NCBI RefSeq assembly: GCF_014252055.1
Contig: NZ_CP059208.1
Coordinates: forward strand, 1-64,000
Length of the DNA stretch: 64,000 nucleotides
Direction: 5' to 3'
Origin: Blattabacterium cuenoti
Lineage (GTDB): Bacteria; Bacteroidota; Bacteroidia; Flavobacteriales; Blattabacteriaceae
Part shown: positions 1-64,000 of the stretch, one piece after another
Layout: each line of letters starts with the position of its first letter
Numbering within the stretch: the stretch's first letter is position 1
Translations under genes and position numbers: made by a program
The notes under the pieces: model-generated
What the model was told of the DNA's origin: nothing
Database searches by the model: none
Seen by the model: only the letters and a program-made list of their open reading frames with translations

Positions 1-1254
1 ATGAATAATGAAGCTTTAATAGATTCTTTCTCAGATTTTAAATCTGAAAAAAATATAGATAGAGTAAATCTTATGGCAATTCTTGAAGAATCTATACGAT
101 GTATATTAAGTAAAAAATATGATTCATCCAAAAACTATGATATTATTGTAAACCCAGATCAAGGAGATTTAGAGATTTGGAGAAATAGAATAGTAGTTAA
201 AGATGGAGAAGTAAAAGATAAAAATAAAGAAATAACCTTTTCTAAGGCAAGGAAAATACAGCCAGATTTTGAAATAGGAGAAGAGGTTACTGAAAAAGTA
301 GAGTTACAAACTTTAGGAAGAAGAGCAATTTTAGCTTTGAGACAAAATCTTCTTTCAAAAATTAATGAATTTGACAATACAAACATTTATAAAAAATTTA
401 AAAATAAAATAGGAGAGATTGTAAATGTTGAAGTTTACCATATTTTACCTAGACAAATTATTACAAGAGATGAAGAGCAAAATGAAATGGTTTTACCAAA
501 ATATGAACAAATTCCAAGTGATTTTTTTAGAAAAGGAGATCCTGTAAGAGCATTAGTAAAAAAAGTAGAATGGAAAGATAATAAACCTTTTGCTATCCTT
601 ACCAGGAGGGATGAATCTTTTTTAGAAGAACTTTTTAAATTAGAAATTCCGGAAGTTTCTGATGGATTAATTACTGTAAAAAAAGTTGCAAGAATTCCAG
701 GAGAAAAAGCTAAAATAGCTGTAAAATCTTATGATGATCGTATTGATCCAGTTGGAGCTTGTGTTGGAATGAAAGGGTCTAGAATTCACCCTATTGTCAG
801 GGAATTAAAAAATGAAAATATAGATGTTATTAATTATACATCGAATACTCAATTGTACATAACAAGAGCTTTAAGCCCAGCAAAAATATCTATGATGGAA
901 GTCAATGAAGAACATAAATATGTCAATGTATATGTAAAACTTGAAGAAATATCTAAAGCTATTGGGAGGGGTGGGCTAAATATTAAATTAGCTAGTCAAT
1001 TAACTGGATATAAAATTCATATATTTAAAGATTTTCCTTTTGAAGATGACGTAGAATTAACAGAATTTTCTGATGAGATAGAATCAGAAATATTAGAAAA
1101 ATTTCATAAAATAGGTTTAAATACTGCAAAATCTGTTTTAAATTATGGAAAAAATGATCTTAGTAAACGTACTAAACTAGAAGAAAAGATTATTAACAAA
1201 GTTGTTAATATATTAAAAAAAGAATTTGAAGAAGAATTAAACATAAATACATAA
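1..1254 (+). CDS. nusA: Transcription termination/antitermination factor NusA
   Basis: NusA binds RNA polymerase and nascent RNA and modulates pausing, termination and antitermination. The 417-residue protein has the expected order: an N-terminal polymerase-binding domain (about 1-110), an S1 domain starting near residue 135, KH1 with a GACVGMKG turn near 252, and KH2 with AIGRGGLN near 320. It ends after the KH region and lacks the C-terminal acidic repeats of E. coli NusA (495 residues), as expected for Bacteroidota from family knowledge. The ATG is the first base of the window, so its promoter and upstream partner are not visible. It is followed by infB after 47 bases, the usual nusA-infB arrangement. 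Confidence 0.97.
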
Positions 1255-1301
1255 AAATTTTTGTTTTTTTCTTGCTATATTTTATTTTATATCTTAGATA
1301 T

Positions 1302-3854
1302 ATGACTACTGATAAGATCAGATTAAAAACTATATTAACTCGATTTAATATTTCTTTACAAAGAGTAGTTAGATTTCTACAAAAAAAAGGGATTGAAATA
1401 GAAAATAATCCTAATGCAAAAATAGAATATCGTATTTATAGATTTCTTGTACGAGAATTTCAAACTTATAAAGAAATACGAGACGCTTCTGAGAAAATTT
1501 TTTTGCAAAAAAAAATGGAAAAAGAAAAAATAAAAGAAGAGTTAACAAAATTAAAAAATATCACTCGTGTTAAATCAGAAAATTTGATTGAATTTAAAAA
1601 AATAAATATTGATACATTAGATAAACATGAAAAAAAAAATGACAATTCTTGTGAAAAAAAAATAGAAAATTTATCCAATAAACCAGAACATATTGATACT
1701 ATCTATCAAAAATTAGATGGAGTAATGTTAACAGGTGATAGGATTGATTTATCTCAATTTGAGAAAAAAAAAACGAAACAAGAAAATTTTTTTAAAAAAA
1801 AACGTAAGAGAATTAAAAAAGAAATTTCTCTTGATGAGGTAAAAAATGTTAATAAAAAAAAACAGGGACAAGAAAGAAAAAATTCTTATGATAAAAAAAT
1901 AGAAAAATTAAAAAATAAAAAAAATTCTCAAAAACAAAAACAAGCTATCACAGATGAACAAATAGAAAAACAAATTAAAGAAACTTTAGAAAAATTATCT
2001 TCAAAAAGAGTAAGATCAAAGTCTTCAAAAATTAGAAAAGAAAAACGTCAATATCAAAAAGAAAAAAGACTTCTTCAAAAAGAAACAGATAACGAGAATA
2101 AAGAAAAATTACTTAAAGTAGCAGAATTTACAACAGTAAATGAATTAGCATCTATGATGGGAGTGAATGCTACCGATGTGATTGTATCTTGTATGTCTTT
2201 AGGAATTATGGTTACTATGAATCAAAGATTAGATGCAGAAATACTAACTTTAGTAGCAGATGAGTTTGGATATAATGTAGAATTTGTTGGATTAGATTTG
2301 GAAGAAGCAATTCAAGACGATAAAGATTCAGAAGCTAATTTAAAACCAAGATCACCTATAATCACAGTAATGGGGCATGTTGATCATGGAAAAACATCTT
2401 TATTAGATTATATAAGAAATACTAACGTAATTGCTGGAGAAGCTGGTGGCATTACTCAACATATTGCAGCTTATAGTGTAGAATATTCTAATAATAAATT
2501 TATTACATTTTTAGATACTCCAGGGCATGAAGCCTTTACTGCTATGCGTGCGAGAGGAGCTCAAATAACTGATATAGCAATCATAGTAATTGCATCTGAT
2601 GATCAAGTTATGCCTCAAACTAAAGAAGCTATTAGCCATGCTCAAGCAGCTAATGTGCCCATAATTTTTGTATTTAATAAAATAGATAAAAAAAATGCTA
2701 ACCCTGATAAAATAAAAGAACAATTAGCTAATCTAAATTTTTTAGTAGAAGAATGGGGAGGAAAGTATACTTCTCAGGAAGTATCAGCAAAGCTTGGACA
2801 TGGAGTAGATAAATTATTAGAAAAAGTCCTTCTAGTTTCAGAATTATTGGATCTTAAAGCTAACCCTAACAAACCTGCAATAGGTACTGTTATAGAAGCT
2901 TCTTTAGACAAAGGAAGAGGTTATATTACAACTTTACTTTTACAAGGAGGAACTTTAAAAGTTGGAGATTATGTATTAGCAGGAAGCCATCATGGTAAAG
3001 TAAAAAACATTTTAGATGAAAGAGGTCATTCTATTTTTTCAGCAGGGCCATCAAAACCAATAACTATCCTAGGATTAAATGGAGCACCTACTGCTGGAGA
3101 TAAATTTAAAGTATTTGAGGATGAAAAAGAAGCAAAACAACTTGCTTCTAGAAGAGAACAATTACAAAGAGAACAAAATATAAGAGCTCAAAAACATCTT
3201 ACACTTGATGAAGTAGGAAGGAGAATAGCATTAGGAGATTTTAAAGAATTAAAAATAATTATTAAAGGAGATGTAGACGGATCTGTTGAAGCTATAACAG
3301 ATGCTCTTCAAAAATTATCTACAAAGACAATCATGGTGAATATTATTTATAAAGGAGTAGGTCAAATAACTGAATCTGATGTTTTATTAGCAAGTGCTTC
3401 TGATGCTATTATAATAGGATTTAACGTTCGTCCAAATATTAGTTCAAAAAATATAGCAAAAAAAGAAGATATAGAAATACGAACTTATTCTATTATATAT
3501 GATGTCATTAATGATATTCAAGAAGCAATGGAAGGAATGTTGTCTCCTGAAGTTAGAGAAAAAATATTAGGAAATGCAGAGATAAGAGAAATATTTAAAA
3601 TTCCTAAAGTTGGAACTGTAGCTGGATGTATGGTTATTGAAGGTAGGTTATCTAGACAAGCTAAAGTTAGATTAATTAGAGAAGGAATTGTTATTCACAA
3701 TGGAGAATTTATATCTTTGAAACGTTTCAAAGAAGATGTAAAAGAAGTTTCTAAAGGATATGAATGTGGTTTAAGCATAAAAAATTTTAATAATCTTAAA
3801 TACGGAGATATTGTAGAAGTTTATGAAGAATTATCTTCAGATAAAAATAATTAA
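1302..3854 (+). CDS. infB: Translation initiation factor IF-2
   Basis: IF-2 is the GTPase that brings initiator tRNA to the 30S subunit and promotes subunit joining. The GTPase motifs are clear: G1 GHVDHGKT at about 358-365, G3 DTPGH at about 405 and G4 NKID at about 459, followed by the beta-barrel and C-terminal initiator-tRNA domains. The first roughly 270 residues are a Lys/Glu/Gln-rich linker, typical of IF-2. I chose the ATG at 1302, which begins [12 protein letters not shown]; an in-frame TTG at 1272 would add ten hydrophobic residues that look like leader. The coding sequence contains a run of ten A (1764-1773) with the frame intact. aspS starts 7 bases after the stop. Confidence 0.97.
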
Positions 3855-3861
3855 TTCTGAA

Positions 3862-5577
3862 ATGTATAGAACACACAATTGTGGTGAATTACGCAAAAAA
3901 GATATTGGGGAAAAAGTAATTTTATCTGGATGGATCCAAAATATAAGAAATTTTGGATCTCTATTTTTTATAGATATTAGGGATTATTTTGGAATAACAC
4001 AAATTATTTTGTCCAAAAGTTTGTTAACTATTTCTTTGGGAAAGGAGTTTTTAATTAGAATTAACGGAGAAGTAATTGAAAGACTCTCTAAAAATTATAA
4101 TTTAAATACAGGAGAAATAGAAATAAAAGTATCTAAAATAGATATTTTAAATTCCTCTCTTCCACTTCCTTTTTCTATAATAGATAAAACTGATGGTAGT
4201 GAAGAAAATAGAATGACTCATAGATATCTTGATATAAGAAGGAATCTTATAAAAAAGAATCTTATAATGCGTCACAAAATCTTTTTAATGATACGAAATT
4301 TTCTTTCTATGAAAGGATTCATAGAAGTAGAAACTCCTGTATTAATTAATCATACATCAGAAGGTGCAAGAAGTTTTGTTGTTCCATCCAGAAATCATGT
4401 AGGTAAATTTTATGCTTTATCTCAATCCCCTCAATTATTTAAACAATTACTAATGATAGGAGGAATAGATAAGTATTTTCAAATAGTAAAATGTTTTAGA
4501 GATGAAGATGCTAGATCTGATAGACAAATAGAATTTACACAATTAGATTGTGAAATGTCATTTGTAAATGAAAATGATGTTTTAATTTTTTTTGAGTATT
4601 TTATTAAACACATATTTAATAATATAAAAAATATTAAATTAGATACTTTTCCAAAAATATCTTATTTTGATGCTATTAAAATGTATGGAACTGATAGTCC
4701 TGACATTCGTTTTGGAATGAAATTTTGTGAACTAAATGATTTAGTTCACAAAAAAGAAATTAATTATCTAATAAAACAAGAATTAATAGTTGGAATAAAA
4801 ATAAAAAAATGTAAATGTTTTTATACATATGATAATATCAATTCTATATTAGATAATATAAAAAAATTAAATAACGAAAATTTTTTTTGGATAAAATATT
4901 TGCCTGATAAAACTTTTATTTATTCAAATAAAAGTTTTATCAACAAAGAAATTTGTTCTATTTTCATAGAATATTTTCAATCTAATCCTGATGATTTATT
5001 ATTTATTTCTTATGGGGAAAAAAAAGATGCAAGAAATCTACTACATAAAATACGTTTGGAAATTGCTAATTGTCTTAATTTAATTAATAAAAAAATTTTC
5101 AAACCATTATGGATAAAAGATATACCTCTTTTTGAATGGGAAGAAAAAAATAATAGATATAAATCTATGCATCATCCATTTACAAGCCCAAAAGAAGAAG
5201 ACTTACAATATTTAGAAAATAATCCAGAAAATGTTCGATCAAAATCCTATGACTTGGTTATAAATGGAACAGAAATTGGAAGCGGTTCTATCCGAATTTA
5301 TAAGAAAAAAATACAAAATATAATATTTAAACATTTAGGATTATCTAAAAAGGAAATAGAATCAAATTTTAGTTTTTTTACAAAAGCTTTAACATATGGT
5401 GCTCCTCCTCACGGGGGGATAGCGTTTGGTTTAGATAGGTTAATAAACCTTATAGAAGGAGATGAAGATATAAAGAACTTTATTGCTTTTCCTAAAAATA
5501 ATGATGGAAAGGATATAATGATAAATACTCCATCTTCTTTAGATATGGACAAATTAAAAGAATTATACTTACGTTAA
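3862..5577 (+). CDS. aspS: Aspartyl-tRNA synthetase
   Basis: AspS is a class II synthetase that charges tRNA-Asp. Visible are the N-terminal OB-fold anticodon-binding domain (ILSGWIQNIRNFG), class II motif 2 (FRDEDARSDRQIEFTQ, from about residue 212), a divergent middle GAD-like insertion, and motif 3 (GGIAFGLDRLI, about 518-528). The ATG at 3862 gives MYRTHNCGELR, the usual family start, and 571 residues; an upstream in-frame ATG at 3823 lies inside infB and adds unrelated residues. The poorly conserved middle region carries two long perfect inverted repeats, described separately. The last 9 bases overlap the convergent ppa gene. Confidence 0.96.
   Translation: MYRTHNCGELRKKDIGEKVILSGWIQNIRNFGSLFFIDIRDYFGITQIILSKSLLTISLGKEFLIRINGEVIERLSKNYNLNTGEIEIKVSKIDILNSSLPLPFSIIDKTDGSEENRMTHRYLDIRRNLIKKNLIMRHKIFLMIRNFLSMKGFIEVETPVLINHTSEGARSFVVPSRNHVGKFYALSQSPQLFKQLLMIGGIDKYFQIVKCFRDEDARSDRQIEFTQLDCEMSFVNENDVLIFFEYFIKHIFNNIKNIKLDTFPKISYFDAIKMYGTDSPDIRFGMKFCELNDLVHKKEINYLIKQELIVGIKIKKCKCFYTYDNINSILDNIKKLNNENFFWIKYLPDKTFIYSNKSFINKEICSIFIEYFQSNPDDLLFISYGEKKDARNLLHKIRLEIANCLNLINKKIFKPLWIKDIPLFEWEEKNNRYKSMHHPFTSPKEEDLQYLENNPENVRSKSYDLVINGTEIGSGSIRIYKKKIQNIIFKHLGLSKKEIESNFSFFTKALTYGAPPHGGIAFGLDRLINLIEGDEDIKNFIAFPKNNDGKDIMINTPSSLDMDKLKELYLR
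4723..4753. repeat. Near-perfect palindrome inside aspS (15-bp arms, 1-base centre)
   Basis: Bases 4723-4737 (TTTTGTGAACTAAAT) are exactly complementary to 4739-4753, with the single base 4738 at the centre. As RNA it would fold with a small loop opened from the centre. It lies wholly inside the divergent middle domain of aspS and encodes part of FCELNDLVHKK. No regulatory function is known. Confidence 0.85.
4905..4942. repeat. Perfect 17-bp inverted repeat with 4-base loop inside aspS
   Basis: Bases 4905-4921 (TGATAAAACTTTTATTT) pair exactly with 4926-4942, leaving the loop ATTC. It is about 150 bases downstream of the other aspS palindrome, in the same divergent region, and encodes roughly PDKTFIYSNKSFINK. 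A perfect arm this long, with a 4-base loop and GC pairs in the stem, is not expected from AT richness alone. Confidence 0.88.
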
Positions 5578-6063
5578 ATTATTTTCTTTGTATCGTAAAC
5601 AAGATTCTTTATATACTGCTATTGCTGTATTTTTATTTTTCCACCCTCTTATTTTTACTTTTTTATTTTCCAAATCTTTATAAATTGAAAAAAAATGTTC
5701 TATCTCTTTTTTAGTATGCAAACCTATTTCTTTTATACTATTAATATTATTATAGTTAGGGTCAGCGATAGGAACACAAATAATTTTTTCATCTTCTCCT
5801 TTTTCGTCTAACATAGAAAATAAACCGATAGGCTTTACAGTTATTAAACACCCTGGAACAGTTGGTTCTGTTAAAAATATTAATGCATCTAATGGATCTC
5901 CATCCATAGAAAGTGTTTTAGGAATAAAACCATAATCTGTAGGATAATTAATAGTAGAATATAAAACCCTATCTAAACGGATACAATTATTTTTTTTATC
6001 AAATTCATATTTATTTCTACTACCTTTTGGTATTTCAATTAATACGTCAAAAACTATTTCCAT
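5569..6063 (-). CDS. ppa: Inorganic pyrophosphatase (family I)
   Basis: This soluble enzyme hydrolyses pyrophosphate to phosphate and so pulls biosynthetic reactions forward. The family I signature with its metal-binding aspartates is present as MDGDPLDAL (Asp54, Asp56, Asp59 counted from the chosen ATG). Conserved IEIPKGSRNKYE and YPTDYGFIP segments precede it. I take the ATG at 6063 (164 residues); a GTG two codons upstream at 6069 is possible. It is 10 bases downstream of the E2 gene on the same strand and converges on aspS with a 9-base overlap of the 3' ends. Confidence 0.95.
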   Translation of the reverse strand: MEIVFDVLIEIPKGSRNKYEFDKKNNCIRLDRVLYSTINYPTDYGFIPKTLSMDGDPLDALIFLTEPTVPGCLITVKPIGLFSMLDEKGEDEKIICVPIADPNYNNINSIKEIGLHTKKEIEHFFSIYKDLENKKVKIRGWKNKNTAIAVYKESCLRYKENNLT

Positions 6064-6073
6064 AATCACTTTT

Positions 6074-7282
6074 TTATATTTTTGTATAAGAATTAAATTT
6101 TTCTAAGTATAAAGCTACTTTTTTTGCAAAACTTCCACCTAATACGCCATCTATTACGCGATGATCATAAGAATGAGATAAATATATTTTGTGTCTTATT
6201 CCAACAAAGTCTCCTTCTGGAGTTTCTATTATAGATAATTTTTTTTGTATTAAACCTATTGCCATAATAGCAACTTGAGGTTGATGTATAATTGGAGTTC
6301 CAAAAAGATTTCCAAAACTACCAATATTACTTATCGTATAAGTCCCTCCTTGAGTTTCTTCAGGTTTTAGTTTATTAGATTTAGCTCTCTTTATCAAATC
6401 ATTAATGATTTTAACTAATCCCCCTAAACTATAAGAATCTGCATGTTTTATAACAGGAACGATCAAATTACCGTTAGGTAATGCAGTAGCTAATCCTATA
6501 TGGATATTTCTTTTTTTTATTATGTTTGTTCCACTTACAGATATATTGATCATAGGTAGATCTTTTATAGCTTTTACTACACATTCTACAAAAACAGACA
6601 TCAAAGTCAATTTTTCTCCTGTTTTTTTTTGAAAAGACTCTTTTAGATTCTCCCTCCATTTCACAATATTTGTGACATCTGCTTCAACAAAAGAAGTTAC
6701 ATGTGCAGAAACGTTTTTACTTCTCATCATATGTTCTGCAGTTATTTTTCGCATTCTGTCCATTTCTAAAATTTCATCATTATTCAATGATATCTTATTA
6801 TTATAAATTCTACTTTTTGTAAAAGGAAAAGAAATTCTATTTTTTTTTATATAAATAAATTTTAATAGGTCTTTTTTTGTAATTCTTTCATTTTCTCCAG
6901 TTCCTTTTATAGTTTCTAATTCATAAAAACTAATTCCTTCTTTATTAGCAATGGTACGAACAAGAGGAGAATAAAAACGTTTTTTACTTTCTTCTTGTTC
7001 TTCTTTTATAGTTTTTTCTTCATAAGTAATTTCTGTATTATCTTCTGTTTCTAAAATAGCTATAGAATTTCCAACTTTAGCAACTTGGTCAGGATAAAAT
7101 AATTTTTTTATTAAAATTCCATTTACAGGAGAATAAACTTCTGAATCTATTTTATCGGTAGCTATTTCTACTAAAAGTTCTTCTTTTTTTACATAATCTC
7201 CTTCTTCTTTTAACCAACGAATGATAGTAGCCTCAGCTATACTTTCACCCATGGCTGGAAGGGTCAAGTTATATTCGGCCAT
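6074..7282 (-). CDS. 2-oxoacid dehydrogenase E2 component (dihydrolipoamide acyltransferase), BKDH-like
   Basis: E2 forms the core of a 2-oxoacid dehydrogenase complex and moves acyl groups from lipoate to CoA. In order: a lipoyl domain (residues 1-76; lipoylated Lys44 in EIATDKIDSEV), a linker, a peripheral subunit-binding domain (about 104-140) and a catalytic domain with HRVIDG (His374, Asp378). The start MAEYNLTLPAMGESIAEATI resembles flavobacterial branched-chain-type E2 more than PdhC or SucB. A separate SucB lies at 50217-51467, so this is a second E2. No E1 or E3 gene is adjacent; its neighbours are ppa and the divergent nnr. Substrate specificity cannot be settled from sequence alone. 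Confidence 0.9.
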   Translation of the reverse strand: MAEYNLTLPAMGESIAEATIIRWLKEEGDYVKKEELLVEIATDKIDSEVYSPVNGILIKKLFYPDQVAKVGNSIAILETEDNTEITYEEKTIKEEQEESKKRFYSPLVRTIANKEGISFYELETIKGTGENERITKKDLLKFIYIKKNRISFPFTKSRIYNNKISLNNDEILEMDRMRKITAEHMMRSKNVSAHVTSFVEADVTNIVKWRENLKESFQKKTGEKLTLMSVFVECVVKAIKDLPMINISVSGTNIIKKRNIHIGLATALPNGNLIVPVIKHADSYSLGGLVKIINDLIKRAKSNKLKPEETQGGTYTISNIGSFGNLFGTPIIHQPQVAIMAIGLIQKKLSIIETPEGDFVGIRHKIYLSHSYDHRVIDGVLGGSFAKKVALYLEKFNSYTKI

Positions 7283-7301
7283 CTAAATTTATCGTTTTAA
7301 T

Positions 7302-7309
7302 TATATTTG
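7302..7309 (+). promoter_or_regulatory. Candidate Bacteroidota -7 promoter element upstream of nnr
   Basis: TATATTTG matches the Bacteroidota -7 consensus TAnnTTTG and lies 73 bases before the nnr start, in the 100-base gap between divergent genes. I see no matching TTG about 20 bases upstream, so the call is weak. Confidence 0.25.
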
Positions 7310-7382
7310 CATAATAAATAGATTTTATAATTTAATAGAAAATCCATATATAAGATCAAAAATAATAAATTCATTTTAAAAA

Positions 7383-8918
7383 ATGAAAATTCTTTCATTG
7401 AATCAAATCAAAAAAATGGATCAATATTGTATTGATTACGAATCAATTTCTTCGATTCAATTAATGGAAAGAGCAGCAAAAAGTTGTTTTGAGTGGATTA
7501 TTAATAATCTCCAATTGAAAACTGTTCCATTTATAATTTTATCAGGAAATGGTAATAATGGGGGGGATGGAGTTTGTTTAGCTAGAATGCTACACTTACA
7601 TGGGGTTGATGTTATAGTTTATATATTAAATATTTCTAATAATTCATCAAAAGATTTTCTAATCAGTAAGAAAAAAGCATTAAAATATGGTGTTGAATTA
7701 CGAAATATTTATGAAAAAGTTGAGTTTCCGTCATTAGATAAAAATGAAAGTTATTTAGTAGATGCAATATTTGGAATAGGTTATAATAGGATTATAAAAA
7801 ATAAATATTGGAAATCTTTTTTTTATCACATAAATAATAAAAATAAATTTAAATGTGTTATATCTATAGATATTCCTTCTGGATTACTTATGGAAAAAAG
7901 TCAAAATAATTTTGAAACTATTATAAAGGCCACTCATACTTTAAGTTTTCAAACACCAAAATTACCTTTTTTGTTTCCGAGCTATGTTGATTATATTGGA
8001 AAATGGTATTTATTAGATATTGGATGGAATCATCATTTTTTACAAAAAATGAATACAAAAAATATTCTTGTTGATGAAATATATATTAATACTTTGTTGA
8101 ATAATAAAAATAATAAAAGAAAAAAGTTTTCTCATAAAGGAAATTATGGGCATGGAATTATTATAGGAGGTAGTTATGGAATGATAGGAGCTGTTGCTCT
8201 TTCTGGAGAAGCTAGTCTTCGTTCCGGAATAGGAAAACTAACTATTTATGTTCCAAGTTGTGGATATCAAATAATACAAACACTTCTTCCAGAGGCTATT
8301 ATAAAAACAAATAATGAAAAATATTTAAGTGAAATTATTATTAAAAATGATATAAACGCAATATGTATAGGAATGGGAATGGGAAAAAATTATAAAACTA
8401 TAAAAGCTCTAGAAAATTATTTAAAAAATAAAGATAATTCCATTCCTATGATTATAGATGCTGATGCAATAAATATATTATCTGAACGGATAGAATTATT
8501 AAATTTTCTTCCAGAAAATACTATTATAACTCCACATCCAAAGGAATTTAGCAGACTATTTGGATTATGGAAAAATGAATACCATAAATTAAATATGCTT
8601 AGGAAAATTTCTAAGAAATATAAAATTTTTATTATCTTAAAAGGGGCATATTCAATTATTTCTACTCCAAAAGGAGTTATTTATTTCAATACTACTGGAA
8701 ATCCAGGTATGTCTACTGCAGGAAGTGGAGATGTTCTTTCTGGAATTATCATGAGTTTTTTATCTCAGGGGTATTCTCCAAGAAAATCATGTATAATGGG
8801 AGTTTATTTACATGGATTATCTGGAGATATAGCATCAAAAAAATTTAGTCAACAATCTTTAATATCTAGAGATATAAATAAATATATAGGTGAAGCATTT
8901 AATATAATAAATAATTAA
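7383..8918 (+). CDS. nnr: Bifunctional NAD(P)H-hydrate epimerase / ADP-dependent dehydratase
   Basis: This metabolite-repair enzyme restores damaged (hydrated) NADH and NADPH. The N-terminal YjeF epimerase domain (about 1-225) has the GNGNNGGDG loop at 55-63. The C-terminal ribokinase-like dehydratase domain (about 240-511) has GKGNYGHGIIIGGSYG-type residues and GNPGMSTAGSGDVLSG from about 439, the nucleotide-binding and catalytic region. Length (511) matches full bifunctional homologues. It is divergent from the E2 gene, and its 3' end overlaps lnt by 4 bases. The start codon lies inside two alternative short hairpins (7370-7399). Confidence 0.94.
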   Translation: MKILSLNQIKKMDQYCIDYESISSIQLMERAAKSCFEWIINNLQLKTVPFIILSGNGNNGGDGVCLARMLHLHGVDVIVYILNISNNSSKDFLISKKKALKYGVELRNIYEKVEFPSLDKNESYLVDAIFGIGYNRIIKNKYWKSFFYHINNKNKFKCVISIDIPSGLLMEKSQNNFETIIKATHTLSFQTPKLPFLFPSYVDYIGKWYLLDIGWNHHFLQKMNTKNILVDEIYINTLLNNKNNKRKKFSHKGNYGHGIIIGGSYGMIGAVALSGEASLRSGIGKLTIYVPSCGYQIIQTLLPEAIIKTNNEKYLSEIIIKNDINAICIGMGMGKNYKTIKALENYLKNKDNSIPMIIDADAINILSERIELLNFLPENTIITPHPKEFSRLFGLWKNEYHKLNMLRKISKKYKIFIILKGAYSIISTPKGVIYFNTTGNPGMSTAGSGDVLSGIIMSFLSQGYSPRKSCIMGVYLHGLSGDIASKKFSQQSLISRDINKYIGEAFNIINN

Positions 8919-10576
8919 TTTTTATTATTACGAATGATTATAATAATGTATAATAAAATTACTATTGTGAAAAATAGACTTATATTAAAAATATAATCTC
9001 CATGTTTTATATAAAAAGTTATTTTATTATTTATAGGTATTCTCTTATACAAAAATCCTCTTTTTCCATAAGGAAGAGAAGATAAAAATTCTCCTTTTTC
9101 ATCAATAAAACAAGATACTCCTGTATTAGCTGATCTAGCTAAAAATTTTCTATTTTCAATAGCTCTTAGACGAGCATAATATAAATGTTGTTTATGTCCT
9201 TGTGAATTACTCCACCAACCATCATTTGTGATAATAACAATCAATTGAGCATTTTTTTTTAAAAATGAAGATACGTATTCTCCATAAACAGATTCATAAC
9301 ATATAATAGGTGCTATTTTAACTCCTGAATAAGGATGTATAAAAATATTAGGAATTTTTTGTTTTCCTAATTCTAGTGTAGTTCCCCCGAAATTAAGTAA
9401 AATATTTCCTAATATAGGAAAAAAAATTTTTTTATATGGGAAAGTCTCTACACCTGGTACTAATTTAGATTTATGATGAAATTCTATCTTTTTAGAAGGA
9501 GAAATTTGAATAATTGAATTAAAAATATCTATCCATTGTATTTTACTGGAATTTTTAAAAATGATAGGAATAGATGTTTCACTCCTATTATTTTTATTAT
9601 ATGAAATAAATAATTCTGCTCCTGTTATAAAAATAGTTTTTGGATATTTTTTTTTTAGATAATTTCTAAAAAAAGAAATTATATGATTTTTATTTATATT
9701 ATTTATTGGAATTTTATTTCCATTTCCTGGAAATGTAGTTTCAGGAGCTATTATGATTACAGGATTTTTAGAAATTTTCTTATTTATTAAATTTTTTAAA
9801 TTAAGAATTACATTTTTTGTTGATATATTATATTTTCTATAATATGGATCAATATTAGGTTGTAATATCAATATTTCTATATGTTTATTATAGTCTTTAC
9901 CTTCATATTTCATATATATAAGATTTGAAATAAAAATTAGAAAAAATATTTTTCCTATGTTAAATAATAAACCATTATATAATACAAGTATATTTTTATT
10001 TTTTTTATATTTTAGAATAGATTCAGTAAATCCAATGTTTACTATCCATATCCATATAGTACCCCCTAAAGTTCCAGTATATTCATACCATTGAATCCAT
10101 TCAATACGATTAGAAAATCCATTTCCTAAATTTAGCCATGGCCAAGATAATTCCCACTCTAAATGGAGTTTTTCAAACAATATCCATAAGCAAATTAATA
10201 ATGTATATCCTATATTTTTACTTCTTGTATATCTCTTGAGATATGAATAAAAAGTAAAAATAATTGACATGAAAAAAGAATTAAAAAATACTGGAATTAA
10301 ATAAGCCTCCAAAGCAAAAGATCCATCACTTCTTCGTGCATAAGATAACCACCATGTGGCTATAGAGTTCCATATTGAAAATGTAATAAAAGAAAACAAA
10401 AAAATGTATGAAAGAGAAAGATTAGAATTTACTTCTACATATAATAAAGGAACAAAAGCTATAAATAAATAGATAGGATTTCCATCCGTAGGCCATCCAA
10501 ATCCTAATAAAAGACCTGATAAAATACTACATATGAAAAATTGAATTCTACTATTTTTTCTTTTTAATATTTCAAT
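8915..10576 (-). CDS. lnt: Apolipoprotein N-acyltransferase (start codon uncertain)
   Basis: Lnt is an inner-membrane enzyme that adds the third acyl chain to lipoproteins. N-terminal membrane helices precede a nitrilase-fold domain with the catalytic Glu in APETTFPG (near 9740), Lys in HHKSKLVPG (near 9465) and Cys in APIICYES (9299-9301). The frame extends upstream of the TTG at 10399 and encodes a genuine Lnt N-terminus (SILSGLLLGFGWPTDGNPIY), so that TTG is not the start. No ATG, GTG or TTG occurs in frame between 10399 and a TTG at 10628-10630 inside tmRNA; the first in-frame stop is 10640-10642. I place a provisional ATT start at 10576. The start could instead be another ATT or ATA nearby, or the TTG inside ssrA. 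Confidence 0.9.
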   Translation of the reverse strand: MEILKRKNSRIQFFICSILSGLLLGFGWPTDGNPIYLFIAFVPLLYVEVNSNLSLSYIFLFSFITFSIWNSIATWWLSYARRSDGSFALEAYLIPVFFNSFFMSIIFTFYSYLKRYTRSKNIGYTLLICLWILFEKLHLEWELSWPWLNLGNGFSNRIEWIQWYEYTGTLGGTIWIWIVNIGFTESILKYKKNKNILVLYNGLLFNIGKIFFLIFISNLIYMKYEGKDYNKHIEILILQPNIDPYYRKYNISTKNVILNLKNLINKKISKNPVIIIAPETTFPGNGNKIPINNINKNHIISFFRNYLKKKYPKTIFITGAELFISYNKNNRSETSIPIIFKNSSKIQWIDIFNSIIQISPSKKIEFHHKSKLVPGVETFPYKKIFFPILGNILLNFGGTTLELGKQKIPNIFIHPYSGVKIAPIICYESVYGEYVSSFLKKNAQLIVIITNDGWWSNSQGHKQHLYYARLRAIENRKFLARSANTGVSCFIDEKGEFLSSLPYGKRGFLYKRIPINNKITFYIKHGDYIFNISLFFTIVILLYIIIIIRNNKN

Positions 10577-10600
10577 AATTAATAAGGCAAATAAAAAATG

Positions 10601-11006
10601 TGGAGCTGGCGGGAATCGAACCCGCGTCCAAACAAGAAGTTTAAAAGACTTCTACATACTTATCCAAAAATATTTTTTTCAGTTTTTATTTTAATTTTTG
10701 GATCTTAAATTATAAAAACCATAGATTCAATATTTTTATTTTAGAAAATTTTAGAATCATATATTTCCCTTATCCTTAATATTTTTTTGTATCTCTTATA
10801 TCAGAAATTATAAGGAAGAATTTCCGAGAGATATTTTGCTTCTGCATTTTGCAGATAAAGCTATAATGAAATTACATTAAGCAGCAAAAGCGTATTGTTT
10901 CTCGCCGTTTATATATTTGTAATGCTTTATTTACGTGTAATACATTACATGACACGGTATGCTATCTTTTAGAACTAATCTTGCTGTCAATTCCATAATC
11001 AGCCCC
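10601..11006 (-). ncRNA. ssrA: Transfer-messenger RNA (tmRNA)
   Basis: tmRNA rescues stalled ribosomes and tags incomplete proteins for proteolysis. The 5' end GGGGCUG (11006-11000) pairs with CAGCUCC (10608-10602), with discriminator A at 10601, forming the alanyl acceptor stem. A T-arm with GGGTTCGATTCCCGC precedes the 3' end. The reading frame runs down to a TAA at 10877-10879 and encodes GEKQYAFAA (10906-10880), possibly with a preceding Asn codon. Related Bacteroidota tags, as I recall, resemble GENNYALAA, so the penultimate-region Leu is replaced by Phe. The terminal CCA is not encoded (CAT follows the discriminator). lnt lies immediately downstream on the same strand. Confidence 0.95.
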
Positions 11007-11027
11007 TTAAAAAATATTTGTTAAATT

Positions 11028-11078
11028 AAAGAAAAAATTTTAAAGAAAAAATTTTAAAGAAAAAATTTTAAAGAAAAG
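11028..11078. repeat. 14-base tandem repeat, three full copies plus a partial one
   Basis: The unit AAAGAAAAAATTTT is repeated exactly at 11028-11041, 11042-11055 and 11056-11069, followed by a partial copy from 11070. It fills the gap between the rodA stop codon (11068-11070) and the 5' end of tmRNA. Each unit contains an AAAATTTT palindrome. This is a short minisatellite of unknown function. Confidence 0.93.
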
Positions 11079-12312
11079 TATTTTGGTCTGATGCATCTAT
11101 TCTTATAAATAAGAACAATAAAATAGTAAAAGACCATAAAGATGACCCCCCATAACTAAAAAATGGTAATACGATTCCTATCGTAGGAAAAAGCCCCATT
11201 ACCATCCCCAAATTAATAATAAAATGAACAAGAATAATATTTCCAATAGAATAACCAAATATTCTTCCAAAATGGTCTTTTTGTCTTTCAGATAAAAAAT
11301 AAATACGGCTAATAAATAATAAATAAAATATAATAAAAGTTACACTCCCTACAAACCCCCATTCTTCTCCAACTGTACAAAAAATATAATCAGTGTGTTG
11401 TTCAGGTACAAATTTTCCTTTTGTTACAGTTCCTTTTTTATATCCTTTTCCAAATAATTTTCCTGAACCAATAGCTGTTTTTGAATATAATAGATTATAT
11501 CCTACATTATCCCTATATTTTTTATTAAATTCATTTTTAAATAGAATATTAATTCTATCTTTATGATGTTGTTTTAAAAATTCCTTAAAGAAAAATGGCG
11601 AAATAATTGAAATAACAAAAAAATTTATGAATAAAAAAAGATAATAAAATATCTTTAATAAAGAGAGATTTTTCTTCGAAAGAATAATAATAACGAAAAT
11701 AAAAAATAAAAAAAAACCTATAATCCAAAAAGATATATTTAACGAAATAATAAATAAAAAAATAGAAAACAAAAAATAAAGTATAAAATAAATAGGAAGT
11801 CCTTCTCTATACAGAGTTAAAATAAAAGAAGAAAATATTATGGAAGAGCCTGGATCTGGTTGAACAAAAATTAAAAAAGAAGGAATCATTATTATAATTA
11901 GTATGTATACTAATACTTTTTTGTTGTTTTTTATATTATTATTTTGACTTATTAAATGAGCTACCATTAAAGATGTTGATATTTTTGATAGTTCAGAAGG
12001 CTGGAAACTAATAGGACCAAAAACATACCAAGATCTTGCCCCATTAATATTTTTACCAAAGAAGAAAACTCCAATTAAAAGAAAAAATGTGAATAAGAAA
12101 AATATTGGAGTTATATATTTATAATGTGAAGGTTTAAATAAGAAAATAATTAATATAAAAATAAAACTAAAAAAAATCCATACTAATTGTTTCTCTGCTT
12201 TTTCATGTGATACAGAATATAAATTAATATTTCCAAAGAAAATCATAATGATATAAATCATCACTATTTTCCAATCAATGTTTTTTAATAATACTCTATT
12301 TCTTTTTATCAA
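11068..12312 (-). CDS. rodA: Rod-shape SEDS glycosyltransferase RodA
   Basis: RodA polymerises lipid II glycan strands during side-wall growth together with PBP2. The 414-residue protein has about ten hydrophobic segments and SEDS-family sequences such as GARSWYVFGPISFQPSELSK, VQPDPGSS and GLFPTIGIVLPFFSYGGSS near the end. The start is TTG at 12312, giving MIKRNRVLL; no suitable ATG is near. The start overlaps the mrdA 3' end by 17 bases, which suggests translational coupling. It is the last gene of the mreB-mreC-mreD-mrdA-rodA operon, and its stop codon lies in a 14-base tandem repeat. Confidence 0.95.
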   Translation of the reverse strand: MIKRNRVLLKNIDWKIVMIYIIMIFFGNINLYSVSHEKAEKQLVWIFFSFIFILIIFLFKPSHYKYITPIFFLFTFFLLIGVFFFGKNINGARSWYVFGPISFQPSELSKISTSLMVAHLISQNNNIKNNKKVLVYILIIIMIPSFLIFVQPDPGSSIIFSSFILTLYREGLPIYFILYFLFSIFLFIISLNISFWIIGFFLFFIFVIIILSKKNLSLLKIFYYLFLFINFFVISIISPFFFKEFLKQHHKDRINILFKNEFNKKYRDNVGYNLLYSKTAIGSGKLFGKGYKKGTVTKGKFVPEQHTDYIFCTVGEEWGFVGSVTFIIFYLLFISRIYFLSERQKDHFGRIFGYSIGNIILVHFIINLGMVMGLFPTIGIVLPFFSYGGSSLWSFTILLFLFIRIDASDQNTFL

Positions 12313-14179
12313 AAGAATTTTTTTTTATTTTTGCTATAGTATTATATACTTTTTGTAATCCTGAATTCATTATTTTTTTTTCAAGATTTTTTCTATTTAC
12401 ATTATTTTTAATATATTTCTCTGCAATTAAACTTGCAATTGGACCTGCCCATCTAGAACCATACCCACCATTTTCTATTATGACAGAAATAGCTATTTTT
12501 GGATCTTCTACTGGTGCAAACAAAATAAAAATAGAATGATCAGGTAAAGAAATTACTTTATGATCAATTCTTATAAAATTTTGAGATGTTCCTGTTTTTC
12601 CTGCCATTCTAACGTCTGAGCATTTAAATTTTTTTCCTGTTCCAATTATAAAAACTTTTTCCATTCCATTAATAATAAATTGAAAATATTTTTTTTTTAC
12701 TTTGGTAAATTTAGCTACAGTATAATTTGGATTAGATATAGGTTTATGATTTATACATTTAACAATATGTGGAGTATAAAAAAAACCTTTATTTGCTATA
12801 GCACAAACCATATTTGCTAATTGAATAGGTGTGACATTAATTTCTCCTTGTCCTATACTATTAGAAATAATAGTAATAGCATTCCATTTTGTTATTCCAT
12901 ATTTTTTGTTATAGTAATCACCAGAAGGGATTATTCCTTTTTCTCCTGTAGCTAAATCATTAGATAAATAATTTCCAAATCCAAAACTTTTAATAATATT
13001 ACACCATTCATTAACTCCTCTTGTTAAATTTTTAGGATATTTTTCTATTACACGTTTATAAACTTGTGCAAAATAATTGTTGCAAGAAACAGCAGTTGCT
13101 GTTTCTATTCCTATAGGAATTCCATGAATACCAGAATGACAATGAATTCTTTTTTTTCCATATTTAAATCCTTTATAACAAATAAAAGTTGTATTAGTAT
13201 TAACTACCCCCATTTGAAGACCAGCTAATTCCGTTAGTAATTTAAATGGTGATGCTGGTGGATAACGTGCTTGTGTAGTTCTATCAAATAAAGGATTGTC
13301 TATTGTATTTTCCATTAATTTTTGAAATTCTTTGGATCTATTTACTCCTATAAACAAATTTGGGTTATTTATAGGACTAGATACTAATGACAAAATTTCT
13401 CCATTCCTTGGATTTATAGCAACAATTCCTCCTTTTTTTTGATACATGAGTTGTTCTGCATACCTTTGTAAGGTCCAATCTATAGTGAGAGAAAGATCAT
13501 TTCCACTAATAGCTTTCACATCATTTTTTCTATTATTATAACTTCCTATTATACAACCTTTTCTATCTCTTATCCAATATTTTACTCCTTTTTTCCCTCT
13601 TAAAATTTTTTCATAAGATTTTTCTACTCCTGCCCATCCAATAAAATCCCCTATTTGATAATAATTAGATTCTTTTTCTATATCTTCTGTTGTAACTTCT
13701 CCTATGTATCCTAAAACGTTAACAGAACTTTCTACTTTATAATCTCTGATAGATCTTTTCGTCCAATCAAATCCTTTATATTTATATAATTTTTCTTGTA
13801 TAGATGCAAATTTATCTTTTGATATAAATGGTAAAAATACAGAAGGCAAATACTTAGAATAATCTTTTGCTTTTTCTAAATTTTTATAAAACGTGTTTTT
13901 TTTAATTCCTACAAGATTACAAAACTCAATAATATTAAAATTATCATCAATAAGTATTGGAATAACTATTAATTCATAAATAGATTTATTAAAAACTAAT
14001 AAATTTTCATTTCTATCAAAAATTGATCCTCTTTCTGGAATAATAATCTCTTGCTTTATAGAGGTGTTAAAAGCATTTAAAATATATTTTTCAGTATATA
14101 TCTGTATATAAAATAACCTAAATATAAAAATTACACCTATAATGGTTAATAAAATGTAAAACTTATATAGTTTTTTCAA
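12296..14179 (-). CDS. mrdA: Penicillin-binding protein 2 (peptidoglycan DD-transpeptidase)
   Basis: PBP2 cross-links peptidoglycan during cell elongation. A single N-terminal membrane segment (about 5-25) is followed by a dimerisation region and the transpeptidase domain. Its three active-site motifs are intact: SPFK at 310-313 (nucleophile Ser310), SCN at 365-367 and KTG at 528-530. Length (627) is normal. The start is TTG at 14179 in a gene-dense junction: it overlaps the mreD stop by 17 bases. It sits between mreD and rodA, its known functional partners. Confidence 0.96.
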   Translation of the reverse strand: MKKLYKFYILLTIIGVIFIFRLFYIQIYTEKYILNAFNTSIKQEIIIPERGSIFDRNENLLVFNKSIYELIVIPILIDDNFNIIEFCNLVGIKKNTFYKNLEKAKDYSKYLPSVFLPFISKDKFASIQEKLYKYKGFDWTKRSIRDYKVESSVNVLGYIGEVTTEDIEKESNYYQIGDFIGWAGVEKSYEKILRGKKGVKYWIRDRKGCIIGSYNNRKNDVKAISGNDLSLTIDWTLQRYAEQLMYQKKGGIVAINPRNGEILSLVSSPINNPNLFIGVNRSKEFQKLMENTIDNPLFDRTTQARYPPASPFKLLTELAGLQMGVVNTNTTFICYKGFKYGKKRIHCHSGIHGIPIGIETATAVSCNNYFAQVYKRVIEKYPKNLTRGVNEWCNIIKSFGFGNYLSNDLATGEKGIIPSGDYYNKKYGITKWNAITIISNSIGQGEINVTPIQLANMVCAIANKGFFYTPHIVKCINHKPISNPNYTVAKFTKVKKKYFQFIINGMEKVFIIGTGKKFKCSDVRMAGKTGTSQNFIRIDHKVISLPDHSIFILFAPVEDPKIAISVIIENGGYGSRWAGPIASLIAEKYIKNNVNRKNLEKKIMNSGLQKVYNTIAKIKKNSFDKKK

Positions 14180-14684
14180 TGGTTAATCTTTTTGAAAAAA
14201 AGTATATAATACATAAAATAGCAGTAAAAATACTACTCAATATGAATCTAAATAAAATTATTTTATTAAAATAAGTTCCTTTTAATAATTGTAATATTAA
14301 TAAAGAAATATAATGTGTAAAAACTAAAGAAAATATATAAAATATTTGTCTAACAATAGGCAACTTATAAATAGAAAAATTATTTTCATCAATAAAATTG
14401 TTTCCATCAAAAAATTGTAAAAATTTTAATCTTAGAAATGCAGATAAAGTAGTAGAAAAAATATGAATACCGGAAGTATTTATACAATTATCAATGATCC
14501 ATCCTATAAAAAAAGATAAAATTAAAAATTTATATTTTTTATTATTATTATATGGATATACTAGAACAAATAAGATATATATATAAATAGAATAATTTCC
14601 TAAAAAAAATGAATATTTTAGTATAAATATTTGAACTATAAGAAAAAGAAAAATATAAATAAAAAAATTTATAATAGAAATCAT
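14163..14684 (-). CDS. mreD: Rod shape-determining protein MreD
   Basis: MreD is a small polytopic membrane protein of the elongasome. The roughly 173 residues are almost entirely hydrophobic, with about five or six predicted membrane segments, and include IGWIIDNCINTSGIH, a loop characteristic of MreD. Sequence conservation is low, so the call rests largely on position between mreC and mrdA. I prefer the ATG at 14684, just after the mreC stop; a TTG at 14699 would overlap mreC by 11 bases and add five residues. Confidence 0.88.
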   Translation of the reverse strand: MISIINFFIYIFLFLIVQIFILKYSFFLGNYSIYIYILFVLVYPYNNNKKYKFLILSFFIGWIIDNCINTSGIHIFSTTLSAFLRLKFLQFFDGNNFIDENNFSIYKLPIVRQIFYIFSLVFTHYISLLILQLLKGTYFNKIILFRFILSSIFTAILCIIYFFSKRLTIEKTI

Positions 14685-14688
14685 TAAT

Positions 14689-15519
14689 TTATTTATCAAC
14701 TTGATAAAGTTGAAGTTCTTCCCATTCTTTTTTAAATAAATTTTTTACTACATAAGCACTTTCTATAGTAGAAAAATTTTCTAGTAATTTTACTTTTATA
14801 ATATAATTAGCATGTTCTTGATTAAATTGATAAGAATAAACCTCACCAATTGCAATTCCTTCAGGAAAAGTTCCAGATTTTCCGTCTGTTTCTACGATAT
14901 CCCCTTTTCGTATAATAGAATATTTTGGAATGTCATATAAAATTAGATATTTATAATCTACTCCATCCCAAGTAATTGTACCAAAATATTTATTTTTTTT
15001 TAATCTTGCATTCACTTTAATTTTTGGGTTTAAAAGAGATATTGCTACACTAAAATGTGGAGATGTTTTTGTGACGATTCCTGCAATTCCATTAGGAAAT
15101 ATAATTCCCATATCTGCTTTAATTCCATCTATACTCCCTTTATTTATTGTTATATAGTTTTCTCGTTCACTTATAGTATTATTCACAATTTTTACGGGAG
15201 TAAAAATATACTGTTGTAAATATTCTATATTTTCTCCTTTAAAATCTTGAGATATTTTTTTTATTTTATGAGATAAATTTTCGTTTCGTAATTTTTTATT
15301 TTCATTTATTAATCTTTTATTTTCAATATCTAACAAAAAATAACTACTTAATTTATGAATATAACTATAAATATTTCCAATTATTAAATTAGAAGAACCT
15401 GTATAAAAGTATTTTTTAATTTCAAAATTTGAAAATGAAAAAAAAGCAACTGTAGATTCAAGTAAAATAAATAAAATAAAAAAACGACATCTAAAAAAAA
15501 AATTAAAAAATTCACGCAT
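14689..15519 (-). CDS. mreC: Rod shape-determining protein MreC
   Basis: MreC is a periplasmic scaffold anchored by one N-terminal membrane helix (about 10-30) that links MreB to the wall-synthesis enzymes. After a coiled-coil-like stretch (NKRLINENKKLRNENLSHKI) comes the beta-rich MreC core with NYITINKGSIDGIKADMGI, FPNGIAGIVTKTSPHFS and KGDIVETDGKSGTFPEGI. Length (276) is typical for Bacteroidota. ATG start at 15519, 9 bases after the mreB stop. Confidence 0.95.
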   Translation of the reverse strand: MREFFNFFFRCRFFILFILLESTVAFFSFSNFEIKKYFYTGSSNLIIGNIYSYIHKLSSYFLLDIENKRLINENKKLRNENLSHKIKKISQDFKGENIEYLQQYIFTPVKIVNNTISERENYITINKGSIDGIKADMGIIFPNGIAGIVTKTSPHFSVAISLLNPKIKVNARLKKNKYFGTITWDGVDYKYLILYDIPKYSIIRKGDIVETDGKSGTFPEGIAIGEVYSYQFNQEHANYIIKVKLLENFSTIESAYVVKNLFKKEWEELQLYQVDK

Positions 15520-15528
15520 AAATAAGTT

Positions 15529-16569
15529 CTATTTCATTAAAAACGTAAATTTATCAATATTTTTTAAAGCTACTCCTGTTCCTTTTACTACTGCTCTTAA
15601 TGGATCTTCTACTAAAGAAACTGGTAATCCCGTTTTTTTTGAAATTCTTTTATCTAATCCTCTTAATAAAGATCCACCACCAGCCATATAAATTCCTGTC
15701 TTATAAATATCTGCTGCAAGTTCTGGAGGAGTCATAGAAAGAGTTTCCATAACTGCATCTTCAATTCGTAAAATTGATTTATCAAGTGCTGGAATAATTT
15801 CTTTATAAGAAAGATTCATTTCCTTAGGTTTTCCTGTTGGAAGATCCCTTCCTTGTATATGAATTTCTTTAGGTGGAGAATCAATAGTCTCCATTGCAGC
15901 TCCTATATCTATCTTTATTTTTTCTGCAGTTCTTTCTCCTATATATAAATTATACTTAGTACGAAGAAAATAAGCTATATCATTTGTAAACACATCTCCA
16001 GCTATCTTTATAGATCTTTGACATACTATACCTCCTAAAGCTATAACTCCACATTCAGTAGTACCTCCTCCTATATCAATTATCATATTACCTTCTGCTT
16101 TTGTTACTGATATCCCTGAACCTATAGCAGCCGCCATAGGCTCTTCAATAAGATAAACTTCTTTAGCATTTAGATGTTGAGCCGAATCTTTTACAGCTCT
16201 TTTTTCTACTTCTGTAATTCCAGAAGGAATACAAATAACCATTGTAAGAGATGGAGTAAAAAATTTATTATTTATTCCTGGAACTTTTTTAATGAATTCT
16301 CTTATCATTAATTCTGCTATCTGATAATCTGCAATTACTCCATCCTTTAACGGTTTATATATTTTAATATTTTCATGAGTTTTCCCTTGCATTTTTTTTG
16401 CTTCCTCTCCTACTGCTAGGACTTTTTTTGTTCTTACATCTATGGCTATTATAGAAGGTAAGTCTACAATAACTTTATTGTTATGCATAATTAAAGTATT
16501 AGCAGTTCCTAAATCTATCGCTATTTCTTGAGTAAAGAGATTTTTTATAAAATCTACTACTAATGTCAT
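15529..16569 (-). CDS. mreB: Actin-like rod shape protein MreB
   Basis: MreB forms membrane-associated filaments that direct lateral wall synthesis. The actin-fold nucleotide-binding motifs are present: IAIDLGTANTLI near the start, IIDIGGGTTECGVIALGG in the middle and IYMAGGGSLLRGLD near the C-terminus. I chose the ATG at 16569, which gives MTLVVDFIKNLFTQ, an amphipathic N-terminal membrane anchor, and 346 residues. The frame stays open upstream to 16650, but that part is not MreB-like and runs antisense to folK. It is the first gene of the cell-shape operon and is divergent from folK, with 66 bases for both promoters. Confidence 0.97.
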   Translation of the reverse strand: MTLVVDFIKNLFTQEIAIDLGTANTLIMHNNKVIVDLPSIIAIDVRTKKVLAVGEEAKKMQGKTHENIKIYKPLKDGVIADYQIAELMIREFIKKVPGINNKFFTPSLTMVICIPSGITEVEKRAVKDSAQHLNAKEVYLIEEPMAAAIGSGISVTKAEGNMIIDIGGGTTECGVIALGGIVCQRSIKIAGDVFTNDIAYFLRTKYNLYIGERTAEKIKIDIGAAMETIDSPPKEIHIQGRDLPTGKPKEMNLSYKEIIPALDKSILRIEDAVMETLSMTPPELAADIYKTGIYMAGGGSLLRGLDKRISKKTGLPVSLVEDPLRAVVKGTGVALKNIDKFTFLMK

Positions 16570-16635
16570 TGATATTTTTTGAAGAAAAAAGTATTTTTCT
16601 AAATAAAACTGTATATTAACGAAAATTTTTCGATT

Positions 16636-17139
16636 TTGCAAGAGCATCATATTTTTTTATTACAAGGAAGCAATAAAGAAAATAGAAAAAATAATTTAGA
16701 AAATTCATTATCTTTGATATCCAATAATATTGGGACTATTCTTAAAAAATCTTCTTACTTTGAAAGTCAAGCATGGAATATGAATAAAAATACATATCCA
16801 TTCTATAATAGGGCTTTACATATAAAAACTAGTCTTAATCCGATGTGTCTTCTCCAAGAAATTCATAATATAGAATTTTTTATAGGAAGAGAAAATAAGA
16901 AAAAAAAAGAAGGTTATCAAGATCGAGAAATTGATATAGATATCATATTTTATGATAACATTATCATACATAGCTTAATTTTAACCATTCCACATCCTTT
17001 ATTCCATTTACGTAGATTTGCTTTAGAACCTATGTGTGAAATAACTCCAAACAAAAATCATCCCATATTTAACTTTACAATTTTAGAAATATTAGGACTA
17101 TGTATAGATAAATTAAAGATAAAAAAAATCAATATTTGA
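16636..17139 (+). CDS. folK: 6-hydroxymethyl-dihydropterin pyrophosphokinase
   Basis: FolK transfers pyrophosphate from ATP to 6-hydroxymethyl-7,8-dihydropterin in folate synthesis. The HPPK pattern is visible: the QGSNKENRKNNLENSL opening (normally LGSN), FYNRALHIKT, FIGRENKKK, and the catalytic DREIDIDIIFYD followed by IPHPLFHLRRFALEP. The likely start is TTG at 16636 (167 residues); an ATT one codon upstream is an alternative, and there is no ATG. No other folate gene is in the window. The 255 bases after it hold no gene. Confidence 0.93.
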   Translation: MQEHHIFLLQGSNKENRKNNLENSLSLISNNIGTILKKSSYFESQAWNMNKNTYPFYNRALHIKTSLNPMCLLQEIHNIEFFIGRENKKKKEGYQDREIDIDIIFYDNIIIHSLILTIPHPLFHLRRFALEPMCEITPNKNHPIFNFTILEILGLCIDKLKIKKINI

Positions 17140-17394
17140 AATAAATTATTGATTATCATTTAGATTGAAAATAAATTTATCATTATATATTTCATTATAT
17201 ATTATAATAACATTATAAAAATAAAAAGATAAAAATAAAAAGTTATATAAGGATAAAAAATATATCCGATAGTAGATTACGTTTTTAAATAATAAATATT
17301 AATATAGAAGAGTGAGCAATATTCAAAATATTATCTTACAAAAGATTATCTTTTTTAAGATAAATTGGAAAACTGTAGAAAAAATTATACTCTC

Positions 17395-17766
17395 ATGAAT
17401 TTAAAAAAAATTTCAATAGAAAAAATTCCATCTTATGGGCCATATAGTACATGTGTACTTTGTGAAAAATTTTTGTTTATTTCCGGACAAATAGCTGAAA
17501 AGATAGAAAATGATATAGAAATAGAAACAAAAAATATTATGGAAAATATAGGAATTATATTATCAGAAAATAAAATTGGTTTTCAAAATATTATAAAAAC
17601 CACAATTTTTGTAAAAAAATTGAATAATTTTGAAAAAATCAATAAAATTTATTCAAAATTTTTTATTAATAAAAATTACCCAGCAAGAGAAACTATTCAA
17701 GTAAATGGACTACCTAAAAATGCTAATATAGAAATATCTATGATTGCATTTATTAACAATGAATAA
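17395..17766 (+). CDS. RidA-family 2-iminobutanoate/2-iminopropanoate deaminase
   Basis: RidA/YjgF proteins hydrolyse reactive imine intermediates released by PLP enzymes. The 123-residue protein has the typical Pro-rich start (IPSYGPYSTCVL), FISGQIA and the substrate-binding Arg in ARETIQVNGLPKNANIEISMIAF. I chose the ATG at 17395; an upstream in-frame TTG is possible. A 7-bp hairpin with a TTTT loop (17346-17363) lies about 30 bases upstream in an otherwise featureless gap. The 3' end overlaps the next gene by 8 bases. Confidence 0.9.
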   Translation: MNLKKISIEKIPSYGPYSTCVLCEKFLFISGQIAEKIENDIEIETKNIMENIGIILSENKIGFQNIIKTTIFVKKLNNFEKINKIYSKFFINKNYPARETIQVNGLPKNANIEISMIAFINNE

Positions 17767-19015
17767 AATTCTTTTTCTAAAGAATTACTTCTTGATAATT
17801 TTATTATTTTTTTTATTATTTATCAACAAAGTATTTTGCAAAAATATAGAACTTATACATGTTGATTCTGTACAAAAAAATGAAAAATTTCTTTTTTTGA
17901 TAGGAAAAATACATTTAAAATATAATGAATATCATATTTTTTGTGATAAAGCTATTTATTATAAAAAAATAAATAAATTTTATGGATACGGAAAAGTTAA
18001 GTTAATATCAAAAAAAAGTAAAATTTTTTCTAAAAAAATAGAATATATAAGTAGACCATCTTCTATATTACGATTTTCAGGTAGATCAAAATTATATCAA
18101 AAAAATACTAAACTATTTGCACATACCATTAACTTTTTTTTAAAAAAAAAATTATTTCAAGCTATTAATCACGTTATTTTTTATCATAATAATATAAAAT
18201 TAAAAACTAATATTTTAGAATATGATTTAAAATCTAAAAAATTGTTCTATAAAAATGGAGCTTTTATTAACTATAATAAATTAAATATATATAGTAAAAA
18301 AGGAATTTTTTATGAAAATAAAAAAAAAGTAGAATTAAAAGATGGAGTTAAAATATTTGATAAAAACTATATTATATATTCCAATGCTATAGAATATTCA
18401 TTCCAAAAAAAAATAATAAATTTTTATACTACTTGTATAATAAAAAAAGAAAATAATAAAAATAACTTAGATTCAAGTAATAACTTTATATCCTCTAAAA
18501 AAATGTCTTTTTTTTTACAAAAAAAAAGATTTATTTTTAGAGAAAACTATAAAATATATTATAACGGAAAAGTTTTTATAGGAAACTTTCTTATTTTTGA
18601 TCAAAAAAAAAGACAAATATCATTTAATCATTTATCATTGATTAATAAAAATAATAAAAAAGAAAAATTTTATTTATTATTTAAAAAAGGATTTGGAATA
18701 TTTGATTTAAATAAAAAATTTCTTTTTTTGAAAGAAGAACCAAATATTGATATAAAATATAAAAAAAGTTCAGTTTCTATTCATGCAGATGTTATAAAAA
18801 TTTATGTAAAAAAAAATTTTTCATATTTAATTCATATATTATCTGTTAAAAATTTTATTTTAAATAAATATATTAAAGTAAAATGTAAATTATTAATATT
18901 TGATTCTTCAAAAAAGAAGATTAAACTTTTTGGAAATCCGGTTATTTTGATTAAAAATGAAAAATTTGATGGAAAAAACTTTTCTATTGATCTATCAAAT
19001 TTAATAATAAATTAA
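17759..19015 (+). CDS. OstA/LptA-like outer-membrane biogenesis protein
   Basis: The 418-residue protein begins with a Lys-rich signal-like helix (residues 2-28) and continues with repeated short beta-strand units of the OstA/LptA jellyroll type (for example IFCDKAIYYKKINKFYGYGKVKLISKKSKIFSKKIEY). LptA-type proteins bridge the periplasm for lipopolysaccharide transport, and lptB is in this window (24199-24954). The protein is extremely Lys/Phe/Ile/Asn rich, a sign of AT-driven drift. The call rests on the fold-like repeat pattern and signal peptide, so the exact role in LPS export is inference. It overlaps ridA by 8 bases. The 223 bases after it hold only AT-rich sequence, including an exact 14-base tandem duplication at 19108-19135. 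Confidence 0.72.
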   Translation: MNKILFLKNYFLIILLFFLLFINKVFCKNIELIHVDSVQKNEKFLFLIGKIHLKYNEYHIFCDKAIYYKKINKFYGYGKVKLISKKSKIFSKKIEYISRPSSILRFSGRSKLYQKNTKLFAHTINFFLKKKLFQAINHVIFYHNNIKLKTNILEYDLKSKKLFYKNGAFINYNKLNIYSKKGIFYENKKKVELKDGVKIFDKNYIIYSNAIEYSFQKKIINFYTTCIIKKENNKNNLDSSNNFISSKKMSFFLQKKRFIFRENYKIYYNGKVFIGNFLIFDQKKRQISFNHLSLINKNNKKEKFYLLFKKGFGIFDLNKKFLFLKEEPNIDIKYKKSSVSIHADVIKIYVKKNFSYLIHILSVKNFILNKYIKVKCKLLIFDSSKKKIKLFGNPVILIKNEKFDGKNFSIDLSNLIIN

Positions 19016-19238
19016 AAAAAATTTCATATAGAAAAAATTATTTTCATTTTTAATTAAAAAAATCATTTTTTTTATCTAAAAGTTTATTCTATTTATAATT
19101 TATTAAGAATAAATATTATTTAATAAATATTATTTATAGTAGTTATTTTTCTATTTAATTTTTAATATTTTCGTATTTCATATAATAATGTCAGAAAATA
19201 ATATAAAGAAAACTATATTTCATTAATTACAAAAAATT

Positions 19239-20435
19239 ATGGAAATAGAAAATGATTTTATTAAATACCAAGCTCAAGTAAACCCTACTGCAATGAAAAT
19301 TATAGTAGACCATGCTGATGGTAATTATATTTATGGAAAAAATGGGAAAAAATATTTAGATTTTGTAGCAGGAATTTCTGTAAATGTATTAGGACATGGA
19401 AATAAAAAAATAAAAAAAGCTATAAAAAAACAAGTAGATAAATATTTACATACTATGGTTTACGGAGAATTTATACAGGAAATTTGTGTAACATTATGTA
19501 AAAAAATAGCGAATATTCTTCCATTTCCTCTTGAAAATACTTATTTAGTAAATTCTGGAACTGAAGCTGTTGAAGGAGCATTAAAATTAGCTAAAGCTTA
19601 TACAGGAAGAGAACAGATTATTTCTTGTAAATTATCCTATCATGGAAGTACTCAAGGGGCTATGAGTGTTATGGGAGATGAAAATAAAAAAATATACTTT
19701 CGCCCTCTTATTCCTTTAGTAAAATTTATTAACTATAATAATATAGAAGAATTATCTGATTCTATATTTGAAAAAACAGCTTGTATTATTTTAGAAACTA
19801 TTCAATGTTCTTCTGGAGTAATATTACCTAATATCTCTTTTTTAAAAAAAATTAGAGATTTATGTAACTCTCAAGGAGTTTTAATGATACTTGATGAAAT
19901 ACAAACTGGATTTGGAAGAACAGGAAAACTTTTTGCATTTGAACATTATGGAATTATTCCCGATATATTGATAATGGGAAAAGCTATGGGTGGAGGTATG
20001 CCAATTAGTGGATTCGTGTCATCTAATAAAATTATGAAAACTTTTTGTAATACTATTCCACTGGGACATTTAACTACATTTGGAGGAAATGCTATTTCTG
20101 CTTCTGCATCTCTATGTACTTTAAATCAACTTGTAAATTCTGATTTAATTAAAAAAGTTTCAATGAAAGAAAAATTAATTAGAAAACACTTAATTCATGA
20201 AAAAATTAAAAATATTAATGGAAAAGGGTTACTTTTATCTATTGAATTGAAAAATTCAAATTATGTTAGAAAAATATTGGAATATTGTTTAAAAAATGGA
20301 TTAATTTTATTTCCTTTTTTATTAAATAAAAATTCATTACGGATTTCTCCTCCATTAACCATTACAGAAAAAGAAATTTTAAAAGGATGTTCTATAATTA
20401 TAGATAGTCTAAATAAAGTCAAAATAAATAATTGA
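19239..20435 (+). CDS. Class III PLP-dependent aminotransferase (acetylornithine/ornithine family)
   Basis: A fold-type I aminotransferase. It shows the class III pattern: LDFVAGISVNVLGHG, LVNSGTEAVEGALKLAKAYTG, the PLP-ring Asp in LILDEIQTGFGRTGKLFAFEHY-type sequence, and the Schiff-base Lys in MGKAMGGGMPISG. It closely resembles the flavobacterial family annotated only as aspartate aminotransferase family protein, class III, from memory of those sequences. Roles in arginine synthesis (ArgD) or ornithine breakdown are possible, but no arg gene is nearby. Length (398) is normal. Its TGA stop overlaps the truA TTG start in the sequence TTGA, suggesting coupled translation. Confidence 0.9.
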   Translation: MEIENDFIKYQAQVNPTAMKIIVDHADGNYIYGKNGKKYLDFVAGISVNVLGHGNKKIKKAIKKQVDKYLHTMVYGEFIQEICVTLCKKIANILPFPLENTYLVNSGTEAVEGALKLAKAYTGREQIISCKLSYHGSTQGAMSVMGDENKKIYFRPLIPLVKFINYNNIEELSDSIFEKTACIILETIQCSSGVILPNISFLKKIRDLCNSQGVLMILDEIQTGFGRTGKLFAFEHYGIIPDILIMGKAMGGGMPISGFVSSNKIMKTFCNTIPLGHLTTFGGNAISASASLCTLNQLVNSDLIKKVSMKEKLIRKHLIHEKIKNINGKGLLLSIELKNSNYVRKILEYCLKNGLILFPFLLNKNSLRISPPLTITEKEILKGCSIIIDSLNKVKINN

Positions 20436-21196
20436 GGTTTTTTATAGAATTAATTTATAATGGAAAAAATTTTCATGGATGGCAGATCCAAAAGAAAGTA
20501 AAAACCGTAGAAGGGACAATAGAATATTGTTTATCAAAATTATTAAAAAAACCTATAAATATAATAGGAGCTGGAAGGACAGATGCAGGAGTACATGCTA
20601 AACAAATGTTTGCACATTTTGATTACGAAAATCAAATTCATAGTGATTTTTTGTATAAATTAAATATATTCTTACCTAATTCTATTAGAGTAAATAATAT
20701 TTTTCAAGTTAAAAATTATGTTCATGCTAGATTTGATGCTATAAGTAGAACTTATAAATATTTTTTTACATATAAAAAAAATCCATTTTATCATGATGTA
20801 TGTTTGCATTATTTTTATTCATTAGATCATAAAAAGATGAATAAAGCTTCTAAAATTTTAATGGATTACAAAGACTTTAGTTTTTTTTGTAAAAAAAACT
20901 CTAGTAATAAAAATAACATATGTCATATATATCAATCTTATTGGTCATTTAAAAAAAATATTTTTTATTTTACTATTGAAGCTAATAGGTTTTTGAGATC
21001 TATGGTTAGATTTATAATTGGATCTCTTTTAGATGTAGGAAGAAAGAAAATTGATATCGATGAGTTTATTAAAATCATGCAATTTAAAAAAATAAACTAC
21101 GATTATTCTAAGTCTATAGTTCCTCCATATGGCTTATTTCTTACTAAAATTCTTTACCCAGAAGACATTTTTTATGAAGAAAAAATTGAAGAATAA
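20432..21196 (+). CDS. truA: tRNA pseudouridine(38-40) synthase TruA
   Basis: TruA makes pseudouridine at positions 38-40 of the anticodon stem-loop. The catalytic Asp is in GAGRTDAGVHA, preceded by FFIELIYNGKNFHGWQIQ and followed by ARFDAISRTYKYFF and NRFLRSMVRFIIGSLLDVGR. The start is TTG at 20432, overlapping the upstream stop codon; it aligns with the usual MRYFIEL family start. Length (254) is normal. The 3' end overlaps the ABC exporter start by 23 bases. Confidence 0.95.
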   Translation: MRFFIELIYNGKNFHGWQIQKKVKTVEGTIEYCLSKLLKKPINIIGAGRTDAGVHAKQMFAHFDYENQIHSDFLYKLNIFLPNSIRVNNIFQVKNYVHARFDAISRTYKYFFTYKKNPFYHDVCLHYFYSLDHKKMNKASKILMDYKDFSFFCKKNSSNKNNICHIYQSYWSFKKNIFYFTIEANRFLRSMVRFIIGSLLDVGRKKIDIDEFIKIMQFKKINYDYSKSIVPPYGLFLTKILYPEDIFYEEKIEE

Positions 21197-22943
21197 AAGA
21201 TCTTCCTTAAAGGAACTTATTAAAATTAGTTTAAATTATAAATTTATTTTAATATCAACAATCTTTACTTCTATATTAATATCTTTTATTTCCGCTTATC
21301 GTCCAAAATTAGTTCAAAAAGCTATAGATTCTTATATTTTATATAAAGATTTCCTTGGATTAAAAAATATAATAATATTAATAATATTTCTTCTTTTTTT
21401 AGAAAGTGTATTTCATTTTGTTTTATTATACTTATCTAATATTTTAGCACAAAATGTAATTGAAAAAATTAGAATTTTGTTATTCGATAAATTCCTATAT
21501 TTTAGTAGTTCTTTTTTTAATAAAACTCCTATAGGAAAATTAATTTCTCATTCTATTTCTGATATAGAAACCATAACTGTAATATTTAATGATGGAATAT
21601 TACTTGTTTCAGGAGATATTTTAAGAATTATAATGATCATAATTATGATGTATACAGTACATAAAAAATTATGTTTTATTGTTTCTTTAACAATTCCTTT
21701 TATGTATTTTATTACTCGTTTTTTTCAAAAAACATTAAAAAAAACATTTCATGAAGAAAGAATGTATTCATCTCGTTTAAATAGTTTCCTTCAAGAGAAT
21801 ATTATAGGTATGTCTATTATACAACTTTTTCATAAAGAAAAAGAAGAATATTTAAAATTTAAATCTATTAATTATAGCTTAATGAAAGCTCATTTTAAAA
21901 CCATTTTTTATTTTTCTATTTTTTTTCCAATAGTAGAATTAGTATCTGCTTTTACAATAAGCATTGTCATATTTTATGGTGGAATTTACGCTATTGGTAA
22001 AGATAATATTCAACCAGGTAAAATTATTGCTTTTATTTTTTTTATATATCTTCTTTTTCGTCCAATGCGACAAATTGCAGACCGGTTTAACATTATACAA
22101 AGAGGTATAGCTGGAATAGAAAGGATATTTTCTATATTGAATTCTGAGGAAATAATTTCTAATAATGGAAAATTATACTTAAAAAAATTAAAAGGACATA
22201 TTATATTTAATAATGTTAGCTTTTCATATATGAATAATGATAAAATGGTTTTAAATAAAATTTCTTTTGAAATAAAACCAGGAGAAAAAGTAGCTATAGT
22301 AGGAGCTACTGGTTCTGGAAAATCTACAATTACACATTTAATTTCTAGGTTATATGAAATAAAAGAAGGAAAAATATTGATTGATGGACGTTTAATACAA
22401 GATATTGAATTGAAAAACTTAAGATATCATATAAGAGTAGTATCACAAGATACATTTTTATTTAATGATTCTATCATGAATAACATTACTTTAGGTGACT
22501 CATCTATTGGTATTGAAAAAGTAAAAAATATGGCAAAAAAAATAGGAATACATAATTTTATAAATTCATTACCTAACGGATATCAATATATAGTTAAAGA
22601 AAGAGGTGGGATTCTCTCCCTCGGAGAAAAACAATTAATTTCTTTTTTAAGAGTTCAAATGCATCCTTATTCAATTTTAATATTAGATGAAGCTACTGCT
22701 TCACTTAATAAGGAGTTAGAAAAAATAATATATAAAGCAACAGAGATTTTAACTAGGAAAAAAACTTCTATAATTATAACTCATAGGCTTTCTACATTAA
22801 AAAATGCAGATAAAATATTTGCAATATATAAAGGATATATTATCGAGAATGGAACTCATGATCAATTAATTAACTTAAATGGCTATTACGCAAGTTTATA
22901 CAAAGAATCTTTTAAAATTATTAAGAGGAACAATTCATTCTAA
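21174..22943 (+). CDS. ABC exporter, fused membrane and ATPase domains (MsbA/MdlB type)
   Basis: A 589-residue half-transporter: six predicted membrane helices (about 25-300) followed by the nucleotide-binding domain with Walker A GATGSGKST, Walker B ILILDEATAS and the H-loop ITHRLST. The signature is LSLGEKQ rather than LSGGQ; related flavobacterial proteins have LSVGQ-like forms from memory. The substrate is unknown; lipid A flipping (MsbA role) or multidrug export are the usual possibilities. I chose the ATG at 21174 (MKKKLKNKRSSLKELI) over an upstream in-frame start inside truA. The 3' end overlaps the convergent SurA-like gene by 23 bases. Confidence 0.92.
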   Translation: MKKKLKNKRSSLKELIKISLNYKFILISTIFTSILISFISAYRPKLVQKAIDSYILYKDFLGLKNIIILIIFLLFLESVFHFVLLYLSNILAQNVIEKIRILLFDKFLYFSSSFFNKTPIGKLISHSISDIETITVIFNDGILLVSGDILRIIMIIIMMYTVHKKLCFIVSLTIPFMYFITRFFQKTLKKTFHEERMYSSRLNSFLQENIIGMSIIQLFHKEKEEYLKFKSINYSLMKAHFKTIFYFSIFFPIVELVSAFTISIVIFYGGIYAIGKDNIQPGKIIAFIFFIYLLFRPMRQIADRFNIIQRGIAGIERIFSILNSEEIISNNGKLYLKKLKGHIIFNNVSFSYMNNDKMVLNKISFEIKPGEKVAIVGATGSGKSTITHLISRLYEIKEGKILIDGRLIQDIELKNLRYHIRVVSQDTFLFNDSIMNNITLGDSSIGIEKVKNMAKKIGIHNFINSLPNGYQYIVKERGGILSLGEKQLISFLRVQMHPYSILILDEATASLNKELEKIIYKATEILTRKKTSIIITHRLSTLKNADKIFAIYKGYIIENGTHDQLINLNGYYASLYKESFKIIKRNNSF

Positions 22944-24132
22944 TATAAGTTTTATCTAATACTCCTTTTAACCAATTTTTTATTTTTTCTTTTTTCTTAA
23001 TTTCTTTTACAAGATTTTCTAATATTATATAATCTTTATCTATAGATATAGGACGAGATGGTATTTCATCTAATAATTTAATAATAAAAAATATTTTTTT
23101 CCCATCTATAGTGTCTTCATAAGGATATGATATTTTACCTTTTTTTAAAAAACGACATGCTTTTTTCATATTTTTTGATAAATCATTTTCATATACGCAT
23201 ATATTTTCCAATATAGAAGTGTTTTGTATCTTATTTTTAGATATTTTTCCATTAAGAAGACGTTTTCTGATTAGATTTGCAAATAATTTAGTATTGTATA
23301 GCATATTTTTATCATATTTATATCTCACTAAAATATGTTTTATATCTATTTCATCTCCTATCTTATTTTCTAATTTTATCAAATGAAATCCTAATTCTGT
23401 TTCAAAAGGATCAGATATTTCTCCTTTTTTTAAATTATTAATAACATTTTTAAATTCTTCTGGAAGAAAACTTATTTTTAATTTTTTTATGAATATTTCA
23501 TTTAAAGGTAAATTTCCAATATTAAAATAGTTTATTTTATTATATTTATTATAATTATTTTTAATATTATGTAGAAAATTTATAATTTTTCTCTTTTTTA
23601 TATTACTAAACCTTGGAGAAAAAATTATGCAAGAAATACATAATTTCTTTGGAATAAAAAATTTTCCCTTTTTATTTTTGTTAAAAAAATCTCTTACTTC
23701 TTTAGGACTTACTTCAATATCATCTGTTTTTTTTTTATAAAAACTTCTTATGTATTGATCATTTTTAATCATATCAACTAAATCTTCATCTTCTTGAGAT
23801 AAATTTATATTTCTGTTTTTTTTTATAAATTCAGAAAATAATGTTTGATACTGTAATTTTAATTCTTTATCATCTATTTTTAGATATGGATCTTTTCTTG
23901 CATAATATAACATTAATCTTTTAATGAAAATTTCATTTAAAATATTCAATTTGCAATTCTTTATAATTTCCTTGGAAAAAATAATATCATTTCCTATTAT
24001 AACTGGTATTTCTCCTATTTTTTCCAATTTTTCTTTTCCTACTTTTACGATATTAGTGGAATTAGAGTAAGAAAATGCAAAAAAACTAATAAAAAAAATT
24101 ATAGTATATTTTTTTATAAAACTATTTATCAT
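22921..24132 (-). CDS. Periplasmic peptidyl-prolyl isomerase/chaperone, SurA-like
   Basis: A secreted parvulin-type protein, probably helping outer-membrane proteins fold. An N-terminal signal helix (KKYTIIFFISFFAFSYS) is followed by a SurA-like N-domain (VIIGNDIIFSKEI), then a parvulin domain ending in GEISDPFETELGFHLIKLENK and a second diverged one beginning DIKHILVRY and ending GKISYPYEDTIDGKKIFFII. About 403 residues from the ATG at 24132; a TTG at 24153 is an alternative. It is divergent from lptB, which fits a shared outer-membrane theme. SurA itself is the closest known match, but the symbol is not assigned because the sequence is diverged. Confidence 0.82.
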   Translation of the reverse strand: MINSFIKKYTIIFFISFFAFSYSNSTNIVKVGKEKLEKIGEIPVIIGNDIIFSKEIIKNCKLNILNEIFIKRLMLYYARKDPYLKIDDKELKLQYQTLFSEFIKKNRNINLSQEDEDLVDMIKNDQYIRSFYKKKTDDIEVSPKEVRDFFNKNKKGKFFIPKKLCISCIIFSPRFSNIKKRKIINFLHNIKNNYNKYNKINYFNIGNLPLNEIFIKKLKISFLPEEFKNVINNLKKGEISDPFETELGFHLIKLENKIGDEIDIKHILVRYKYDKNMLYNTKLFANLIRKRLLNGKISKNKIQNTSILENICVYENDLSKNMKKACRFLKKGKISYPYEDTIDGKKIFFIIKLLDEIPSRPISIDKDYIILENLVKEIKKKEKIKNWLKGVLDKTYIRMNCSS

Positions 24133-24198
24133 AGCATAAAATATTTTTAACAAAATTAATAGAAAAATTTTCTACAACACAAATTAAAAATAATTTAT

Positions 24199-24954
24199 AT
24201 GAAAAACCTAAATTTAATAATTAAAAATATATACAAAAAATATAAAAAAAAATATGTTGTTGAAAATGTTTCTTTTCAATTATCTCAAGGAGAAATTATA
24301 GGATTAATCGGGCCTAATGGAGCAGGAAAAACAACATGTTTCTACATGATAGTAGGAGTAATTAAACCTACTAAAGGTAGAATTTTTCTTAATGAACAAG
24401 ATATTACAGATTATCCAATGCATTTACGTTCTAGAAATGGAATAGGTTATTTATCTCAAGAACCATCTATTTTCAGAAAACTATCTGTAGAAGATAATAT
24501 CTTATGTATATTAGAAATGCAAGATAAACATTCTAAAAAAAATAAAAAAGAAATAGCAGAAAAATTAATTAAAGAATTAGGATTACAAAATGTACGTAAA
24601 AATAGAGGAGATCTTCTATCAGGTGGAGAAAGAAGAAGAACTGAAATTGCTAGATGTTTAGCAATAAATCCTAAGTTTATTCTTTTAGACGAACCTTTTT
24701 CAGGAATAGATCCTATAACTGCAGAGGATTTGCAAAAAATTATTCATTCTCTTAAAAAAAAGAATATAGGTATTTTAATTACGGATCATAATGTCCAAGA
24801 TATTTTTATGATAACTAATCATGTTTATTTAATGTTTAATGGAAAATTGCTTAAACATGGAACTACTTCAGAAATAATGGAAGATTCTGTAGTAAAAAAG
24901 ATTTATTTAGGAAATCGTTTTATTAATAAAAATGTAAATGAATCATCGTTTTAA
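24199..24954 (+). CDS. lptB: LPS export ABC transporter ATPase LptB
   Basis: LptB powers extraction of lipopolysaccharide from the inner membrane. The 251-residue ATPase has Walker A GPNGAGKTT, signature LLSGGERRRTEIAR and Walker B FILLDEPFSGIDP, plus the GYLSQEPSIFRKLSVEDNI segment diagnostic of LptB. No lptF/lptG permease gene lies in the window. The 3' end overlaps thiN by 17 bases. A SurA-like gene is divergent upstream. Confidence 0.95.
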   Translation: MKNLNLIIKNIYKKYKKKYVVENVSFQLSQGEIIGLIGPNGAGKTTCFYMIVGVIKPTKGRIFLNEQDITDYPMHLRSRNGIGYLSQEPSIFRKLSVEDNILCILEMQDKHSKKNKKEIAEKLIKELGLQNVRKNRGDLLSGGERRRTEIARCLAINPKFILLDEPFSGIDPITAEDLQKIIHSLKKKNIGILITDHNVQDIFMITNHVYLMFNGKLLKHGTTSEIMEDSVVKKIYLGNRFINKNVNESSF

Positions 24955-25561
24955 AGGACCTAAAGTAGGATTATTTCTTAATGGAGAACCCCCTTCTCTT
25001 TCTTATGAAGAAACTTTTTTTTATGAAAAAATATTTTCTGTTGATGGAGCTTTTTATTATTTAACTAAATCAGGTATTTCTATTGATTATATAATTGGAG
25101 ATTTTGATTCAATATCAAAAAAAGATATTACATTAGAAAAAACTATTTTCACTTATAACCAAAAATATACAGATTTTGATAAAGCTTTAAATATTATTTA
25201 TAGAAAAGGATACCTTAACATAGATGTTTGGGGTGGTAGTGGAAGAGAACAAGATCATTTTTTGGGAAATTTATCTACGGCTCTGAAATATAAAAAAAAA
25301 TTATCTATCATCTTCCATGATAAATACCATTCTTATTTTTTTTCTGATAGAAAAACTGTTTTCTATCAGAAAAAAAATAAGAAAATTTCTCTTTTTCCAT
25401 TTCCTTTAACAAAAGATTTAAAAACTAAAGGATTAAAATATAAAGTAAATAAAGATTATTTTAAAATAGGTAAAAAAATAGGAATAAGAAACAAAACTTG
25501 TAATAAGAAAATAGAAATATCTTACTCGGAAGGTGAATTATTGATCTTTGTAGAAAGATAA
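24938..25561 (+). CDS. thiN: Thiamine pyrophosphokinase
   Basis: This enzyme converts thiamine and ATP to thiamine pyrophosphate, the cofactor of the E1 components such as SucA. Conserved segments are FSVDGAFYYL, DYIIGDFDSIS, the QKYTDFDKALNII substrate region and VWGGSGREQDHFLGNLSTAL. ATG at 24938 inside the lptB 3' end; 207 residues. The coding sequence contains a perfect 25-bp inverted repeat (25330-25383) at the junction between the catalytic and C-terminal parts. It converges on mdh with a 10-base gap. Confidence 0.92.
   Translation: MNHRFKGPKVGLFLNGEPPSLSYEETFFYEKIFSVDGAFYYLTKSGISIDYIIGDFDSISKKDITLEKTIFTYNQKYTDFDKALNIIYRKGYLNIDVWGGSGREQDHFLGNLSTALKYKKKLSIIFHDKYHSYFFSDRKTVFYQKKNKKISLFPFPLTKDLKTKGLKYKVNKDYFKIGKKIGIRNKTCNKKIEISYSEGELLIFVER
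25330..25383. repeat. Perfect 25-bp inverted repeat with 4-base loop inside thiN
   Basis: Bases 25330-25354 are exactly complementary to 25359-25383, with loop ACTG at 25355-25358. The arm has eight T (matched by eight A), the motif CTGATAGAAAA next to the loop and TTCTTA at the base. It lies wholly within the thiN reading frame and encodes roughly SYFFSDRKTVFYQKKNKK. The sequence ends of the symmetry are sharp (25329 A versus 25384 A). Confidence 0.95.
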
Positions 25562-25571
25562 AAAAATTTTG

Positions 25572-26498
25572 CTATAAATCTTTTACTTTTTTTATCATAT
25601 TTTTTACATGAAAAGCTGATCTTTTTAAAAGATTCATTTCTTCATTATTTAATTTTAATTCTATAATTTTTTCAATTCCAGACTTTCCTAATACAACAGG
25701 TACCCCTAAATAGATATCTTCTATTCCATATTCTCCTTTTAATAATGCGGAACATGGAAAAATACGATTTTCATTTTTTATAATAGATTCTATCATTTTT
25801 ACAATAGATGCTCCTGGTGCTATCCAAGCTGATGTTCCTAGTAAATTTACTATTTCTTCTCCTCCTTTTTTTGTTTTTTCAATAATAATATTATTATCTT
25901 CTTCGGATAAAAATTCTTTTATTGGAATTCCGGATACAGAAGTATACCTGTATAAGGGAACCATAGTATCCCCATGCCCTCCTAATAATAAGGATTGTAT
26001 GTCATGACATGATAATTTTAATTTTTTTGATAAAAAATATCTATATCTTGCAGTATCAAGAACCCCAGCCATTCCTATAACACGAGAAGGATCTATCCTT
26101 GCTGTGATATAACTAACATAAGCCATAACGTCTAGGGGATTAGAAACAATAATAAATTTAGCTTCTGGTGAAAAAAAAATAGATTTTTCTGTAACCTCTC
26201 TTATTATGTTAGCATTGATATTAACCAAATCATCACGACTCATCCCAGGTTTTCTAGTAATACCAGAAGTTATTACTATTATTTCAGAATTTTTTGACTT
26301 AGAATAATCATTAGTAACACCAACTAATTCAGTTCTTGATTCCATTAAAGATAACATTTGAGATATATCTAAACTTTTTCCTTCTGAAATATTTTCCTTA
26401 ATATCTAATAAAATAATTTTATTTACTATGTTTTTCTGAGCTAAAAAACTAGCACAAGAAGCTCCTACATTCCCTGACCCAATAATAGTTATTTTCAT
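25572..26498 (-). CDS. mdh: Malate dehydrogenase
   Basis: Mdh interconverts malate and oxaloacetate with NAD in the TCA cycle. Visible are the Rossmann motif IIGSGNVGASCA, the substrate-specifying Arg in ITRKPGMSRDDL (Arg rather than the Gln of lactate dehydrogenase), SNPLDVMAYV and the catalytic His in GGHGDTMVPL. 308 residues, the LDH-like MDH class. ATG at 26498. It is divergent from gcvP with 79 bases between them and convergent with thiN. Confidence 0.96.
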   Translation of the reverse strand: MKITIIGSGNVGASCASFLAQKNIVNKIILLDIKENISEGKSLDISQMLSLMESRTELVGVTNDYSKSKNSEIIVITSGITRKPGMSRDDLVNINANIIREVTEKSIFFSPEAKFIIVSNPLDVMAYVSYITARIDPSRVIGMAGVLDTARYRYFLSKKLKLSCHDIQSLLLGGHGDTMVPLYRYTSVSGIPIKEFLSEEDNNIIIEKTKKGGEEIVNLLGTSAWIAPGASIVKMIESIIKNENRIFPCSALLKGEYGIEDIYLGVPVVLGKSGIEKIIELKLNNEEMNLLKRSAFHVKNMIKKVKDL

Positions 26499-26535
26499 TT
26501 TATTTCTAATATTTATATGCTCTATTTAATTTGTC

Positions 26536-26543
26536 TAAATTTG
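26536..26543 (+). promoter_or_regulatory. Candidate -7 promoter element upstream of gcvP
   Basis: TAAATTTG matches TAnnTTTG and ends 34 bases before the gcvP ATG, a sensible distance for a promoter with a short leader. No TTG is seen at the expected -33 distance. Confidence 0.35.
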
Positions 26544-26577
26544 TAATTATAAAGATAAACACAATTTCTAATTTTGT

Positions 26578-29466
26578 ATGAAAGTGAATTACGTGAGAAA
26601 AAAAAAATTCTATTATAGACATATTGGACCATCTTATGATGATATAAAAAAAATGTTGAAAATTTTACATTGTTCATCAATTACAGATTTAATAAAAAAA
26701 ACAATTCCTAAAGAAATACTTTCTAAAAAAAAATTAAATGTTCCAAATTCTATTTCTGAATATCAATATTTAAATCATATCTATAGAATAGGTAAAAAAA
26801 ATAAAATTTTTCGTTCTTATATAGGGTTAGGATACAAAAATACTATAACGCCAAGTGTTATTCAAAAAAATATCTTAGAAAATCCAAATTGGTACACTCC
26901 TTATACTCCATATCAATCTGAAATATCTCAAGGACGTTTAGAAGCATTAATAAACTTTCAAACAATGATTTCAGATTTAACTGGAATGAAAATAAGTAAT
27001 GCATCTATGCTTGATGAAGCTACAGCATCATCTGATGCTATGTTTATGATTTATCAAGAAAAAATAAGAACTAAAAAAATAAAAATAGAAGATAATCCTT
27101 ATGTTTTTGTTTCAAATGAAATGTTCCCACAAACTATAGCTGTACTAAAAACAAGATGTTTTGGACTTGGAATTAACATGATATGTGATACTCATGAGAA
27201 GATATTTCAATATTATAAAAAAAATATATTCTGTTTATTAATACCTTATCCTTCTTGTTTAGGAGAAATTAATGATTTTGGTAAAACAATTGAATATACA
27301 AAAAAAAATAATATATCGGTAATAGTATCTGCTGATTTGTTGTCCCTTTCTTTATTAAAACCACCAGGAGAATGGGGAGCAGATGTTGTTGTGGGATCTA
27401 GTCAATCTTTTGGTGTTCCTATGGGATATGGGGGGCCTCATGCTGCTTTCTTTTCTACTAATGAAAAGTATAAACGATTTATTCCAGGAAGAATTATAGG
27501 AATATCTATAGATAAAGAAAATAATCAGGCGTTTAGAATGTCTTTACAGACTAGAGAACAACATATAAAAAGAGAAAAAGCAACTTCTAACATTTGTACT
27601 TCGCAAGTATTACCAGCTATAATGGCTTCTATGTATGCTTTATATCATGGAGAAAAAGGATTAAAATATATAGCAAATTACATTCATACAAATACTAAGA
27701 AATTAGAAACACTATTAGTAAATAATATAAAAAATATTTTTCAGATAAATAGATTTTATTTTGATACCATTCGTATTAAAGTTGAATCAACATATTTAAA
27801 AAAGTTAAAAGAAATAGCAAATAAAAAAAAAATAAATTTTAGATACATAGATGATAACCACTTAACTATTACTATTGATGAAACAACAGATCAAAAAGAT
27901 CTTAATCACATACTTTCTACATTTTCTGAAGCAGAAAATAAAAAAAAATACAAAAAAATAAATGACAAAACTATTATTTTCGATAGAATTCCTTCCTCTT
28001 TAATAAGAGCTTCTAGTTTTTTGAAAAACAAAATATTTCATAAGTTTTATTCAGAACATGAAATTACACGATATATTAAAAGGTTAGAAAAAAAAGATAT
28101 TTCATTAACTCAATCAATGATTCCATTAGGATCATGTACTATGAAACTAAATGCTTGTACGGAACTTTCTACTTTAAGCCAATATGAATGGAGAAATATT
28201 CATCCATTTTCTCCAAAAGAACAAGCAAAAGGCTATTTTTTTATAATTAAAAACTTGAAAAAATATTTAAAGGAAATAACAGGTTTTGATGGAATTTCCT
28301 TACAACCAAATTCTGGAGCACAAGGAGAATATGCTGGACTTATGGTAATAAAAAATTATCAAAATTCATCAAGAAAATATAAAAAAAATAAAAGGAACAT
28401 CGCTCTAATTCCTTCTTCTTCTCATGGAACTAATCCTGCATCAGCAAATATGGCGGGGATGAAAGTACTTACAATAGCAACAAAAAATGATGGATCTATT
28501 GATGAAATGGATTTGCTAAAAAAAGCAAAAGAAAACAAAGAATCATTATCTGTTTTAATGATAACATATCCATCTACTCACGGAGTATATGAAAATCATA
28601 TAAGAAAAATAATAGACATTGTTCATGAAAATGGAGGGCAAGTGTATATGGATGGTGCGAATATGAATGCTCAAGTAGGTTTAATTAAACCTTTAGATTT
28701 AGGAGTAGATGTATGTCATTTAAATCTTCATAAAACTTTTGCTATTCCACATGGAGGAGGTGGGCCAGGTATGGGTCCAATTTGTGTAGCATCTCATTTA
28801 AAACCATTTTTACCTAATCATCCATTTTTAGAAAATAAAAAAGAAAAAAATTTAACTATTTCTTCCTCTCAATATGGATCTTCTTTAATTTTAACAATAT
28901 CTTATGCATACATTCGTTTACTAGGACCGAATGGTCTTAAGAAATGTACAGAAATATCTATTTTAAATGCTAATTATATAAAAGAAAAATTAAAAAAATA
29001 TTATAAAATTTTATATGTAGGTAAAAATAATATGGTAGCACATGAATTTATCATAGATTGTAGAGATTTTAAATCCATAGGTATAGGAGTTATAGATATA
29101 GCAAAAAGAATGATAGATTATGGATATCACGCTCCTACCATCTCTTTTCCTGTAGAAGGATGTATGATGATAGAGCCTACAGAAAGTGAATCTAAAGAGG
29201 AATTAGATAGATTTATTGATACTCTTATATCTATCCGAAAAGAAATTCAAGAAATTGAGAATGGAATTTTTTCTAAAGAAGAAAATGTTTTAGTAAATGC
29301 TCCACATAGTATAGGTATTTTAACTAAAAATGAGTGGAATTATTCTTATAGTAGAGAAAAAGCGGCTTATCCACTAAGTTGGGTAAAAGAAAGAAAATTT
29401 TGGGCCCCAGTTAGTCGTATAAATGATGGATATGGAGATAGAAATTTTATATGCACATGTATTTAA
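26578..29466 (+). CDS. gcvP: Glycine dehydrogenase (aminomethyl-transferring), P-protein
   Basis: The P-protein decarboxylates glycine with PLP and passes the aminomethyl group to lipoylated GcvH. The fused N- and C-terminal halves are both present in 962 residues: FYRHIGPSYDDI, YTPYQSEISQGRLEAL and LDEATASSDAM in the first half; SMIPLGSCTMKLN, GTNPASANMAGM and the PLP Lys in LNLHKTFAIPHGGGGPGMGP in the second. gcvT, gcvH and lpd are not in the window. It converges on tsaD with a 7-base gap. Confidence 0.97.
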   Translation: MKVNYVRKKKFYYRHIGPSYDDIKKMLKILHCSSITDLIKKTIPKEILSKKKLNVPNSISEYQYLNHIYRIGKKNKIFRSYIGLGYKNTITPSVIQKNILENPNWYTPYTPYQSEISQGRLEALINFQTMISDLTGMKISNASMLDEATASSDAMFMIYQEKIRTKKIKIEDNPYVFVSNEMFPQTIAVLKTRCFGLGINMICDTHEKIFQYYKKNIFCLLIPYPSCLGEINDFGKTIEYTKKNNISVIVSADLLSLSLLKPPGEWGADVVVGSSQSFGVPMGYGGPHAAFFSTNEKYKRFIPGRIIGISIDKENNQAFRMSLQTREQHIKREKATSNICTSQVLPAIMASMYALYHGEKGLKYIANYIHTNTKKLETLLVNNIKNIFQINRFYFDTIRIKVESTYLKKLKEIANKKKINFRYIDDNHLTITIDETTDQKDLNHILSTFSEAENKKKYKKINDKTIIFDRIPSSLIRASSFLKNKIFHKFYSEHEITRYIKRLEKKDISLTQSMIPLGSCTMKLNACTELSTLSQYEWRNIHPFSPKEQAKGYFFIIKNLKKYLKEITGFDGISLQPNSGAQGEYAGLMVIKNYQNSSRKYKKNKRNIALIPSSSHGTNPASANMAGMKVLTIATKNDGSIDEMDLLKKAKENKESLSVLMITYPSTHGVYENHIRKIIDIVHENGGQVYMDGANMNAQVGLIKPLDLGVDVCHLNLHKTFAIPHGGGGPGMGPICVASHLKPFLPNHPFLENKKEKNLTISSSQYGSSLILTISYAYIRLLGPNGLKKCTEISILNANYIKEKLKKYYKILYVGKNNMVAHEFIIDCRDFKSIGIGVIDIAKRMIDYGYHAPTISFPVEGCMMIEPTESESKEELDRFIDTLISIRKEIQEIENGIFSKEENVLVNAPHSIGILTKNEWNYSYSREKAAYPLSWVKERKFWAPVSRINDGYGDRNFICTCI

Positions 29467-29473
29467 AAATACA

Positions 29474-30502
29474 CTAAAAATTTTTGAATTTTGCATATGG
29501 AGTAACATGAATAGAATCAAACAAATTTCTTTCATACTTAAGAACTCCTGTTATTGCTATCATTGATCCATTATCTGTAGTATATTTCTTTTTTAAAAGA
29601 AACACCTCCCATTTTTCCTTCTTTGCAAAAGACGTAAAAATTTTTCTGATTTCTGAGTTAGCAGAAACTCCACCTACTAAAGTTACTCTGAAAATATTAT
29701 TTTCTTGAGTGGCTTTTTTTACTTTTTCTAAAAGAATATCTGATATACATCTTTGTATAGATGCACATAAATCATGTAAATTTTTTTTCACAAAAAGTGG
29801 ATCTTTTTTTAAATTATTTCTAATAAATTGTAAAATATGATTTTTAAACCCACTAAAACTAAAATTTAGTCCTTTTACTAAAGGTTTTGAGAATGAAAAT
29901 CTTTTATCATATCCATTTTTTGAAAAATGTTCTATTATAGGCCCTCCAGGATAACTAAATCCTAACATTCTAGCAATTTTATCAAAAGTTTCACCTACAG
30001 AATCATCTAAAGTAGTCCCTAATGTTTCCATATGAAAAAATTCATTAATTTTTACTATTTGAGTATGTCCTCCACTTATAACTAAAGATATAAATGGAAA
30101 TTTTGGATGACTATAATTCATATTTGCATCACTTATAAAATGAGAAAGTATATGCGCTTGTATATGATTAACTCCTAATAAAGGTATTTGTAGTCCCATT
30201 GAAAATGACTTTGCAAATGACGCCCCTATTAATAAAGAACCTATCATTCCTGGTCCTAAAGTAAAAGAAACTGCATCTATTTGATTCATATTTATTCTGG
30301 CTAATAAGATCGCCCTATTAACTGCTTTTACAATATTTTTATCGTGTAATCTAGAAGCTAATTCAGGAACTACACCTCCATATTTATTATGGATTCTTTG
30401 TTGAATAATAATATCAGATAAAATTTTTCTATTTTGAATAACAGAAACTGCAGTTTCATCACATGATGACTCTATCCCCATAATAATAGGATCTTTTTTC
30501 AT
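29474..30502 (-). CDS. tsaD: tRNA N6-adenosine threonylcarbamoyltransferase TsaD
   Basis: TsaD completes the t6A37 modification of ANN-decoding tRNAs. Motifs seen: GIESSCDETAVSV at the N-terminus, the metal-binding HIQAHILSH, VISGGHTQI, TLDDSVGETFDKIARMLG, YPGGPIIE and GGVSANSEIR. Length (342) and the ATG at 30502 are standard. The 244 bases between it and the divergent Lrp-type regulator contain no recognisable gene, only AT-rich sequence. Confidence 0.96.
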   Translation of the reverse strand: MKKDPIIMGIESSCDETAVSVIQNRKILSDIIIQQRIHNKYGGVVPELASRLHDKNIVKAVNRAILLARINMNQIDAVSFTLGPGMIGSLLIGASFAKSFSMGLQIPLLGVNHIQAHILSHFISDANMNYSHPKFPFISLVISGGHTQIVKINEFFHMETLGTTLDDSVGETFDKIARMLGFSYPGGPIIEHFSKNGYDKRFSFSKPLVKGLNFSFSGFKNHILQFIRNNLKKDPLFVKKNLHDLCASIQRCISDILLEKVKKATQENNIFRVTLVGGVSANSEIRKIFTSFAKKEKWEVFLLKKKYTTDNGSMIAITGVLKYERNLFDSIHVTPYAKFKNF

Positions 30503-30746
30503 TAGTAGAAAGTTTTGTGAATTATATTATATATTTATGAATATATATTAATTAAAAAAATAATTACACGAAATTATCATTATTTATTGCATAATACTAA
30601 TAATATTTTTTATAAAATCATAGAAATATCAAAAAATGTAATTTGTGTTTGTATTAAGTATAAACATTGAATAATTTATACGTAAATCGTAAATACAAAA
30701 AAATTGTAATTAAATAAAATATATAAAAAAATTAAACTATAAAATA

Positions 30747-31256
30747 ATGATTCTAAGATATAATACAGACGAAATAGATAATACTATTGTTAAAAAATTA
30801 AATATAAATGCTAGAACTCCATATACTGAAATAAGTAAACAAATAAGTAAAGAAATTAAACCTCTATCAGTTGGTACTGTTCATGTTAGAGTAAAAAAAT
30901 TAGAAGATGCAGGAATAATAAAAGGAAGCACCTTAATTATCGGATATGAATCCTTGGGGTTTCATTTAATAGCATTTGTAGGAATTTTATCAGATTCTAG
31001 AGAATCTAAATTAGTAAAGGAAGAATTAAAAAAAATACCCAATATAGTTCAATTATATATTACTTCTGGTAAGTATAATCTTTTTTGTAGAATTATTGCT
31101 AAAGATCCTTCAGATGCTAGAGATGTTATTTCTAAAATAGGAGAAATTAAAGGTGTACTTAGAACTGAATCTACTATTTGTTTAGAAGAAAGTATTAATG
31201 ATGAAAATAGATTATTGTCTAATATTTTACAAAAACACCAATCATTAAAAAATTAA
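30747..31256 (+). CDS. Lrp/AsnC-family transcriptional regulator
   Basis: A 169-residue regulator with an N-terminal winged helix-turn-helix (IDNTIVKKLNINARTPYTEI to VRVKKLEDAGIIKGSTLII) and a C-terminal RAM ligand-binding domain (LIAFVGILS, VQLYITSGKYNLFCRIIAKD). Family members sense amino acids and control amino-acid metabolism. It is one of the few dedicated transcription regulators visible here and is kept in a genome otherwise poor in control genes. It is transcribed with pgpH downstream after 66 bases; its operators are not identifiable. Confidence 0.9.
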   Translation: MILRYNTDEIDNTIVKKLNINARTPYTEISKQISKEIKPLSVGTVHVRVKKLEDAGIIKGSTLIIGYESLGFHLIAFVGILSDSRESKLVKEELKKIPNIVQLYITSGKYNLFCRIIAKDPSDARDVISKIGEIKGVLRTESTICLEESINDENRLLSNILQKHQSLKN

Positions 31257-31264
31257 TTAAAAAC

Positions 31265-31302
31265 GTGTTTTAATTTTATTTTTTTCCTTACGGAAAAAAC
31301 AC
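31265..31302. terminator. Hairpin between the Lrp-type gene and pgpH
   Basis: TTTTTTCC (31280-31287) pairs with GGAAAAAA (31292-31299) across TTAC, and GTGTT (31265-31269) can pair with AACAC (31298-31302) outside it with a bulge. It may be a weak terminator or a leader structure of pgpH; the U-rich strand is in the stem rather than after it. Confidence 0.3.
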
Positions 31303-31322
31303 ATAATTCCATTTTTTAGGTA

Positions 31323-33347
31323 ATGGCTAACTTCTTTAAATTTTTATATAAAAATATTGCATCTAAGATTTTAGTTTCAATTGTTGTAGTTTTATTATTA
31401 ACGTTTTTTTTTCCAAAAAAAGATATTTTTAAATATGAATTTTACAATGGAAAAACTTGGTCTTATGGAGATTTATTTTCTCCATTTAATTTTTTTGTTC
31501 CAAAAAGTAAAAGGGATATTAATTTGGAAATTAAATATCTTAAAATCAATCAAGAATTTTTTTTTAGTAAAAATGAAGAAATATCTAAGAAAATAAAAAA
31601 AATTATCAAAAATAATTCCTTTTTAAGAAATAAAAAAAATAAATATTACTGTAAAATAAGTAATAATCTGTTAAATATTATTTATAAATATGGATATTTA
31701 GAAAACAAAAACTTTGCAAAAAATAATAATATAAACAACATATTTCTTTTAAAAAAAGAAAACAAACCAATAGAAATTTCATACAAAAAAGTTTTCACTT
31801 ATAAAAAAGTAAATGATCTTATTGAAAAAAGTTTCTCTAATAAAAATAAAGAAGAAAAAATAAAAAATTTTTTAAAAAAAATTATTACTCCAAATCTCTT
31901 TTACAATCAAAAATATACAGAAGATTATTTTAATAATAAAATTAAAAATATTAATAAAATAAAATTCTATTTTGTAAAGGGAAAAAATATAATAAAAAAA
32001 AACGAGATAATAAATGAAAATAAATTCCATATTTTATCTTTCTTTAGAAAAGAATATGAAAAAAAAATATGGAATAAAAAGAAAACCTATCATCAAATGA
32101 TAGGTTATTTTTTAATGATAAGCATTATATTTTCGATATTTTTATTGTATTTATTTTACTTTCAAAATAAAATATTTCATAATGATAGAGAATTTAATTT
32201 TTTAATAATTAGTATATTTTTTACATCAATCATAACAGTATTAACGCTGAAATATGATTCTAAAATATTATATATAATTCCTTTTTGTATTTTACCTATA
32301 AGTGTTCGCGTTTTTTTTAATTTTGATCTGAGCATTATTATTCATTTAACAACTATTTTATTACTATCCTTAATTACACCAAATAGTTTAGAATTTATTC
32401 TTCTCGAAATTGTTACAGGATTTCTGGTTTTATTAACGAACAAAAATATTTATAAAATGGAAAATTTGTTTATTGCTGTAGGAAAAATAATAGTTACCTA
32501 TATAATAACTTTTATTTCGATTACATTGATTCGTGAAGGAACTCTAGAAAATATATCATTAAAAACTTTTTATTTATTTTTTTTTAGTGGAATTTTAACA
32601 TTATTTGTTCATCCATTAATATTTCTTTTTGAAAAATTGTTGAATCTTACTTCAGATATTTCTTTATTAGAATTGTCGGACACTAATACACCTATACTTA
32701 GATTATTATCTCAAAAGGCTCCAGGAACACTACAACATGTTCTTACTGTAGCTAATATAGCCGAAGAAGCTGCAGTAGCTATTGGAGCTAATTCTTTACT
32801 AGTAAAGATAGGAGCAATATATCATGATATAGGAAAAATTAAAAATCCAGTATTCTTTACTGAGAATCAGTATAATTTACTAAATCCACATGAAAAATTA
32901 AACCCTATAGAAAGTGCTAATATTATATTAGGACATGTATCAATTGGAATAGAATTAGCTAAAAAATATCATTTACCTAATTCTATTACAGATTTTATAA
33001 AAACTCATCATGGAAATAGTATCATTCATTTTTTTTATGAAAAACAAAAAAAAATTAATCCAAAAATAGATAAAAAAAAATTTCAATATCCAGGACCTAA
33101 ACCTTTTTCAAAAGAGACTGCTATTGTAATGATATCAGATTCTATAGAAGCCGCTTCAAAAAGCATAAAAAATCCATCTAACGAAGACTTGGAAAAATTA
33201 GTAGAAAATATTGTAGATAAACAAAAAAAAGAAAATCAGTTTTCTGATTCAGATATAACTTTGAAAGAAATAGAAAGAATAAAAAAAGTCATTAAAGATA
33301 AATTAATAAGTATATATCATACTAGAATAGAATATCCTAATAATTAA
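31323..33347 (+). CDS. pgpH: PgpH-type HD-domain membrane phosphodiesterase (probable cyclic-di-AMP hydrolase)
   Basis: The 674-residue protein has an N-terminal membrane helix (about 14-30), a long Lys/Asn-rich extracytoplasmic region, a cluster of about seven helices (7TMR-HD region, roughly 255-445), and a cytoplasmic HD domain: LQHVLTVANIAEEAAVAIG, IYHDIGKIKNP, THHGNSIIHFF and MISDSIEAASKS. Characterised PgpH proteins degrade cyclic di-AMP; this role is inferred from architecture. The metal-binding His and Asp residues are kept. No diadenylate cyclase gene lies in the window. The extracytoplasmic part has drifted strongly. A 10-bp perfect hairpin (32084-32106) sits just before the membrane cluster. 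Confidence 0.87.
   Translation: MANFFKFLYKNIASKILVSIVVVLLLTFFFPKKDIFKYEFYNGKTWSYGDLFSPFNFFVPKSKRDINLEIKYLKINQEFFFSKNEEISKKIKKIIKNNSFLRNKKNKYYCKISNNLLNIIYKYGYLENKNFAKNNNINNIFLLKKENKPIEISYKKVFTYKKVNDLIEKSFSNKNKEEKIKNFLKKIITPNLFYNQKYTEDYFNNKIKNINKIKFYFVKGKNIIKKNEIINENKFHILSFFRKEYEKKIWNKKKTYHQMIGYFLMISIIFSIFLLYLFYFQNKIFHNDREFNFLIISIFFTSIITVLTLKYDSKILYIIPFCILPISVRVFFNFDLSIIIHLTTILLLSLITPNSLEFILLEIVTGFLVLLTNKNIYKMENLFIAVGKIIVTYIITFISITLIREGTLENISLKTFYLFFFSGILTLFVHPLIFLFEKLLNLTSDISLLELSDTNTPILRLLSQKAPGTLQHVLTVANIAEEAAVAIGANSLLVKIGAIYHDIGKIKNPVFFTENQYNLLNPHEKLNPIESANIILGHVSIGIELAKKYHLPNSITDFIKTHHGNSIIHFFYEKQKKINPKIDKKKFQYPGPKPFSKETAIVMISDSIEAASKSIKNPSNEDLEKLVENIVDKQKKENQFSDSDITLKEIERIKKVIKDKLISIYHTRIEYPNN
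32084..32106. repeat. Perfect 10-bp inverted repeat with 3-base loop inside pgpH
   Basis: AACCTATCAT (32084-32093) pairs exactly with 32097-32106 across the loop CAA. It is within coding sequence at the start of the first helix of the membrane cluster. Confidence 0.8.
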
Positions 33348-33353
33348 ATTAAT

Positions 33354-33384
33354 TTGTTTATTTAACAGATCTATTTTAGATTTG
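33354..33384 (+). promoter_or_regulatory. Bacteroidota-type promoter for the tRNA cluster
   Basis: TTG at 33354-33356 (-33 element) and TAGATTTG at 33377-33384 (-7 element, consensus TAnnTTTG) are separated by 20 bases, the canonical spacing. The -7 element ends 17 bases before tRNA-Ser, leaving room for a short 5' leader. This is the best two-box promoter seen in the window. Confidence 0.65.
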
Positions 33385-33401
33385 TGTTTCTTATTTATTT
33401 A

Positions 33402-33487
33402 GGAGAGTTGCCGGAGTGGTTAACGGAACAGTTTGCTAAACTGTCGGTATTATAAATACCGCGTGGGTTCGAATCCCACATTCTCCG
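33402..33487 (+). tRNA. tRNA-Ser (anticodon GCU)
   Basis: An 86-base cloverleaf with acceptor stem GGAGAGT/ATTCTCC, discriminator G, a long variable arm typical of serine tRNA (CGGTATTATAAATACCG), anticodon loop TTTGCTA giving GCU for AGC/AGU codons, and T-loop GGTTCGAATCC. CCA is not encoded. First gene of a three-tRNA cluster. Confidence 0.97.
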
Positions 33488-33491
33488 CTAT

Positions 33492-33566
33492 CGGGGTATA
33501 GCGTAGTTTGGTCATCGCGCCTGGTTTGGGACCAGGAGATCGTAGGTTCAAATCCTGCTACCCCGA
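33492..33566 (+). tRNA. tRNA-Pro (anticodon UGG)
   Basis: A 75-base cloverleaf: acceptor CGGGGTA/TACCCCG, discriminator A, anticodon stem CCTGG/CCAGG with loop TTTGGGA (UGG), T-arm GTAGGTTCAAATCCTGC. CCA is not encoded. It starts 4 bases after tRNA-Ser, so it is co-transcribed. Confidence 0.97.
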
Positions 33567-33582
33567 CAAATAAATATATATA

Positions 33583-33656
33583 GATCACGTAGCTCAAAAG
33601 GATAGAGCAACTGCCTTCTAAGCAGTAGGTTACAGGTTCGAATCCTGTCGTGATCA
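33583..33656 (+). tRNA. tRNA-Arg (anticodon UCU)
   Basis: A 74-base cloverleaf: acceptor GATCACG/CGTGATC, discriminator A, anticodon stem ACTGC/GCAGT with loop CTTCTAA (UCU, reading AGA/AGG), T-arm ACAGGTTCGAATCCTGT. CCA is not encoded. Seven T follow directly (33657-33663), which may end transcription and which also contain the stop codon of the convergent clpP. Confidence 0.97.
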
Positions 33657-33661
33657 TTTTT

Positions 33662-34345
33662 TTAATTTTTACCTTTTAATATTTCATCAATCATTCCATA
33701 TTCTTTAGCTTCTTCAGAAGTCATCCAATAGTCTCTATCTGAATCTTTTTCTACTTTTTTTATAGAAGCACCAGAATGATTCGAAATGATTTCGTAAAGT
33801 TCTTTTTTTAGCTTTAAAATTTCACGAGCTGTTATTTCAATATCTGATGCTTGACCTTGAGTTCCACCTATAGGTTGATGAATCATAATTCTAGAATGTT
33901 TTAATGCAGATCTTTTATTTTTTGCTCCAGAACATAAAATAATAGCAGCCATTGAAGCCGCCATACCTGTACAAATAGTACAGACATTAGGTTCTACAAT
34001 CTGCATTGTATCATATATCCCTAAACCGGAACAAACATCACCTCCCGGTGAATTTATATATATTTGTATATCTTTTAAAGAATCTACAGACTGTAAAAAC
34101 AAAAGTTGAGCTTGTACTATATTAGCTATTTGATCTTCTATAGGAGTACCTAAAAAAATAACACGGTCCATCATCAAACGAGAAAAAACATCCATTTGTG
34201 CTATATTTAGTTTTCTTTCTTCTACAATATAAGGAGTCATATATTTAATATAATCGTTTAATAATAAACGATTAATATTTTTATGTTTAACAGCATAATT
34301 AATAAACTCTTCTGATTTTTTATATGATTTTTTATAAAAATACAT
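33662..34345 (-). CDS. clpP: ATP-dependent Clp protease proteolytic subunit
   Basis: ClpP forms the 14-subunit peptidase chamber that works with Clp ATPases. The catalytic triad is visible: Ser in GMAASMAA, His in MIHQPIGG and Asp in DRDYWM. IYINSPGGDVCSGLGIYDTMQ is characteristic. Length is 227 residues, ATG at 34345. ClpC in this window (56285-58393) is a likely partner ATPase; ClpX is not seen here. Its 3' end lies 5 bases from the convergent tRNA-Arg. Confidence 0.96.
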   Translation of the reverse strand: MYFYKKSYKKSEEFINYAVKHKNINRLLLNDYIKYMTPYIVEERKLNIAQMDVFSRLMMDRVIFLGTPIEDQIANIVQAQLLFLQSVDSLKDIQIYINSPGGDVCSGLGIYDTMQIVEPNVCTICTGMAASMAAIILCSGAKNKRSALKHSRIMIHQPIGGTQGQASDIEITAREILKLKKELYEIISNHSGASIKKVEKDSDRDYWMTSEEAKEYGMIDEILKGKN

Positions 34346-34491
34346 TTTTTATTTTCTTAATCTTATTTAATTTTCACAAGTTAAGATAACTGCTTTTAAT
34401 TTTCAATGAAAAACTAAATTGTATAAAATTTTATATAAAAATTAATTTATGTATAATTTTTTCAGAAATTAGCAATTTTTATGAAAATATA

Positions 34492-35964
34492 TTGAATTTG
34501 TACAAAAAACTAGCAATACAAACAATCATTTATTCTATAGGATTAATTTTTCCAAAAATTGTTAATTATTTTTTTTTAAAAATTTTTACTGAATTTTTAA
34601 AAAGAGAAGAATTTTCTCTTTATACAGATATGTATTCTTTATCTTTTTTAATTATAGGATTTCTTTCTTTAGGATTAGAAAATACTTATTTTAGATTTAT
34701 ATATAAAAAAAATTATAATAAAAAAGTTATATTTTCTACAGGAATAATAATGCAATTATTAATTACTTCTATTTTCTTTATTATTTCTACTTTTTTAATA
34801 AAAGAGATATCAGATATTTCTGGGTACAAAAATCATCCAGAATATCTTTCTATGTTTTTTTTAATTATATTTTTTGATACAATATGTATACTGCCTATGG
34901 CTTGGTTGCGTGTAAATAATAAAGCTATATATTATGCAAGTGTAAATGTGATAAATATATTAATACAATCTTTTTTTATAATATATATGTTTTATTGCTA
35001 TAAAAACAACTTATTCTGTTATAAAAGTTATTTTTATGTTTTTAATTTCGTTAATTCTATTACAGATAAAACAGGTTCTATATTTTTTTCTAATGTTATT
35101 TCATCTGTAACTAATTTATTTTTAGTTTTTCCTATTTTTCTTAAAGAAGTAAGAATAAAAAAATTTAATAAAATTCTTGCAAAAAAAATGTTAAATTATG
35201 GAATCCCTATCATGCTTGGAACCATTGCATTTTCCATAAATGAAAATATGGATAAAGTTCTTATTAAGAGGTGGATTTCTGATGAAATTAATGGAGCATA
35301 TTCTGCTTGTTATAAAATTGCATCTTTTATGAGTTTATATGTAAGAATTTTTAGGTTAGGGGTTGAACCTTTTTTTTTTAAAAAATCTCTAGATTCTAAT
35401 GCTAGATATTATTATGAAGAAATAACTTATATATTTATTTTATTAGGACTAATTTTTTATGTATTAATATGTGGAAATCTATCTATTTTTATGAAATTAT
35501 TAATAGATAAAAAATATCATATTGCAATTTCTATTATTCCCATAATAATGATGGGGAATCTTTTTCTTGGTATTTATAATAACTTATCTATATCTTATAA
35601 AATTATAGATAAACCGATTATTGGAACTTATATATCCTTAATAGGGGTTTTAATTACTTTTTTATTTAATATAATTTTTATTATTAATATTTCTAATAAA
35701 AATTTTATGATTCCTGCGTGGGGAACTTTTACATCTTATGGATGTATGTTATTTACTTTATTTATTTGGGGAAAAGGAAATCTTCTAAATTTTTGCATAA
35801 AAAAAACAAAAAATATCATATTTTATTTTATATTTTCAATTTTTTTAGTATTTATTACTAATAAAAATAAACTTGAATTAAATATTATTTTACAATTTTT
35901 ATATTTTTTAACTATTTTTTTCTTAGAAAAAAGAAGATTCATTAATTTAATTAAAATTAAATAA
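34492..35964 (+). CDS. Polysaccharide/lipid flippase of the MATE-like (Wzx/MurJ) superfamily
   Basis: A 490-residue membrane protein with about twelve to fourteen hydrophobic segments. It starts LYKKLAIQTIIYSIGLIFPKIVNYFFLK, typical of oligosaccharide flippases, and has NYGIPIMLGTIAFSINENMDKVLIKRW in the middle. The start is TTG at 34492 or 34498; the ATG at 34481 is out of frame. In flavobacteria, as I recall, the gene order flippase, dut, sugar nucleotidyltransferase is the same as here. The substrate could be a lipid-linked sugar or lipid II; the sequence does not decide this. Confidence 0.85.
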   Translation: MNLYKKLAIQTIIYSIGLIFPKIVNYFFLKIFTEFLKREEFSLYTDMYSLSFLIIGFLSLGLENTYFRFIYKKNYNKKVIFSTGIIMQLLITSIFFIISTFLIKEISDISGYKNHPEYLSMFFLIIFFDTICILPMAWLRVNNKAIYYASVNVINILIQSFFIIYMFYCYKNNLFCYKSYFYVFNFVNSITDKTGSIFFSNVISSVTNLFLVFPIFLKEVRIKKFNKILAKKMLNYGIPIMLGTIAFSINENMDKVLIKRWISDEINGAYSACYKIASFMSLYVRIFRLGVEPFFFKKSLDSNARYYYEEITYIFILLGLIFYVLICGNLSIFMKLLIDKKYHIAISIIPIIMMGNLFLGIYNNLSISYKIIDKPIIGTYISLIGVLITFLFNIIFIINISNKNFMIPAWGTFTSYGCMLFTLFIWGKGNLLNFCIKKTKNIIFYFIFSIFLVFITNKNKLELNIILQFLYFLTIFFLEKRRFINLIKIK

Positions 35965-35967
35965 GTA

Positions 35968-36348
35968 GTGATTTTAAAGGCAAATATCGAACAATCTATT
36001 TTTATTAATTTTTTGGAGAGGAAACTAATACCAACAGATTTATTTTTTAAATTTCCTAAAAAAGGAAAATATTTTTTTTTATTAAAAAAAGAATTTATAC
36101 AGGCTATTTCTACAGTTCATATTATTAAAAAAAATGAAAGATTTGATGAAAATCAGAATACACTTAATAATAATATTCAAATTATTATAATAAATCCATT
36201 TTATAAAACAATCATTATTAATCCAAATGATAGTTTAGCAAAAATAGATTTATTTAAAATAATAGATGAAATTAAATGGAAAGAATGTTCTACTATAAAT
36301 TCAAGTATCAGAGGAGTTGATAGTTTTGGAAGTACTGGAATATTATAA
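35968..36348 (+). pseudogene. dut: Decayed deoxyuridine triphosphatase (dut) with eroded active site, still open
   Basis: dUTPase normally removes dUTP and makes dUMP. Position and sequence identify a dut descendant: KANIEQSIFINFLERKLIPTDLFF follows the flavobacterial family (LRANIEQSI...LER), and the C-terminal motif V survives as RGVDSFGSTG. The N-terminal part with motif I (AGMDL-type) is gone, because the frame begins 4 bases after the flippase stop at a GTG. Motif II (RSGLA) and motif III with the catalytic Asp and Tyr (VDADYRGE in relatives) are replaced by FLLKKEFIQA and ENQNTLNNN. The 126-residue frame has no internal stop. Either a pseudogene in progress or a protein with another role; I favour loss of activity. 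Confidence 0.75.
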
Positions 36349-36360
36349 AAAAATAAATAT

Positions 36361-37389
36361 ATGAAAATTATAATACCTATGGCTGGAAAAGGATCACGTC
36401 TTCATCCTCATACTCTGAAAATACCAAAACCATTTATTCCAATAGCAGGAAAAACAATTTTAAAAAGATTATTAGAAAGTCTATCAAAACTTATTAAAAT
36501 ATTTTCTATTAATGAAATAGTGTTTATCATAGGAAAAAATAATAATGAATATTTTAATATTGAAAAGAATTTGATAAATTTATCAAATGATATAGGAATT
36601 AATCCAATAATATATTATCAAAAAAATCCATTAGGAACTGCAGATGCTTTGTTAAAAGCAAAAAATTCTTTAGTAGGACCAATAATTATTATTTTTTCTG
36701 ATACGTTATTTTATAATAAGAATTTTGAAAACGAATTAAATAGAAAATATGAATATGATAATATTATATGGACAAAAAAAATTAATAATCCAAATCTTTT
36801 TGGTGTAGTTAAGTGTAATTCTTTAGGATTAATTACTCACTTTATAGAAAAACCAAATAATTATATTTCTAATCTAGCAATTATTGGCATATATTATTTC
36901 AAAAATGGTCTTCTTTTAAAAAAAGAATTAGAATCTATATTATATAAAGATGAACAAGGAGAGTATCAATTAACATCAGTTTTAGAAAATATGAGAAAAA
37001 AAGGAACAAATTTTTTTAGTAAAGAGGTAAATGAATGGATGGATTTTGGTTGTAAAAAAACTGTTATATCTTCTAATTCAAAAATATTATCTATTGAATA
37101 CTCTAAAAAAAATAATAAACTGATTCATAAAAAATCTATTATAAAAAATAGTTTAATTATAAACCCTTGTTATATAGATGAAAATACAATAATAAAAGAT
37201 AGTATTATAGGACCTTATGTCTCAATAGGAAAGTTTACAAAAATAAATAATAGTAATATAAAAGAATCTATTATTTTTGATAATACGAAAATAAATTTCG
37301 CAATATTACGAAATTCTATAATAGGAAATTATTGTTCTTATATAGAAAAAGAAAAAGAAATTAATTTAGGTGACTATTCTAAATTATGA
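36361..37389 (+). CDS. Sugar-phosphate nucleotidyltransferase (RmlA/GlmU-N-like)
   Basis: An enzyme that would activate a sugar phosphate with an NTP. The Rossmann-type N-domain opens with IIPMAGKGSRLHPHTLKIPKPFIPIAGK, the nucleotide-binding loop and signature Lys of the family, followed by IFSDTLFYN and EKPNN. The C-terminal part (about 245-342) is a short left-handed beta-helix-like region (IIKNSLIINPCYIDENTIIKDSIIG). 342 residues, ATG at 36361, 12 bases after the dut remnant. The sugar is not determined. Confidence 0.88.
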   Translation: MKIIIPMAGKGSRLHPHTLKIPKPFIPIAGKTILKRLLESLSKLIKIFSINEIVFIIGKNNNEYFNIEKNLINLSNDIGINPIIYYQKNPLGTADALLKAKNSLVGPIIIIFSDTLFYNKNFENELNRKYEYDNIIWTKKINNPNLFGVVKCNSLGLITHFIEKPNNYISNLAIIGIYYFKNGLLLKKELESILYKDEQGEYQLTSVLENMRKKGTNFFSKEVNEWMDFGCKKTVISSNSKILSIEYSKKNNKLIHKKSIIKNSLIINPCYIDENTIIKDSIIGPYVSIGKFTKINNSNIKESIIFDNTKINFAILRNSIIGNYCSYIEKEKEINLGDYSKL

Positions 37390-37427
37390 ATAAATAGTAA
37401 AATTTATATTATCCATTATTTTTTTAT

Positions 37428-37435
37428 TATATTTG
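37428..37435 (+). promoter_or_regulatory. Candidate -7 promoter element upstream of tatA
   Basis: TATATTTG matches TAnnTTTG and ends 20 bases before the tatA ATG. No clear -33 TTG is present. Confidence 0.3.
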
Positions 37436-37455
37436 ACTAAAAAATCCACTAACTG

Positions 37456-37647
37456 ATGAATTTCATTTCTTTTTTTATTATGTTTCTTGGGACTTTTGGT
37501 ACTACGGAAATAGTAGTTATTGTTCTTCTTGCTCTACTACTATTTGGAGGAAAGAAGATACCAGAATTAATGAGAGGTTTAGGTACAGGATTAAAAGAAT
37601 TTAAAAAAGCATCTGAAGAAAAAAGCTCGGAATCTGAAAAAGAATAA
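37456..37647 (+). CDS. tatA: Sec-independent translocase subunit TatA
   Basis: TatA forms the pore-like component of twin-arginine export for folded proteins. The 63-residue protein has the typical short membrane helix ([25 protein letters not shown]), then the amphipathic helix [14 protein letters not shown] and an acidic Ser/Glu-rich tail. Start at 37456, or possibly the internal ATG at 37480. tatC is not in the window. The lytic transglycosylase starts 31 bases after it. Confidence 0.93.
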
Positions 37648-37678
37648 ATAGAACTCTTTTCTGTAATCAACTCAAAAA

Positions 37679-38599
37679 ATGGGAACGGTAGCGATAAGAA
37701 ATATTATGTTTTTTATGATCATCTTAAAAAGCTTTATCAATCAATCGATATCGAAACCATTTATGAATGTAAAAAATTTGATAAAGATTCATAAAAATCT
37801 ATCATTTAATAAAAAAAAATTTAATTTAAATCATACAATATTTAAAATTTTTAGAGATAAAAAATTTGTTTTATCATATAAAATGTTATACGAGAGCAGC
37901 ATAAAAAAGTATAATAATATTATTATCACTAGAATTACATCAGAAAAATTAAGAATAAGGCTAAATATATTGAATCAAAAATCTCATATGAAAATACTAA
38001 AATACAATAGCATTGTTCATGCATATGTAGAAAGTTATCTTCGTATGGGAAAATATCTTGAAAAAATTATTTCACTAACAGATTTGTATTTTCCTATGTT
38101 TGAAAAAAAATTAGATAGTTATAATCTTCCAAAAGAACTAAAATATTTAGCAATTATAGAATCAAATCTCAATCCTATTATTTTATCTAAAGCAGGAGCT
38201 AGAGGTATTTGGCAATTCATGCCTAATACTGGTAAAATATATAAATTAAAAATTAATAACATTTATGATGATAGAAATGATCCTGTAAAATCTACAGAAG
38301 CTGCTTGTAGACACATAAAATATTTATACAGAAAAATAGGAGATTGGGAATTAGTTTTAGCTGCATATAATTCAGGACTAAGGACTGTGGAGAAAGTATT
38401 GCAAAAGAATAGAAATAAAAAAGATTTTTGGACATTTCTAGATTTTTTTCCTAAAGAAACTCAAAATTATATTCCTAGATTCATAGCTATAAATTATATA
38501 ATGAATTACTATAAAGAACACAATATTTATATTTATGATTCGTTTCCAAAAAAATATATAAGAAAAAATTCTATTTCAATTTCCACTACCACAAGGTAA
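37679..38599 (+). CDS. Lytic murein transglycosylase (MltD/SLT type)
   Basis: It would cleave glycan strands of peptidoglycan. After a hydrophobic N-terminal segment (about 8-22) and a variable region comes the SLT domain: ELKYLAIIESNLNP with the catalytic Glu, SKAGARGIWQFMPNTG, and VLAAYNSGLRTVEKVL. At 306 residues it is shorter than MltD-type relatives that end in LysM domains; no LysM repeat is visible here. A hairpin with a U-rich tail follows the stop codon. Confidence 0.9.
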   Translation: MGTVAIRNIMFFMIILKSFINQSISKPFMNVKNLIKIHKNLSFNKKKFNLNHTIFKIFRDKKFVLSYKMLYESSIKKYNNIIITRITSEKLRIRLNILNQKSHMKILKYNSIVHAYVESYLRMGKYLEKIISLTDLYFPMFEKKLDSYNLPKELKYLAIIESNLNPIILSKAGARGIWQFMPNTGKIYKLKINNIYDDRNDPVKSTEAACRHIKYLYRKIGDWELVLAAYNSGLRTVEKVLQKNRNKKDFWTFLDFFPKETQNYIPRFIAINYIMNYYKEHNIYIYDSFPKKYIRKNSISISTTTR

Positions 38600-38631
38600 G
38601 AAATTTTAAAAATTTCTTCTTATTATTTTTC
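38598..38631 (+). terminator. Candidate intrinsic terminator after the lytic transglycosylase
   Basis: AAGAAATTT (38598-38606) pairs with AAATTTCTT (38610-38618) across TAA, followed by the T-rich stretch CTTATTATTTTT. It begins within the stop codon. The stem is AT-rich and weak, but its position and tail fit an intrinsic terminator. Confidence 0.45.
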
Positions 38632-38778
38632 CTTAATCCATATTTTATACTCTTAAACTTACAATATTTTACAAATAAAAAAGGAAACTAAAGTTTTTGT
38701 TATAAAAAAAACTGATTTTTATTTGTTATTAAATTCATGTTATTTAACGTACATAAATAAAATATTAAAATTTACTTT

Positions 38779-39783
38779 ATGAATGAAAAACTTGAGAAAA
38801 AAAGAAAGTCGTTAGATCTTGTATTAGAAAAAATGGAGAAGATATATGGAAAAGGAACAATCATGCGTATGGGAGATCAACATATTCATGATTTAGATGT
38901 AGTTTCTTCTGGATCAATAAGTTTAGATATTGCCTTAGGAATAAAGGGGTTTCCTAAAGGTCGTATTATTGAAATATTTGGTCCAGAATCTTCTGGTAAA
39001 ACTACTTTAGCTTTACATGCAATTACCCAGTCTCAAAAATTAGGAGGATTTGCTAGTTTTATAGATGCAGAACATGCTTTTGATTTTTTCTATGCAAAGA
39101 AAATAGGAGTGAATATAAAGGATTTACTAATATCTCAGCCAGATAATGGAGAACAAGCTCTTGAGATAGTAGATAATCTTATTAGATCTGGTGTTATTGA
39201 TATAATAGTGGTTGATTCAGTAGCGGCACTTACTCCAAAAAGTGAGATAGAAGGAGAAATGGGAGATTCTAAAATAGGATTGCAAGCAAGGTTAATGTCT
39301 CAAGCGTTAAGAAAGCTAACTTCTAGTATAGGAAAATCTAAAAGTATTTTAATATTTATTAATCAACTAAGAGAAAGAATTGGTGTTTACGGAAATCCAG
39401 AAGTAACAACAGGAGGAAATGCTTTAAAGTTTTATTCATCAATACGATTAGATATACGAAAAGTAAATCCAATTAAAAGTGGAGAAAAAATATTAGGGAA
39501 TAGGACAAAGGTAAAAGTAGTTAAGAATAAACTTTCTCCTCCTTTCAGAATTGCTGAATTTGATATTATGTATGGAGAAGGAATATCAGAAATGGGAGAG
39601 ATTCTTGATTTAGGTATTAATTTAGGATTAATAAAAAAAAATGGATCTTGGTTTAGTTATGGAAATACCTCCTTAGGACAGGGAAGAGATTCTGCGAAAG
39701 ATTTTTTGATCAATAAGAAAAATATTGCAATAAAAAATGAAATACAGAATAATATTTTAAATAAAATAGTAGAAAATATCTAA
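38779..39783 (+). CDS. recA: Recombinase RecA
   Basis: RecA carries out homologous strand exchange and DNA-break repair. The Walker A loop GPESSGKTT is at 68-76, with IVVDSVAAL (Walker B) and [17 protein letters not shown] (the L2/C-terminal core region). Length is 334 residues, with the normal start [29 protein letters not shown] at 38779, preceded by 179 bases of AT-rich non-coding sequence. The acidic C-terminal tail is short compared with E. coli. The MBL-fold gene follows after 9 bases. Confidence 0.97.
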
Positions 39784-39792
39784 AGAAAAAAT

Positions 39793-40554
39793 ATGAAAAT
39801 TACTTTTTTAGGAACTGGAACCTCTCAAGGAATTCCTATTATAGGATCTATACATCCAGTATGTTTATCTAGAAATTTAAAAGATAAAAGACTTAGAAGT
39901 TCTGTTTTAATTGAAAAAAATAAAAAAGTATTTTTAATTGATTGTTCTCCAGATTTTAGATATCAAATGCTTAAAAGTAAGAATAAAAAAATAGATGCTA
40001 TTTTTATTACACATGAACACCAAGATCATATAGGTGGATTAGATGATATAAGACCTATAAGTCTAAATAAATCAATTCCTATTTATGGATTAGGTAGGGT
40101 TTTAAAAAACCTAAAAAATAGATTTTTTTATTTTTTTTCGGAAAAATTAAATACAGCAAAAGTATCTTTATTTGAATTAGATCAATTTAAAAAATTTTTT
40201 TTTGTAGAATCTTTTAAAATTTTTTTATTGAATGTATGGCATGCAAATTTACCAATATTAGGTTTTAGAATTGATAATTTTGCGTACATAACAGACGCAA
40301 GTAGAATTCCATATACTACAATTAATGACTTGAAAGAATTAGATATTTTAGTTCTAAATGTTATTAGAAAAAAATCTTCACATTTTTATCCTTTTACACT
40401 TTCTGAGTCTTTAGAAATTATTGATCAAATTCAACCAAAAAAAGCTTATCTAACACATATTAGCCATTTACTTGGATTTCATGATAAAATACAAGAAAAA
40501 TTACCAAAAAATGTGTATTTAGCTTATGATGAACTAGTTCTTTATTCATCATAA
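39793..40554 (+). CDS. MBL-fold metallohydrolase (PhnP/RNase Z-like superfamily)
   Basis: A 253-residue metallo-beta-lactamase-fold hydrolase. The metal ligands are in FITHEHQDHIGGLDDIRP (HxHxDH), with further ligands in NVWHANLPILGFRI, YITDASR and LTHISHLLGFHD. The opening KITFLGTGTSQGIPIIG is typical of the PhnP-like branch. The substrate is unknown; phosphodiesterase activity is the family expectation. Confidence 0.88.
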   Translation: MKITFLGTGTSQGIPIIGSIHPVCLSRNLKDKRLRSSVLIEKNKKVFLIDCSPDFRYQMLKSKNKKIDAIFITHEHQDHIGGLDDIRPISLNKSIPIYGLGRVLKNLKNRFFYFFSEKLNTAKVSLFELDQFKKFFFVESFKIFLLNVWHANLPILGFRIDNFAYITDASRIPYTTINDLKELDILVLNVIRKKSSHFYPFTLSESLEIIDQIQPKKAYLTHISHLLGFHDKIQEKLPKNVYLAYDELVLYSS

Positions 40555-40661
40555 TAATTCATTAATGATAGTCAGTAATTAATAAAATAAATAATAATCT
40601 ATTTTTTTAATACAATTTTACACAACTTAAGGAAGTTTATAAAAATAAATACATAATTAAT

Positions 40662-43600
40662 ATGAAATTAAAAAAAATTATTTTTTCTACAAAAACAACT
40701 TCTCTCTTATTTTTATTATTAATTTTTTCTATGGCATTAGCTACTTTTTTGGAACAAAAATATTCTACTGATGTAGCAAAAATTTTTATTTATGAATCTA
40801 CTTGGTTTGAAATTATAATTTCAATAATTATTATAAATTTAATAGGAAATATATGGAAGTATAAATTATGGAATAAAAAAAAATTTCCTATTTTCATTTT
40901 TCATTTATCATTTATTATTATTTTTATTGGAGGTATTCTTTCTAGATATTATAGTTATGAAGGATTTGTTTCTATAAGAGAAGGAAAAACCGTTAATAAA
41001 ATTTTATCTAAAAAAAATTATATTAAATTAATAATAAATCAAGGAAATCATATTCAAAATTATTACGAACCCTATACATTTTCTACATTTCATGATGATT
41101 ACAAAGGTCAATTTATTTTTAAAAAAAATCCAATAAAAATAAAGTTTATAAATTACATTCCATGTGCAAAAACAATTATTTCAAGAGAAAAAAAAGAAGA
41201 AAAAATCGTAAAGATTGTATTAGCTACACAAAGAAATGGAAGGATTGAAGATTTTATTAGAGATGGAGAAGAAAAGATGATAAATGGCCTTTACTTTTCT
41301 TTGAACAAAGAAAATCCTTTAGGAATACAAATTTTTGATATAGGAAAAAAAATATATATAAAGTCATTTTTTCCAGTAAAAAGCATAAATATGATAACTA
41401 GAAAAAATAGTTATTTATCAATAAATAAACCGCATTTATTAAATGTAAGAGAATTATATCAAATTAAAGTATCCCATAGTAAAAAAATAAATATTGTTAT
41501 CCCAGATGGGATTATAAAAGGAAAACTAAAATATGTTCCCTGTGACAAAAATGAAACAGAAGAAAAAAATACTTTTTTAAGTGCTTTTACCGTAAAAATA
41601 TCTTTTCATAATAGATCTAAATTAGTTACTTTTTTAGGAGGAAAAAATACAATTCATATGAGTAATCCTATCATGTTTAATGATAATTGCAGTATATCTA
41701 TTGGATATGGATCTATATTTTTTCCTCTCACTTTCTCTTTGAAATTAAACAAATTCAAATTAGAAAATTATCCTGGATCTAGTTTTCCGTCTTTCTTTAT
41801 GAGTAATATTACTATTTTAGATAAAGAAAAAAGTTATAAATATTTGGTCTACATGAATAAGATTTTAGATTATAAAGGATATAGATTTTTTCAATCTGGA
41901 TATGATCCAGATGGAAAAGGATCACATTTTTCTGTCAACAATGATTATTTAGGAATGTATTTTTCTTATTTTGGATATATACTTATGAGTATTGGAATGT
42001 CTATCAGTTTATTTTGGAAAGGGACTAGATTTTCTTTTTTAAAAGAAAGATTAAAAAAATATATATATTCTAAAAAAAATTTTTTTATTATTTTTTTTTT
42101 CATGGGAATTAATTATTCATTTTCTCAAATACATGAATCAAGAAAAATTCCGTTAAACAGTATATATGATGTTATACATATTCCTAAGAAACATGGAGAT
42201 AATTTTGGACGTTTATTGGTGCAAGATGATAAAGGTAGAATAAAAGTTATTAATACTTTAGCAATAGAATTACTTAGAAAAGTACATAAAAAAAATTCTA
42301 TAGCAAATTTAGATGCTAATCAATGGTTTATTTCTATACATCAAGATAATCTTTTTTGGACAAAAATACCCTTTATAAAAGCAGATTCAAAAGGAGGATT
42401 AAACTTTTTAAAAAAAATAAACGCTAATCGAGAAAACTATGTTTCGATGATGGATCTTTATAGTTTTGATCCAAAATCAAAAAAAATTAAATTTATTTTA
42501 CAAGAAGACTATGAAACAGCTTTTTCTAAAAATCCCATGCATAGGAATGAATATGATAAATCTGTTCTTCTTCTTAGTGAACGTATAGGGATCATTCATG
42601 AAATTTTTCAAGGAAAATATTTACGTATTTTCCCTATTCCAAACGATGTTCATCATACTTGGTCTAGTTGGATTATTTTAAATACAAAATCTAACAAAAA
42701 ACTAAACCCTTATGGGTTCTCTATGTTTAATGACTATTTAAAATCATTATTTCGAGCTCAAAATGAAAAAGACTGGAGGATTGCAGATCAAGAAATTGAA
42801 AAAATACGATTATATCAAATTAAATATGCTAAATCTATATTACCTACAGATAGAAAAATATCTGTAGAAATTATTTATAATAAAGCGAATATATTCTATA
42901 TACTATCTTTTTTATATCCTATTTTAGGATTAATAATTATTTTCAATTCATTTTTAAGTATTTTCTTTAAAAATATATATATATCTATTATTTGTAAAAT
43001 CTCTATAATTTTTGTATCAGTTCTATTTTTTTTTCAATTATTAGGTTTAATTTCAAGATATTACATATCTGGACATGCTCCATGGAGTAACGGTTATGAA
43101 TCATCGATTTTTATTAGCTGGTGTTTAATATGCATAGGTTTTTTATTTTACAAAAATCAATTTGTCTTAGGAATAACATCTCTAATATCATCAATATTAT
43201 TGATGATAGCGCATAGTAGTATGATGGACCCGGAAATAACAAATTTAGTACCAGTATTAAAATCTAATTGGCTAATTATACATGTAGCGACAATTACTTC
43301 AAGTTATGGATTTTTTTTTACTGGATCTTTTTTAGGATTTTTAGTATTCATATTGTATATACTAAATGGTTTTTATCCTTCATATAAGAATATTATAAAA
43401 ACTCATATTGAACAATTAACCATTATTAATGAAATATGTTTAATTATAGGTATTTTCTTGTTGACTATAGGAACTTTTTTAGGAGCAGTTTGGGCAAATA
43501 ATAGTTGGGGACGCTATTGGAGTTGGGATCCAAAAGAAACTTGGGCTCTTATTAGCATTATGGTTTATGCTTTTATATTGCATATGCGTTTAATTCCTTT

Positions 43601-43820
43601 TTTTAGAGGAACATATTCTTTTAATTTTTTTAGTATATTGTCTGTAAGTTCTATAATTATGACTTATTTTGGTGTTAATTATTATCTTTCTGGATTACAT
43701 TCTTATGCTAAAGGAGATCCTGTATCAATACCTTACTGGATATATTATAGTATATTTATATTTATAATCGTTTCTATTTTAGCATACTATTCCAGAAATA
43801 AGAATAATATAACAACCTAA
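40662..43820 (+). CDS. Fused cytochrome c synthase CcsB-CcsA (System II)
   Basis: A 1052-residue membrane protein that moves haem out and attaches it to apocytochrome c. The N-terminal part is ResB/CcsB-like (several helices around residues 10-105 and a large periplasmic domain to about 420). The C-terminal part is CcsA-like, with many helices and the haem-binding WWD-type motif NNSWGRYWSWDPKETWALI. GHAPWSNGYESSIFISW contains a conserved His region. Such fusions are usual in Bacteroidota. It fits the c-type cytochrome gene at the window end. Confidence 0.93.
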   Translation: MKLKKIIFSTKTTSLLFLLLIFSMALATFLEQKYSTDVAKIFIYESTWFEIIISIIIINLIGNIWKYKLWNKKKFPIFIFHLSFIIIFIGGILSRYYSYEGFVSIREGKTVNKILSKKNYIKLIINQGNHIQNYYEPYTFSTFHDDYKGQFIFKKNPIKIKFINYIPCAKTIISREKKEEKIVKIVLATQRNGRIEDFIRDGEEKMINGLYFSLNKENPLGIQIFDIGKKIYIKSFFPVKSINMITRKNSYLSINKPHLLNVRELYQIKVSHSKKINIVIPDGIIKGKLKYVPCDKNETEEKNTFLSAFTVKISFHNRSKLVTFLGGKNTIHMSNPIMFNDNCSISIGYGSIFFPLTFSLKLNKFKLENYPGSSFPSFFMSNITILDKEKSYKYLVYMNKILDYKGYRFFQSGYDPDGKGSHFSVNNDYLGMYFSYFGYILMSIGMSISLFWKGTRFSFLKERLKKYIYSKKNFFIIFFFMGINYSFSQIHESRKIPLNSIYDVIHIPKKHGDNFGRLLVQDDKGRIKVINTLAIELLRKVHKKNSIANLDANQWFISIHQDNLFWTKIPFIKADSKGGLNFLKKINANRENYVSMMDLYSFDPKSKKIKFILQEDYETAFSKNPMHRNEYDKSVLLLSERIGIIHEIFQGKYLRIFPIPNDVHHTWSSWIILNTKSNKKLNPYGFSMFNDYLKSLFRAQNEKDWRIADQEIEKIRLYQIKYAKSILPTDRKISVEIIYNKANIFYILSFLYPILGLIIIFNSFLSIFFKNIYISIICKISIIFVSVLFFFQLLGLISRYYISGHAPWSNGYESSIFISWCLICIGFLFYKNQFVLGITSLISSILLMIAHSSMMDPEITNLVPVLKSNWLIIHVATITSSYGFFFTGSFLGFLVFILYILNGFYPSYKNIIKTHIEQLTIINEICLIIGIFLLTIGTFLGAVWANNSWGRYWSWDPKETWALISIMVYAFILHMRLIPFFRGTYSFNFFSILSVSSIIMTYFGVNYYLSGLHSYAKGDPVSIPYWIYYSIFIFIIVSILAYYSRNKNNITT

Positions 43821-43849
43821 ATTATTATAATGTAAAAATAAAAAAATAA

Positions 43850-44653
43850 ATGGTGAATTTTGATTTATCATTTTTTAATGAAAAAAAAAAAAAACGTTTA
43901 AAAAAAGAAAAAAGTAATTTATTTAAAGATGCTTTTGGTAATTTTCATATAATAAAACGTTTTTTAATTTTTACTCTTGGATGCATTTCTTATAATTCTT
44001 ATAATAAAGGAAAATTACAATTAAAAGGAACAGAATATATTAAAAATCTTCCTGATAAAAAAGTTCTTTTTGTATCTAATCATCAAACTTATTTTGCTGA
44101 TGTTTTTGCTATGTTTCATGTTTTTTGTAGTGTAAAAAATGGATTTATAAATACTATTGAAAATCCAATTTATCTTCTAAACCCAAAAGTTAATATATAT
44201 TATGTAGCAGCTAAAGAAACAATGAATCAAGGAATTTTAACAAAATTATTTACTTATTCTGGAGGAATTACTATAAAAAGAACATGGAAAGAAGGGGATC
44301 AAATAATAAATCGTTCTGTAAATAGATCTGATATAACTAGAATGGGGGTAGCTCTTAATGATGGATGGTTAATTACTTTTCCTCAGGGAACTACTCAAGC
44401 TTTTTCTCCAGGAAGGAGAGGAATTGTTCATGTTATAAGGAAATATCATCCTATTGTTGTTCCTATTGTTATAGATGGATTTAAAAAGGCTTACGGTAAA
44501 AAAGGAATTAAAGTTGTAAAAAAAGAAATTTTACAAAAGATGATCTTCAAAAAACCTATAAAAATAGATCTTAAAAAAGATTCTACTAAATCTATTATGG
44601 AAAAAATAATGGATGCTATAGAACAATCTCCTAAATATTACAATAATAAATAA
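43850..44653 (+). CDS. plsC: 1-acyl-glycerol-3-phosphate acyltransferase (PlsC family)
   Basis: Makes phosphatidic acid from lysophosphatidic acid at the membrane. Acyltransferase motif I appears as NHQTYFAD, with five rather than four residues between His and Asp, which I recall as usual in flavobacterial members; the substrate motif is ITFPQGTTQ. Length is 267. The coding sequence has a run of 13 A (43881-43893) at codons 11-15 with the frame intact, a likely slippage hotspot. It sits between ccsBA and alaS with short gaps. Confidence 0.88.
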   Translation: MVNFDLSFFNEKKKKRLKKEKSNLFKDAFGNFHIIKRFLIFTLGCISYNSYNKGKLQLKGTEYIKNLPDKKVLFVSNHQTYFADVFAMFHVFCSVKNGFINTIENPIYLLNPKVNIYYVAAKETMNQGILTKLFTYSGGITIKRTWKEGDQIINRSVNRSDITRMGVALNDGWLITFPQGTTQAFSPGRRGIVHVIRKYHPIVVPIVIDGFKKAYGKKGIKVVKKEILQKMIFKKPIKIDLKKDSTKSIMEKIMDAIEQSPKYYNNK

Positions 44654-44663
44654 TAATATTATT

Positions 44664-47366
44664 ATGAAATATAAATCTGTGAAAGATACTTTTTTAAAAT
44701 TCTTTCAGAAAAAAGATCATAAAGTTTTTTCTTCCTTTCCTCTTTATTTAAAGAATGATCCATCTCTTTTTTTTATCAATGCAGGAATGAATCCTTTTAA
44801 AGATTATTTTTTAGGACATAAAAATCCATTGCATACAAGAATAACAAACGCACAAAAATGTCTTAGAATTACTGGGAAACATGATGATTTGGAAAATGTT
44901 GGATATGATAATTATCATCATACTATGTTTGAAATGTTAGGAAATTGGTCTTTTGGAGATTATTCTAGAAGGGAAGCAATAGAATGGGCTTGGGAACTGT
45001 TAACAAAAATATATAATATTCCAAAAGATAATATATATGTATCTGTATTCATTGGAGATAAAAAAGATGAACTATTAATGGACAATGAAACTTTTATTTT
45101 TTGGAAAAATCTGATAAACAAAGATAATATTCTTTTTTTTGGAAAAAAAGAAAATTTTTGGGAAATGGGAGATATTGGTCCATGTGGTCCATGTTCTGAA
45201 ATTCATATAGATCTACGAAATAGAAAAGAAAAAGAAATATTATCTGGAAAATATCTTATTAATAAAAATCATCCAAAAGTAATAGAAATCTGGAATCTTG
45301 TTTTTATAGAATTTTTGAGAAAATCTAATGGAAAATTAGAAAAGTTATCTAAAAATCATATAGATACAGGAATGGGAGTAGAAAGATTATGTATGATTCT
45401 TCAAGAAAAATTTTCTACTTATGAAACCGATATATTTTATCCTATAATTAAGGATATAAAAGAGTCTCTAGGAAAAATTTATAAAAATGAATTTTATCAA
45501 AATGTATCTATACGTATAGTAGCAGATCATTTAAGAGCTATCGCATTCTCTATATGTGATGGAAAAATTCCATCAAATAATGGAGCAGGTTATGTTATAA
45601 GAAAAATTTTAAGGAGAGCTATTTTTCATGTAAATCTATTTTTATTAAAAAAAGAACCATTTATTTTCCAATTTGTCTCTTCTCTAGTAAGAGAAATGAA
45701 AAATTATTTTCCAGAATTAAAACATAACAATGAATATATACAACACGTAATAAAAGAGGAAGAATTGTCTTTTCTAAAAGTATTAAATGATGGAAATAAA
45801 AAAATACAACACATAATTAACGAAACTAAAGAAAAGAATCAACGTATTATTAGTGGAGAAGTTATTTTTAAATTATATGATACTTATGGATTCCCCATGA
45901 ATTTATCTAAAATAATTACAGAAAAACATCAGTTAAAAATTGATGAAAAATCATTTCAAAAAAAGTTATTGGAACAAAAAAAAAGGTCTAAAGAAAAAAG
46001 TAATACAATCATTAAGGAAGATTGGATAGATTTAACAAAAAAATATACAGATCCATTAGTTGACCAATTAGATCATGGTTTTGTAGGATATATTTATACA
46101 GAATTTGATAATACTATTATTACAAAATATAGAAAAGTAAAAAACACATTTACTAAAAATCATTATTATGAATTAGTTTTTTCTAAAACTCCTTTTTACC
46201 CTGAAGGTGGTGGACAAATAGGAGATACTGGTTATATAATAAATGTAAATGAGAAAGTAAATATTTTTAATACTAAGAAAGAAAATAATACTATAATACA
46301 TTATAGTAATAAATTACCTTTAAATATTACTTTTACATTTAAAGCAGTAGTAGATAAAGATAGAAGAAAAAGTATTGAGAAAAATCATACTTCTACTCAT
46401 TTATTACATTTTGCTTTAAAAAAAATCTTAGGAAATCATATTCAACAAAAAGGATCTTATATAGGAAATGATTATCTCCGTTTTGATTTTTCACATTACA
46501 AAAAAATAACTTCTGAAGAATTATTAAAAATAGATCAATTAGTTCAAGAATTAATTTTTTCTGATTTTTCTTTAGAAGAAAAAAAATTTTCCTCTTTTCA
46601 AGAAGCAATAAAAGTAGCTTCTTATAATGAAGCATTTGATTATCAAAATAAAGAAGAAATACGTGTAATTACTTTTAAAAATTCTTCGGAATTATGTGTT
46701 GGAACACATGTGAAAAATACTCGTTCCATTGAAGTTTTTCAAATAGTATCAGAATCTTCTATATCACATGGAATACGAAGAATTAAGGCTATAACTTCAA
46801 AAAAAGCTATAGAATATTTAAAAAATATTCAAAATAAATGTGAATCATTAAAAATTATTATAAAATACCCTAATTCTATTACTGATAGTTATAATTATAT
46901 ATTAGATATTAATAAAAAACTAAAAAAAGAAAAATTAAAAATAGAACATCAACAAATAGAACTTCTTAAAAAAATTTATTTATCAAATAGTATTCAATTA
47001 TCATTTCCATTTACTAATATAAAACATGTATGTGATATAAACACATTAGGAAAAGAAATATTAGATATAAATATTATAAAAAAAACTCTTTTAAATATAA
47101 GAATTGAAATTAAAAATATCTTTTTTATTATAGGATTTATTAAAGATGAAAAACCTATTATATTTATATCTATTTCAAATGATGTTGTAAAAAACAATCA
47201 TGTCCACGCTGATAAAATTATATATGAAGTATCAAAAAATATGAGTGGTAAGCATTGGGGAACTCATTTTTTTTCTACATTCATAGGAACGAAAAAAGAT
47301 GAATTAATATTAATTAAAAAAAATATAGAAAAATACATCAAAAAATTATTAATAAATAATCAATAA
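44664..47366 (+). CDS. alaS: Alanyl-tRNA synthetase
   Basis: AlaS charges tRNA-Ala, and also tmRNA. The class II catalytic domain (1-about 250) has FINAGMNPFKDYFLG, HHTMFEMLGNWSFGDY and HIDTGMGVERL. The editing domain has the zinc-binding HTSTHLLHFALK and CVGTHVKNT. The C-terminal dimerisation/C-Ala region (about 700-900) has diverged. 900 residues, ATG at 44664, 10 bases after plsC. Confidence 0.97.
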   Translation: MKYKSVKDTFLKFFQKKDHKVFSSFPLYLKNDPSLFFINAGMNPFKDYFLGHKNPLHTRITNAQKCLRITGKHDDLENVGYDNYHHTMFEMLGNWSFGDYSRREAIEWAWELLTKIYNIPKDNIYVSVFIGDKKDELLMDNETFIFWKNLINKDNILFFGKKENFWEMGDIGPCGPCSEIHIDLRNRKEKEILSGKYLINKNHPKVIEIWNLVFIEFLRKSNGKLEKLSKNHIDTGMGVERLCMILQEKFSTYETDIFYPIIKDIKESLGKIYKNEFYQNVSIRIVADHLRAIAFSICDGKIPSNNGAGYVIRKILRRAIFHVNLFLLKKEPFIFQFVSSLVREMKNYFPELKHNNEYIQHVIKEEELSFLKVLNDGNKKIQHIINETKEKNQRIISGEVIFKLYDTYGFPMNLSKIITEKHQLKIDEKSFQKKLLEQKKRSKEKSNTIIKEDWIDLTKKYTDPLVDQLDHGFVGYIYTEFDNTIITKYRKVKNTFTKNHYYELVFSKTPFYPEGGGQIGDTGYIINVNEKVNIFNTKKENNTIIHYSNKLPLNITFTFKAVVDKDRRKSIEKNHTSTHLLHFALKKILGNHIQQKGSYIGNDYLRFDFSHYKKITSEELLKIDQLVQELIFSDFSLEEKKFSSFQEAIKVASYNEAFDYQNKEEIRVITFKNSSELCVGTHVKNTRSIEVFQIVSESSISHGIRRIKAITSKKAIEYLKNIQNKCESLKIIIKYPNSITDSYNYILDINKKLKKEKLKIEHQQIELLKKIYLSNSIQLSFPFTNIKHVCDINTLGKEILDINIIKKTLLNIRIEIKNIFFIIGFIKDEKPIIFISISNDVVKNNHVHADKIIYEVSKNMSGKHWGTHFFSTFIGTKKDELILIKKNIEKYIKKLLINNQ

Positions 47367-47390
47367 TCTTCAATAGATATTTAAAATGCT

Positions 47391-47398
47391 TAAATTTG
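47391..47398 (+). promoter_or_regulatory. Candidate -7 promoter element upstream of sucA
   Basis: TAAATTTG matches TAnnTTTG and ends 16 bases before the sucA ATG, in the 48-base gap after alaS. No -33 TTG is seen at the right distance. Confidence 0.35.
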
Positions 47399-47414
47399 AA
47401 GTAAAAAACAGTCT

Positions 47415-50201
47415 ATGAATGATAGATATTCTTTTCTAAATACCATCCATTTTAAAGAAATAGAGGCTCTTTATAAAAAATATAAAGATAATCCCAATTT
47501 GTTGGAACCTAGTTGGAGTGCTTTTTTTCATGGATTTGATTTTGGGGAAGAAAATTATGAAAAAACATCAGTTAATCATAAAAATTTATGTGAAAAAAAT
47601 AATAATGATAATCATCAATCACATAAATCAATTTATAATCTTAAAAAAGAATTTTCTGTATTTAATTTAATTAATGCATACAGAAAAAAAGGTCATTATT
47701 TCGCAAATACAAATCCTTTATTCATAGAAGATAGGAATAAAAAAAAATTTATATCTTCTCTAGATTTAGAAAATTTCAATTTATCTAAAAAAGATCTCGA
47801 TACTTTATTTGAAGCTGGTAAATTTATAGGAATAGGAAAAACTTCATTAAGAAATATAATTAGTTACTTAAAGAACATTTATTGCAATTTTATAGGAATA
47901 GAATATGATTATATTACTGATTCTGAAAAAATTAAATGGATTGAAAATTGGTTTTATAAATACCCCTCAGTTTTATCATCAGTTGATAAAATATTTTTTT
48001 TAAAAAAATTAAACGAAGCTTCAGCTTTTGAAAATTTTGTTCACACAAAATTTATAGGACAAAAAAGATTTTCTATAGAAGGAAATGAATCTTTATTACT
48101 TGCTTTAGAAGAAATTGTAGAACATTCTTCTAAAAAATATCATACAGAAAACTTAATGATAGGAATGTCACATAGAGGACGTTTAAATATTCTTTCTAAT
48201 TTTTTTCAGAAAAATTATTCTCATATATTTAGTGAATTTCAAGTAAAAGAGTATAAGGATAAAAATTTTTCCGGTGATGTTAAATATCATTTAGGTTTTT
48301 ATAAAATAAAAAAAACCAGAAATGGAAAATACGTTAAAATATATTTAATCCCTAACCCTTCTCATTTAGAATCTGTAAATCCTGTTGTAGAGGGAATAAC
48401 ACGTGCTAAAATAGATTTTAATTATGAAAAAAATACTAATTCTAATAAAATTATTCCTATTCTTATTCACGGAGATGCTGCTTTATCAGGACAAGGGATA
48501 GTATATGAAGTAATACAATTGTCTAAACTAAAAGGATATAAAACAGGAGGAACAATTCATATTGTTATTAATAATCAAATAGGATTCACTACAAATTGTG
48601 AAGAAGCTCGTTCCAGTATTTATTGTACTGACATAGCAAAAATGATATTTTCTCCAGTTTTACATGTTAATTCAGATGATATAGAATCTGTAATAAAATC
48701 TATTCATTTTGCTATAGATTTTAGAATGCATTATAATAAAGATATATTTATTGATTTAATAGGATATAGAAAATATGGACATAATGAAGGAGATGAGCCT
48801 AGATTTACTCAACCTTATTTATATAATGAAATTATAAAACACTCTGAATCTTCTTATAAAAAGTATAAAAATAAACTAGAAAATGAAGGAATTGTCAATA
48901 AAAATGATATAATGAAAATTGAAAAAGAATACCAAAATATTCTTTATAACAGTTATAATAAATCAAATGATATAAAATATAACGAATTAAGTTCTTTTTT
49001 AGAAGAAGAATGGAAATATCACCCTATAGAATTTAGATATGAAGAAATTATAAAAAAAGTTAATACAAAATTTCCAATTGATAAAATCAAAGAAATATCT
49101 AAAATTATTTTTTCTTTACCTAAAGATAAAAAGTTCTTTAAGAAAATAAAATCAATTTTTAAGTATAGATTAGAAATGATTGAAAAGAATTTAGTAGACT
49201 GGAGTATGGCAGAAATATTAGCTTATGGAACATTATTATATGAAGGTGTTAATATACGTTTATCAGGAGAAGATGTAGCAAGAGGAACGTTTTCACAACG
49301 TCATGTCGTTGTCAAAACAGAAGATGAAGAGGAAATTATTCTTCTCAACCAAATTTGTGTTAATCAAGGAAAAATAGATGTGTATAATTCTCCTTTATCT
49401 GAATATGGAGTTTTAGGGTTTGATTATGGATATGCAATGTTTTCTCCTCATTATTTAACTTTGTGGGAAGCTCAATTTGGAGATTTTGGAAATGGAGCAC
49501 AAATTATAATAGATCAATATATTTCTTCTGGAGAAGATAAATGGAAAATTAGAAATGGCATCGTATTATTACTACCTCATGGCTATGAAGGACAAGGTCC
49601 AGAACATTCTTCTGCAAGAATAGAAAGATACTTACAGCTTTGTGCAAAGAATAATTTATTTGTTGTAAATTGTACAACTCCAGCAAATTTTTATCATTTA
49701 TTAAGAAGACAAATGAAGTTAAAATTTCGTAAACCTCTTATAATTTTTACCCCTAAAAGTTTACTAAGGAATACAAAATGTCTATCATCAATAGATGAAC
49801 TTTCTTACAGTTCATTTGAGGAGATATTAGATATTCCATTTTATGATAGAGATAAAATAACCAGAATAATTTTTTGTTCTGGAAAGATATATTATGATTT
49901 ACTAGATAGAAAAGAAAAAATAAAAGATGAAAAAACTGCATTAATTCGTATAGAACAAATATATCCATTGAGAACTGATAAAATTAAAAATATATTAGAA
50001 AAATATAAAAATAAGAAAGAAATTTTATGGGTTCAAGAAGAACCAGAAAATATGGGATTATGGAATTTTATCTTAAGAAAGATGAATCATATTACTCCAT
50101 TAAATTTAATTTCTCCATGTGAAAGCCCTAGTCCATCCACAGGATCTTATTCAAATTTTTTAAAAATTCAAAATGAAATACTAGAAAAATCTTTTAACTA
50201 A
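47415..50201 (+). CDS. sucA: 2-oxoglutarate dehydrogenase E1 component
   Basis: The thiamine-pyrophosphate-dependent E1 decarboxylates 2-oxoglutarate. The N-terminal segment YKDNPNLLEPSWSAFF is the E2-binding/assembly tail; MIGMSHRGRLNIL, HGDAALSGQGIVYE, INNQIGFTTN and GEDVARGTFSQRH mark the cofactor and active-site regions. 928 residues, ATG at 47415. sucB follows after 15 bases, forming a sucAB operon. TPP is supplied by ThiN, also in this window. Confidence 0.97.
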   Translation: MNDRYSFLNTIHFKEIEALYKKYKDNPNLLEPSWSAFFHGFDFGEENYEKTSVNHKNLCEKNNNDNHQSHKSIYNLKKEFSVFNLINAYRKKGHYFANTNPLFIEDRNKKKFISSLDLENFNLSKKDLDTLFEAGKFIGIGKTSLRNIISYLKNIYCNFIGIEYDYITDSEKIKWIENWFYKYPSVLSSVDKIFFLKKLNEASAFENFVHTKFIGQKRFSIEGNESLLLALEEIVEHSSKKYHTENLMIGMSHRGRLNILSNFFQKNYSHIFSEFQVKEYKDKNFSGDVKYHLGFYKIKKTRNGKYVKIYLIPNPSHLESVNPVVEGITRAKIDFNYEKNTNSNKIIPILIHGDAALSGQGIVYEVIQLSKLKGYKTGGTIHIVINNQIGFTTNCEEARSSIYCTDIAKMIFSPVLHVNSDDIESVIKSIHFAIDFRMHYNKDIFIDLIGYRKYGHNEGDEPRFTQPYLYNEIIKHSESSYKKYKNKLENEGIVNKNDIMKIEKEYQNILYNSYNKSNDIKYNELSSFLEEEWKYHPIEFRYEEIIKKVNTKFPIDKIKEISKIIFSLPKDKKFFKKIKSIFKYRLEMIEKNLVDWSMAEILAYGTLLYEGVNIRLSGEDVARGTFSQRHVVVKTEDEEEIILLNQICVNQGKIDVYNSPLSEYGVLGFDYGYAMFSPHYLTLWEAQFGDFGNGAQIIIDQYISSGEDKWKIRNGIVLLLPHGYEGQGPEHSSARIERYLQLCAKNNLFVVNCTTPANFYHLLRRQMKLKFRKPLIIFTPKSLLRNTKCLSSIDELSYSSFEEILDIPFYDRDKITRIIFCSGKIYYDLLDRKEKIKDEKTALIRIEQIYPLRTDKIKNILEKYKNKKEILWVQEEPENMGLWNFILRKMNHITPLNLISPCESPSPSTGSYSNFLKIQNEILEKSFN

Positions 50202-50216
50202 TAAATTTTATATACT

Positions 50217-51467
50217 ATGATAACAAAGGTAAAAGTCCCTTCTCCTGGAGAATCTATTACGGAAGTAGAAGTAAGTTCTTGGTTTGTTAAAAACGGAGAC
50301 TACGTCCAAAAAGGACAAATAATAGCAGAAATAGATTCAGATAAAGCTACTTTAGAAATTTCTTCGGAAGAGAATGGAGTAATAACCTTAATGGTAGAAA
50401 AAGGAGATAAAATAAAAGTAGGAGAGGTATTATGTGTAATAGATAATTCTGAAAAAAATACTCAAGAAATTAAAAAAAATAGAATAAAAAATAACTTAAA
50501 TAAAAAAGAAAAACTTAATGAACATGAAAAATATGATGAAAAAAACATATCTCCAGCTTCAAAAAAAATTGTAAAAGAAAAAAATATACCTTTAGAATCT
50601 ATTAAAGGAACTGGAAAACATGGGATGATAACAAAATCTGATTGCATTTCATATCTAAATAAAATGGAACACATTCCAAAATATTCAGAAGATTCTTATT
50701 TTATAAATAGAGATATAACTCCACCTATGTATCGGTCAAAAACAATAAAAAAATTATCCTCCCTAAGGAGAAAGATTTCGGAAAGATTAGTTATATCAAA
50801 AAATAAAACAGCTACACTTACTACATTCAATGAAGTAAATATGCAAGAAATTTTTATAATAAGAAAAAAATATAAAGATCTTTTTAAGAAAAAACATGGT
50901 GTAAATTTAGGGTTTATGTCTTTTTTCACTATTTCTTGTATTAGAGCTTTAAAATTATATCCTGATATAAATGCTATGATCAATGAAGAAGAAAAAATTA
51001 ATTTTAACTATTGTGATATTAGTATTGCTATATCCGGTCCCAAAGGATTAATGGTTCCCGTAATAAGAAATGCAGAAAATTTATCATTTAGAGGAATAGA
51101 ACAAGAAATTTCACGATTATCTTATCGTGTTCGTAATGGAACTATTTCTATAGATGAAATGACAGGAGGAACTTTTACTATTACTAATGGAGGTGTTTTT
51201 GGATCTATGCTATCTACACCAATTATAAATCCACCACAAAGTGCTATTTTAGGAATGCATAAAATAGTGAAAAGACCTATAGTAGATGATAATGACTCTA
51301 TTAAAATTCATCCTATTATGTACTTAGCTTTATCTTATGATCATAGAATAATTGATGGAAAAGAATCAGTTGGATTTTTAGTTTCAGTTAAAGAAGCTAT
51401 AGAGAATCCTATAGAATTTTTAATGAAAGGAAATGAAAATAATATACCAGATATATTAGAACTATAA
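50217..51467 (+). CDS. sucB: 2-oxoglutarate dehydrogenase E2 (dihydrolipoamide succinyltransferase)
   Basis: The core acyltransferase of the 2-oxoglutarate dehydrogenase complex. The lipoyl domain carries its Lys in EIDSDKATLEI, a peripheral subunit-binding domain follows (ISPASKKIVKEKNIPLESI), and the catalytic domain ends with the His/Asp motif SYDHRIIDG. 416 residues. Adjacent to sucA, which fixes its complex. The 3' end overlaps the convergent TPR-like gene by 6 bases. Confidence 0.96.
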   Translation: MITKVKVPSPGESITEVEVSSWFVKNGDYVQKGQIIAEIDSDKATLEISSEENGVITLMVEKGDKIKVGEVLCVIDNSEKNTQEIKKNRIKNNLNKKEKLNEHEKYDEKNISPASKKIVKEKNIPLESIKGTGKHGMITKSDCISYLNKMEHIPKYSEDSYFINRDITPPMYRSKTIKKLSSLRRKISERLVISKNKTATLTTFNEVNMQEIFIIRKKYKDLFKKKHGVNLGFMSFFTISCIRALKLYPDINAMINEEEKINFNYCDISIAISGPKGLMVPVIRNAENLSFRGIEQEISRLSYRVRNGTISIDEMTGGTFTITNGGVFGSMLSTPIINPPQSAILGMHKIVKRPIVDDNDSIKIHPIMYLALSYDHRIIDGKESVGFLVSVKEAIENPIEFLMKGNENNIPDILEL

Positions 51468-52025
51468 AAATTTATTCCTTATGTAAGGATTTTGTTTATT
51501 TCTATTTCCAATATTCATTTTTTTCATTTGTATTTTTATTATTTGAATTTGATCATGTAATAATCCAATTATATCTGTTTTTTTTGCCTCTAATAAAAAT
51601 ATTTCTGCTTTTTTTTTATCACCTCTAGACAAAGAAGCTATAGCCAAATTTAATTTGGCTATAGCTATATTTTGCTTAAATTTTAATCCATGAGCTAAAG
51701 CCTTTTTCATATAATTTTCTGATTGAAAAATATTTTCTTCTGAATATAGAATTCCGTTCAAAAAATAGAAATAAGATAGCTGATTTTTAGTTAGTTGTAG
51801 TTCTGGATTACTAATATATGATAGATATTTCTTTAATCCTTTCATATCTTTTTTTCTTATTTTAAAGAAAGCTAATAATAAAAATTCATTTCTAAAAATG
51901 AAAAATATAGGAATAAGACCTATCAAAAATATAATAGATCCAAATAAATAATTTTTTTTAATAAAAAGAAAAATAAATAATAAAAATATTGGTATAGATA
52001 AAATTAATTTTGTATTCTTTTTCAT
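51462..52025 (-). CDS. Membrane-anchored TPR-like protein of unknown function
   Basis: About 187 residues. Two adjacent hydrophobic helices (roughly 4-50) anchor the protein, followed by a helical region with two or three degenerate TPR-like repeats (SYFYFLNGILYSEENIFQ, IAIAKLNLAIASLSRGDKKKAEIFL). I do not recognise a specific family. The ATG at 52025 overlaps the esterase stop as ATGA, suggesting coupled translation; an upstream in-frame start would lie inside the esterase gene. The coding sequence contains a perfect 14-bp hairpin (51636-51666). Confidence 0.78.
   Translation of the reverse strand: MKKNTKLILSIPIFLLFIFLFIKKNYLFGSIIFLIGLIPIFFIFRNEFLLLAFFKIRKKDMKGLKKYLSYISNPELQLTKNQLSYFYFLNGILYSEENIFQSENYMKKALAHGLKFKQNIAIAKLNLAIASLSRGDKKKAEIFLLEAKKTDIIGLLHDQIQIIKIQMKKMNIGNRNKQNPYIRNKFL
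51636..51666. repeat. Perfect 14-bp inverted repeat with 3-base loop inside the TPR-like gene
   Basis: AGCTATAGCCAAAT (51636-51649) pairs exactly with 51653-51666 across loop TTA. The arm contains six GC pairs, unusual in this AT-rich DNA. It lies within the AIAKLNLAIA segment of a TPR-like repeat, which is itself symmetric in residue type. Confidence 0.88.
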
Positions 52026-52714
52026 AAAATATTTTTTTCTTTTATCCAATTAATAAGATCTTTATAATTAGAATTACATAAATAATGTCCTGAATTATAT
52101 TCTTTAAAAAAGAAAGAAAATATTCCTTTATCTTTTAGAAAATTTAAACTTTTTTTTACCCAACTTATAGGAATAATAGTATCATATATACCATGAGAAA
52201 TAAAAAAATCCAAATTTTTATTTAAAACTTTATTTTCTTTTAGAATTTTATTTTCTAAATAACCACTTAATATGATCACTTTTTTTATATTTAAATTATT
52301 TAATCCTATAGCATAACTCAATATAGAACCCTGGCTAAAACCACATAACCAAATATCATTATTATTTAATTCATATTTATTGATAACCTCACTTATAAAA
52401 AAATTTATTTTTTTAATAGTTTTTTTAGCTTGCAAAACATGAACAAATTTTTCTTCATTAGAAAAATCTATGTCGTACCAGAAGTATTTATCTTCATTAA
52501 GAATGTAGATCCCTTGTATGCTTATTACACAAAAATTTTCTGGAATATCCTTTGCTAAAGCAAATAAATCTTTTTCATTACTTCCATAACCATGGATCAT
52601 CAAAAATAGAGATCTCTTGGAGCTATTGTTATTTTCTTTTACAAGAATTTTATTGTTACTTTTTATTGGTTTTCTTATAATGTATCTAAGAGATAGTCTA
52701 TCATTTAAAAACAT
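52022..52714 (-). CDS. Alpha/beta-hydrolase esterase (phospholipase/carboxylesterase family)
   Basis: A 230-residue serine hydrolase. The oxyanion region is MIHGYGSNEKDLFALAKDI, the nucleophile Ser is in LCGFSQGSILSYAIGL, the Asp in SHGIYDTIIPISW and the His in NSGHYLCN. This resembles the acyl-protein thioesterase/YpfH-type carboxylesterases; the natural substrate is unknown. It lies downstream of lolD after 6 bases and is coupled to the TPR-like gene. Confidence 0.88.
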   Translation of the reverse strand: MFLNDRLSLRYIIRKPIKSNNKILVKENNNSSKRSLFLMIHGYGSNEKDLFALAKDIPENFCVISIQGIYILNEDKYFWYDIDFSNEEKFVHVLQAKKTIKKINFFISEVINKYELNNNDIWLCGFSQGSILSYAIGLNNLNIKKVIILSGYLENKILKENKVLNKNLDFFISHGIYDTIIPISWVKKSLNFLKDKGIFSFFFKEYNSGHYLCNSNYKDLINWIKEKNIL

Positions 52715-52720
52715 GATAAT

Positions 52721-53400
52721 TTATTTTTTTAGTATTAATCCATTTTTTATTTCCATTTTTTCATCTGCCATATTTGCTAACACAATATTGTGAGTAACAA
52801 TTAAAAAAGTTTTTTTTAATTCCTTATTAAGAAAAAAGAATAATTGATGTAAATTATCTGCATTTTTTTTATCTAAATTCCCAGAAGGTTCATCTGCAAA
52901 AATAATTTTTGGATCATTAATTAATGCCCTTGCTACAGATAATCTTTGTTTTTCTCCACCAGATAATTCATCAATTTTTGAGTCAATATGTTTTTGAATA
53001 TTTAGTTTTATTAATAAATTTTCTGCTATATTTTCTATATATGCTTTATTTTTTTTATTGTTTATCAATCCTGGTAGACTTATATTTTCCAATACGGTAA
53101 ACTCAGGTAAAAATTTCGGATCTTGAAAAATGAAACCTATCTCTTTATTTCTTACATAAGAAAGATCTTTATCAGAAATAGATAAAACTTCTTTTCCGTT
53201 TATTTTCAAGGTAGTTTCTATATTTTTTTTTTAGTAGGTTTGTCTAATGTTCCTAATATATGTAAAAGAGTACTTTTTCCAGATCCAGATTCTCCTAAAA
53301 TGCATACTATATGGCCTTTTTTTACTGAAATAGTAATCCCTTTCAATATATCTTTTTTCTCAAAAGATTTATAAATATTTTTAGCTTGAATCATTTTCAT
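52721..53400 (-). pseudogene. lolD: LolD-type lipoprotein-release ABC ATPase, frame broken at an A10 run
   Basis: LolD drives release of outer-membrane lipoproteins from the LolCE complex. The first frame (ATG 53400 to stop 53218-53220) holds the start and Walker A (GESGSGKST) and ends at GTLDKPTKKK. The second (from about 53221 to 52721) continues with LKINGKEVLSISDKDL, signature ELSGGEKQRLSVARAL, Walker B IIFADEPSGNLD and H-loop VTHN. The break is in ten A on the coding strand (53223-53232 on the plus strand). Adding one A or removing two restores one frame through TTLKINGKEV, matching flavobacterial LolD. Both halves are well conserved. It may be rescued by slippage, be a fresh pseudogene, or be a sequencing error. 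Confidence 0.88.
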
Positions 53401-53460
53401 ACAAATTTTAAAAATCTACTGATAAATAATTTATAAAAAAATTTAAAGAGAATATATAGA

Positions 53461-53523
53461 AAATTAATTTTATTTTATTTTAATTTAAATTTACTTTAAA
53501 ATAAAATAAAATAAAATTAATTT
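53461..53523. repeat. Inverted repeat in the sucC leader
   Basis: The 23 bases at 53461-53483 are the reverse complement of 53496-53523 except for one extra AAAAT unit in the right arm. The structure is built from ATTTT/AAAAT pentamers and ends 2 bases before the sucC ATG (53526). It lies in the 125-base gap between divergent lolD and sucC. Confidence 0.8.
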
Positions 53524-53525
53524 AA

Positions 53526-54707
53526 ATGAATTTGCATGAATATCAAGGTAGAGAAATACTAAACTCTTTTTCAATAGAAACCCCAGAAGGGTTATTAGCT
53601 TCATCTCCAGAAGAAGCAGTAAAACATGCGAAAATTATCTTCGAAAAAACTAGAAAAAAATCATTAGTAATTAAAGCTCAAATACTTGCAGGTGGACGTG
53701 GAAAGTCTGGAGGAATTAAAATAGCAAAAAATTTAGATGAAGTTTACCAAAAATCAAAAGAATTATTAGGAAAATATCTTATAACTTCTCAAACTTCTGG
53801 TAAAGGGAAATTAGTTAAAAAAGTACTAATATCTGAAGATGTATATATTTTTGAAAAAAAATCTATAGTAGAATATTATTTTTCAATATTGTTAGACCGT
53901 AATTTAGAAAGAAATATTATTATTTACTCTAAAGAAGGTGGAATAAATATAGAAGAAAAATCTAATATAATATATACTGAGCAAATAGATCCAATATTAG
54001 GATTACAGTTATTTCAAACTAGAAAAATAGGATTTAATTTAGGATTATCTAAAGATTTGTTATCTAAATTTAATAAGTTTTTAAAAATTCTTTATAAAGC
54101 ATATCAATATTATGATTCTTTATTATTGGAAATAAATCCTTTAATAATAAATAAAGAAAATAAAATAATTCCAGTAGATATAAAAATGGTTTTAGATGAT
54201 AATGCTTTATTTCGTCATAAAAAATATACAAATTATAATGAAAACGAGGATATTAATGATCTCGAGAAAAAAGCAATAAAATATGATCTAAACTTTATAA
54301 AGTTAGATGGAAATGTGGGTTGTATGGTAAATGGAGCTGGATTAGCTATGGCAACTATGGATATGATTAAATTATGTGGTGGTAAACCGGCTAATTTTTT
54401 AGATATAGGAGGATCAGCAGATAGAGAAAGAGTAAAAAATGCCTTTTCTATAATTTTAAATGATAAATCAGTAAAAACTATATTAATAAATATATTCGGT
54501 GGAATAGTTCGTTGTGATACAGTAGCAAAAGGAGTAGTTGATTCTTATTCTAAAAGAAATATTAAGATACCAATTATTGTTCGTTTGCAAGGAACAAATG
54601 AAAAAAATGCCAAAGAAATACTTGATAACAGTAAATTACCTATTTATTATACTGATTCTTTAAAAGAAGCAGCTAACAAAATCAGAGAAATATTATTATC
54701 ATTATAA
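53526..54707 (+). CDS. sucC: Succinyl-CoA synthetase beta subunit (ADP-forming)
   Basis: Makes succinate with substrate-level ATP synthesis in the TCA cycle, together with SucD. The ATP-grasp domain has MNLHEYQGREIL, KAQILAGGRGKSGGIK and LEINPLIINKENKIIPVDIKM; the C-terminal CoA-ligase domain has NGAGLAMATMDMIKLCGGKPANFLDIGGSA and INIFGGIVRCDTVAKGV. 393 residues. sucD is not adjacent in the window. An AT-only hairpin precedes the start codon. Confidence 0.96.
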   Translation: MNLHEYQGREILNSFSIETPEGLLASSPEEAVKHAKIIFEKTRKKSLVIKAQILAGGRGKSGGIKIAKNLDEVYQKSKELLGKYLITSQTSGKGKLVKKVLISEDVYIFEKKSIVEYYFSILLDRNLERNIIIYSKEGGINIEEKSNIIYTEQIDPILGLQLFQTRKIGFNLGLSKDLLSKFNKFLKILYKAYQYYDSLLLEINPLIINKENKIIPVDIKMVLDDNALFRHKKYTNYNENEDINDLEKKAIKYDLNFIKLDGNVGCMVNGAGLAMATMDMIKLCGGKPANFLDIGGSADRERVKNAFSIILNDKSVKTILINIFGGIVRCDTVAKGVVDSYSKRNIKIPIIVRLQGTNEKNAKEILDNSKLPIYYTDSLKEAANKIREILLSL

Positions 54708-54717
54708 AAAATATTTC

Positions 54718-56199
54718 ATGAATATAATTCCTCCTGAAAATATTGTTTTATCAGATAAATATAGACCCATAAAATGGAGTGAAATAATAGGTCAAAAAAA
54801 AATTACTTTAACTCTTAAAAATGCAATAAAATATAACAGGTTATCTCAATTTATATTTTTTGTAGGTCCCGATGGAGTAGGAAAAAATACATGCGCTAGA
54901 ATTTTAGCTAACGAATTAAATTACAATTCAGAAGAAAATAAATCATCAAATATTTTTGAAATAGATGGATTTTTAAATATTTCATTAGATATTTTTCATA
55001 AAATAATAAATAAAATACATATTTATCAAAAAAAAAATGAATATAATATTATTATCATAAGAAATATAGATCTTTTTTCTCAAGATTTGTTCAATTTACT
55101 TTTGAACTTTATAGAAAAAAAACATCCACATGTATTGTTTATCTTTTGTGGAAGAAAAAAAAGTAATATTCCTATATCTATAAGATTACATTGTCAAATA
55201 TATGAATTTGAAAGTATTTCCATAAAAGAAATTTTTCTTCATTTAAAAATGATATCTGAAAAAGAAAGTCTAAAAATAGATAACGAATCTTTATTTATTT
55301 TATCTCAAAATGTAGAAGGTTCTATTAGCAAAGCTATTTATATTTTTGATAAATTAACAATAATTCATAAAAAAATATCTAAGGATATTATAACAAAAGA
55401 ATTAGGTATCATAGATATTACATATTATTTTGATATAGTTAATTATCTTTTAAACAGAAAAATACATAAAATATTTATATTATTAGATAAAATATTTCAA
55501 GAAAAAATTAATTGTTCTAATTTCATAATTGGATTAATAAAACATTTTAGAAATCTTTTTTTATCTAAAAATTATGAAACACTTCCTCTTATAAAACTCA
55601 AAAAAGAAGTAGTTCAATCTTATATAAAACAATCAAAATGTATATCTGATTCGTTAATAATTGGATCTTTAAACATATGTTTTCATCTAAAAGAAAAGTA
55701 TGAATTTTGTAAAAATTCTAAATTGATGATAGAGATATACTTAATAAAACTAGCTAATTTTTATTATCATATAATAAATACAAATACAAAAAGTTTGAAA
55801 AAGATAAAGGAAAATTCAGAGTTTTTATGTTTTGACAAAAAAAATGAAAAAATATCTTTTGTAAAAAAAAATTGGGTAAATTTTTTACATAATTTTTCAG
55901 AAAAAATAAATTCTATTTACCTAGATTTTTTAAAAAAAGAAATAGAATTTTATATTGAAAAAAATGAGATATTCTTCATAGTACCTTATGAATTACTAGA
56001 TAATACTAATTTTTCATTAGTACAATCATATTTTATAAAGTTTTTAAAAAAAGAATTAAATTATCCAAATTTAAAATTTAAAGTAATAAAAAAAGATTCA
56101 GAAAAAAACATAATAAAAAAATATGTTTTTCTATCTAAAAAAAATAAGTTTACAGAAAAATTAATAGAAGAATTAAATTTGAAAATATCTTCTTCTTAG
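54718..56199 (+). CDS. dnaX: DNA polymerase III gamma/tau subunit, strongly degenerate ATPase
   Basis: DnaX is the clamp-loader ATPase of the replisome. The start (LSDKYRPIKWSEIIGQKKITLTLKNAI) and the overall domain order are those of DnaX, and Walker A remains as GPDGVGKNT at 50-58. Other features are lost: the four-Cys zinc module after Walker A is absent, Walker B DEVHML is RNIDLF, the sensor/TTEKHK region is GRKKSNI, and SRC (arginine finger) is LHC. The C-terminal part (about 250-493) is variable. The frame is fully open over 493 residues, so it is probably expressed, perhaps as a structural subunit. It begins 10 bases after sucC. Confidence 0.87.
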   Translation: MNIIPPENIVLSDKYRPIKWSEIIGQKKITLTLKNAIKYNRLSQFIFFVGPDGVGKNTCARILANELNYNSEENKSSNIFEIDGFLNISLDIFHKIINKIHIYQKKNEYNIIIIRNIDLFSQDLFNLLLNFIEKKHPHVLFIFCGRKKSNIPISIRLHCQIYEFESISIKEIFLHLKMISEKESLKIDNESLFILSQNVEGSISKAIYIFDKLTIIHKKISKDIITKELGIIDITYYFDIVNYLLNRKIHKIFILLDKIFQEKINCSNFIIGLIKHFRNLFLSKNYETLPLIKLKKEVVQSYIKQSKCISDSLIIGSLNICFHLKEKYEFCKNSKLMIEIYLIKLANFYYHIINTNTKSLKKIKENSEFLCFDKKNEKISFVKKNWVNFLHNFSEKINSIYLDFLKKEIEFYIEKNEIFFIVPYELLDNTNFSLVQSYFIKFLKKELNYPNLKFKVIKKDSEKNIIKKYVFLSKKNKFTEKLIEELNLKISSS

Positions 56200-56284
56200 A
56201 TATTCTCAAATAATAAAAAACCTATGTATTTGTAGAAATGGAAGAGATATTTTATCTTTCGTTTTTAATGATTTTAACTTATTT

Positions 56285-58393
56285 ATGATTTATCATTATT
56301 CGTCAAACAGTAGAAAAAAAATACTTTTATCTTCTGCTTATTCAGATGAAGACATTGAAAGTGATAGTTTCACTCATTCTTATGGATCTGGAAGTGGAAG
56401 TAATACAGGGTCAGGATATTATGGAGGAACTTCAATAAGAAGTAAAACACCTGTATTAGATAGTTTTGGTAGAGATTTAAATGCTATAGCTATAGAAGGA
56501 AAACTAGATCCTGTAATAGGAAGAGATAAAGAAGTAGAACGTGTTTCTCAAATATTGAGTAGAAGAAAAAAAAATAATCCTCTTCTCATAGGAGAACCTG
56601 GAGTTGGAAAATCTGCTATTGCTGAAGGATTAGCTTTACGTATTGTCCAAAAAAAAGTATCAAGAGTTTTATATAACAAAAGAGTAGTCATTTTGGATCT
56701 AGCAAATTTAGTAGCTGGAACTAAATATAGAGGTCAATTTGAAGAAAGAATGAAAGCTATTATAAATGAATCAGAAAAAAATGTAGGACTGATACTTTTT
56801 ATAGATGAAATTCATACAATGATTGGAGCTGGAGGAACTACAGGATCTTTAGATGCATCTAATATATTTAAACCAGCATTAGCAAGAGGAGATATACAAT
56901 GTATAGGAGCTACAACCTTAAATGAATATAGACAATACATAGAAAAAGATGGTGCATTAGAAAGAAGATTTCAAAAAATTATAGTACAACCTTCATCTGA
57001 AAATGAAACTATTGAAATATTAAAAAATATAAAATTTAAATATGAGAATTACCATAATGTTTTATATACAGAAAAAGCTATAAAAGCATGTGTAAATCTA
57101 ACTTCACAATATATTGTAGATCGTTTTTTTCCAGATAAGGCTATTGATGCATTAGATGAAGCTGGATCTAGGGTTCATATTAAAAATATAAAAGTTCCAC
57201 AAGAAATAGTTCTTCTTGAAAAAGAATTAGAAAATATCCGAGAAGAAAAATTAAAAGTAGTAAAAAATCAAAAATACGAAGAAGCAGCTCGTTTACGAGA
57301 TCAAGAAAAGCGTATAGAAAAAAAATTATTGAAAGCACAAAAAGAATGGGAAAAATTATCAAAAGAAAATAAAGAAATAGTTTCTGAAGAAAATGTAGAA
57401 GAAGTTGTGTCTATGATGAGTGGAATTCCAGTAAATCGAATAGCTCAAGCTGAAATGAAAAGATTGAATAAAATGGCCGATTTGTTAAAAGAAAAAATAA
57501 TAGGTCAAGATGAAGCTATAGATAAAATAGTAAAATCTGTTAAAAGAAACAGAACAGGTTTAAAAGATCCTCATAGTCCTATAGGATCTTTCATTTTTTT
57601 AGGACAGACAGGAGTTGGAAAAACATATCTAGCAAAAACTTTTACTAAAGAATTATTCGATTCAGAAGAATTTTTAATACGTATAGATATGAGTGAATAT
57701 ATGGAAAAATTTTCCGTATCTAGATTAATAGGAGCTCCTCCAGGTTATGTTGGATATGAAGAAGGTGGGCAATTAACAGAAATTATACGTCGTAAACCTT
57801 ATGCTGTTATATTATTAGATGAAATAGAAAAAGCGCACTCTGATGTTTTTAATATATTATTACAAATATTGGATTATGGAAGTGTAACTGATAGTATAGG
57901 AAGAAAAATAAATTTTAAAAATACTATTATTATACTTACTTCAAATACAGGAACACAACAATTAAAAGAATTTGGAAGAGGTATAGGATTTAATACAAAA
58001 GCTAAAAAATCTTGCAATTATATTAGTGATGTATTAGAACAATCATTAAAAAAAACGTTTTCTCCAGAATTTTTAAATAGAATAGATGATATTATTATTT
58101 TTAATTCCCTAAAACCAAAAGATATATCTAAAATAACTAATCTAGAATTAGAAAAAATAACAATTCAAATTAGAAATTTAGGTTATAAATTGATTTTATT
58201 ACCTGAAGTGAATAATTTCATACAAGAAAAAGGATTTGATAAATCTTATGGAGCTAGACCTTTAAAAAGAGTAATAGAAAAATTTATTAAAAATCCAATA
58301 TCAGAATGCATAATAAACGAAAAGATAAAAAAAGGAGATACTATTACCTTAGAAATAGATAAAAAAGAAAATAATGTTAAAGTTAGAATATAA
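56285..58393 (+). CDS. clpC: Clp protease ATPase ClpC lacking the N-terminal domain
   Basis: An AAA+ unfoldase that feeds proteins to ClpP. Both ATPase modules are present: Walker A1 GEPGVGKSA at about 103, Walker A2 GQTGVGKT at about 440, LFIDEIHTMIGAGG, a ClpC middle domain (KNQKYEEAARLRDQEKRIEKKL) and GAPPGYVGYEEGGQLTE. The roughly 140-residue Clp-N double repeat of family members is missing. The protein starts with a short Ser/Gly-rich linker (SYGSGSGSNTGSGYYGG) leading directly to KTPVLDSFGRDLN. Only 85 bases separate it from dnaX, with no remnant of the N-domain. 702 residues against about 850 normally. It overlaps nth by 20 bases. Confidence 0.93.
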   Translation: MIYHYSSNSRKKILLSSAYSDEDIESDSFTHSYGSGSGSNTGSGYYGGTSIRSKTPVLDSFGRDLNAIAIEGKLDPVIGRDKEVERVSQILSRRKKNNPLLIGEPGVGKSAIAEGLALRIVQKKVSRVLYNKRVVILDLANLVAGTKYRGQFEERMKAIINESEKNVGLILFIDEIHTMIGAGGTTGSLDASNIFKPALARGDIQCIGATTLNEYRQYIEKDGALERRFQKIIVQPSSENETIEILKNIKFKYENYHNVLYTEKAIKACVNLTSQYIVDRFFPDKAIDALDEAGSRVHIKNIKVPQEIVLLEKELENIREEKLKVVKNQKYEEAARLRDQEKRIEKKLLKAQKEWEKLSKENKEIVSEENVEEVVSMMSGIPVNRIAQAEMKRLNKMADLLKEKIIGQDEAIDKIVKSVKRNRTGLKDPHSPIGSFIFLGQTGVGKTYLAKTFTKELFDSEEFLIRIDMSEYMEKFSVSRLIGAPPGYVGYEEGGQLTEIIRRKPYAVILLDEIEKAHSDVFNILLQILDYGSVTDSIGRKINFKNTIIILTSNTGTQQLKEFGRGIGFNTKAKKSCNYISDVLEQSLKKTFSPEFLNRIDDIIIFNSLKPKDISKITNLELEKITIQIRNLGYKLILLPEVNNFIQEKGFDKSYGARPLKRVIEKFIKNPISECIINEKIKKGDTITLEIDKKENNVKVRI

Positions 58394-59021
58394 AAAACAA
58401 AAGAAAGCTTTAATCATTAGAAAAATATTAGATAGTTTGTATCCAAACCCAAAAAGTTCTCTCTATCATATTAACGAGTATACATTATTAATAGCTATTA
58501 TACTAAGTGCTAAAAGTAGAGAGAATAAAGTGAATGAAGTTACAGATTATTTATTTAAAATTATAAAAAAACCTAAAGATTTTATTATGACTCCTACTGT
58601 AATAATAAAAAAATATTTAAGAAATATAGGATTATATAATAGAAAATATAATCATATTTATAATTTATCTAATATTTTATTGAAAGAATATAAAGGAATA
58701 ATTCCTAAAAATATTTACCAATTAGAATCTTTACCTGGAGTTGGACATAAAACAGCATCTGTTTTTTTATCTCATGTATCAGAAATACCAGTTTTTCCAG
58801 TAGATACTCATATTCATAGAATGATGTTCCGTTGGAAATTAAGTGATGGAAAAAATGTTAAAAAAACAGAAAAAGATGCTAAATCTATATTCAAAAAAAT
58901 ATACTGGAAAAAATTACATTTTCAAATAATTAACTATGGTAGAGAATATTCTCCATCTATAAATTGGAATAAAAATACAGACATAATATATAAAAAATTG
59001 CTAATAAATAATCTTTTATAA
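58374..59021 (+). CDS. nth: Endonuclease III-type DNA glycosylase without Fe-S cluster ligands
   Basis: A base-excision repair glycosylase/AP lyase for oxidised pyrimidines. The helix-hairpin-helix is LPGVGHKTASVF with the catalytic Lys126, and the catalytic Asp144 is in PVDTHIHR. The four cysteines that normally hold a 4Fe-4S cluster at the C-terminus are absent: the corresponding region reads INYGREYSPSINWNKN, and the whole protein has no Cys. From memory, some Bacteroidota relatives have a similar YGREYSP ending, so this may be lineage-wide. 215 residues; its start overlaps clpC. Confidence 0.9.
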   Translation: MLKLEYKKQKKALIIRKILDSLYPNPKSSLYHINEYTLLIAIILSAKSRENKVNEVTDYLFKIIKKPKDFIMTPTVIIKKYLRNIGLYNRKYNHIYNLSNILLKEYKGIIPKNIYQLESLPGVGHKTASVFLSHVSEIPVFPVDTHIHRMMFRWKLSDGKNVKKTEKDAKSIFKKIYWKKLHFQIINYGREYSPSINWNKNTDIIYKKLLINNLL

Positions 59022-59030
59022 AGTATAAAG

Positions 59031-59375
59031 TTAAAATGGTAAATCATCAAAATCATCAGAGGACATTGATGGTAATGAAGATTTTTTTGAAGTTTGAGTA
59101 TGATTTATTTCTTCAATTTTCCATCCCTGAATAGAATTAAAATATTTTATGTTCCCTTCAGGATTTTTCCATTCTCTTCCACGAAGATTAATATAAACCT
59201 TTATTTTATCATTAAGCTTTATGTTTTCTAGTAAATCTACTTTTTCTTGAATAAATTCGATCAATAAATTTTGAGGATATGGTTCTTCTGTTGTGACAAC
59301 TATTTCTCTTTTTTTAAAACCACTATCAAAATTCTGAATTTCGAATAACTTTTTAACTTTTCCTATTATTTCCAT
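59031..59375 (-). CDS. DUF3127-family OB-fold-like protein with SSB-type C-terminal tail
   Basis: A 114-residue Bacteroidota-specific family of unknown function. The body (about 1-90; IIGKVKKLFEIQNFDSGFKKREIVVTTEEPYPQNLLIEF, INLRGREWKNPEG) looks like a compact OB-fold. A Ser-rich linker then leads to DDFDDLPF, nearly the same as the acidic tip that single-stranded DNA-binding proteins use to recruit repair and replication enzymes. The SSB-like role is inference. It converges on nth (9-base gap) and is 14 bases after the SPFH gene. Confidence 0.88.
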   Translation of the reverse strand: MEIIGKVKKLFEIQNFDSGFKKREIVVTTEEPYPQNLLIEFIQEKVDLLENIKLNDKIKVYINLRGREWKNPEGNIKYFNSIQGWKIEEINHTQTSKKSSLPSMSSDDFDDLPF

Positions 59376-59389
59376 GAAATATGAAATTT

Positions 59390-60316
59390 TTATTTATTTT
59401 TTTTCTTTTTGATATTTTCCCCTATTTGATTAGATATATTAAATGAAGTTATCATATTATTTAACATTTCACTAGCTGCACCTGGTGAATTAGGTAATAA
59501 AATTAAATTGGAATTACCAGATTCCCCTATAGATTGAAGAGTATCATAATGTTGAGTTACTACAATTAAAGCAGACGCTTCTTGAGAATTTATCCCAACA
59601 TTATTCAAAACCTCTACAGATTCTAAAATACCTCTAGCTATTTCTCTTCGTTGATCTGCAGTTCCTTTCCCTTGTAATTTTTTACTTTCCGCTTCTGCTT
59701 TTGCTTTAGCTACTATTTTAATTCTTTCAGCTTCCGCTTTATATTCTGCAGCAACTTTTTCTCTTTCAGCTGTATTAATTCTATTCATAGCTTGTTTTAC
59801 CTGTTCATCTGGATCAATATCAGTAACTAAAGCTTTAATTATAGAATATCCATAATTTAGCATCGCACCTTTTAACTCTCCCTTTACGGCAAGAGCAATA
59901 TGGTCTTTTCTTTCAAAAACATCATCTAAGCGCATTTTTGGAACTTCAGCTCTAACTACATCAAATATGTAAGATTTAATTTGAGCATGAGAATTATCTA
60001 ATTTATAAAAAGCTTCATATACTTTCTCTTGAATTACTTTAAACTGTACCGATATTTTAACTTTTACAAAAACGTTATCTTTAGTCTTTGTATCCACTAC
60101 AACATCTAACTGTTGTATTTTCAATGTAAGTTTTCCCGCAATATTATCTATAACAGGAATCTTAAAATTTAAACCAGCATAACGTATGCTATGAAATTTT
60201 CCCATTCTTTCGATAATAGCAGAAGTTTCTTGACTAACTGTAAAAATAAAACTTGAAAAAATAGATAAAATTAAAATAACCAATGTCCCATAAAATAATA
60301 GAATAAAGATGCTCAT
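59390..60316 (-). CDS. SPFH/Band-7 membrane protein (QmcA/stomatin-like)
   Basis: A membrane microdomain protein. An N-terminal membrane helix (about 3-27) is followed by the SPFH domain (VSQETSAIIERMGKFHSIRYAGLNFKIPVID, LDVVVDTKTKDNVFVKVKISVQFKV), a coiled-coil region rich in Ala/Lys/Glu (EREKVAAEYKAEAERIKIVAKAKAEAESKK) and a hydrophobic stretch near 255-280. 308 residues. Proteins of this type often associate with membrane proteases; no NfeD-type partner is nearby. It begins 14 bases downstream of the SufT-like gene. Confidence 0.9.
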   Translation of the reverse strand: MSIFILLFYGTLVILILSIFSSFIFTVSQETSAIIERMGKFHSIRYAGLNFKIPVIDNIAGKLTLKIQQLDVVVDTKTKDNVFVKVKISVQFKVIQEKVYEAFYKLDNSHAQIKSYIFDVVRAEVPKMRLDDVFERKDHIALAVKGELKGAMLNYGYSIIKALVTDIDPDEQVKQAMNRINTAEREKVAAEYKAEAERIKIVAKAKAEAESKKLQGKGTADQRREIARGILESVEVLNNVGINSQEASALIVVTQHYDTLQSIGESGNSNLILLPNSPGAASEMLNNMITSFNISNQIGENIKKKKNK

Positions 60317-60330
60317 AATATAATTAATAA

Positions 60331-60645
60331 TTATAGTAATCCTAGTTCTAAACGAGCTTCTTCACTCATAAATTCTCTACTCCAAGGTGGATCAAATGTT
60401 AACACAACATCAACATTTCTTACATCTTTTACAATAGATTGAATTTTTTCTTTTACTTCCAAAGGTAAACTTTCCGCTACTGGACAATTTATAGTAGTTA
60501 AAGTCATTACTACTTTAACATCTTTATTATGAGAAATTTTAATATCATAAATCAAACCTAATTCATAAATATCTACAGATATTTCAGGATCATATATATT
60601 TTTTAATACAGAAATAATTTTATTTTCTAAATTATTTTCATTCAT
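60331..60645 (-). CDS. Fe-S assembly protein of the MIP18/DUF59 (SufT-like) family
   Basis: A 104-residue protein thought to help iron-sulfur cluster maturation. The family signature is DPEISVDIYELGLIYDI, the conserved Cys is in TTINCPVAESLP and the C-terminus has LTFDPPWSREFMSEEARLELG. In Bacteroidota it often accompanies SUF genes; here its neighbours are M16 peptidases and an SPFH protein, and no suf gene is in the window. Confidence 0.92.
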   Translation of the reverse strand: MNENNLENKIISVLKNIYDPEISVDIYELGLIYDIKISHNKDVKVVMTLTTINCPVAESLPLEVKEKIQSIVKDVRNVDVVLTFDPPWSREFMSEEARLELGLL

Positions 60646-60654
60646 TTTATTTTT

Positions 60655-62037
60655 TTAATTTAAAGGATTTCCAAATTTATCAAAATAACGGATAGGAATT
60701 CCCAATTTTTTTATTTTTGGAAAGATTTCAGTAGATTTACCAACAATTATAATTCTTTTATTAGGAAATAATTTTTCATTATTACATGATTTATAGACAT
60801 CATCTATAGTTACAGATTTAATGTTATTTAAATAATTTTTATAAAATCCTTTTGGAAGTTCATTTTTTAATTCACAAATAAAAAGATCGCTAACTCTATT
60901 TAGATCTTCTAAATCAAGAATAAATTGACCACTTATTTCATTTTTTTTAATGTTTAATTCTTCTGAAGAAACTTTATCCTTTGCCATATTGGAAATTTCT
61001 TTTAAAATATCTTTTATAGCTTCATCTGTAACCTCATTTCTTACTTGAGTATAAACTGAAAAACATCCTATATATTTATCAGATTTTAATATAGAATACG
61101 CTCCATAAGTGTATGCTTTTTTTTCTCTTAAATTCAAAAATAAACGACTTTGAGCACTACCCCCTAAAATTCCATTTGCTAACATAGAAGAAAAAAATGA
61201 AACATCATTTTTTCTTAAATGAACAGGGCTCCCTATACAAATAGAGGATTGAGTTGTACTCGGAAGATCTATAATATTTATTTCTGAACTTGATGGAATA
61301 TTGTATTCATTTTTTATAGCTTCTTCTATATAAGTTTTTTTTTCCCATGTGGAAAAATAAAGATTACATAATTTTTCTACTTCTTTTCTAGAGATATCGC
61401 CTATAAAAGAAATATAGGAAATATTTGGCACATAATATTTATTATGTATCTTTTTAAGATCATCAGAAGTAATATTTTTAATAGATTCTTCTGTTTCATA
61501 CTCTCCGTATGGATGATCACTTCCAAAATATAAAATATTTTTAACACGTTCTAAAATAGAATTAGGATCTTTTTCTGAAATATTTATATCTATTATTCTT
61601 TGTTTAATAATTCTTTCTAATTCTGAAGAATTATCAAAATCATTATTTATCACAATATCACTGATAATAGAAACAGATTTAGTTAAATACTTTTTCAAAG
61701 TACAAACAAATATTTCTGAAAATGAAGTATATAGATTTATTCCCATATAATCGACAACATCATCTAATTCTTCTTTAGAATAATTTTTTGTTCCAGCTCT
61801 AAGCATTTGACTAAAAATTTTTCTTATTCCAGATTTATATTTTTCTAAAAAAGGTTGATAATCAAATTCTAATCCTATTCTAACTATAGGTAGTTTATGA
61901 TTCTCTACGATTAAAACTCTTAATCCATTTTCCATTTGGAAAAATTCTGGATTTTCAATATTAATTACTTTATTTCTTTTTAATCTCTTAGGAGGAAGAT
62001 TACGATTTACCCTTTTATTATATATATTTGTAAACAT
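60655..62037 (-). CDS. M16-family peptidase-like protein, non-catalytic partner
   Basis: A 460-residue M16 (pitrilysin-fold) protein. The HxxEH zinc motif is missing: the equivalent position reads RKIFSQMLRAGT. The substrate-binding region LFLNLREKKAYTYGAYSILK is preserved, as in the non-catalytic subunits of two-chain M16 enzymes. It lies 35 bases downstream of the catalytic M16 gene, so the two probably form a heterodimer. It ends in RYFDKFGNPLN. No signal peptide is obvious. Confidence 0.9.
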   Translation of the reverse strand: MFTNIYNKRVNRNLPPKRLKRNKVINIENPEFFQMENGLRVLIVENHKLPIVRIGLEFDYQPFLEKYKSGIRKIFSQMLRAGTKNYSKEELDDVVDYMGINLYTSFSEIFVCTLKKYLTKSVSIISDIVINNDFDNSSELERIIKQRIIDINISEKDPNSILERVKNILYFGSDHPYGEYETEESIKNITSDDLKKIHNKYYVPNISYISFIGDISRKEVEKLCNLYFSTWEKKTYIEEAIKNEYNIPSSSEINIIDLPSTTQSSICIGSPVHLRKNDVSFFSSMLANGILGGSAQSRLFLNLREKKAYTYGAYSILKSDKYIGCFSVYTQVRNEVTDEAIKDILKEISNMAKDKVSSEELNIKKNEISGQFILDLEDLNRVSDLFICELKNELPKGFYKNYLNNIKSVTIDDVYKSCNNEKLFPNKRIIIVGKSTEIFPKIKKLGIPIRYFDKFGNPLN

Positions 62038-62072
62038 GATTAATTGTATGAAAAAAAACTAACATAATATTA

Positions 62073-63386
62073 TTATTTTCTATTGTTTTCTGGTTCTGGA
62101 ACATTATATAAACGAACTCTGTTATTTATATTTAAATATTTATTGGCTACTCTTTTCACATCTTCTACTGTTATTTTTCTGTATATATCAATATCTGTAT
62201 TAATTAATCCAGCATCCTTATAATATAAATAATAATGAATTAAATTAGATGCTATTCCTCCCATAGAATAATTATCGGAAATAAACTTCCTTTCAAAACA
62301 ATTTCTTTGCTTTTCTAATTCATATTGTGATATTCCTTTTTCTTTTAAAAAATCTATCTCTTCATCTATAACTTTTGTTAAGTGATCTAAATCAACACCT
62401 GGAGTTGTTAAGCCATAAATAATAAATATTCCATAATCCTCCATAAGGTCTAAAAAAGAACCTGCATAAGAAGCTTTTTGCTTGATATTAACAATATTTT
62501 TTATTATTCTAGAACTCTCTCCAGAAGAAAGAATATGATCAATTATCCTTAATACATAAGTATCTTTATCAAAGATATTTGGGAGTCTATATGCTAAAAA
62601 TAGACCTGGGACTTTTGAGTTTTTATCTACATATGTAGATACAATTTCTTTTTCAATTGGATCTTCTTTTATAAAAATTCTTTTTGTTTCAAAATCTATT
62701 TTTCCTTTAGGAACAATTGAAAAATACTCTTTAACTAATTCTCTAGTTTCTATCATATCAAAATCCCCTGCAATAACTAAAATTGCATTGTTCGGAACAT
62801 AATATTTTTTATAAAACTTTTTATAATCATTTTCTGTAGCTTGATCTAAATCTTTTTCAAGTCCTATAATTGGATATCTATAAGGATGTTTTTTAAATAA
62901 TAAATAAGGTATTGTTTCATATAATGCTGTAACATAAGGTTGATTTTCTACACGCATTTTTTTCTCTTCTTTCACTACTTCTCTTTGTATATTAATGCTT
63001 TCTTTATCTACTTTCGCGTGAAGCATTCTTTCAGATTCTAACCATAATGCTAAAGGTAAACTATCTGATGGTAAAATTTCATAATAACAAGTAGTATCTT
63101 GATTAGTATAAGCATTATTTTTTCCTCCATTAGAAGCTATGTATTTAAAATAATCTCCTTTTTTAAGATTTTTAGATCCTTCAAACATAAGATGTTCAAA
63201 AAAATGTGCAAATCCTGACTTTCCTGGTTCTTCATCTTTGCTTCCGACATGATACAATACAGATACAAAAACTAATGGATTTGTTTTTTCTTGATGTAAA
63301 ATTACATGTAACCCATTTGATAGTTTTTCTTCAAAAAATTGAATATTATATGATTGTTTAGAGCTAAATTTATTATTAATTATCAT
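62073..63386 (-). CDS. M16-family zinc metalloprotease, catalytic partner
   Basis: A 437-residue pitrilysin-type protease with an intact HFFEH zinc motif (His61, Glu64, His65) and a further Glu in the downstream helix region. Conserved NGLHVILHQEKTNPLVFVSVLYHVGSKDEEPGKSG precedes it. The arrangement catalytic plus non-catalytic is typical of bacterial two-chain M16 proteases that degrade peptides. No signal peptide is seen, so it may be cytoplasmic or use a non-classical leader. It is divergent from the cytochrome c gene (186 bases). Confidence 0.93.
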   Translation of the reverse strand: MIINNKFSSKQSYNIQFFEEKLSNGLHVILHQEKTNPLVFVSVLYHVGSKDEEPGKSGFAHFFEHLMFEGSKNLKKGDYFKYIASNGGKNNAYTNQDTTCYYEILPSDSLPLALWLESERMLHAKVDKESINIQREVVKEEKKMRVENQPYVTALYETIPYLLFKKHPYRYPIIGLEKDLDQATENDYKKFYKKYYVPNNAILVIAGDFDMIETRELVKEYFSIVPKGKIDFETKRIFIKEDPIEKEIVSTYVDKNSKVPGLFLAYRLPNIFDKDTYVLRIIDHILSSGESSRIIKNIVNIKQKASYAGSFLDLMEDYGIFIIYGLTTPGVDLDHLTKVIDEEIDFLKEKGISQYELEKQRNCFERKFISDNYSMGGIASNLIHYYLYYKDAGLINTDIDIYRKITVEDVKRVANKYLNINNRVRLYNVPEPENNRK

Positions 63387-63527
63387 GATTATTCATAATT
63401 ATCGTTATTATCATTCAAGTGAAAACAAAATTTTATCATAAGTATGCGAAATAAAATTAAAAAATTAGTAAGAGAAAATAATTTACAATTTTTTTTTTCT
63501 TAAAAATGTATTTTTTTTCTTTTATTC

Positions 63528-63535
63528 TATTTTTG
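63528..63535 (+). promoter_or_regulatory. Candidate -7 promoter element upstream of the cytochrome c gene
   Basis: TATTTTTG matches TAnnTTTG and ends 37 bases before the ATG at 63573. No clear -33 TTG is present, and the region is T-rich, so a chance match is possible. Confidence 0.25.
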
Positions 63536-63572
63536 TTATAAAAATTATGAACCTGTTTTATTTATATTGATT

Positions 63573-64000
63573 ATGAAAAAATCTTTGTTTTCTATTTTTA
63601 TTGTGATTAATATTTTATTTTCATGTATAAAAGCAAAAGAAGATGTACAGAAAATAGAAGGAAATGCTGAAAAAGGAATTGATTTATTTAAAAAAAATTG
63701 TACTGCATGTCATTCCTTAGATTTAGAAAAAAAAATGATAGGCCCTGCTTTATATGGAATAACAAAAAAAAGAAATCGAGAATGGCTACACAGATGGATT
63801 AAAGATAATAAATCTCTAAGGAAAAGTGGAGATAAAGATGCGATATCTATTTATCAAGAATTTGGTAATATTGAAATGAACTCATTCCCTAAATTATCTG
63901 AAAAACAGATAGATGATATTTTATTTTTTATTGAAAATCCAATAACAAAAAAAAAAGAAATAACTAATGACATAGAAAAAAATGAAAATACTGAAAACGA
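63573..64000 (+). CDS. c-type cytochrome, lipoprotein-like, partial at window end
   Basis: The frame opens with a signal-like helix whose end NILFSC (Cys18) resembles a lipobox. It then has one haem-binding CTACH at 43-47 and a likely distal Met in MNSFPKLSEKQIDDILFFIENP. The sequence IGPALYGITKKRNREWLHRWIKDN resembles the small cytochrome that, as I recall, precedes the alternative complex III genes in flavobacteria, so the continuation may be an ACIII operon. It depends on CcsBA for haem attachment. The C-terminus is beyond the window. Confidence 0.87.
   Translation, partial: MKKSLFSIFIVINILFSCIKAKEDVQKIEGNAEKGIDLFKKNCTACHSLDLEKKMIGPALYGITKKRNREWLHRWIKDNKSLRKSGDKDAISIYQEFGNIEMNSFPKLSEKQIDDILFFIENPITKKKEITNDIEKNENTEN

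Follow-up and report, generated by a model that had tools for sequence, protein, structure and literature searches.

The DnaX protein described here is the single gamma/tau orthologue in a bacterial genus whose clamp-loading axis is dismantled. DnaX normally hydrolyses ATP to place the sliding clamp on DNA, and textbooks treat both the clamp and its loader as universal in cellular replication. The axis is affected as a whole, which the original prediction on this DNA did not see. Beside DnaX this concerns the delta and delta' subunits, the clamp-binding motif of the polymerase DnaE, and the clamp itself.

On balance, DnaX in this genus would be a non-hydrolysing, possibly nucleotide-locked, tau-like scaffold. 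We infer that it is not a clamp loader because delta and delta' were not found, the catalytic residues of DnaX are gone, the DnaE motif is lost, and in one clade the clamp gene is deleted. Among the options originally offered, a DnaX that is now a structural arm fits best: its frame and tau-like C-terminal domain are retained even where there is no clamp gene.

Sequences and methods

The window is the whole stretch of DNA analysed, bases 1 to 64,000 of a genome assembled as one contig (622,023 bp, 98.57% complete). The genus sample consists of 49 genomes, probably Blattabacterium. In 46 of these, DnaX carries the AAA+ motif region. The other three are left out of motif tallies: there is no DnaX frame in G024 or G029, and in G038 the region is missing. 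The motif reference is an alignment of G049, G050, G053, G065 and G067, five members of the family in which the motifs are intact.

HolA and HolB were searched for with models TIGR01128 and TIGR00678 in 68 family genomes. A FastTree tree was built from DnaE, SucC and ClpB of 53 genomes, several of which have ClpB only in part or not at all. For 15 genome pairs, dN/dS was estimated by the Nei-Gojobori method. Five pairs were also simulated under neutrality with four mutation settings, at 200 runs per setting.

The dnaX locus

The following features, all on the forward strand, define the locus.

53526..54707 (+): sucC, the upstream syntenic anchor for reading presence or absence of dnaX
54718..56199 (+): dnaX orthologue (gamma/tau), 493 aa, ATPase-dead, flanked by sucC and clpB
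55378..55752 (+): domain III (collar) of DnaX, residues 221-345; with the C-terminal domain, the portion retained in G038
55858..56196 (+): tau-like C-terminal domain of DnaX, residues 381-493, ending in FLSKKN...; G053 has a homologous domain
56285..58393 (+): clpB-type AAA+ gene, the downstream syntenic anchor

The open frame of 493 residues is confirmed. Its top NCBIfam models are gamma/tau models (PRK14971 at 8.5e-69, TIGR02397 at 1.4e-57), its best PDB match is E. coli tau/gamma, and Pfam AAA matches at 8e-8. The protein scores below curated cut-offs because it has diverged; for TIGR02397 it reaches 195.6 bits where the cut-off is 250. A plasmid tblastn search with the protein confirmed DnaX homology and gave nothing further, and a single-sequence structure prediction has a mean pLDDT of 39.

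It is called an orthologue on three grounds, which are gamma/tau homology over AAA+ region and domain III, single copy, and a conserved neighbourhood. Synteny with sucC and the domain order are common to G053, G067, G049 and G050. G053 is a relative with a 1.3-Mb genome, and its DnaX has a C-terminal domain that aligns to the one in the window. A tau scaffold is expected to have such a domain beyond domain III, and the window DnaX has it. The related symbionts G049, G050 and G067 have taken the opposite path: in them the C-terminal domain was lost and the ATPase core stayed, whereas the genus kept the domain and lost the ATPase. None of 80 other records found with the window SucC (mostly Flavobacteriia/Bacteroidota) has dnaX near sucC.

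A profile search of the whole 622-kb contig found no second dnaX. The next TIGR02397 match is a 347-aa frame (E 1.7e-7, 29 bits), taken to be RuvB from its position and length. All other matches stay below 30 bits. One of them, at 57494, is the clpB-type gene adjoining dnaX, and on the same grounds the remainder are taken to be RuvB, ClpB and other AAA+ proteins.

Upstream of sucC, at 52721-53209 on the reverse strand, lies an ABC-transporter ATPase frame that looks LolD-like by eye and has no in-frame Walker A, with a remnant up to about 53400. This is probably a broken gene, the upstream stretch lying in other frames with stops.

The active site

The roles of the AAA+ clamp-loader motifs are general knowledge; for the arginine finger and for the glutamate of Walker B, they are covered in passages of PMC3331839. 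The corresponding sites in the window are listed below. Those of Walker B, both sensors and the arginine finger come from the alignment and the genus tally.

54865..54888 (+): P-loop G50-PDGVG-K56-N57; GxxGxGK kept, Thr replaced by Asn57
54919..54960 (+): location of the zinc module in other DnaX; here short and without Cys
55060..55065 (+): Walker B, with Arg115-Asn116 instead of Asp-Glu
55150..55155 (+): sensor 1, with Gly145-Arg146 instead of Thr-Thr
55186..55194 (+): arginine finger, with Leu157-His158-Cys159 instead of SRC
55327..55329 (+): sensor 2, with Ser204 instead of Arg

Compared to the reference, the window reads GPDGVGKN for GxxGxGKT, IIIRN for IIDE, LHC for SRC and GSIS for G[SA][LI]R. 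It thus has neither a Walker A of the form GxxGxGK[TS], nor Walker B, nor the arginines of SRC and sensor 2 that a functional DnaX ATPase would have. The predicted replacements of Walker B (IIDEVHML to IIIRNIDLF) and of SRC are borne out, and the losses at sensors 1 and 2 come in addition. The statement that only Walker A remains is half right: GxxGxGK is kept, but with Asn57 for Thr the motif is not intact.

It had been suggested to compare motif loss in related genomes, and there the same picture is found. The pair of Walker B acids, the Walker A Thr and the sensor-2 Arg are absent from all 46 DnaX. The Thr position holds Asn in 41, Ser in 4 and His in 1; the Walker B Asp survives in 1 and the Glu in 7. 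The SRC Arg is retained in 27/46. Only the glycines and lysine of GxxGxGK are present in 46/46.

The P-loop segment of 11 residues contains 6 of the 23 invariant columns (P ~2e-6). Its invariance suggests nucleotide binding without hydrolysis. The P-loop is also the most conserved part of any DnaX, and the invariance may be partly inherited.

The zinc module is a different matter. It is indeed absent, as predicted, but it did not erode here. The five outgroup family members aligned have no Cys module either, so a recent erosion is rejected and the absence is older than the genus. Among the best-scoring 30 of 95 matched order-level genomes, 13 DnaX have at most one Cys, and GKT and DE are present in all 30. 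The module is therefore not diagnostic of a functional ATPase.

Missing partners

HolA frames distinct from DnaX are found in G049, G050, G053, G054, G055 and G067. The same six have clear HolB frames, which form the rows of a six-protein alignment, and G065 has a further probable HolB match, a 331-aa frame.

In the genus, a query made from an alignment of three HolA proteins finds HolA in 0/49 genomes. The query does recover HolA in G049, G050 and G054, all outside the alignment, which serve as positive controls. A repeat search with the same query again found none in G000 and G010. It has no match in G065, a draft that is 77% complete. The TIGR01128 matches in the genus fall on DnaX coordinates, save weak ones (E at least 1e-4) in frames of some 910-930 aa.

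The place where holA used to be can be located. In G053 it sits between trxB and a small gene, which we take to be an HsdR-N-type frame. In G000, G026 and G010, trxB adjoins that small gene at a distance of 42-93 bp with nothing between. In all three genomes examined, holA is excised at its ancestral site.

HolB was not found in the 49 genomes. The TIGR00678 matches there are DnaX, other AAA+ or unidentified frames, and the six-HolB alignment matches nothing there but DnaX and a pair of AAA+ frames some 700 aa long (in G008 and G029). By place and frame length, matches to the HolB model other than DnaX are RuvB- or ClpB-like.

The proposed check for holA and holB thus finds neither, in the window genome or in the remaining genus. 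Clamp loading by HolA and HolB, which had been put forward as one way out, is not supported; not being found in 49 genomes, these two cannot do the loading.

Polymerase and clamp

DnaE is present in 49/49 genus genomes with scores of about 990-1090 bits, and is about 1410-1480 aa long except in G010. In that clamp-less genome the frame is split near the C-terminus into 1285 and 143 aa.

The internal clamp-binding motif of DnaE is at residue 1216 in G053. Seven relatives with clamp genes have it (G049, G050, G053, G054, G055, G065 and G067), in the forms QASLF, QCSLF, QNSLF, KQSLF (twice), KKTLF and KNSLF. It is absent in 49/49 genus members, where a variable, often Lys-rich linker is found instead; in G025, KTSLL occurs close to the site. 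The motif is also missing in the clamp-less G051, G052, G057 and G058. G066 is clamp-less yet retains KAPLF, so motif loss lags there.

Two other ideas were tried and rejected. The motif has not moved elsewhere in DnaE: QxxLF occurs in 4/49 genomes at four different, non-homologous places, and these are taken as chance, as is SLDLF at residue 1176 in the window genome and G008. Neither is there a clean co-loss of the tau and DnaE C-termini, given that G067, G054 and G055 keep the DnaE end and have no C-terminal domain of DnaX.

The clamp, DnaN (TIGR00663), is found in 41/49 genus genomes at 36-167 bits, with 89 bits in the window genome. In G049, G050, G053, G054, G055 and G067 it scores 210-265 bits, and in G065 155. 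The dnaN frame is broken in G016, G030 and G032.

In eight of the 49 genomes (G009, G010, G011, G015, G022, G029, G038 and G039) there is no dnaN between pdxH and pheT, which are only some 175-280 bp apart. On the tree these eight group together (support 1.0), and the pair of the window genome and G040 is their sister lineage (0.83). The clamp was therefore probably lost once in the genus. That the clean deletion is common to all eight argues against assembly gaps.

Fate of DnaX across the genus

DnaX persists in 46/49 genus genomes, in 42/49 as a full single frame. Five of the genomes without dnaN have open DnaX frames of 462-499 aa (G010, G011, G015, G022 and G039). In the other three, G009 has a frame break, and in G029 dnaX is destroyed, leaving only about 850 bp of stop-rich DNA. 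In G038 the AAA+ part is lost to stop-rich DNA, and an open frame of 255 codons is retained. This frame is 36% identical to window residues 221-493; its start codon is uncertain, with GTG possible.

Outside this clade, the 629-kb genome G024 has dnaX cleanly deleted, leaving sucC and clpB 208 bp apart (L192:11209-11417). Given the deletion in G024 and the destruction in G029, dnaX is dispensable in some lineages, at least two. G024 does keep a dnaN under purifying selection (L225), a clamp with no loader gene at all.

The gene is frame-broken in four genomes, G004, G021, G048 and G009 (L183, L034, L030 and L186), at a homopolymer. The break comes right after domain III, at an A11 run in three genomes and near a T10 run in G009, and the C-terminal domain follows in the next reading frame. 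Slippage during transcription might here yield both a gamma-like and a tau-like product. In several order-level relatives (L337, L339, L347, L352, L353, L358, L360 and L361), the DnaX frame is 361-407 aa long and does not include the tau C-terminal domain, which is found further downstream. It looks as if recoding is common in the order.

A mirror image of the genus is seen in G054 and G055 (274-285 kb). These keep HolA, HolB, DnaN and the DnaE motif (KKTLF, KNSLF) and have no DnaX (loci L130, L124, L155, L156, L206, L207, L306 and L307).

Selection

Constraint on dnaX is weak but measurable. Among genus pairs, dN/dS is 0.17-0.72 for the halves of dnaX, 0.14-0.87 for dnaN and 0.13-0.33 for dnaE. 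For the outgroup pair G049-G050, the values are 0.25 and 0.96 for dnaX, 0.55 for dnaN and 0.45 for dnaE. The dN/dS of dnaX is about twice that of dnaE, hence the weak constraint.

In the window pair G000-G040 dnaX has a dN/dS of 0.48, and in the clamp-less pair G010-G039 it is 0.47. For each of these pairs, 0/200 neutral simulations came out as low in each of the four settings. Under neutrality 22-40 stops would be expected in dnaX of these pairs, and none are seen. Judging from the window pair, the window dnaX is under purifying selection, which a pseudogene would not be.

All five simulated pairs have dnaX below neutral. One of them, G006-G014, is marginal, with a dN/dS of 0.63 that 3 and 15 of 200 simulations matched under two of the four settings. 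Its dnaN, at 0.87, is neutral-like.

Explanations

In the structural role that we favour, DnaX, probably as a self-oligomer, may hold nucleotide in its preserved P-loop and leave it uncleaved. Collar and tau-like C-terminal domain would anchor DnaE at the fork, perhaps together with the DnaB helicase. The polymerase would then copy some 600 kb with hardly any processivity from a clamp, or none, which may be tolerable in a slow-growing symbiont.

This role is supported by the invariant P-loop segment and by the opposite path taken in G049, G050 and G067. Purifying selection in the pairs G010-G039 and G000-G040 also counts for it. Counting against it are the weak constraint, the near-neutral deeper clamp-less pairs and the disappearance of dnaX from G024 and G029. 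Conservation of the C-terminal domain (0.68) also does not exceed that of the AAA+ part (0.69), and loss of the domain does not go cleanly together with that of the DnaE C-terminus.

A more far-reaching version is tentative, and we are inclined to doubt it. The entire genus could have a clamp-independent Pol III replicase, in which DnaX is a nucleotide-locked scaffold selected after the loss of the clamp. The DnaE motif would have become a basic linker, perhaps holding DNA.

DnaX could also have become jobless after the loss of holA and holB, and be slowly eroding toward deletion. Its family scores do fall from about 247 to below 70 bits across the genus. The gene is already gone from G024; in G029 it is destroyed, in G038 half of it is, and in four genomes its frame is broken. 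The deeper clamp-less pairs have a dnaX dN/dS of 0.57-0.86, which is near neutral, at saturated distances. Such a relic would, however, have gathered tens of stops under neutrality, and 42/49 genomes have a full single frame; neither should all five simulated pairs lie below neutral, with only G006-G014 marginal. We regard slow erosion as rather unlikely.

Less probable still is that DnaX helps DnaN onto DNA independently of ATP, for example by stabilising an open clamp while nucleotide-bound. The invariant P-loop would fit this, as would the purifying selection on dnaN seen in most pairs and the fact that the genomes with the most degraded DnaX also have the most degraded DnaN. But five genomes that have no dnaN retain DnaX, and G024, without dnaX, still has a dnaN that is constrained at 0.20-0.29 (for G024-G036, 0/200 simulations are as low in each setting). 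In addition, delta, which opens the clamp, is missing, and the DnaE clamp motif is lost.

A loader that still works would need catalytic residues from elsewhere, divergent holA and holB genes that were missed, or factors supplied by the host. GxxGxGK is intact, 27/46 DnaX retain the SRC Arg, and HolA is a fast-evolving protein. Yet each active site has three losses (the Walker B acid pair, the Walker A Thr and the sensor-2 Arg), and a HolA model that does find relatives has 0/49 here, with the holA site empty. With the DnaE motif also gone, and the clamp gone in eight genomes, a working loader is very improbable.

Finally, the window genome is a single assembly. Assembly errors and a further intact dnaX, raised at the outset as ways to overturn the observation, and likewise an annotation error, are already refuted by comparative data, since the same losses occur in 46 genomes of the genus and the 622-kb contig holds one DnaX; their probability is next to nil.

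Relation to known systems

With the bacterial DnaX of the Pol III holoenzyme, the genus DnaX shares the P-loop glycines and lysine, domain III, and a C-terminal domain like that of G053. It differs in having no Walker A Thr, Walker B acids or sensor-2 Arg, and in that HolA and HolB were not found beside it.

Catalytically inactive AAA+ subunits of clamp-loader type are known, namely HolB (delta') and the T4 E subunit, the latter described as inactive in part of PMC3331839. The HolB of the relatives has no P-loop lysine. These subunits sit in a ring with active ATPase subunits, whereas the search of the genus turned up no active one, and by sequence the protein is a DnaX and not a HolB.

Clamp loss is already known in tiny symbiont genomes. 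According to sections of PMC2175510, Carsonella lacks dnaN, holA, holB and dnaX; according to sections of PMC3971599, Uzinura lacks dnaN and dnaX. These genomes of 160-263 kb have lost everything, whereas those of the genus, at about 600 kb, keep an inactivated DnaX and mostly a degenerating clamp. Table 3 of PMC3971599, the part relevant here, scores dnaX and dnaN as present in Blattabacterium BPLAN. In PMC6039017, a dnaN pseudogene is listed for the Blattabacterium of Periplaneta japonica. This is clamp decay in what is probably the same genus; the portions of that paper used here list this one pseudogene and do not discuss clade-wide loss or decay of the loader.

For DnaE, portions of PMC3919608 give the clamp motif consensus as QL[S/D]LF, and mention five Bacteroidetes DnaE1 without any such motif, whose processivity is called an open question. 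These five possibly overlap with the genus studied here, the motif being missing in both. In those portions they come without organism names, and the loss is not linked to DnaX, HolA, HolB or DnaN.

In the literature searched, no report was seen of an ATPase-dead DnaX or of a genus-wide loss of the loader axis. The stepwise, genus-wide intermediate appears to be undescribed there.

The losses follow an order. Delta, delta', the ATPase residues of DnaX and the DnaE motif were lost ahead of the diversification of the genus; the clamp followed in one clade, and after it DnaX, piecemeal. The 49 genomes stand at different stages of this dismantling, and offer a natural deletion that separates the motor of DnaX from its proposed scaffold function. 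They also bear on the question left open in the portions of PMC3919608 mentioned above, that of the processivity of a DnaE1 without a clamp motif.
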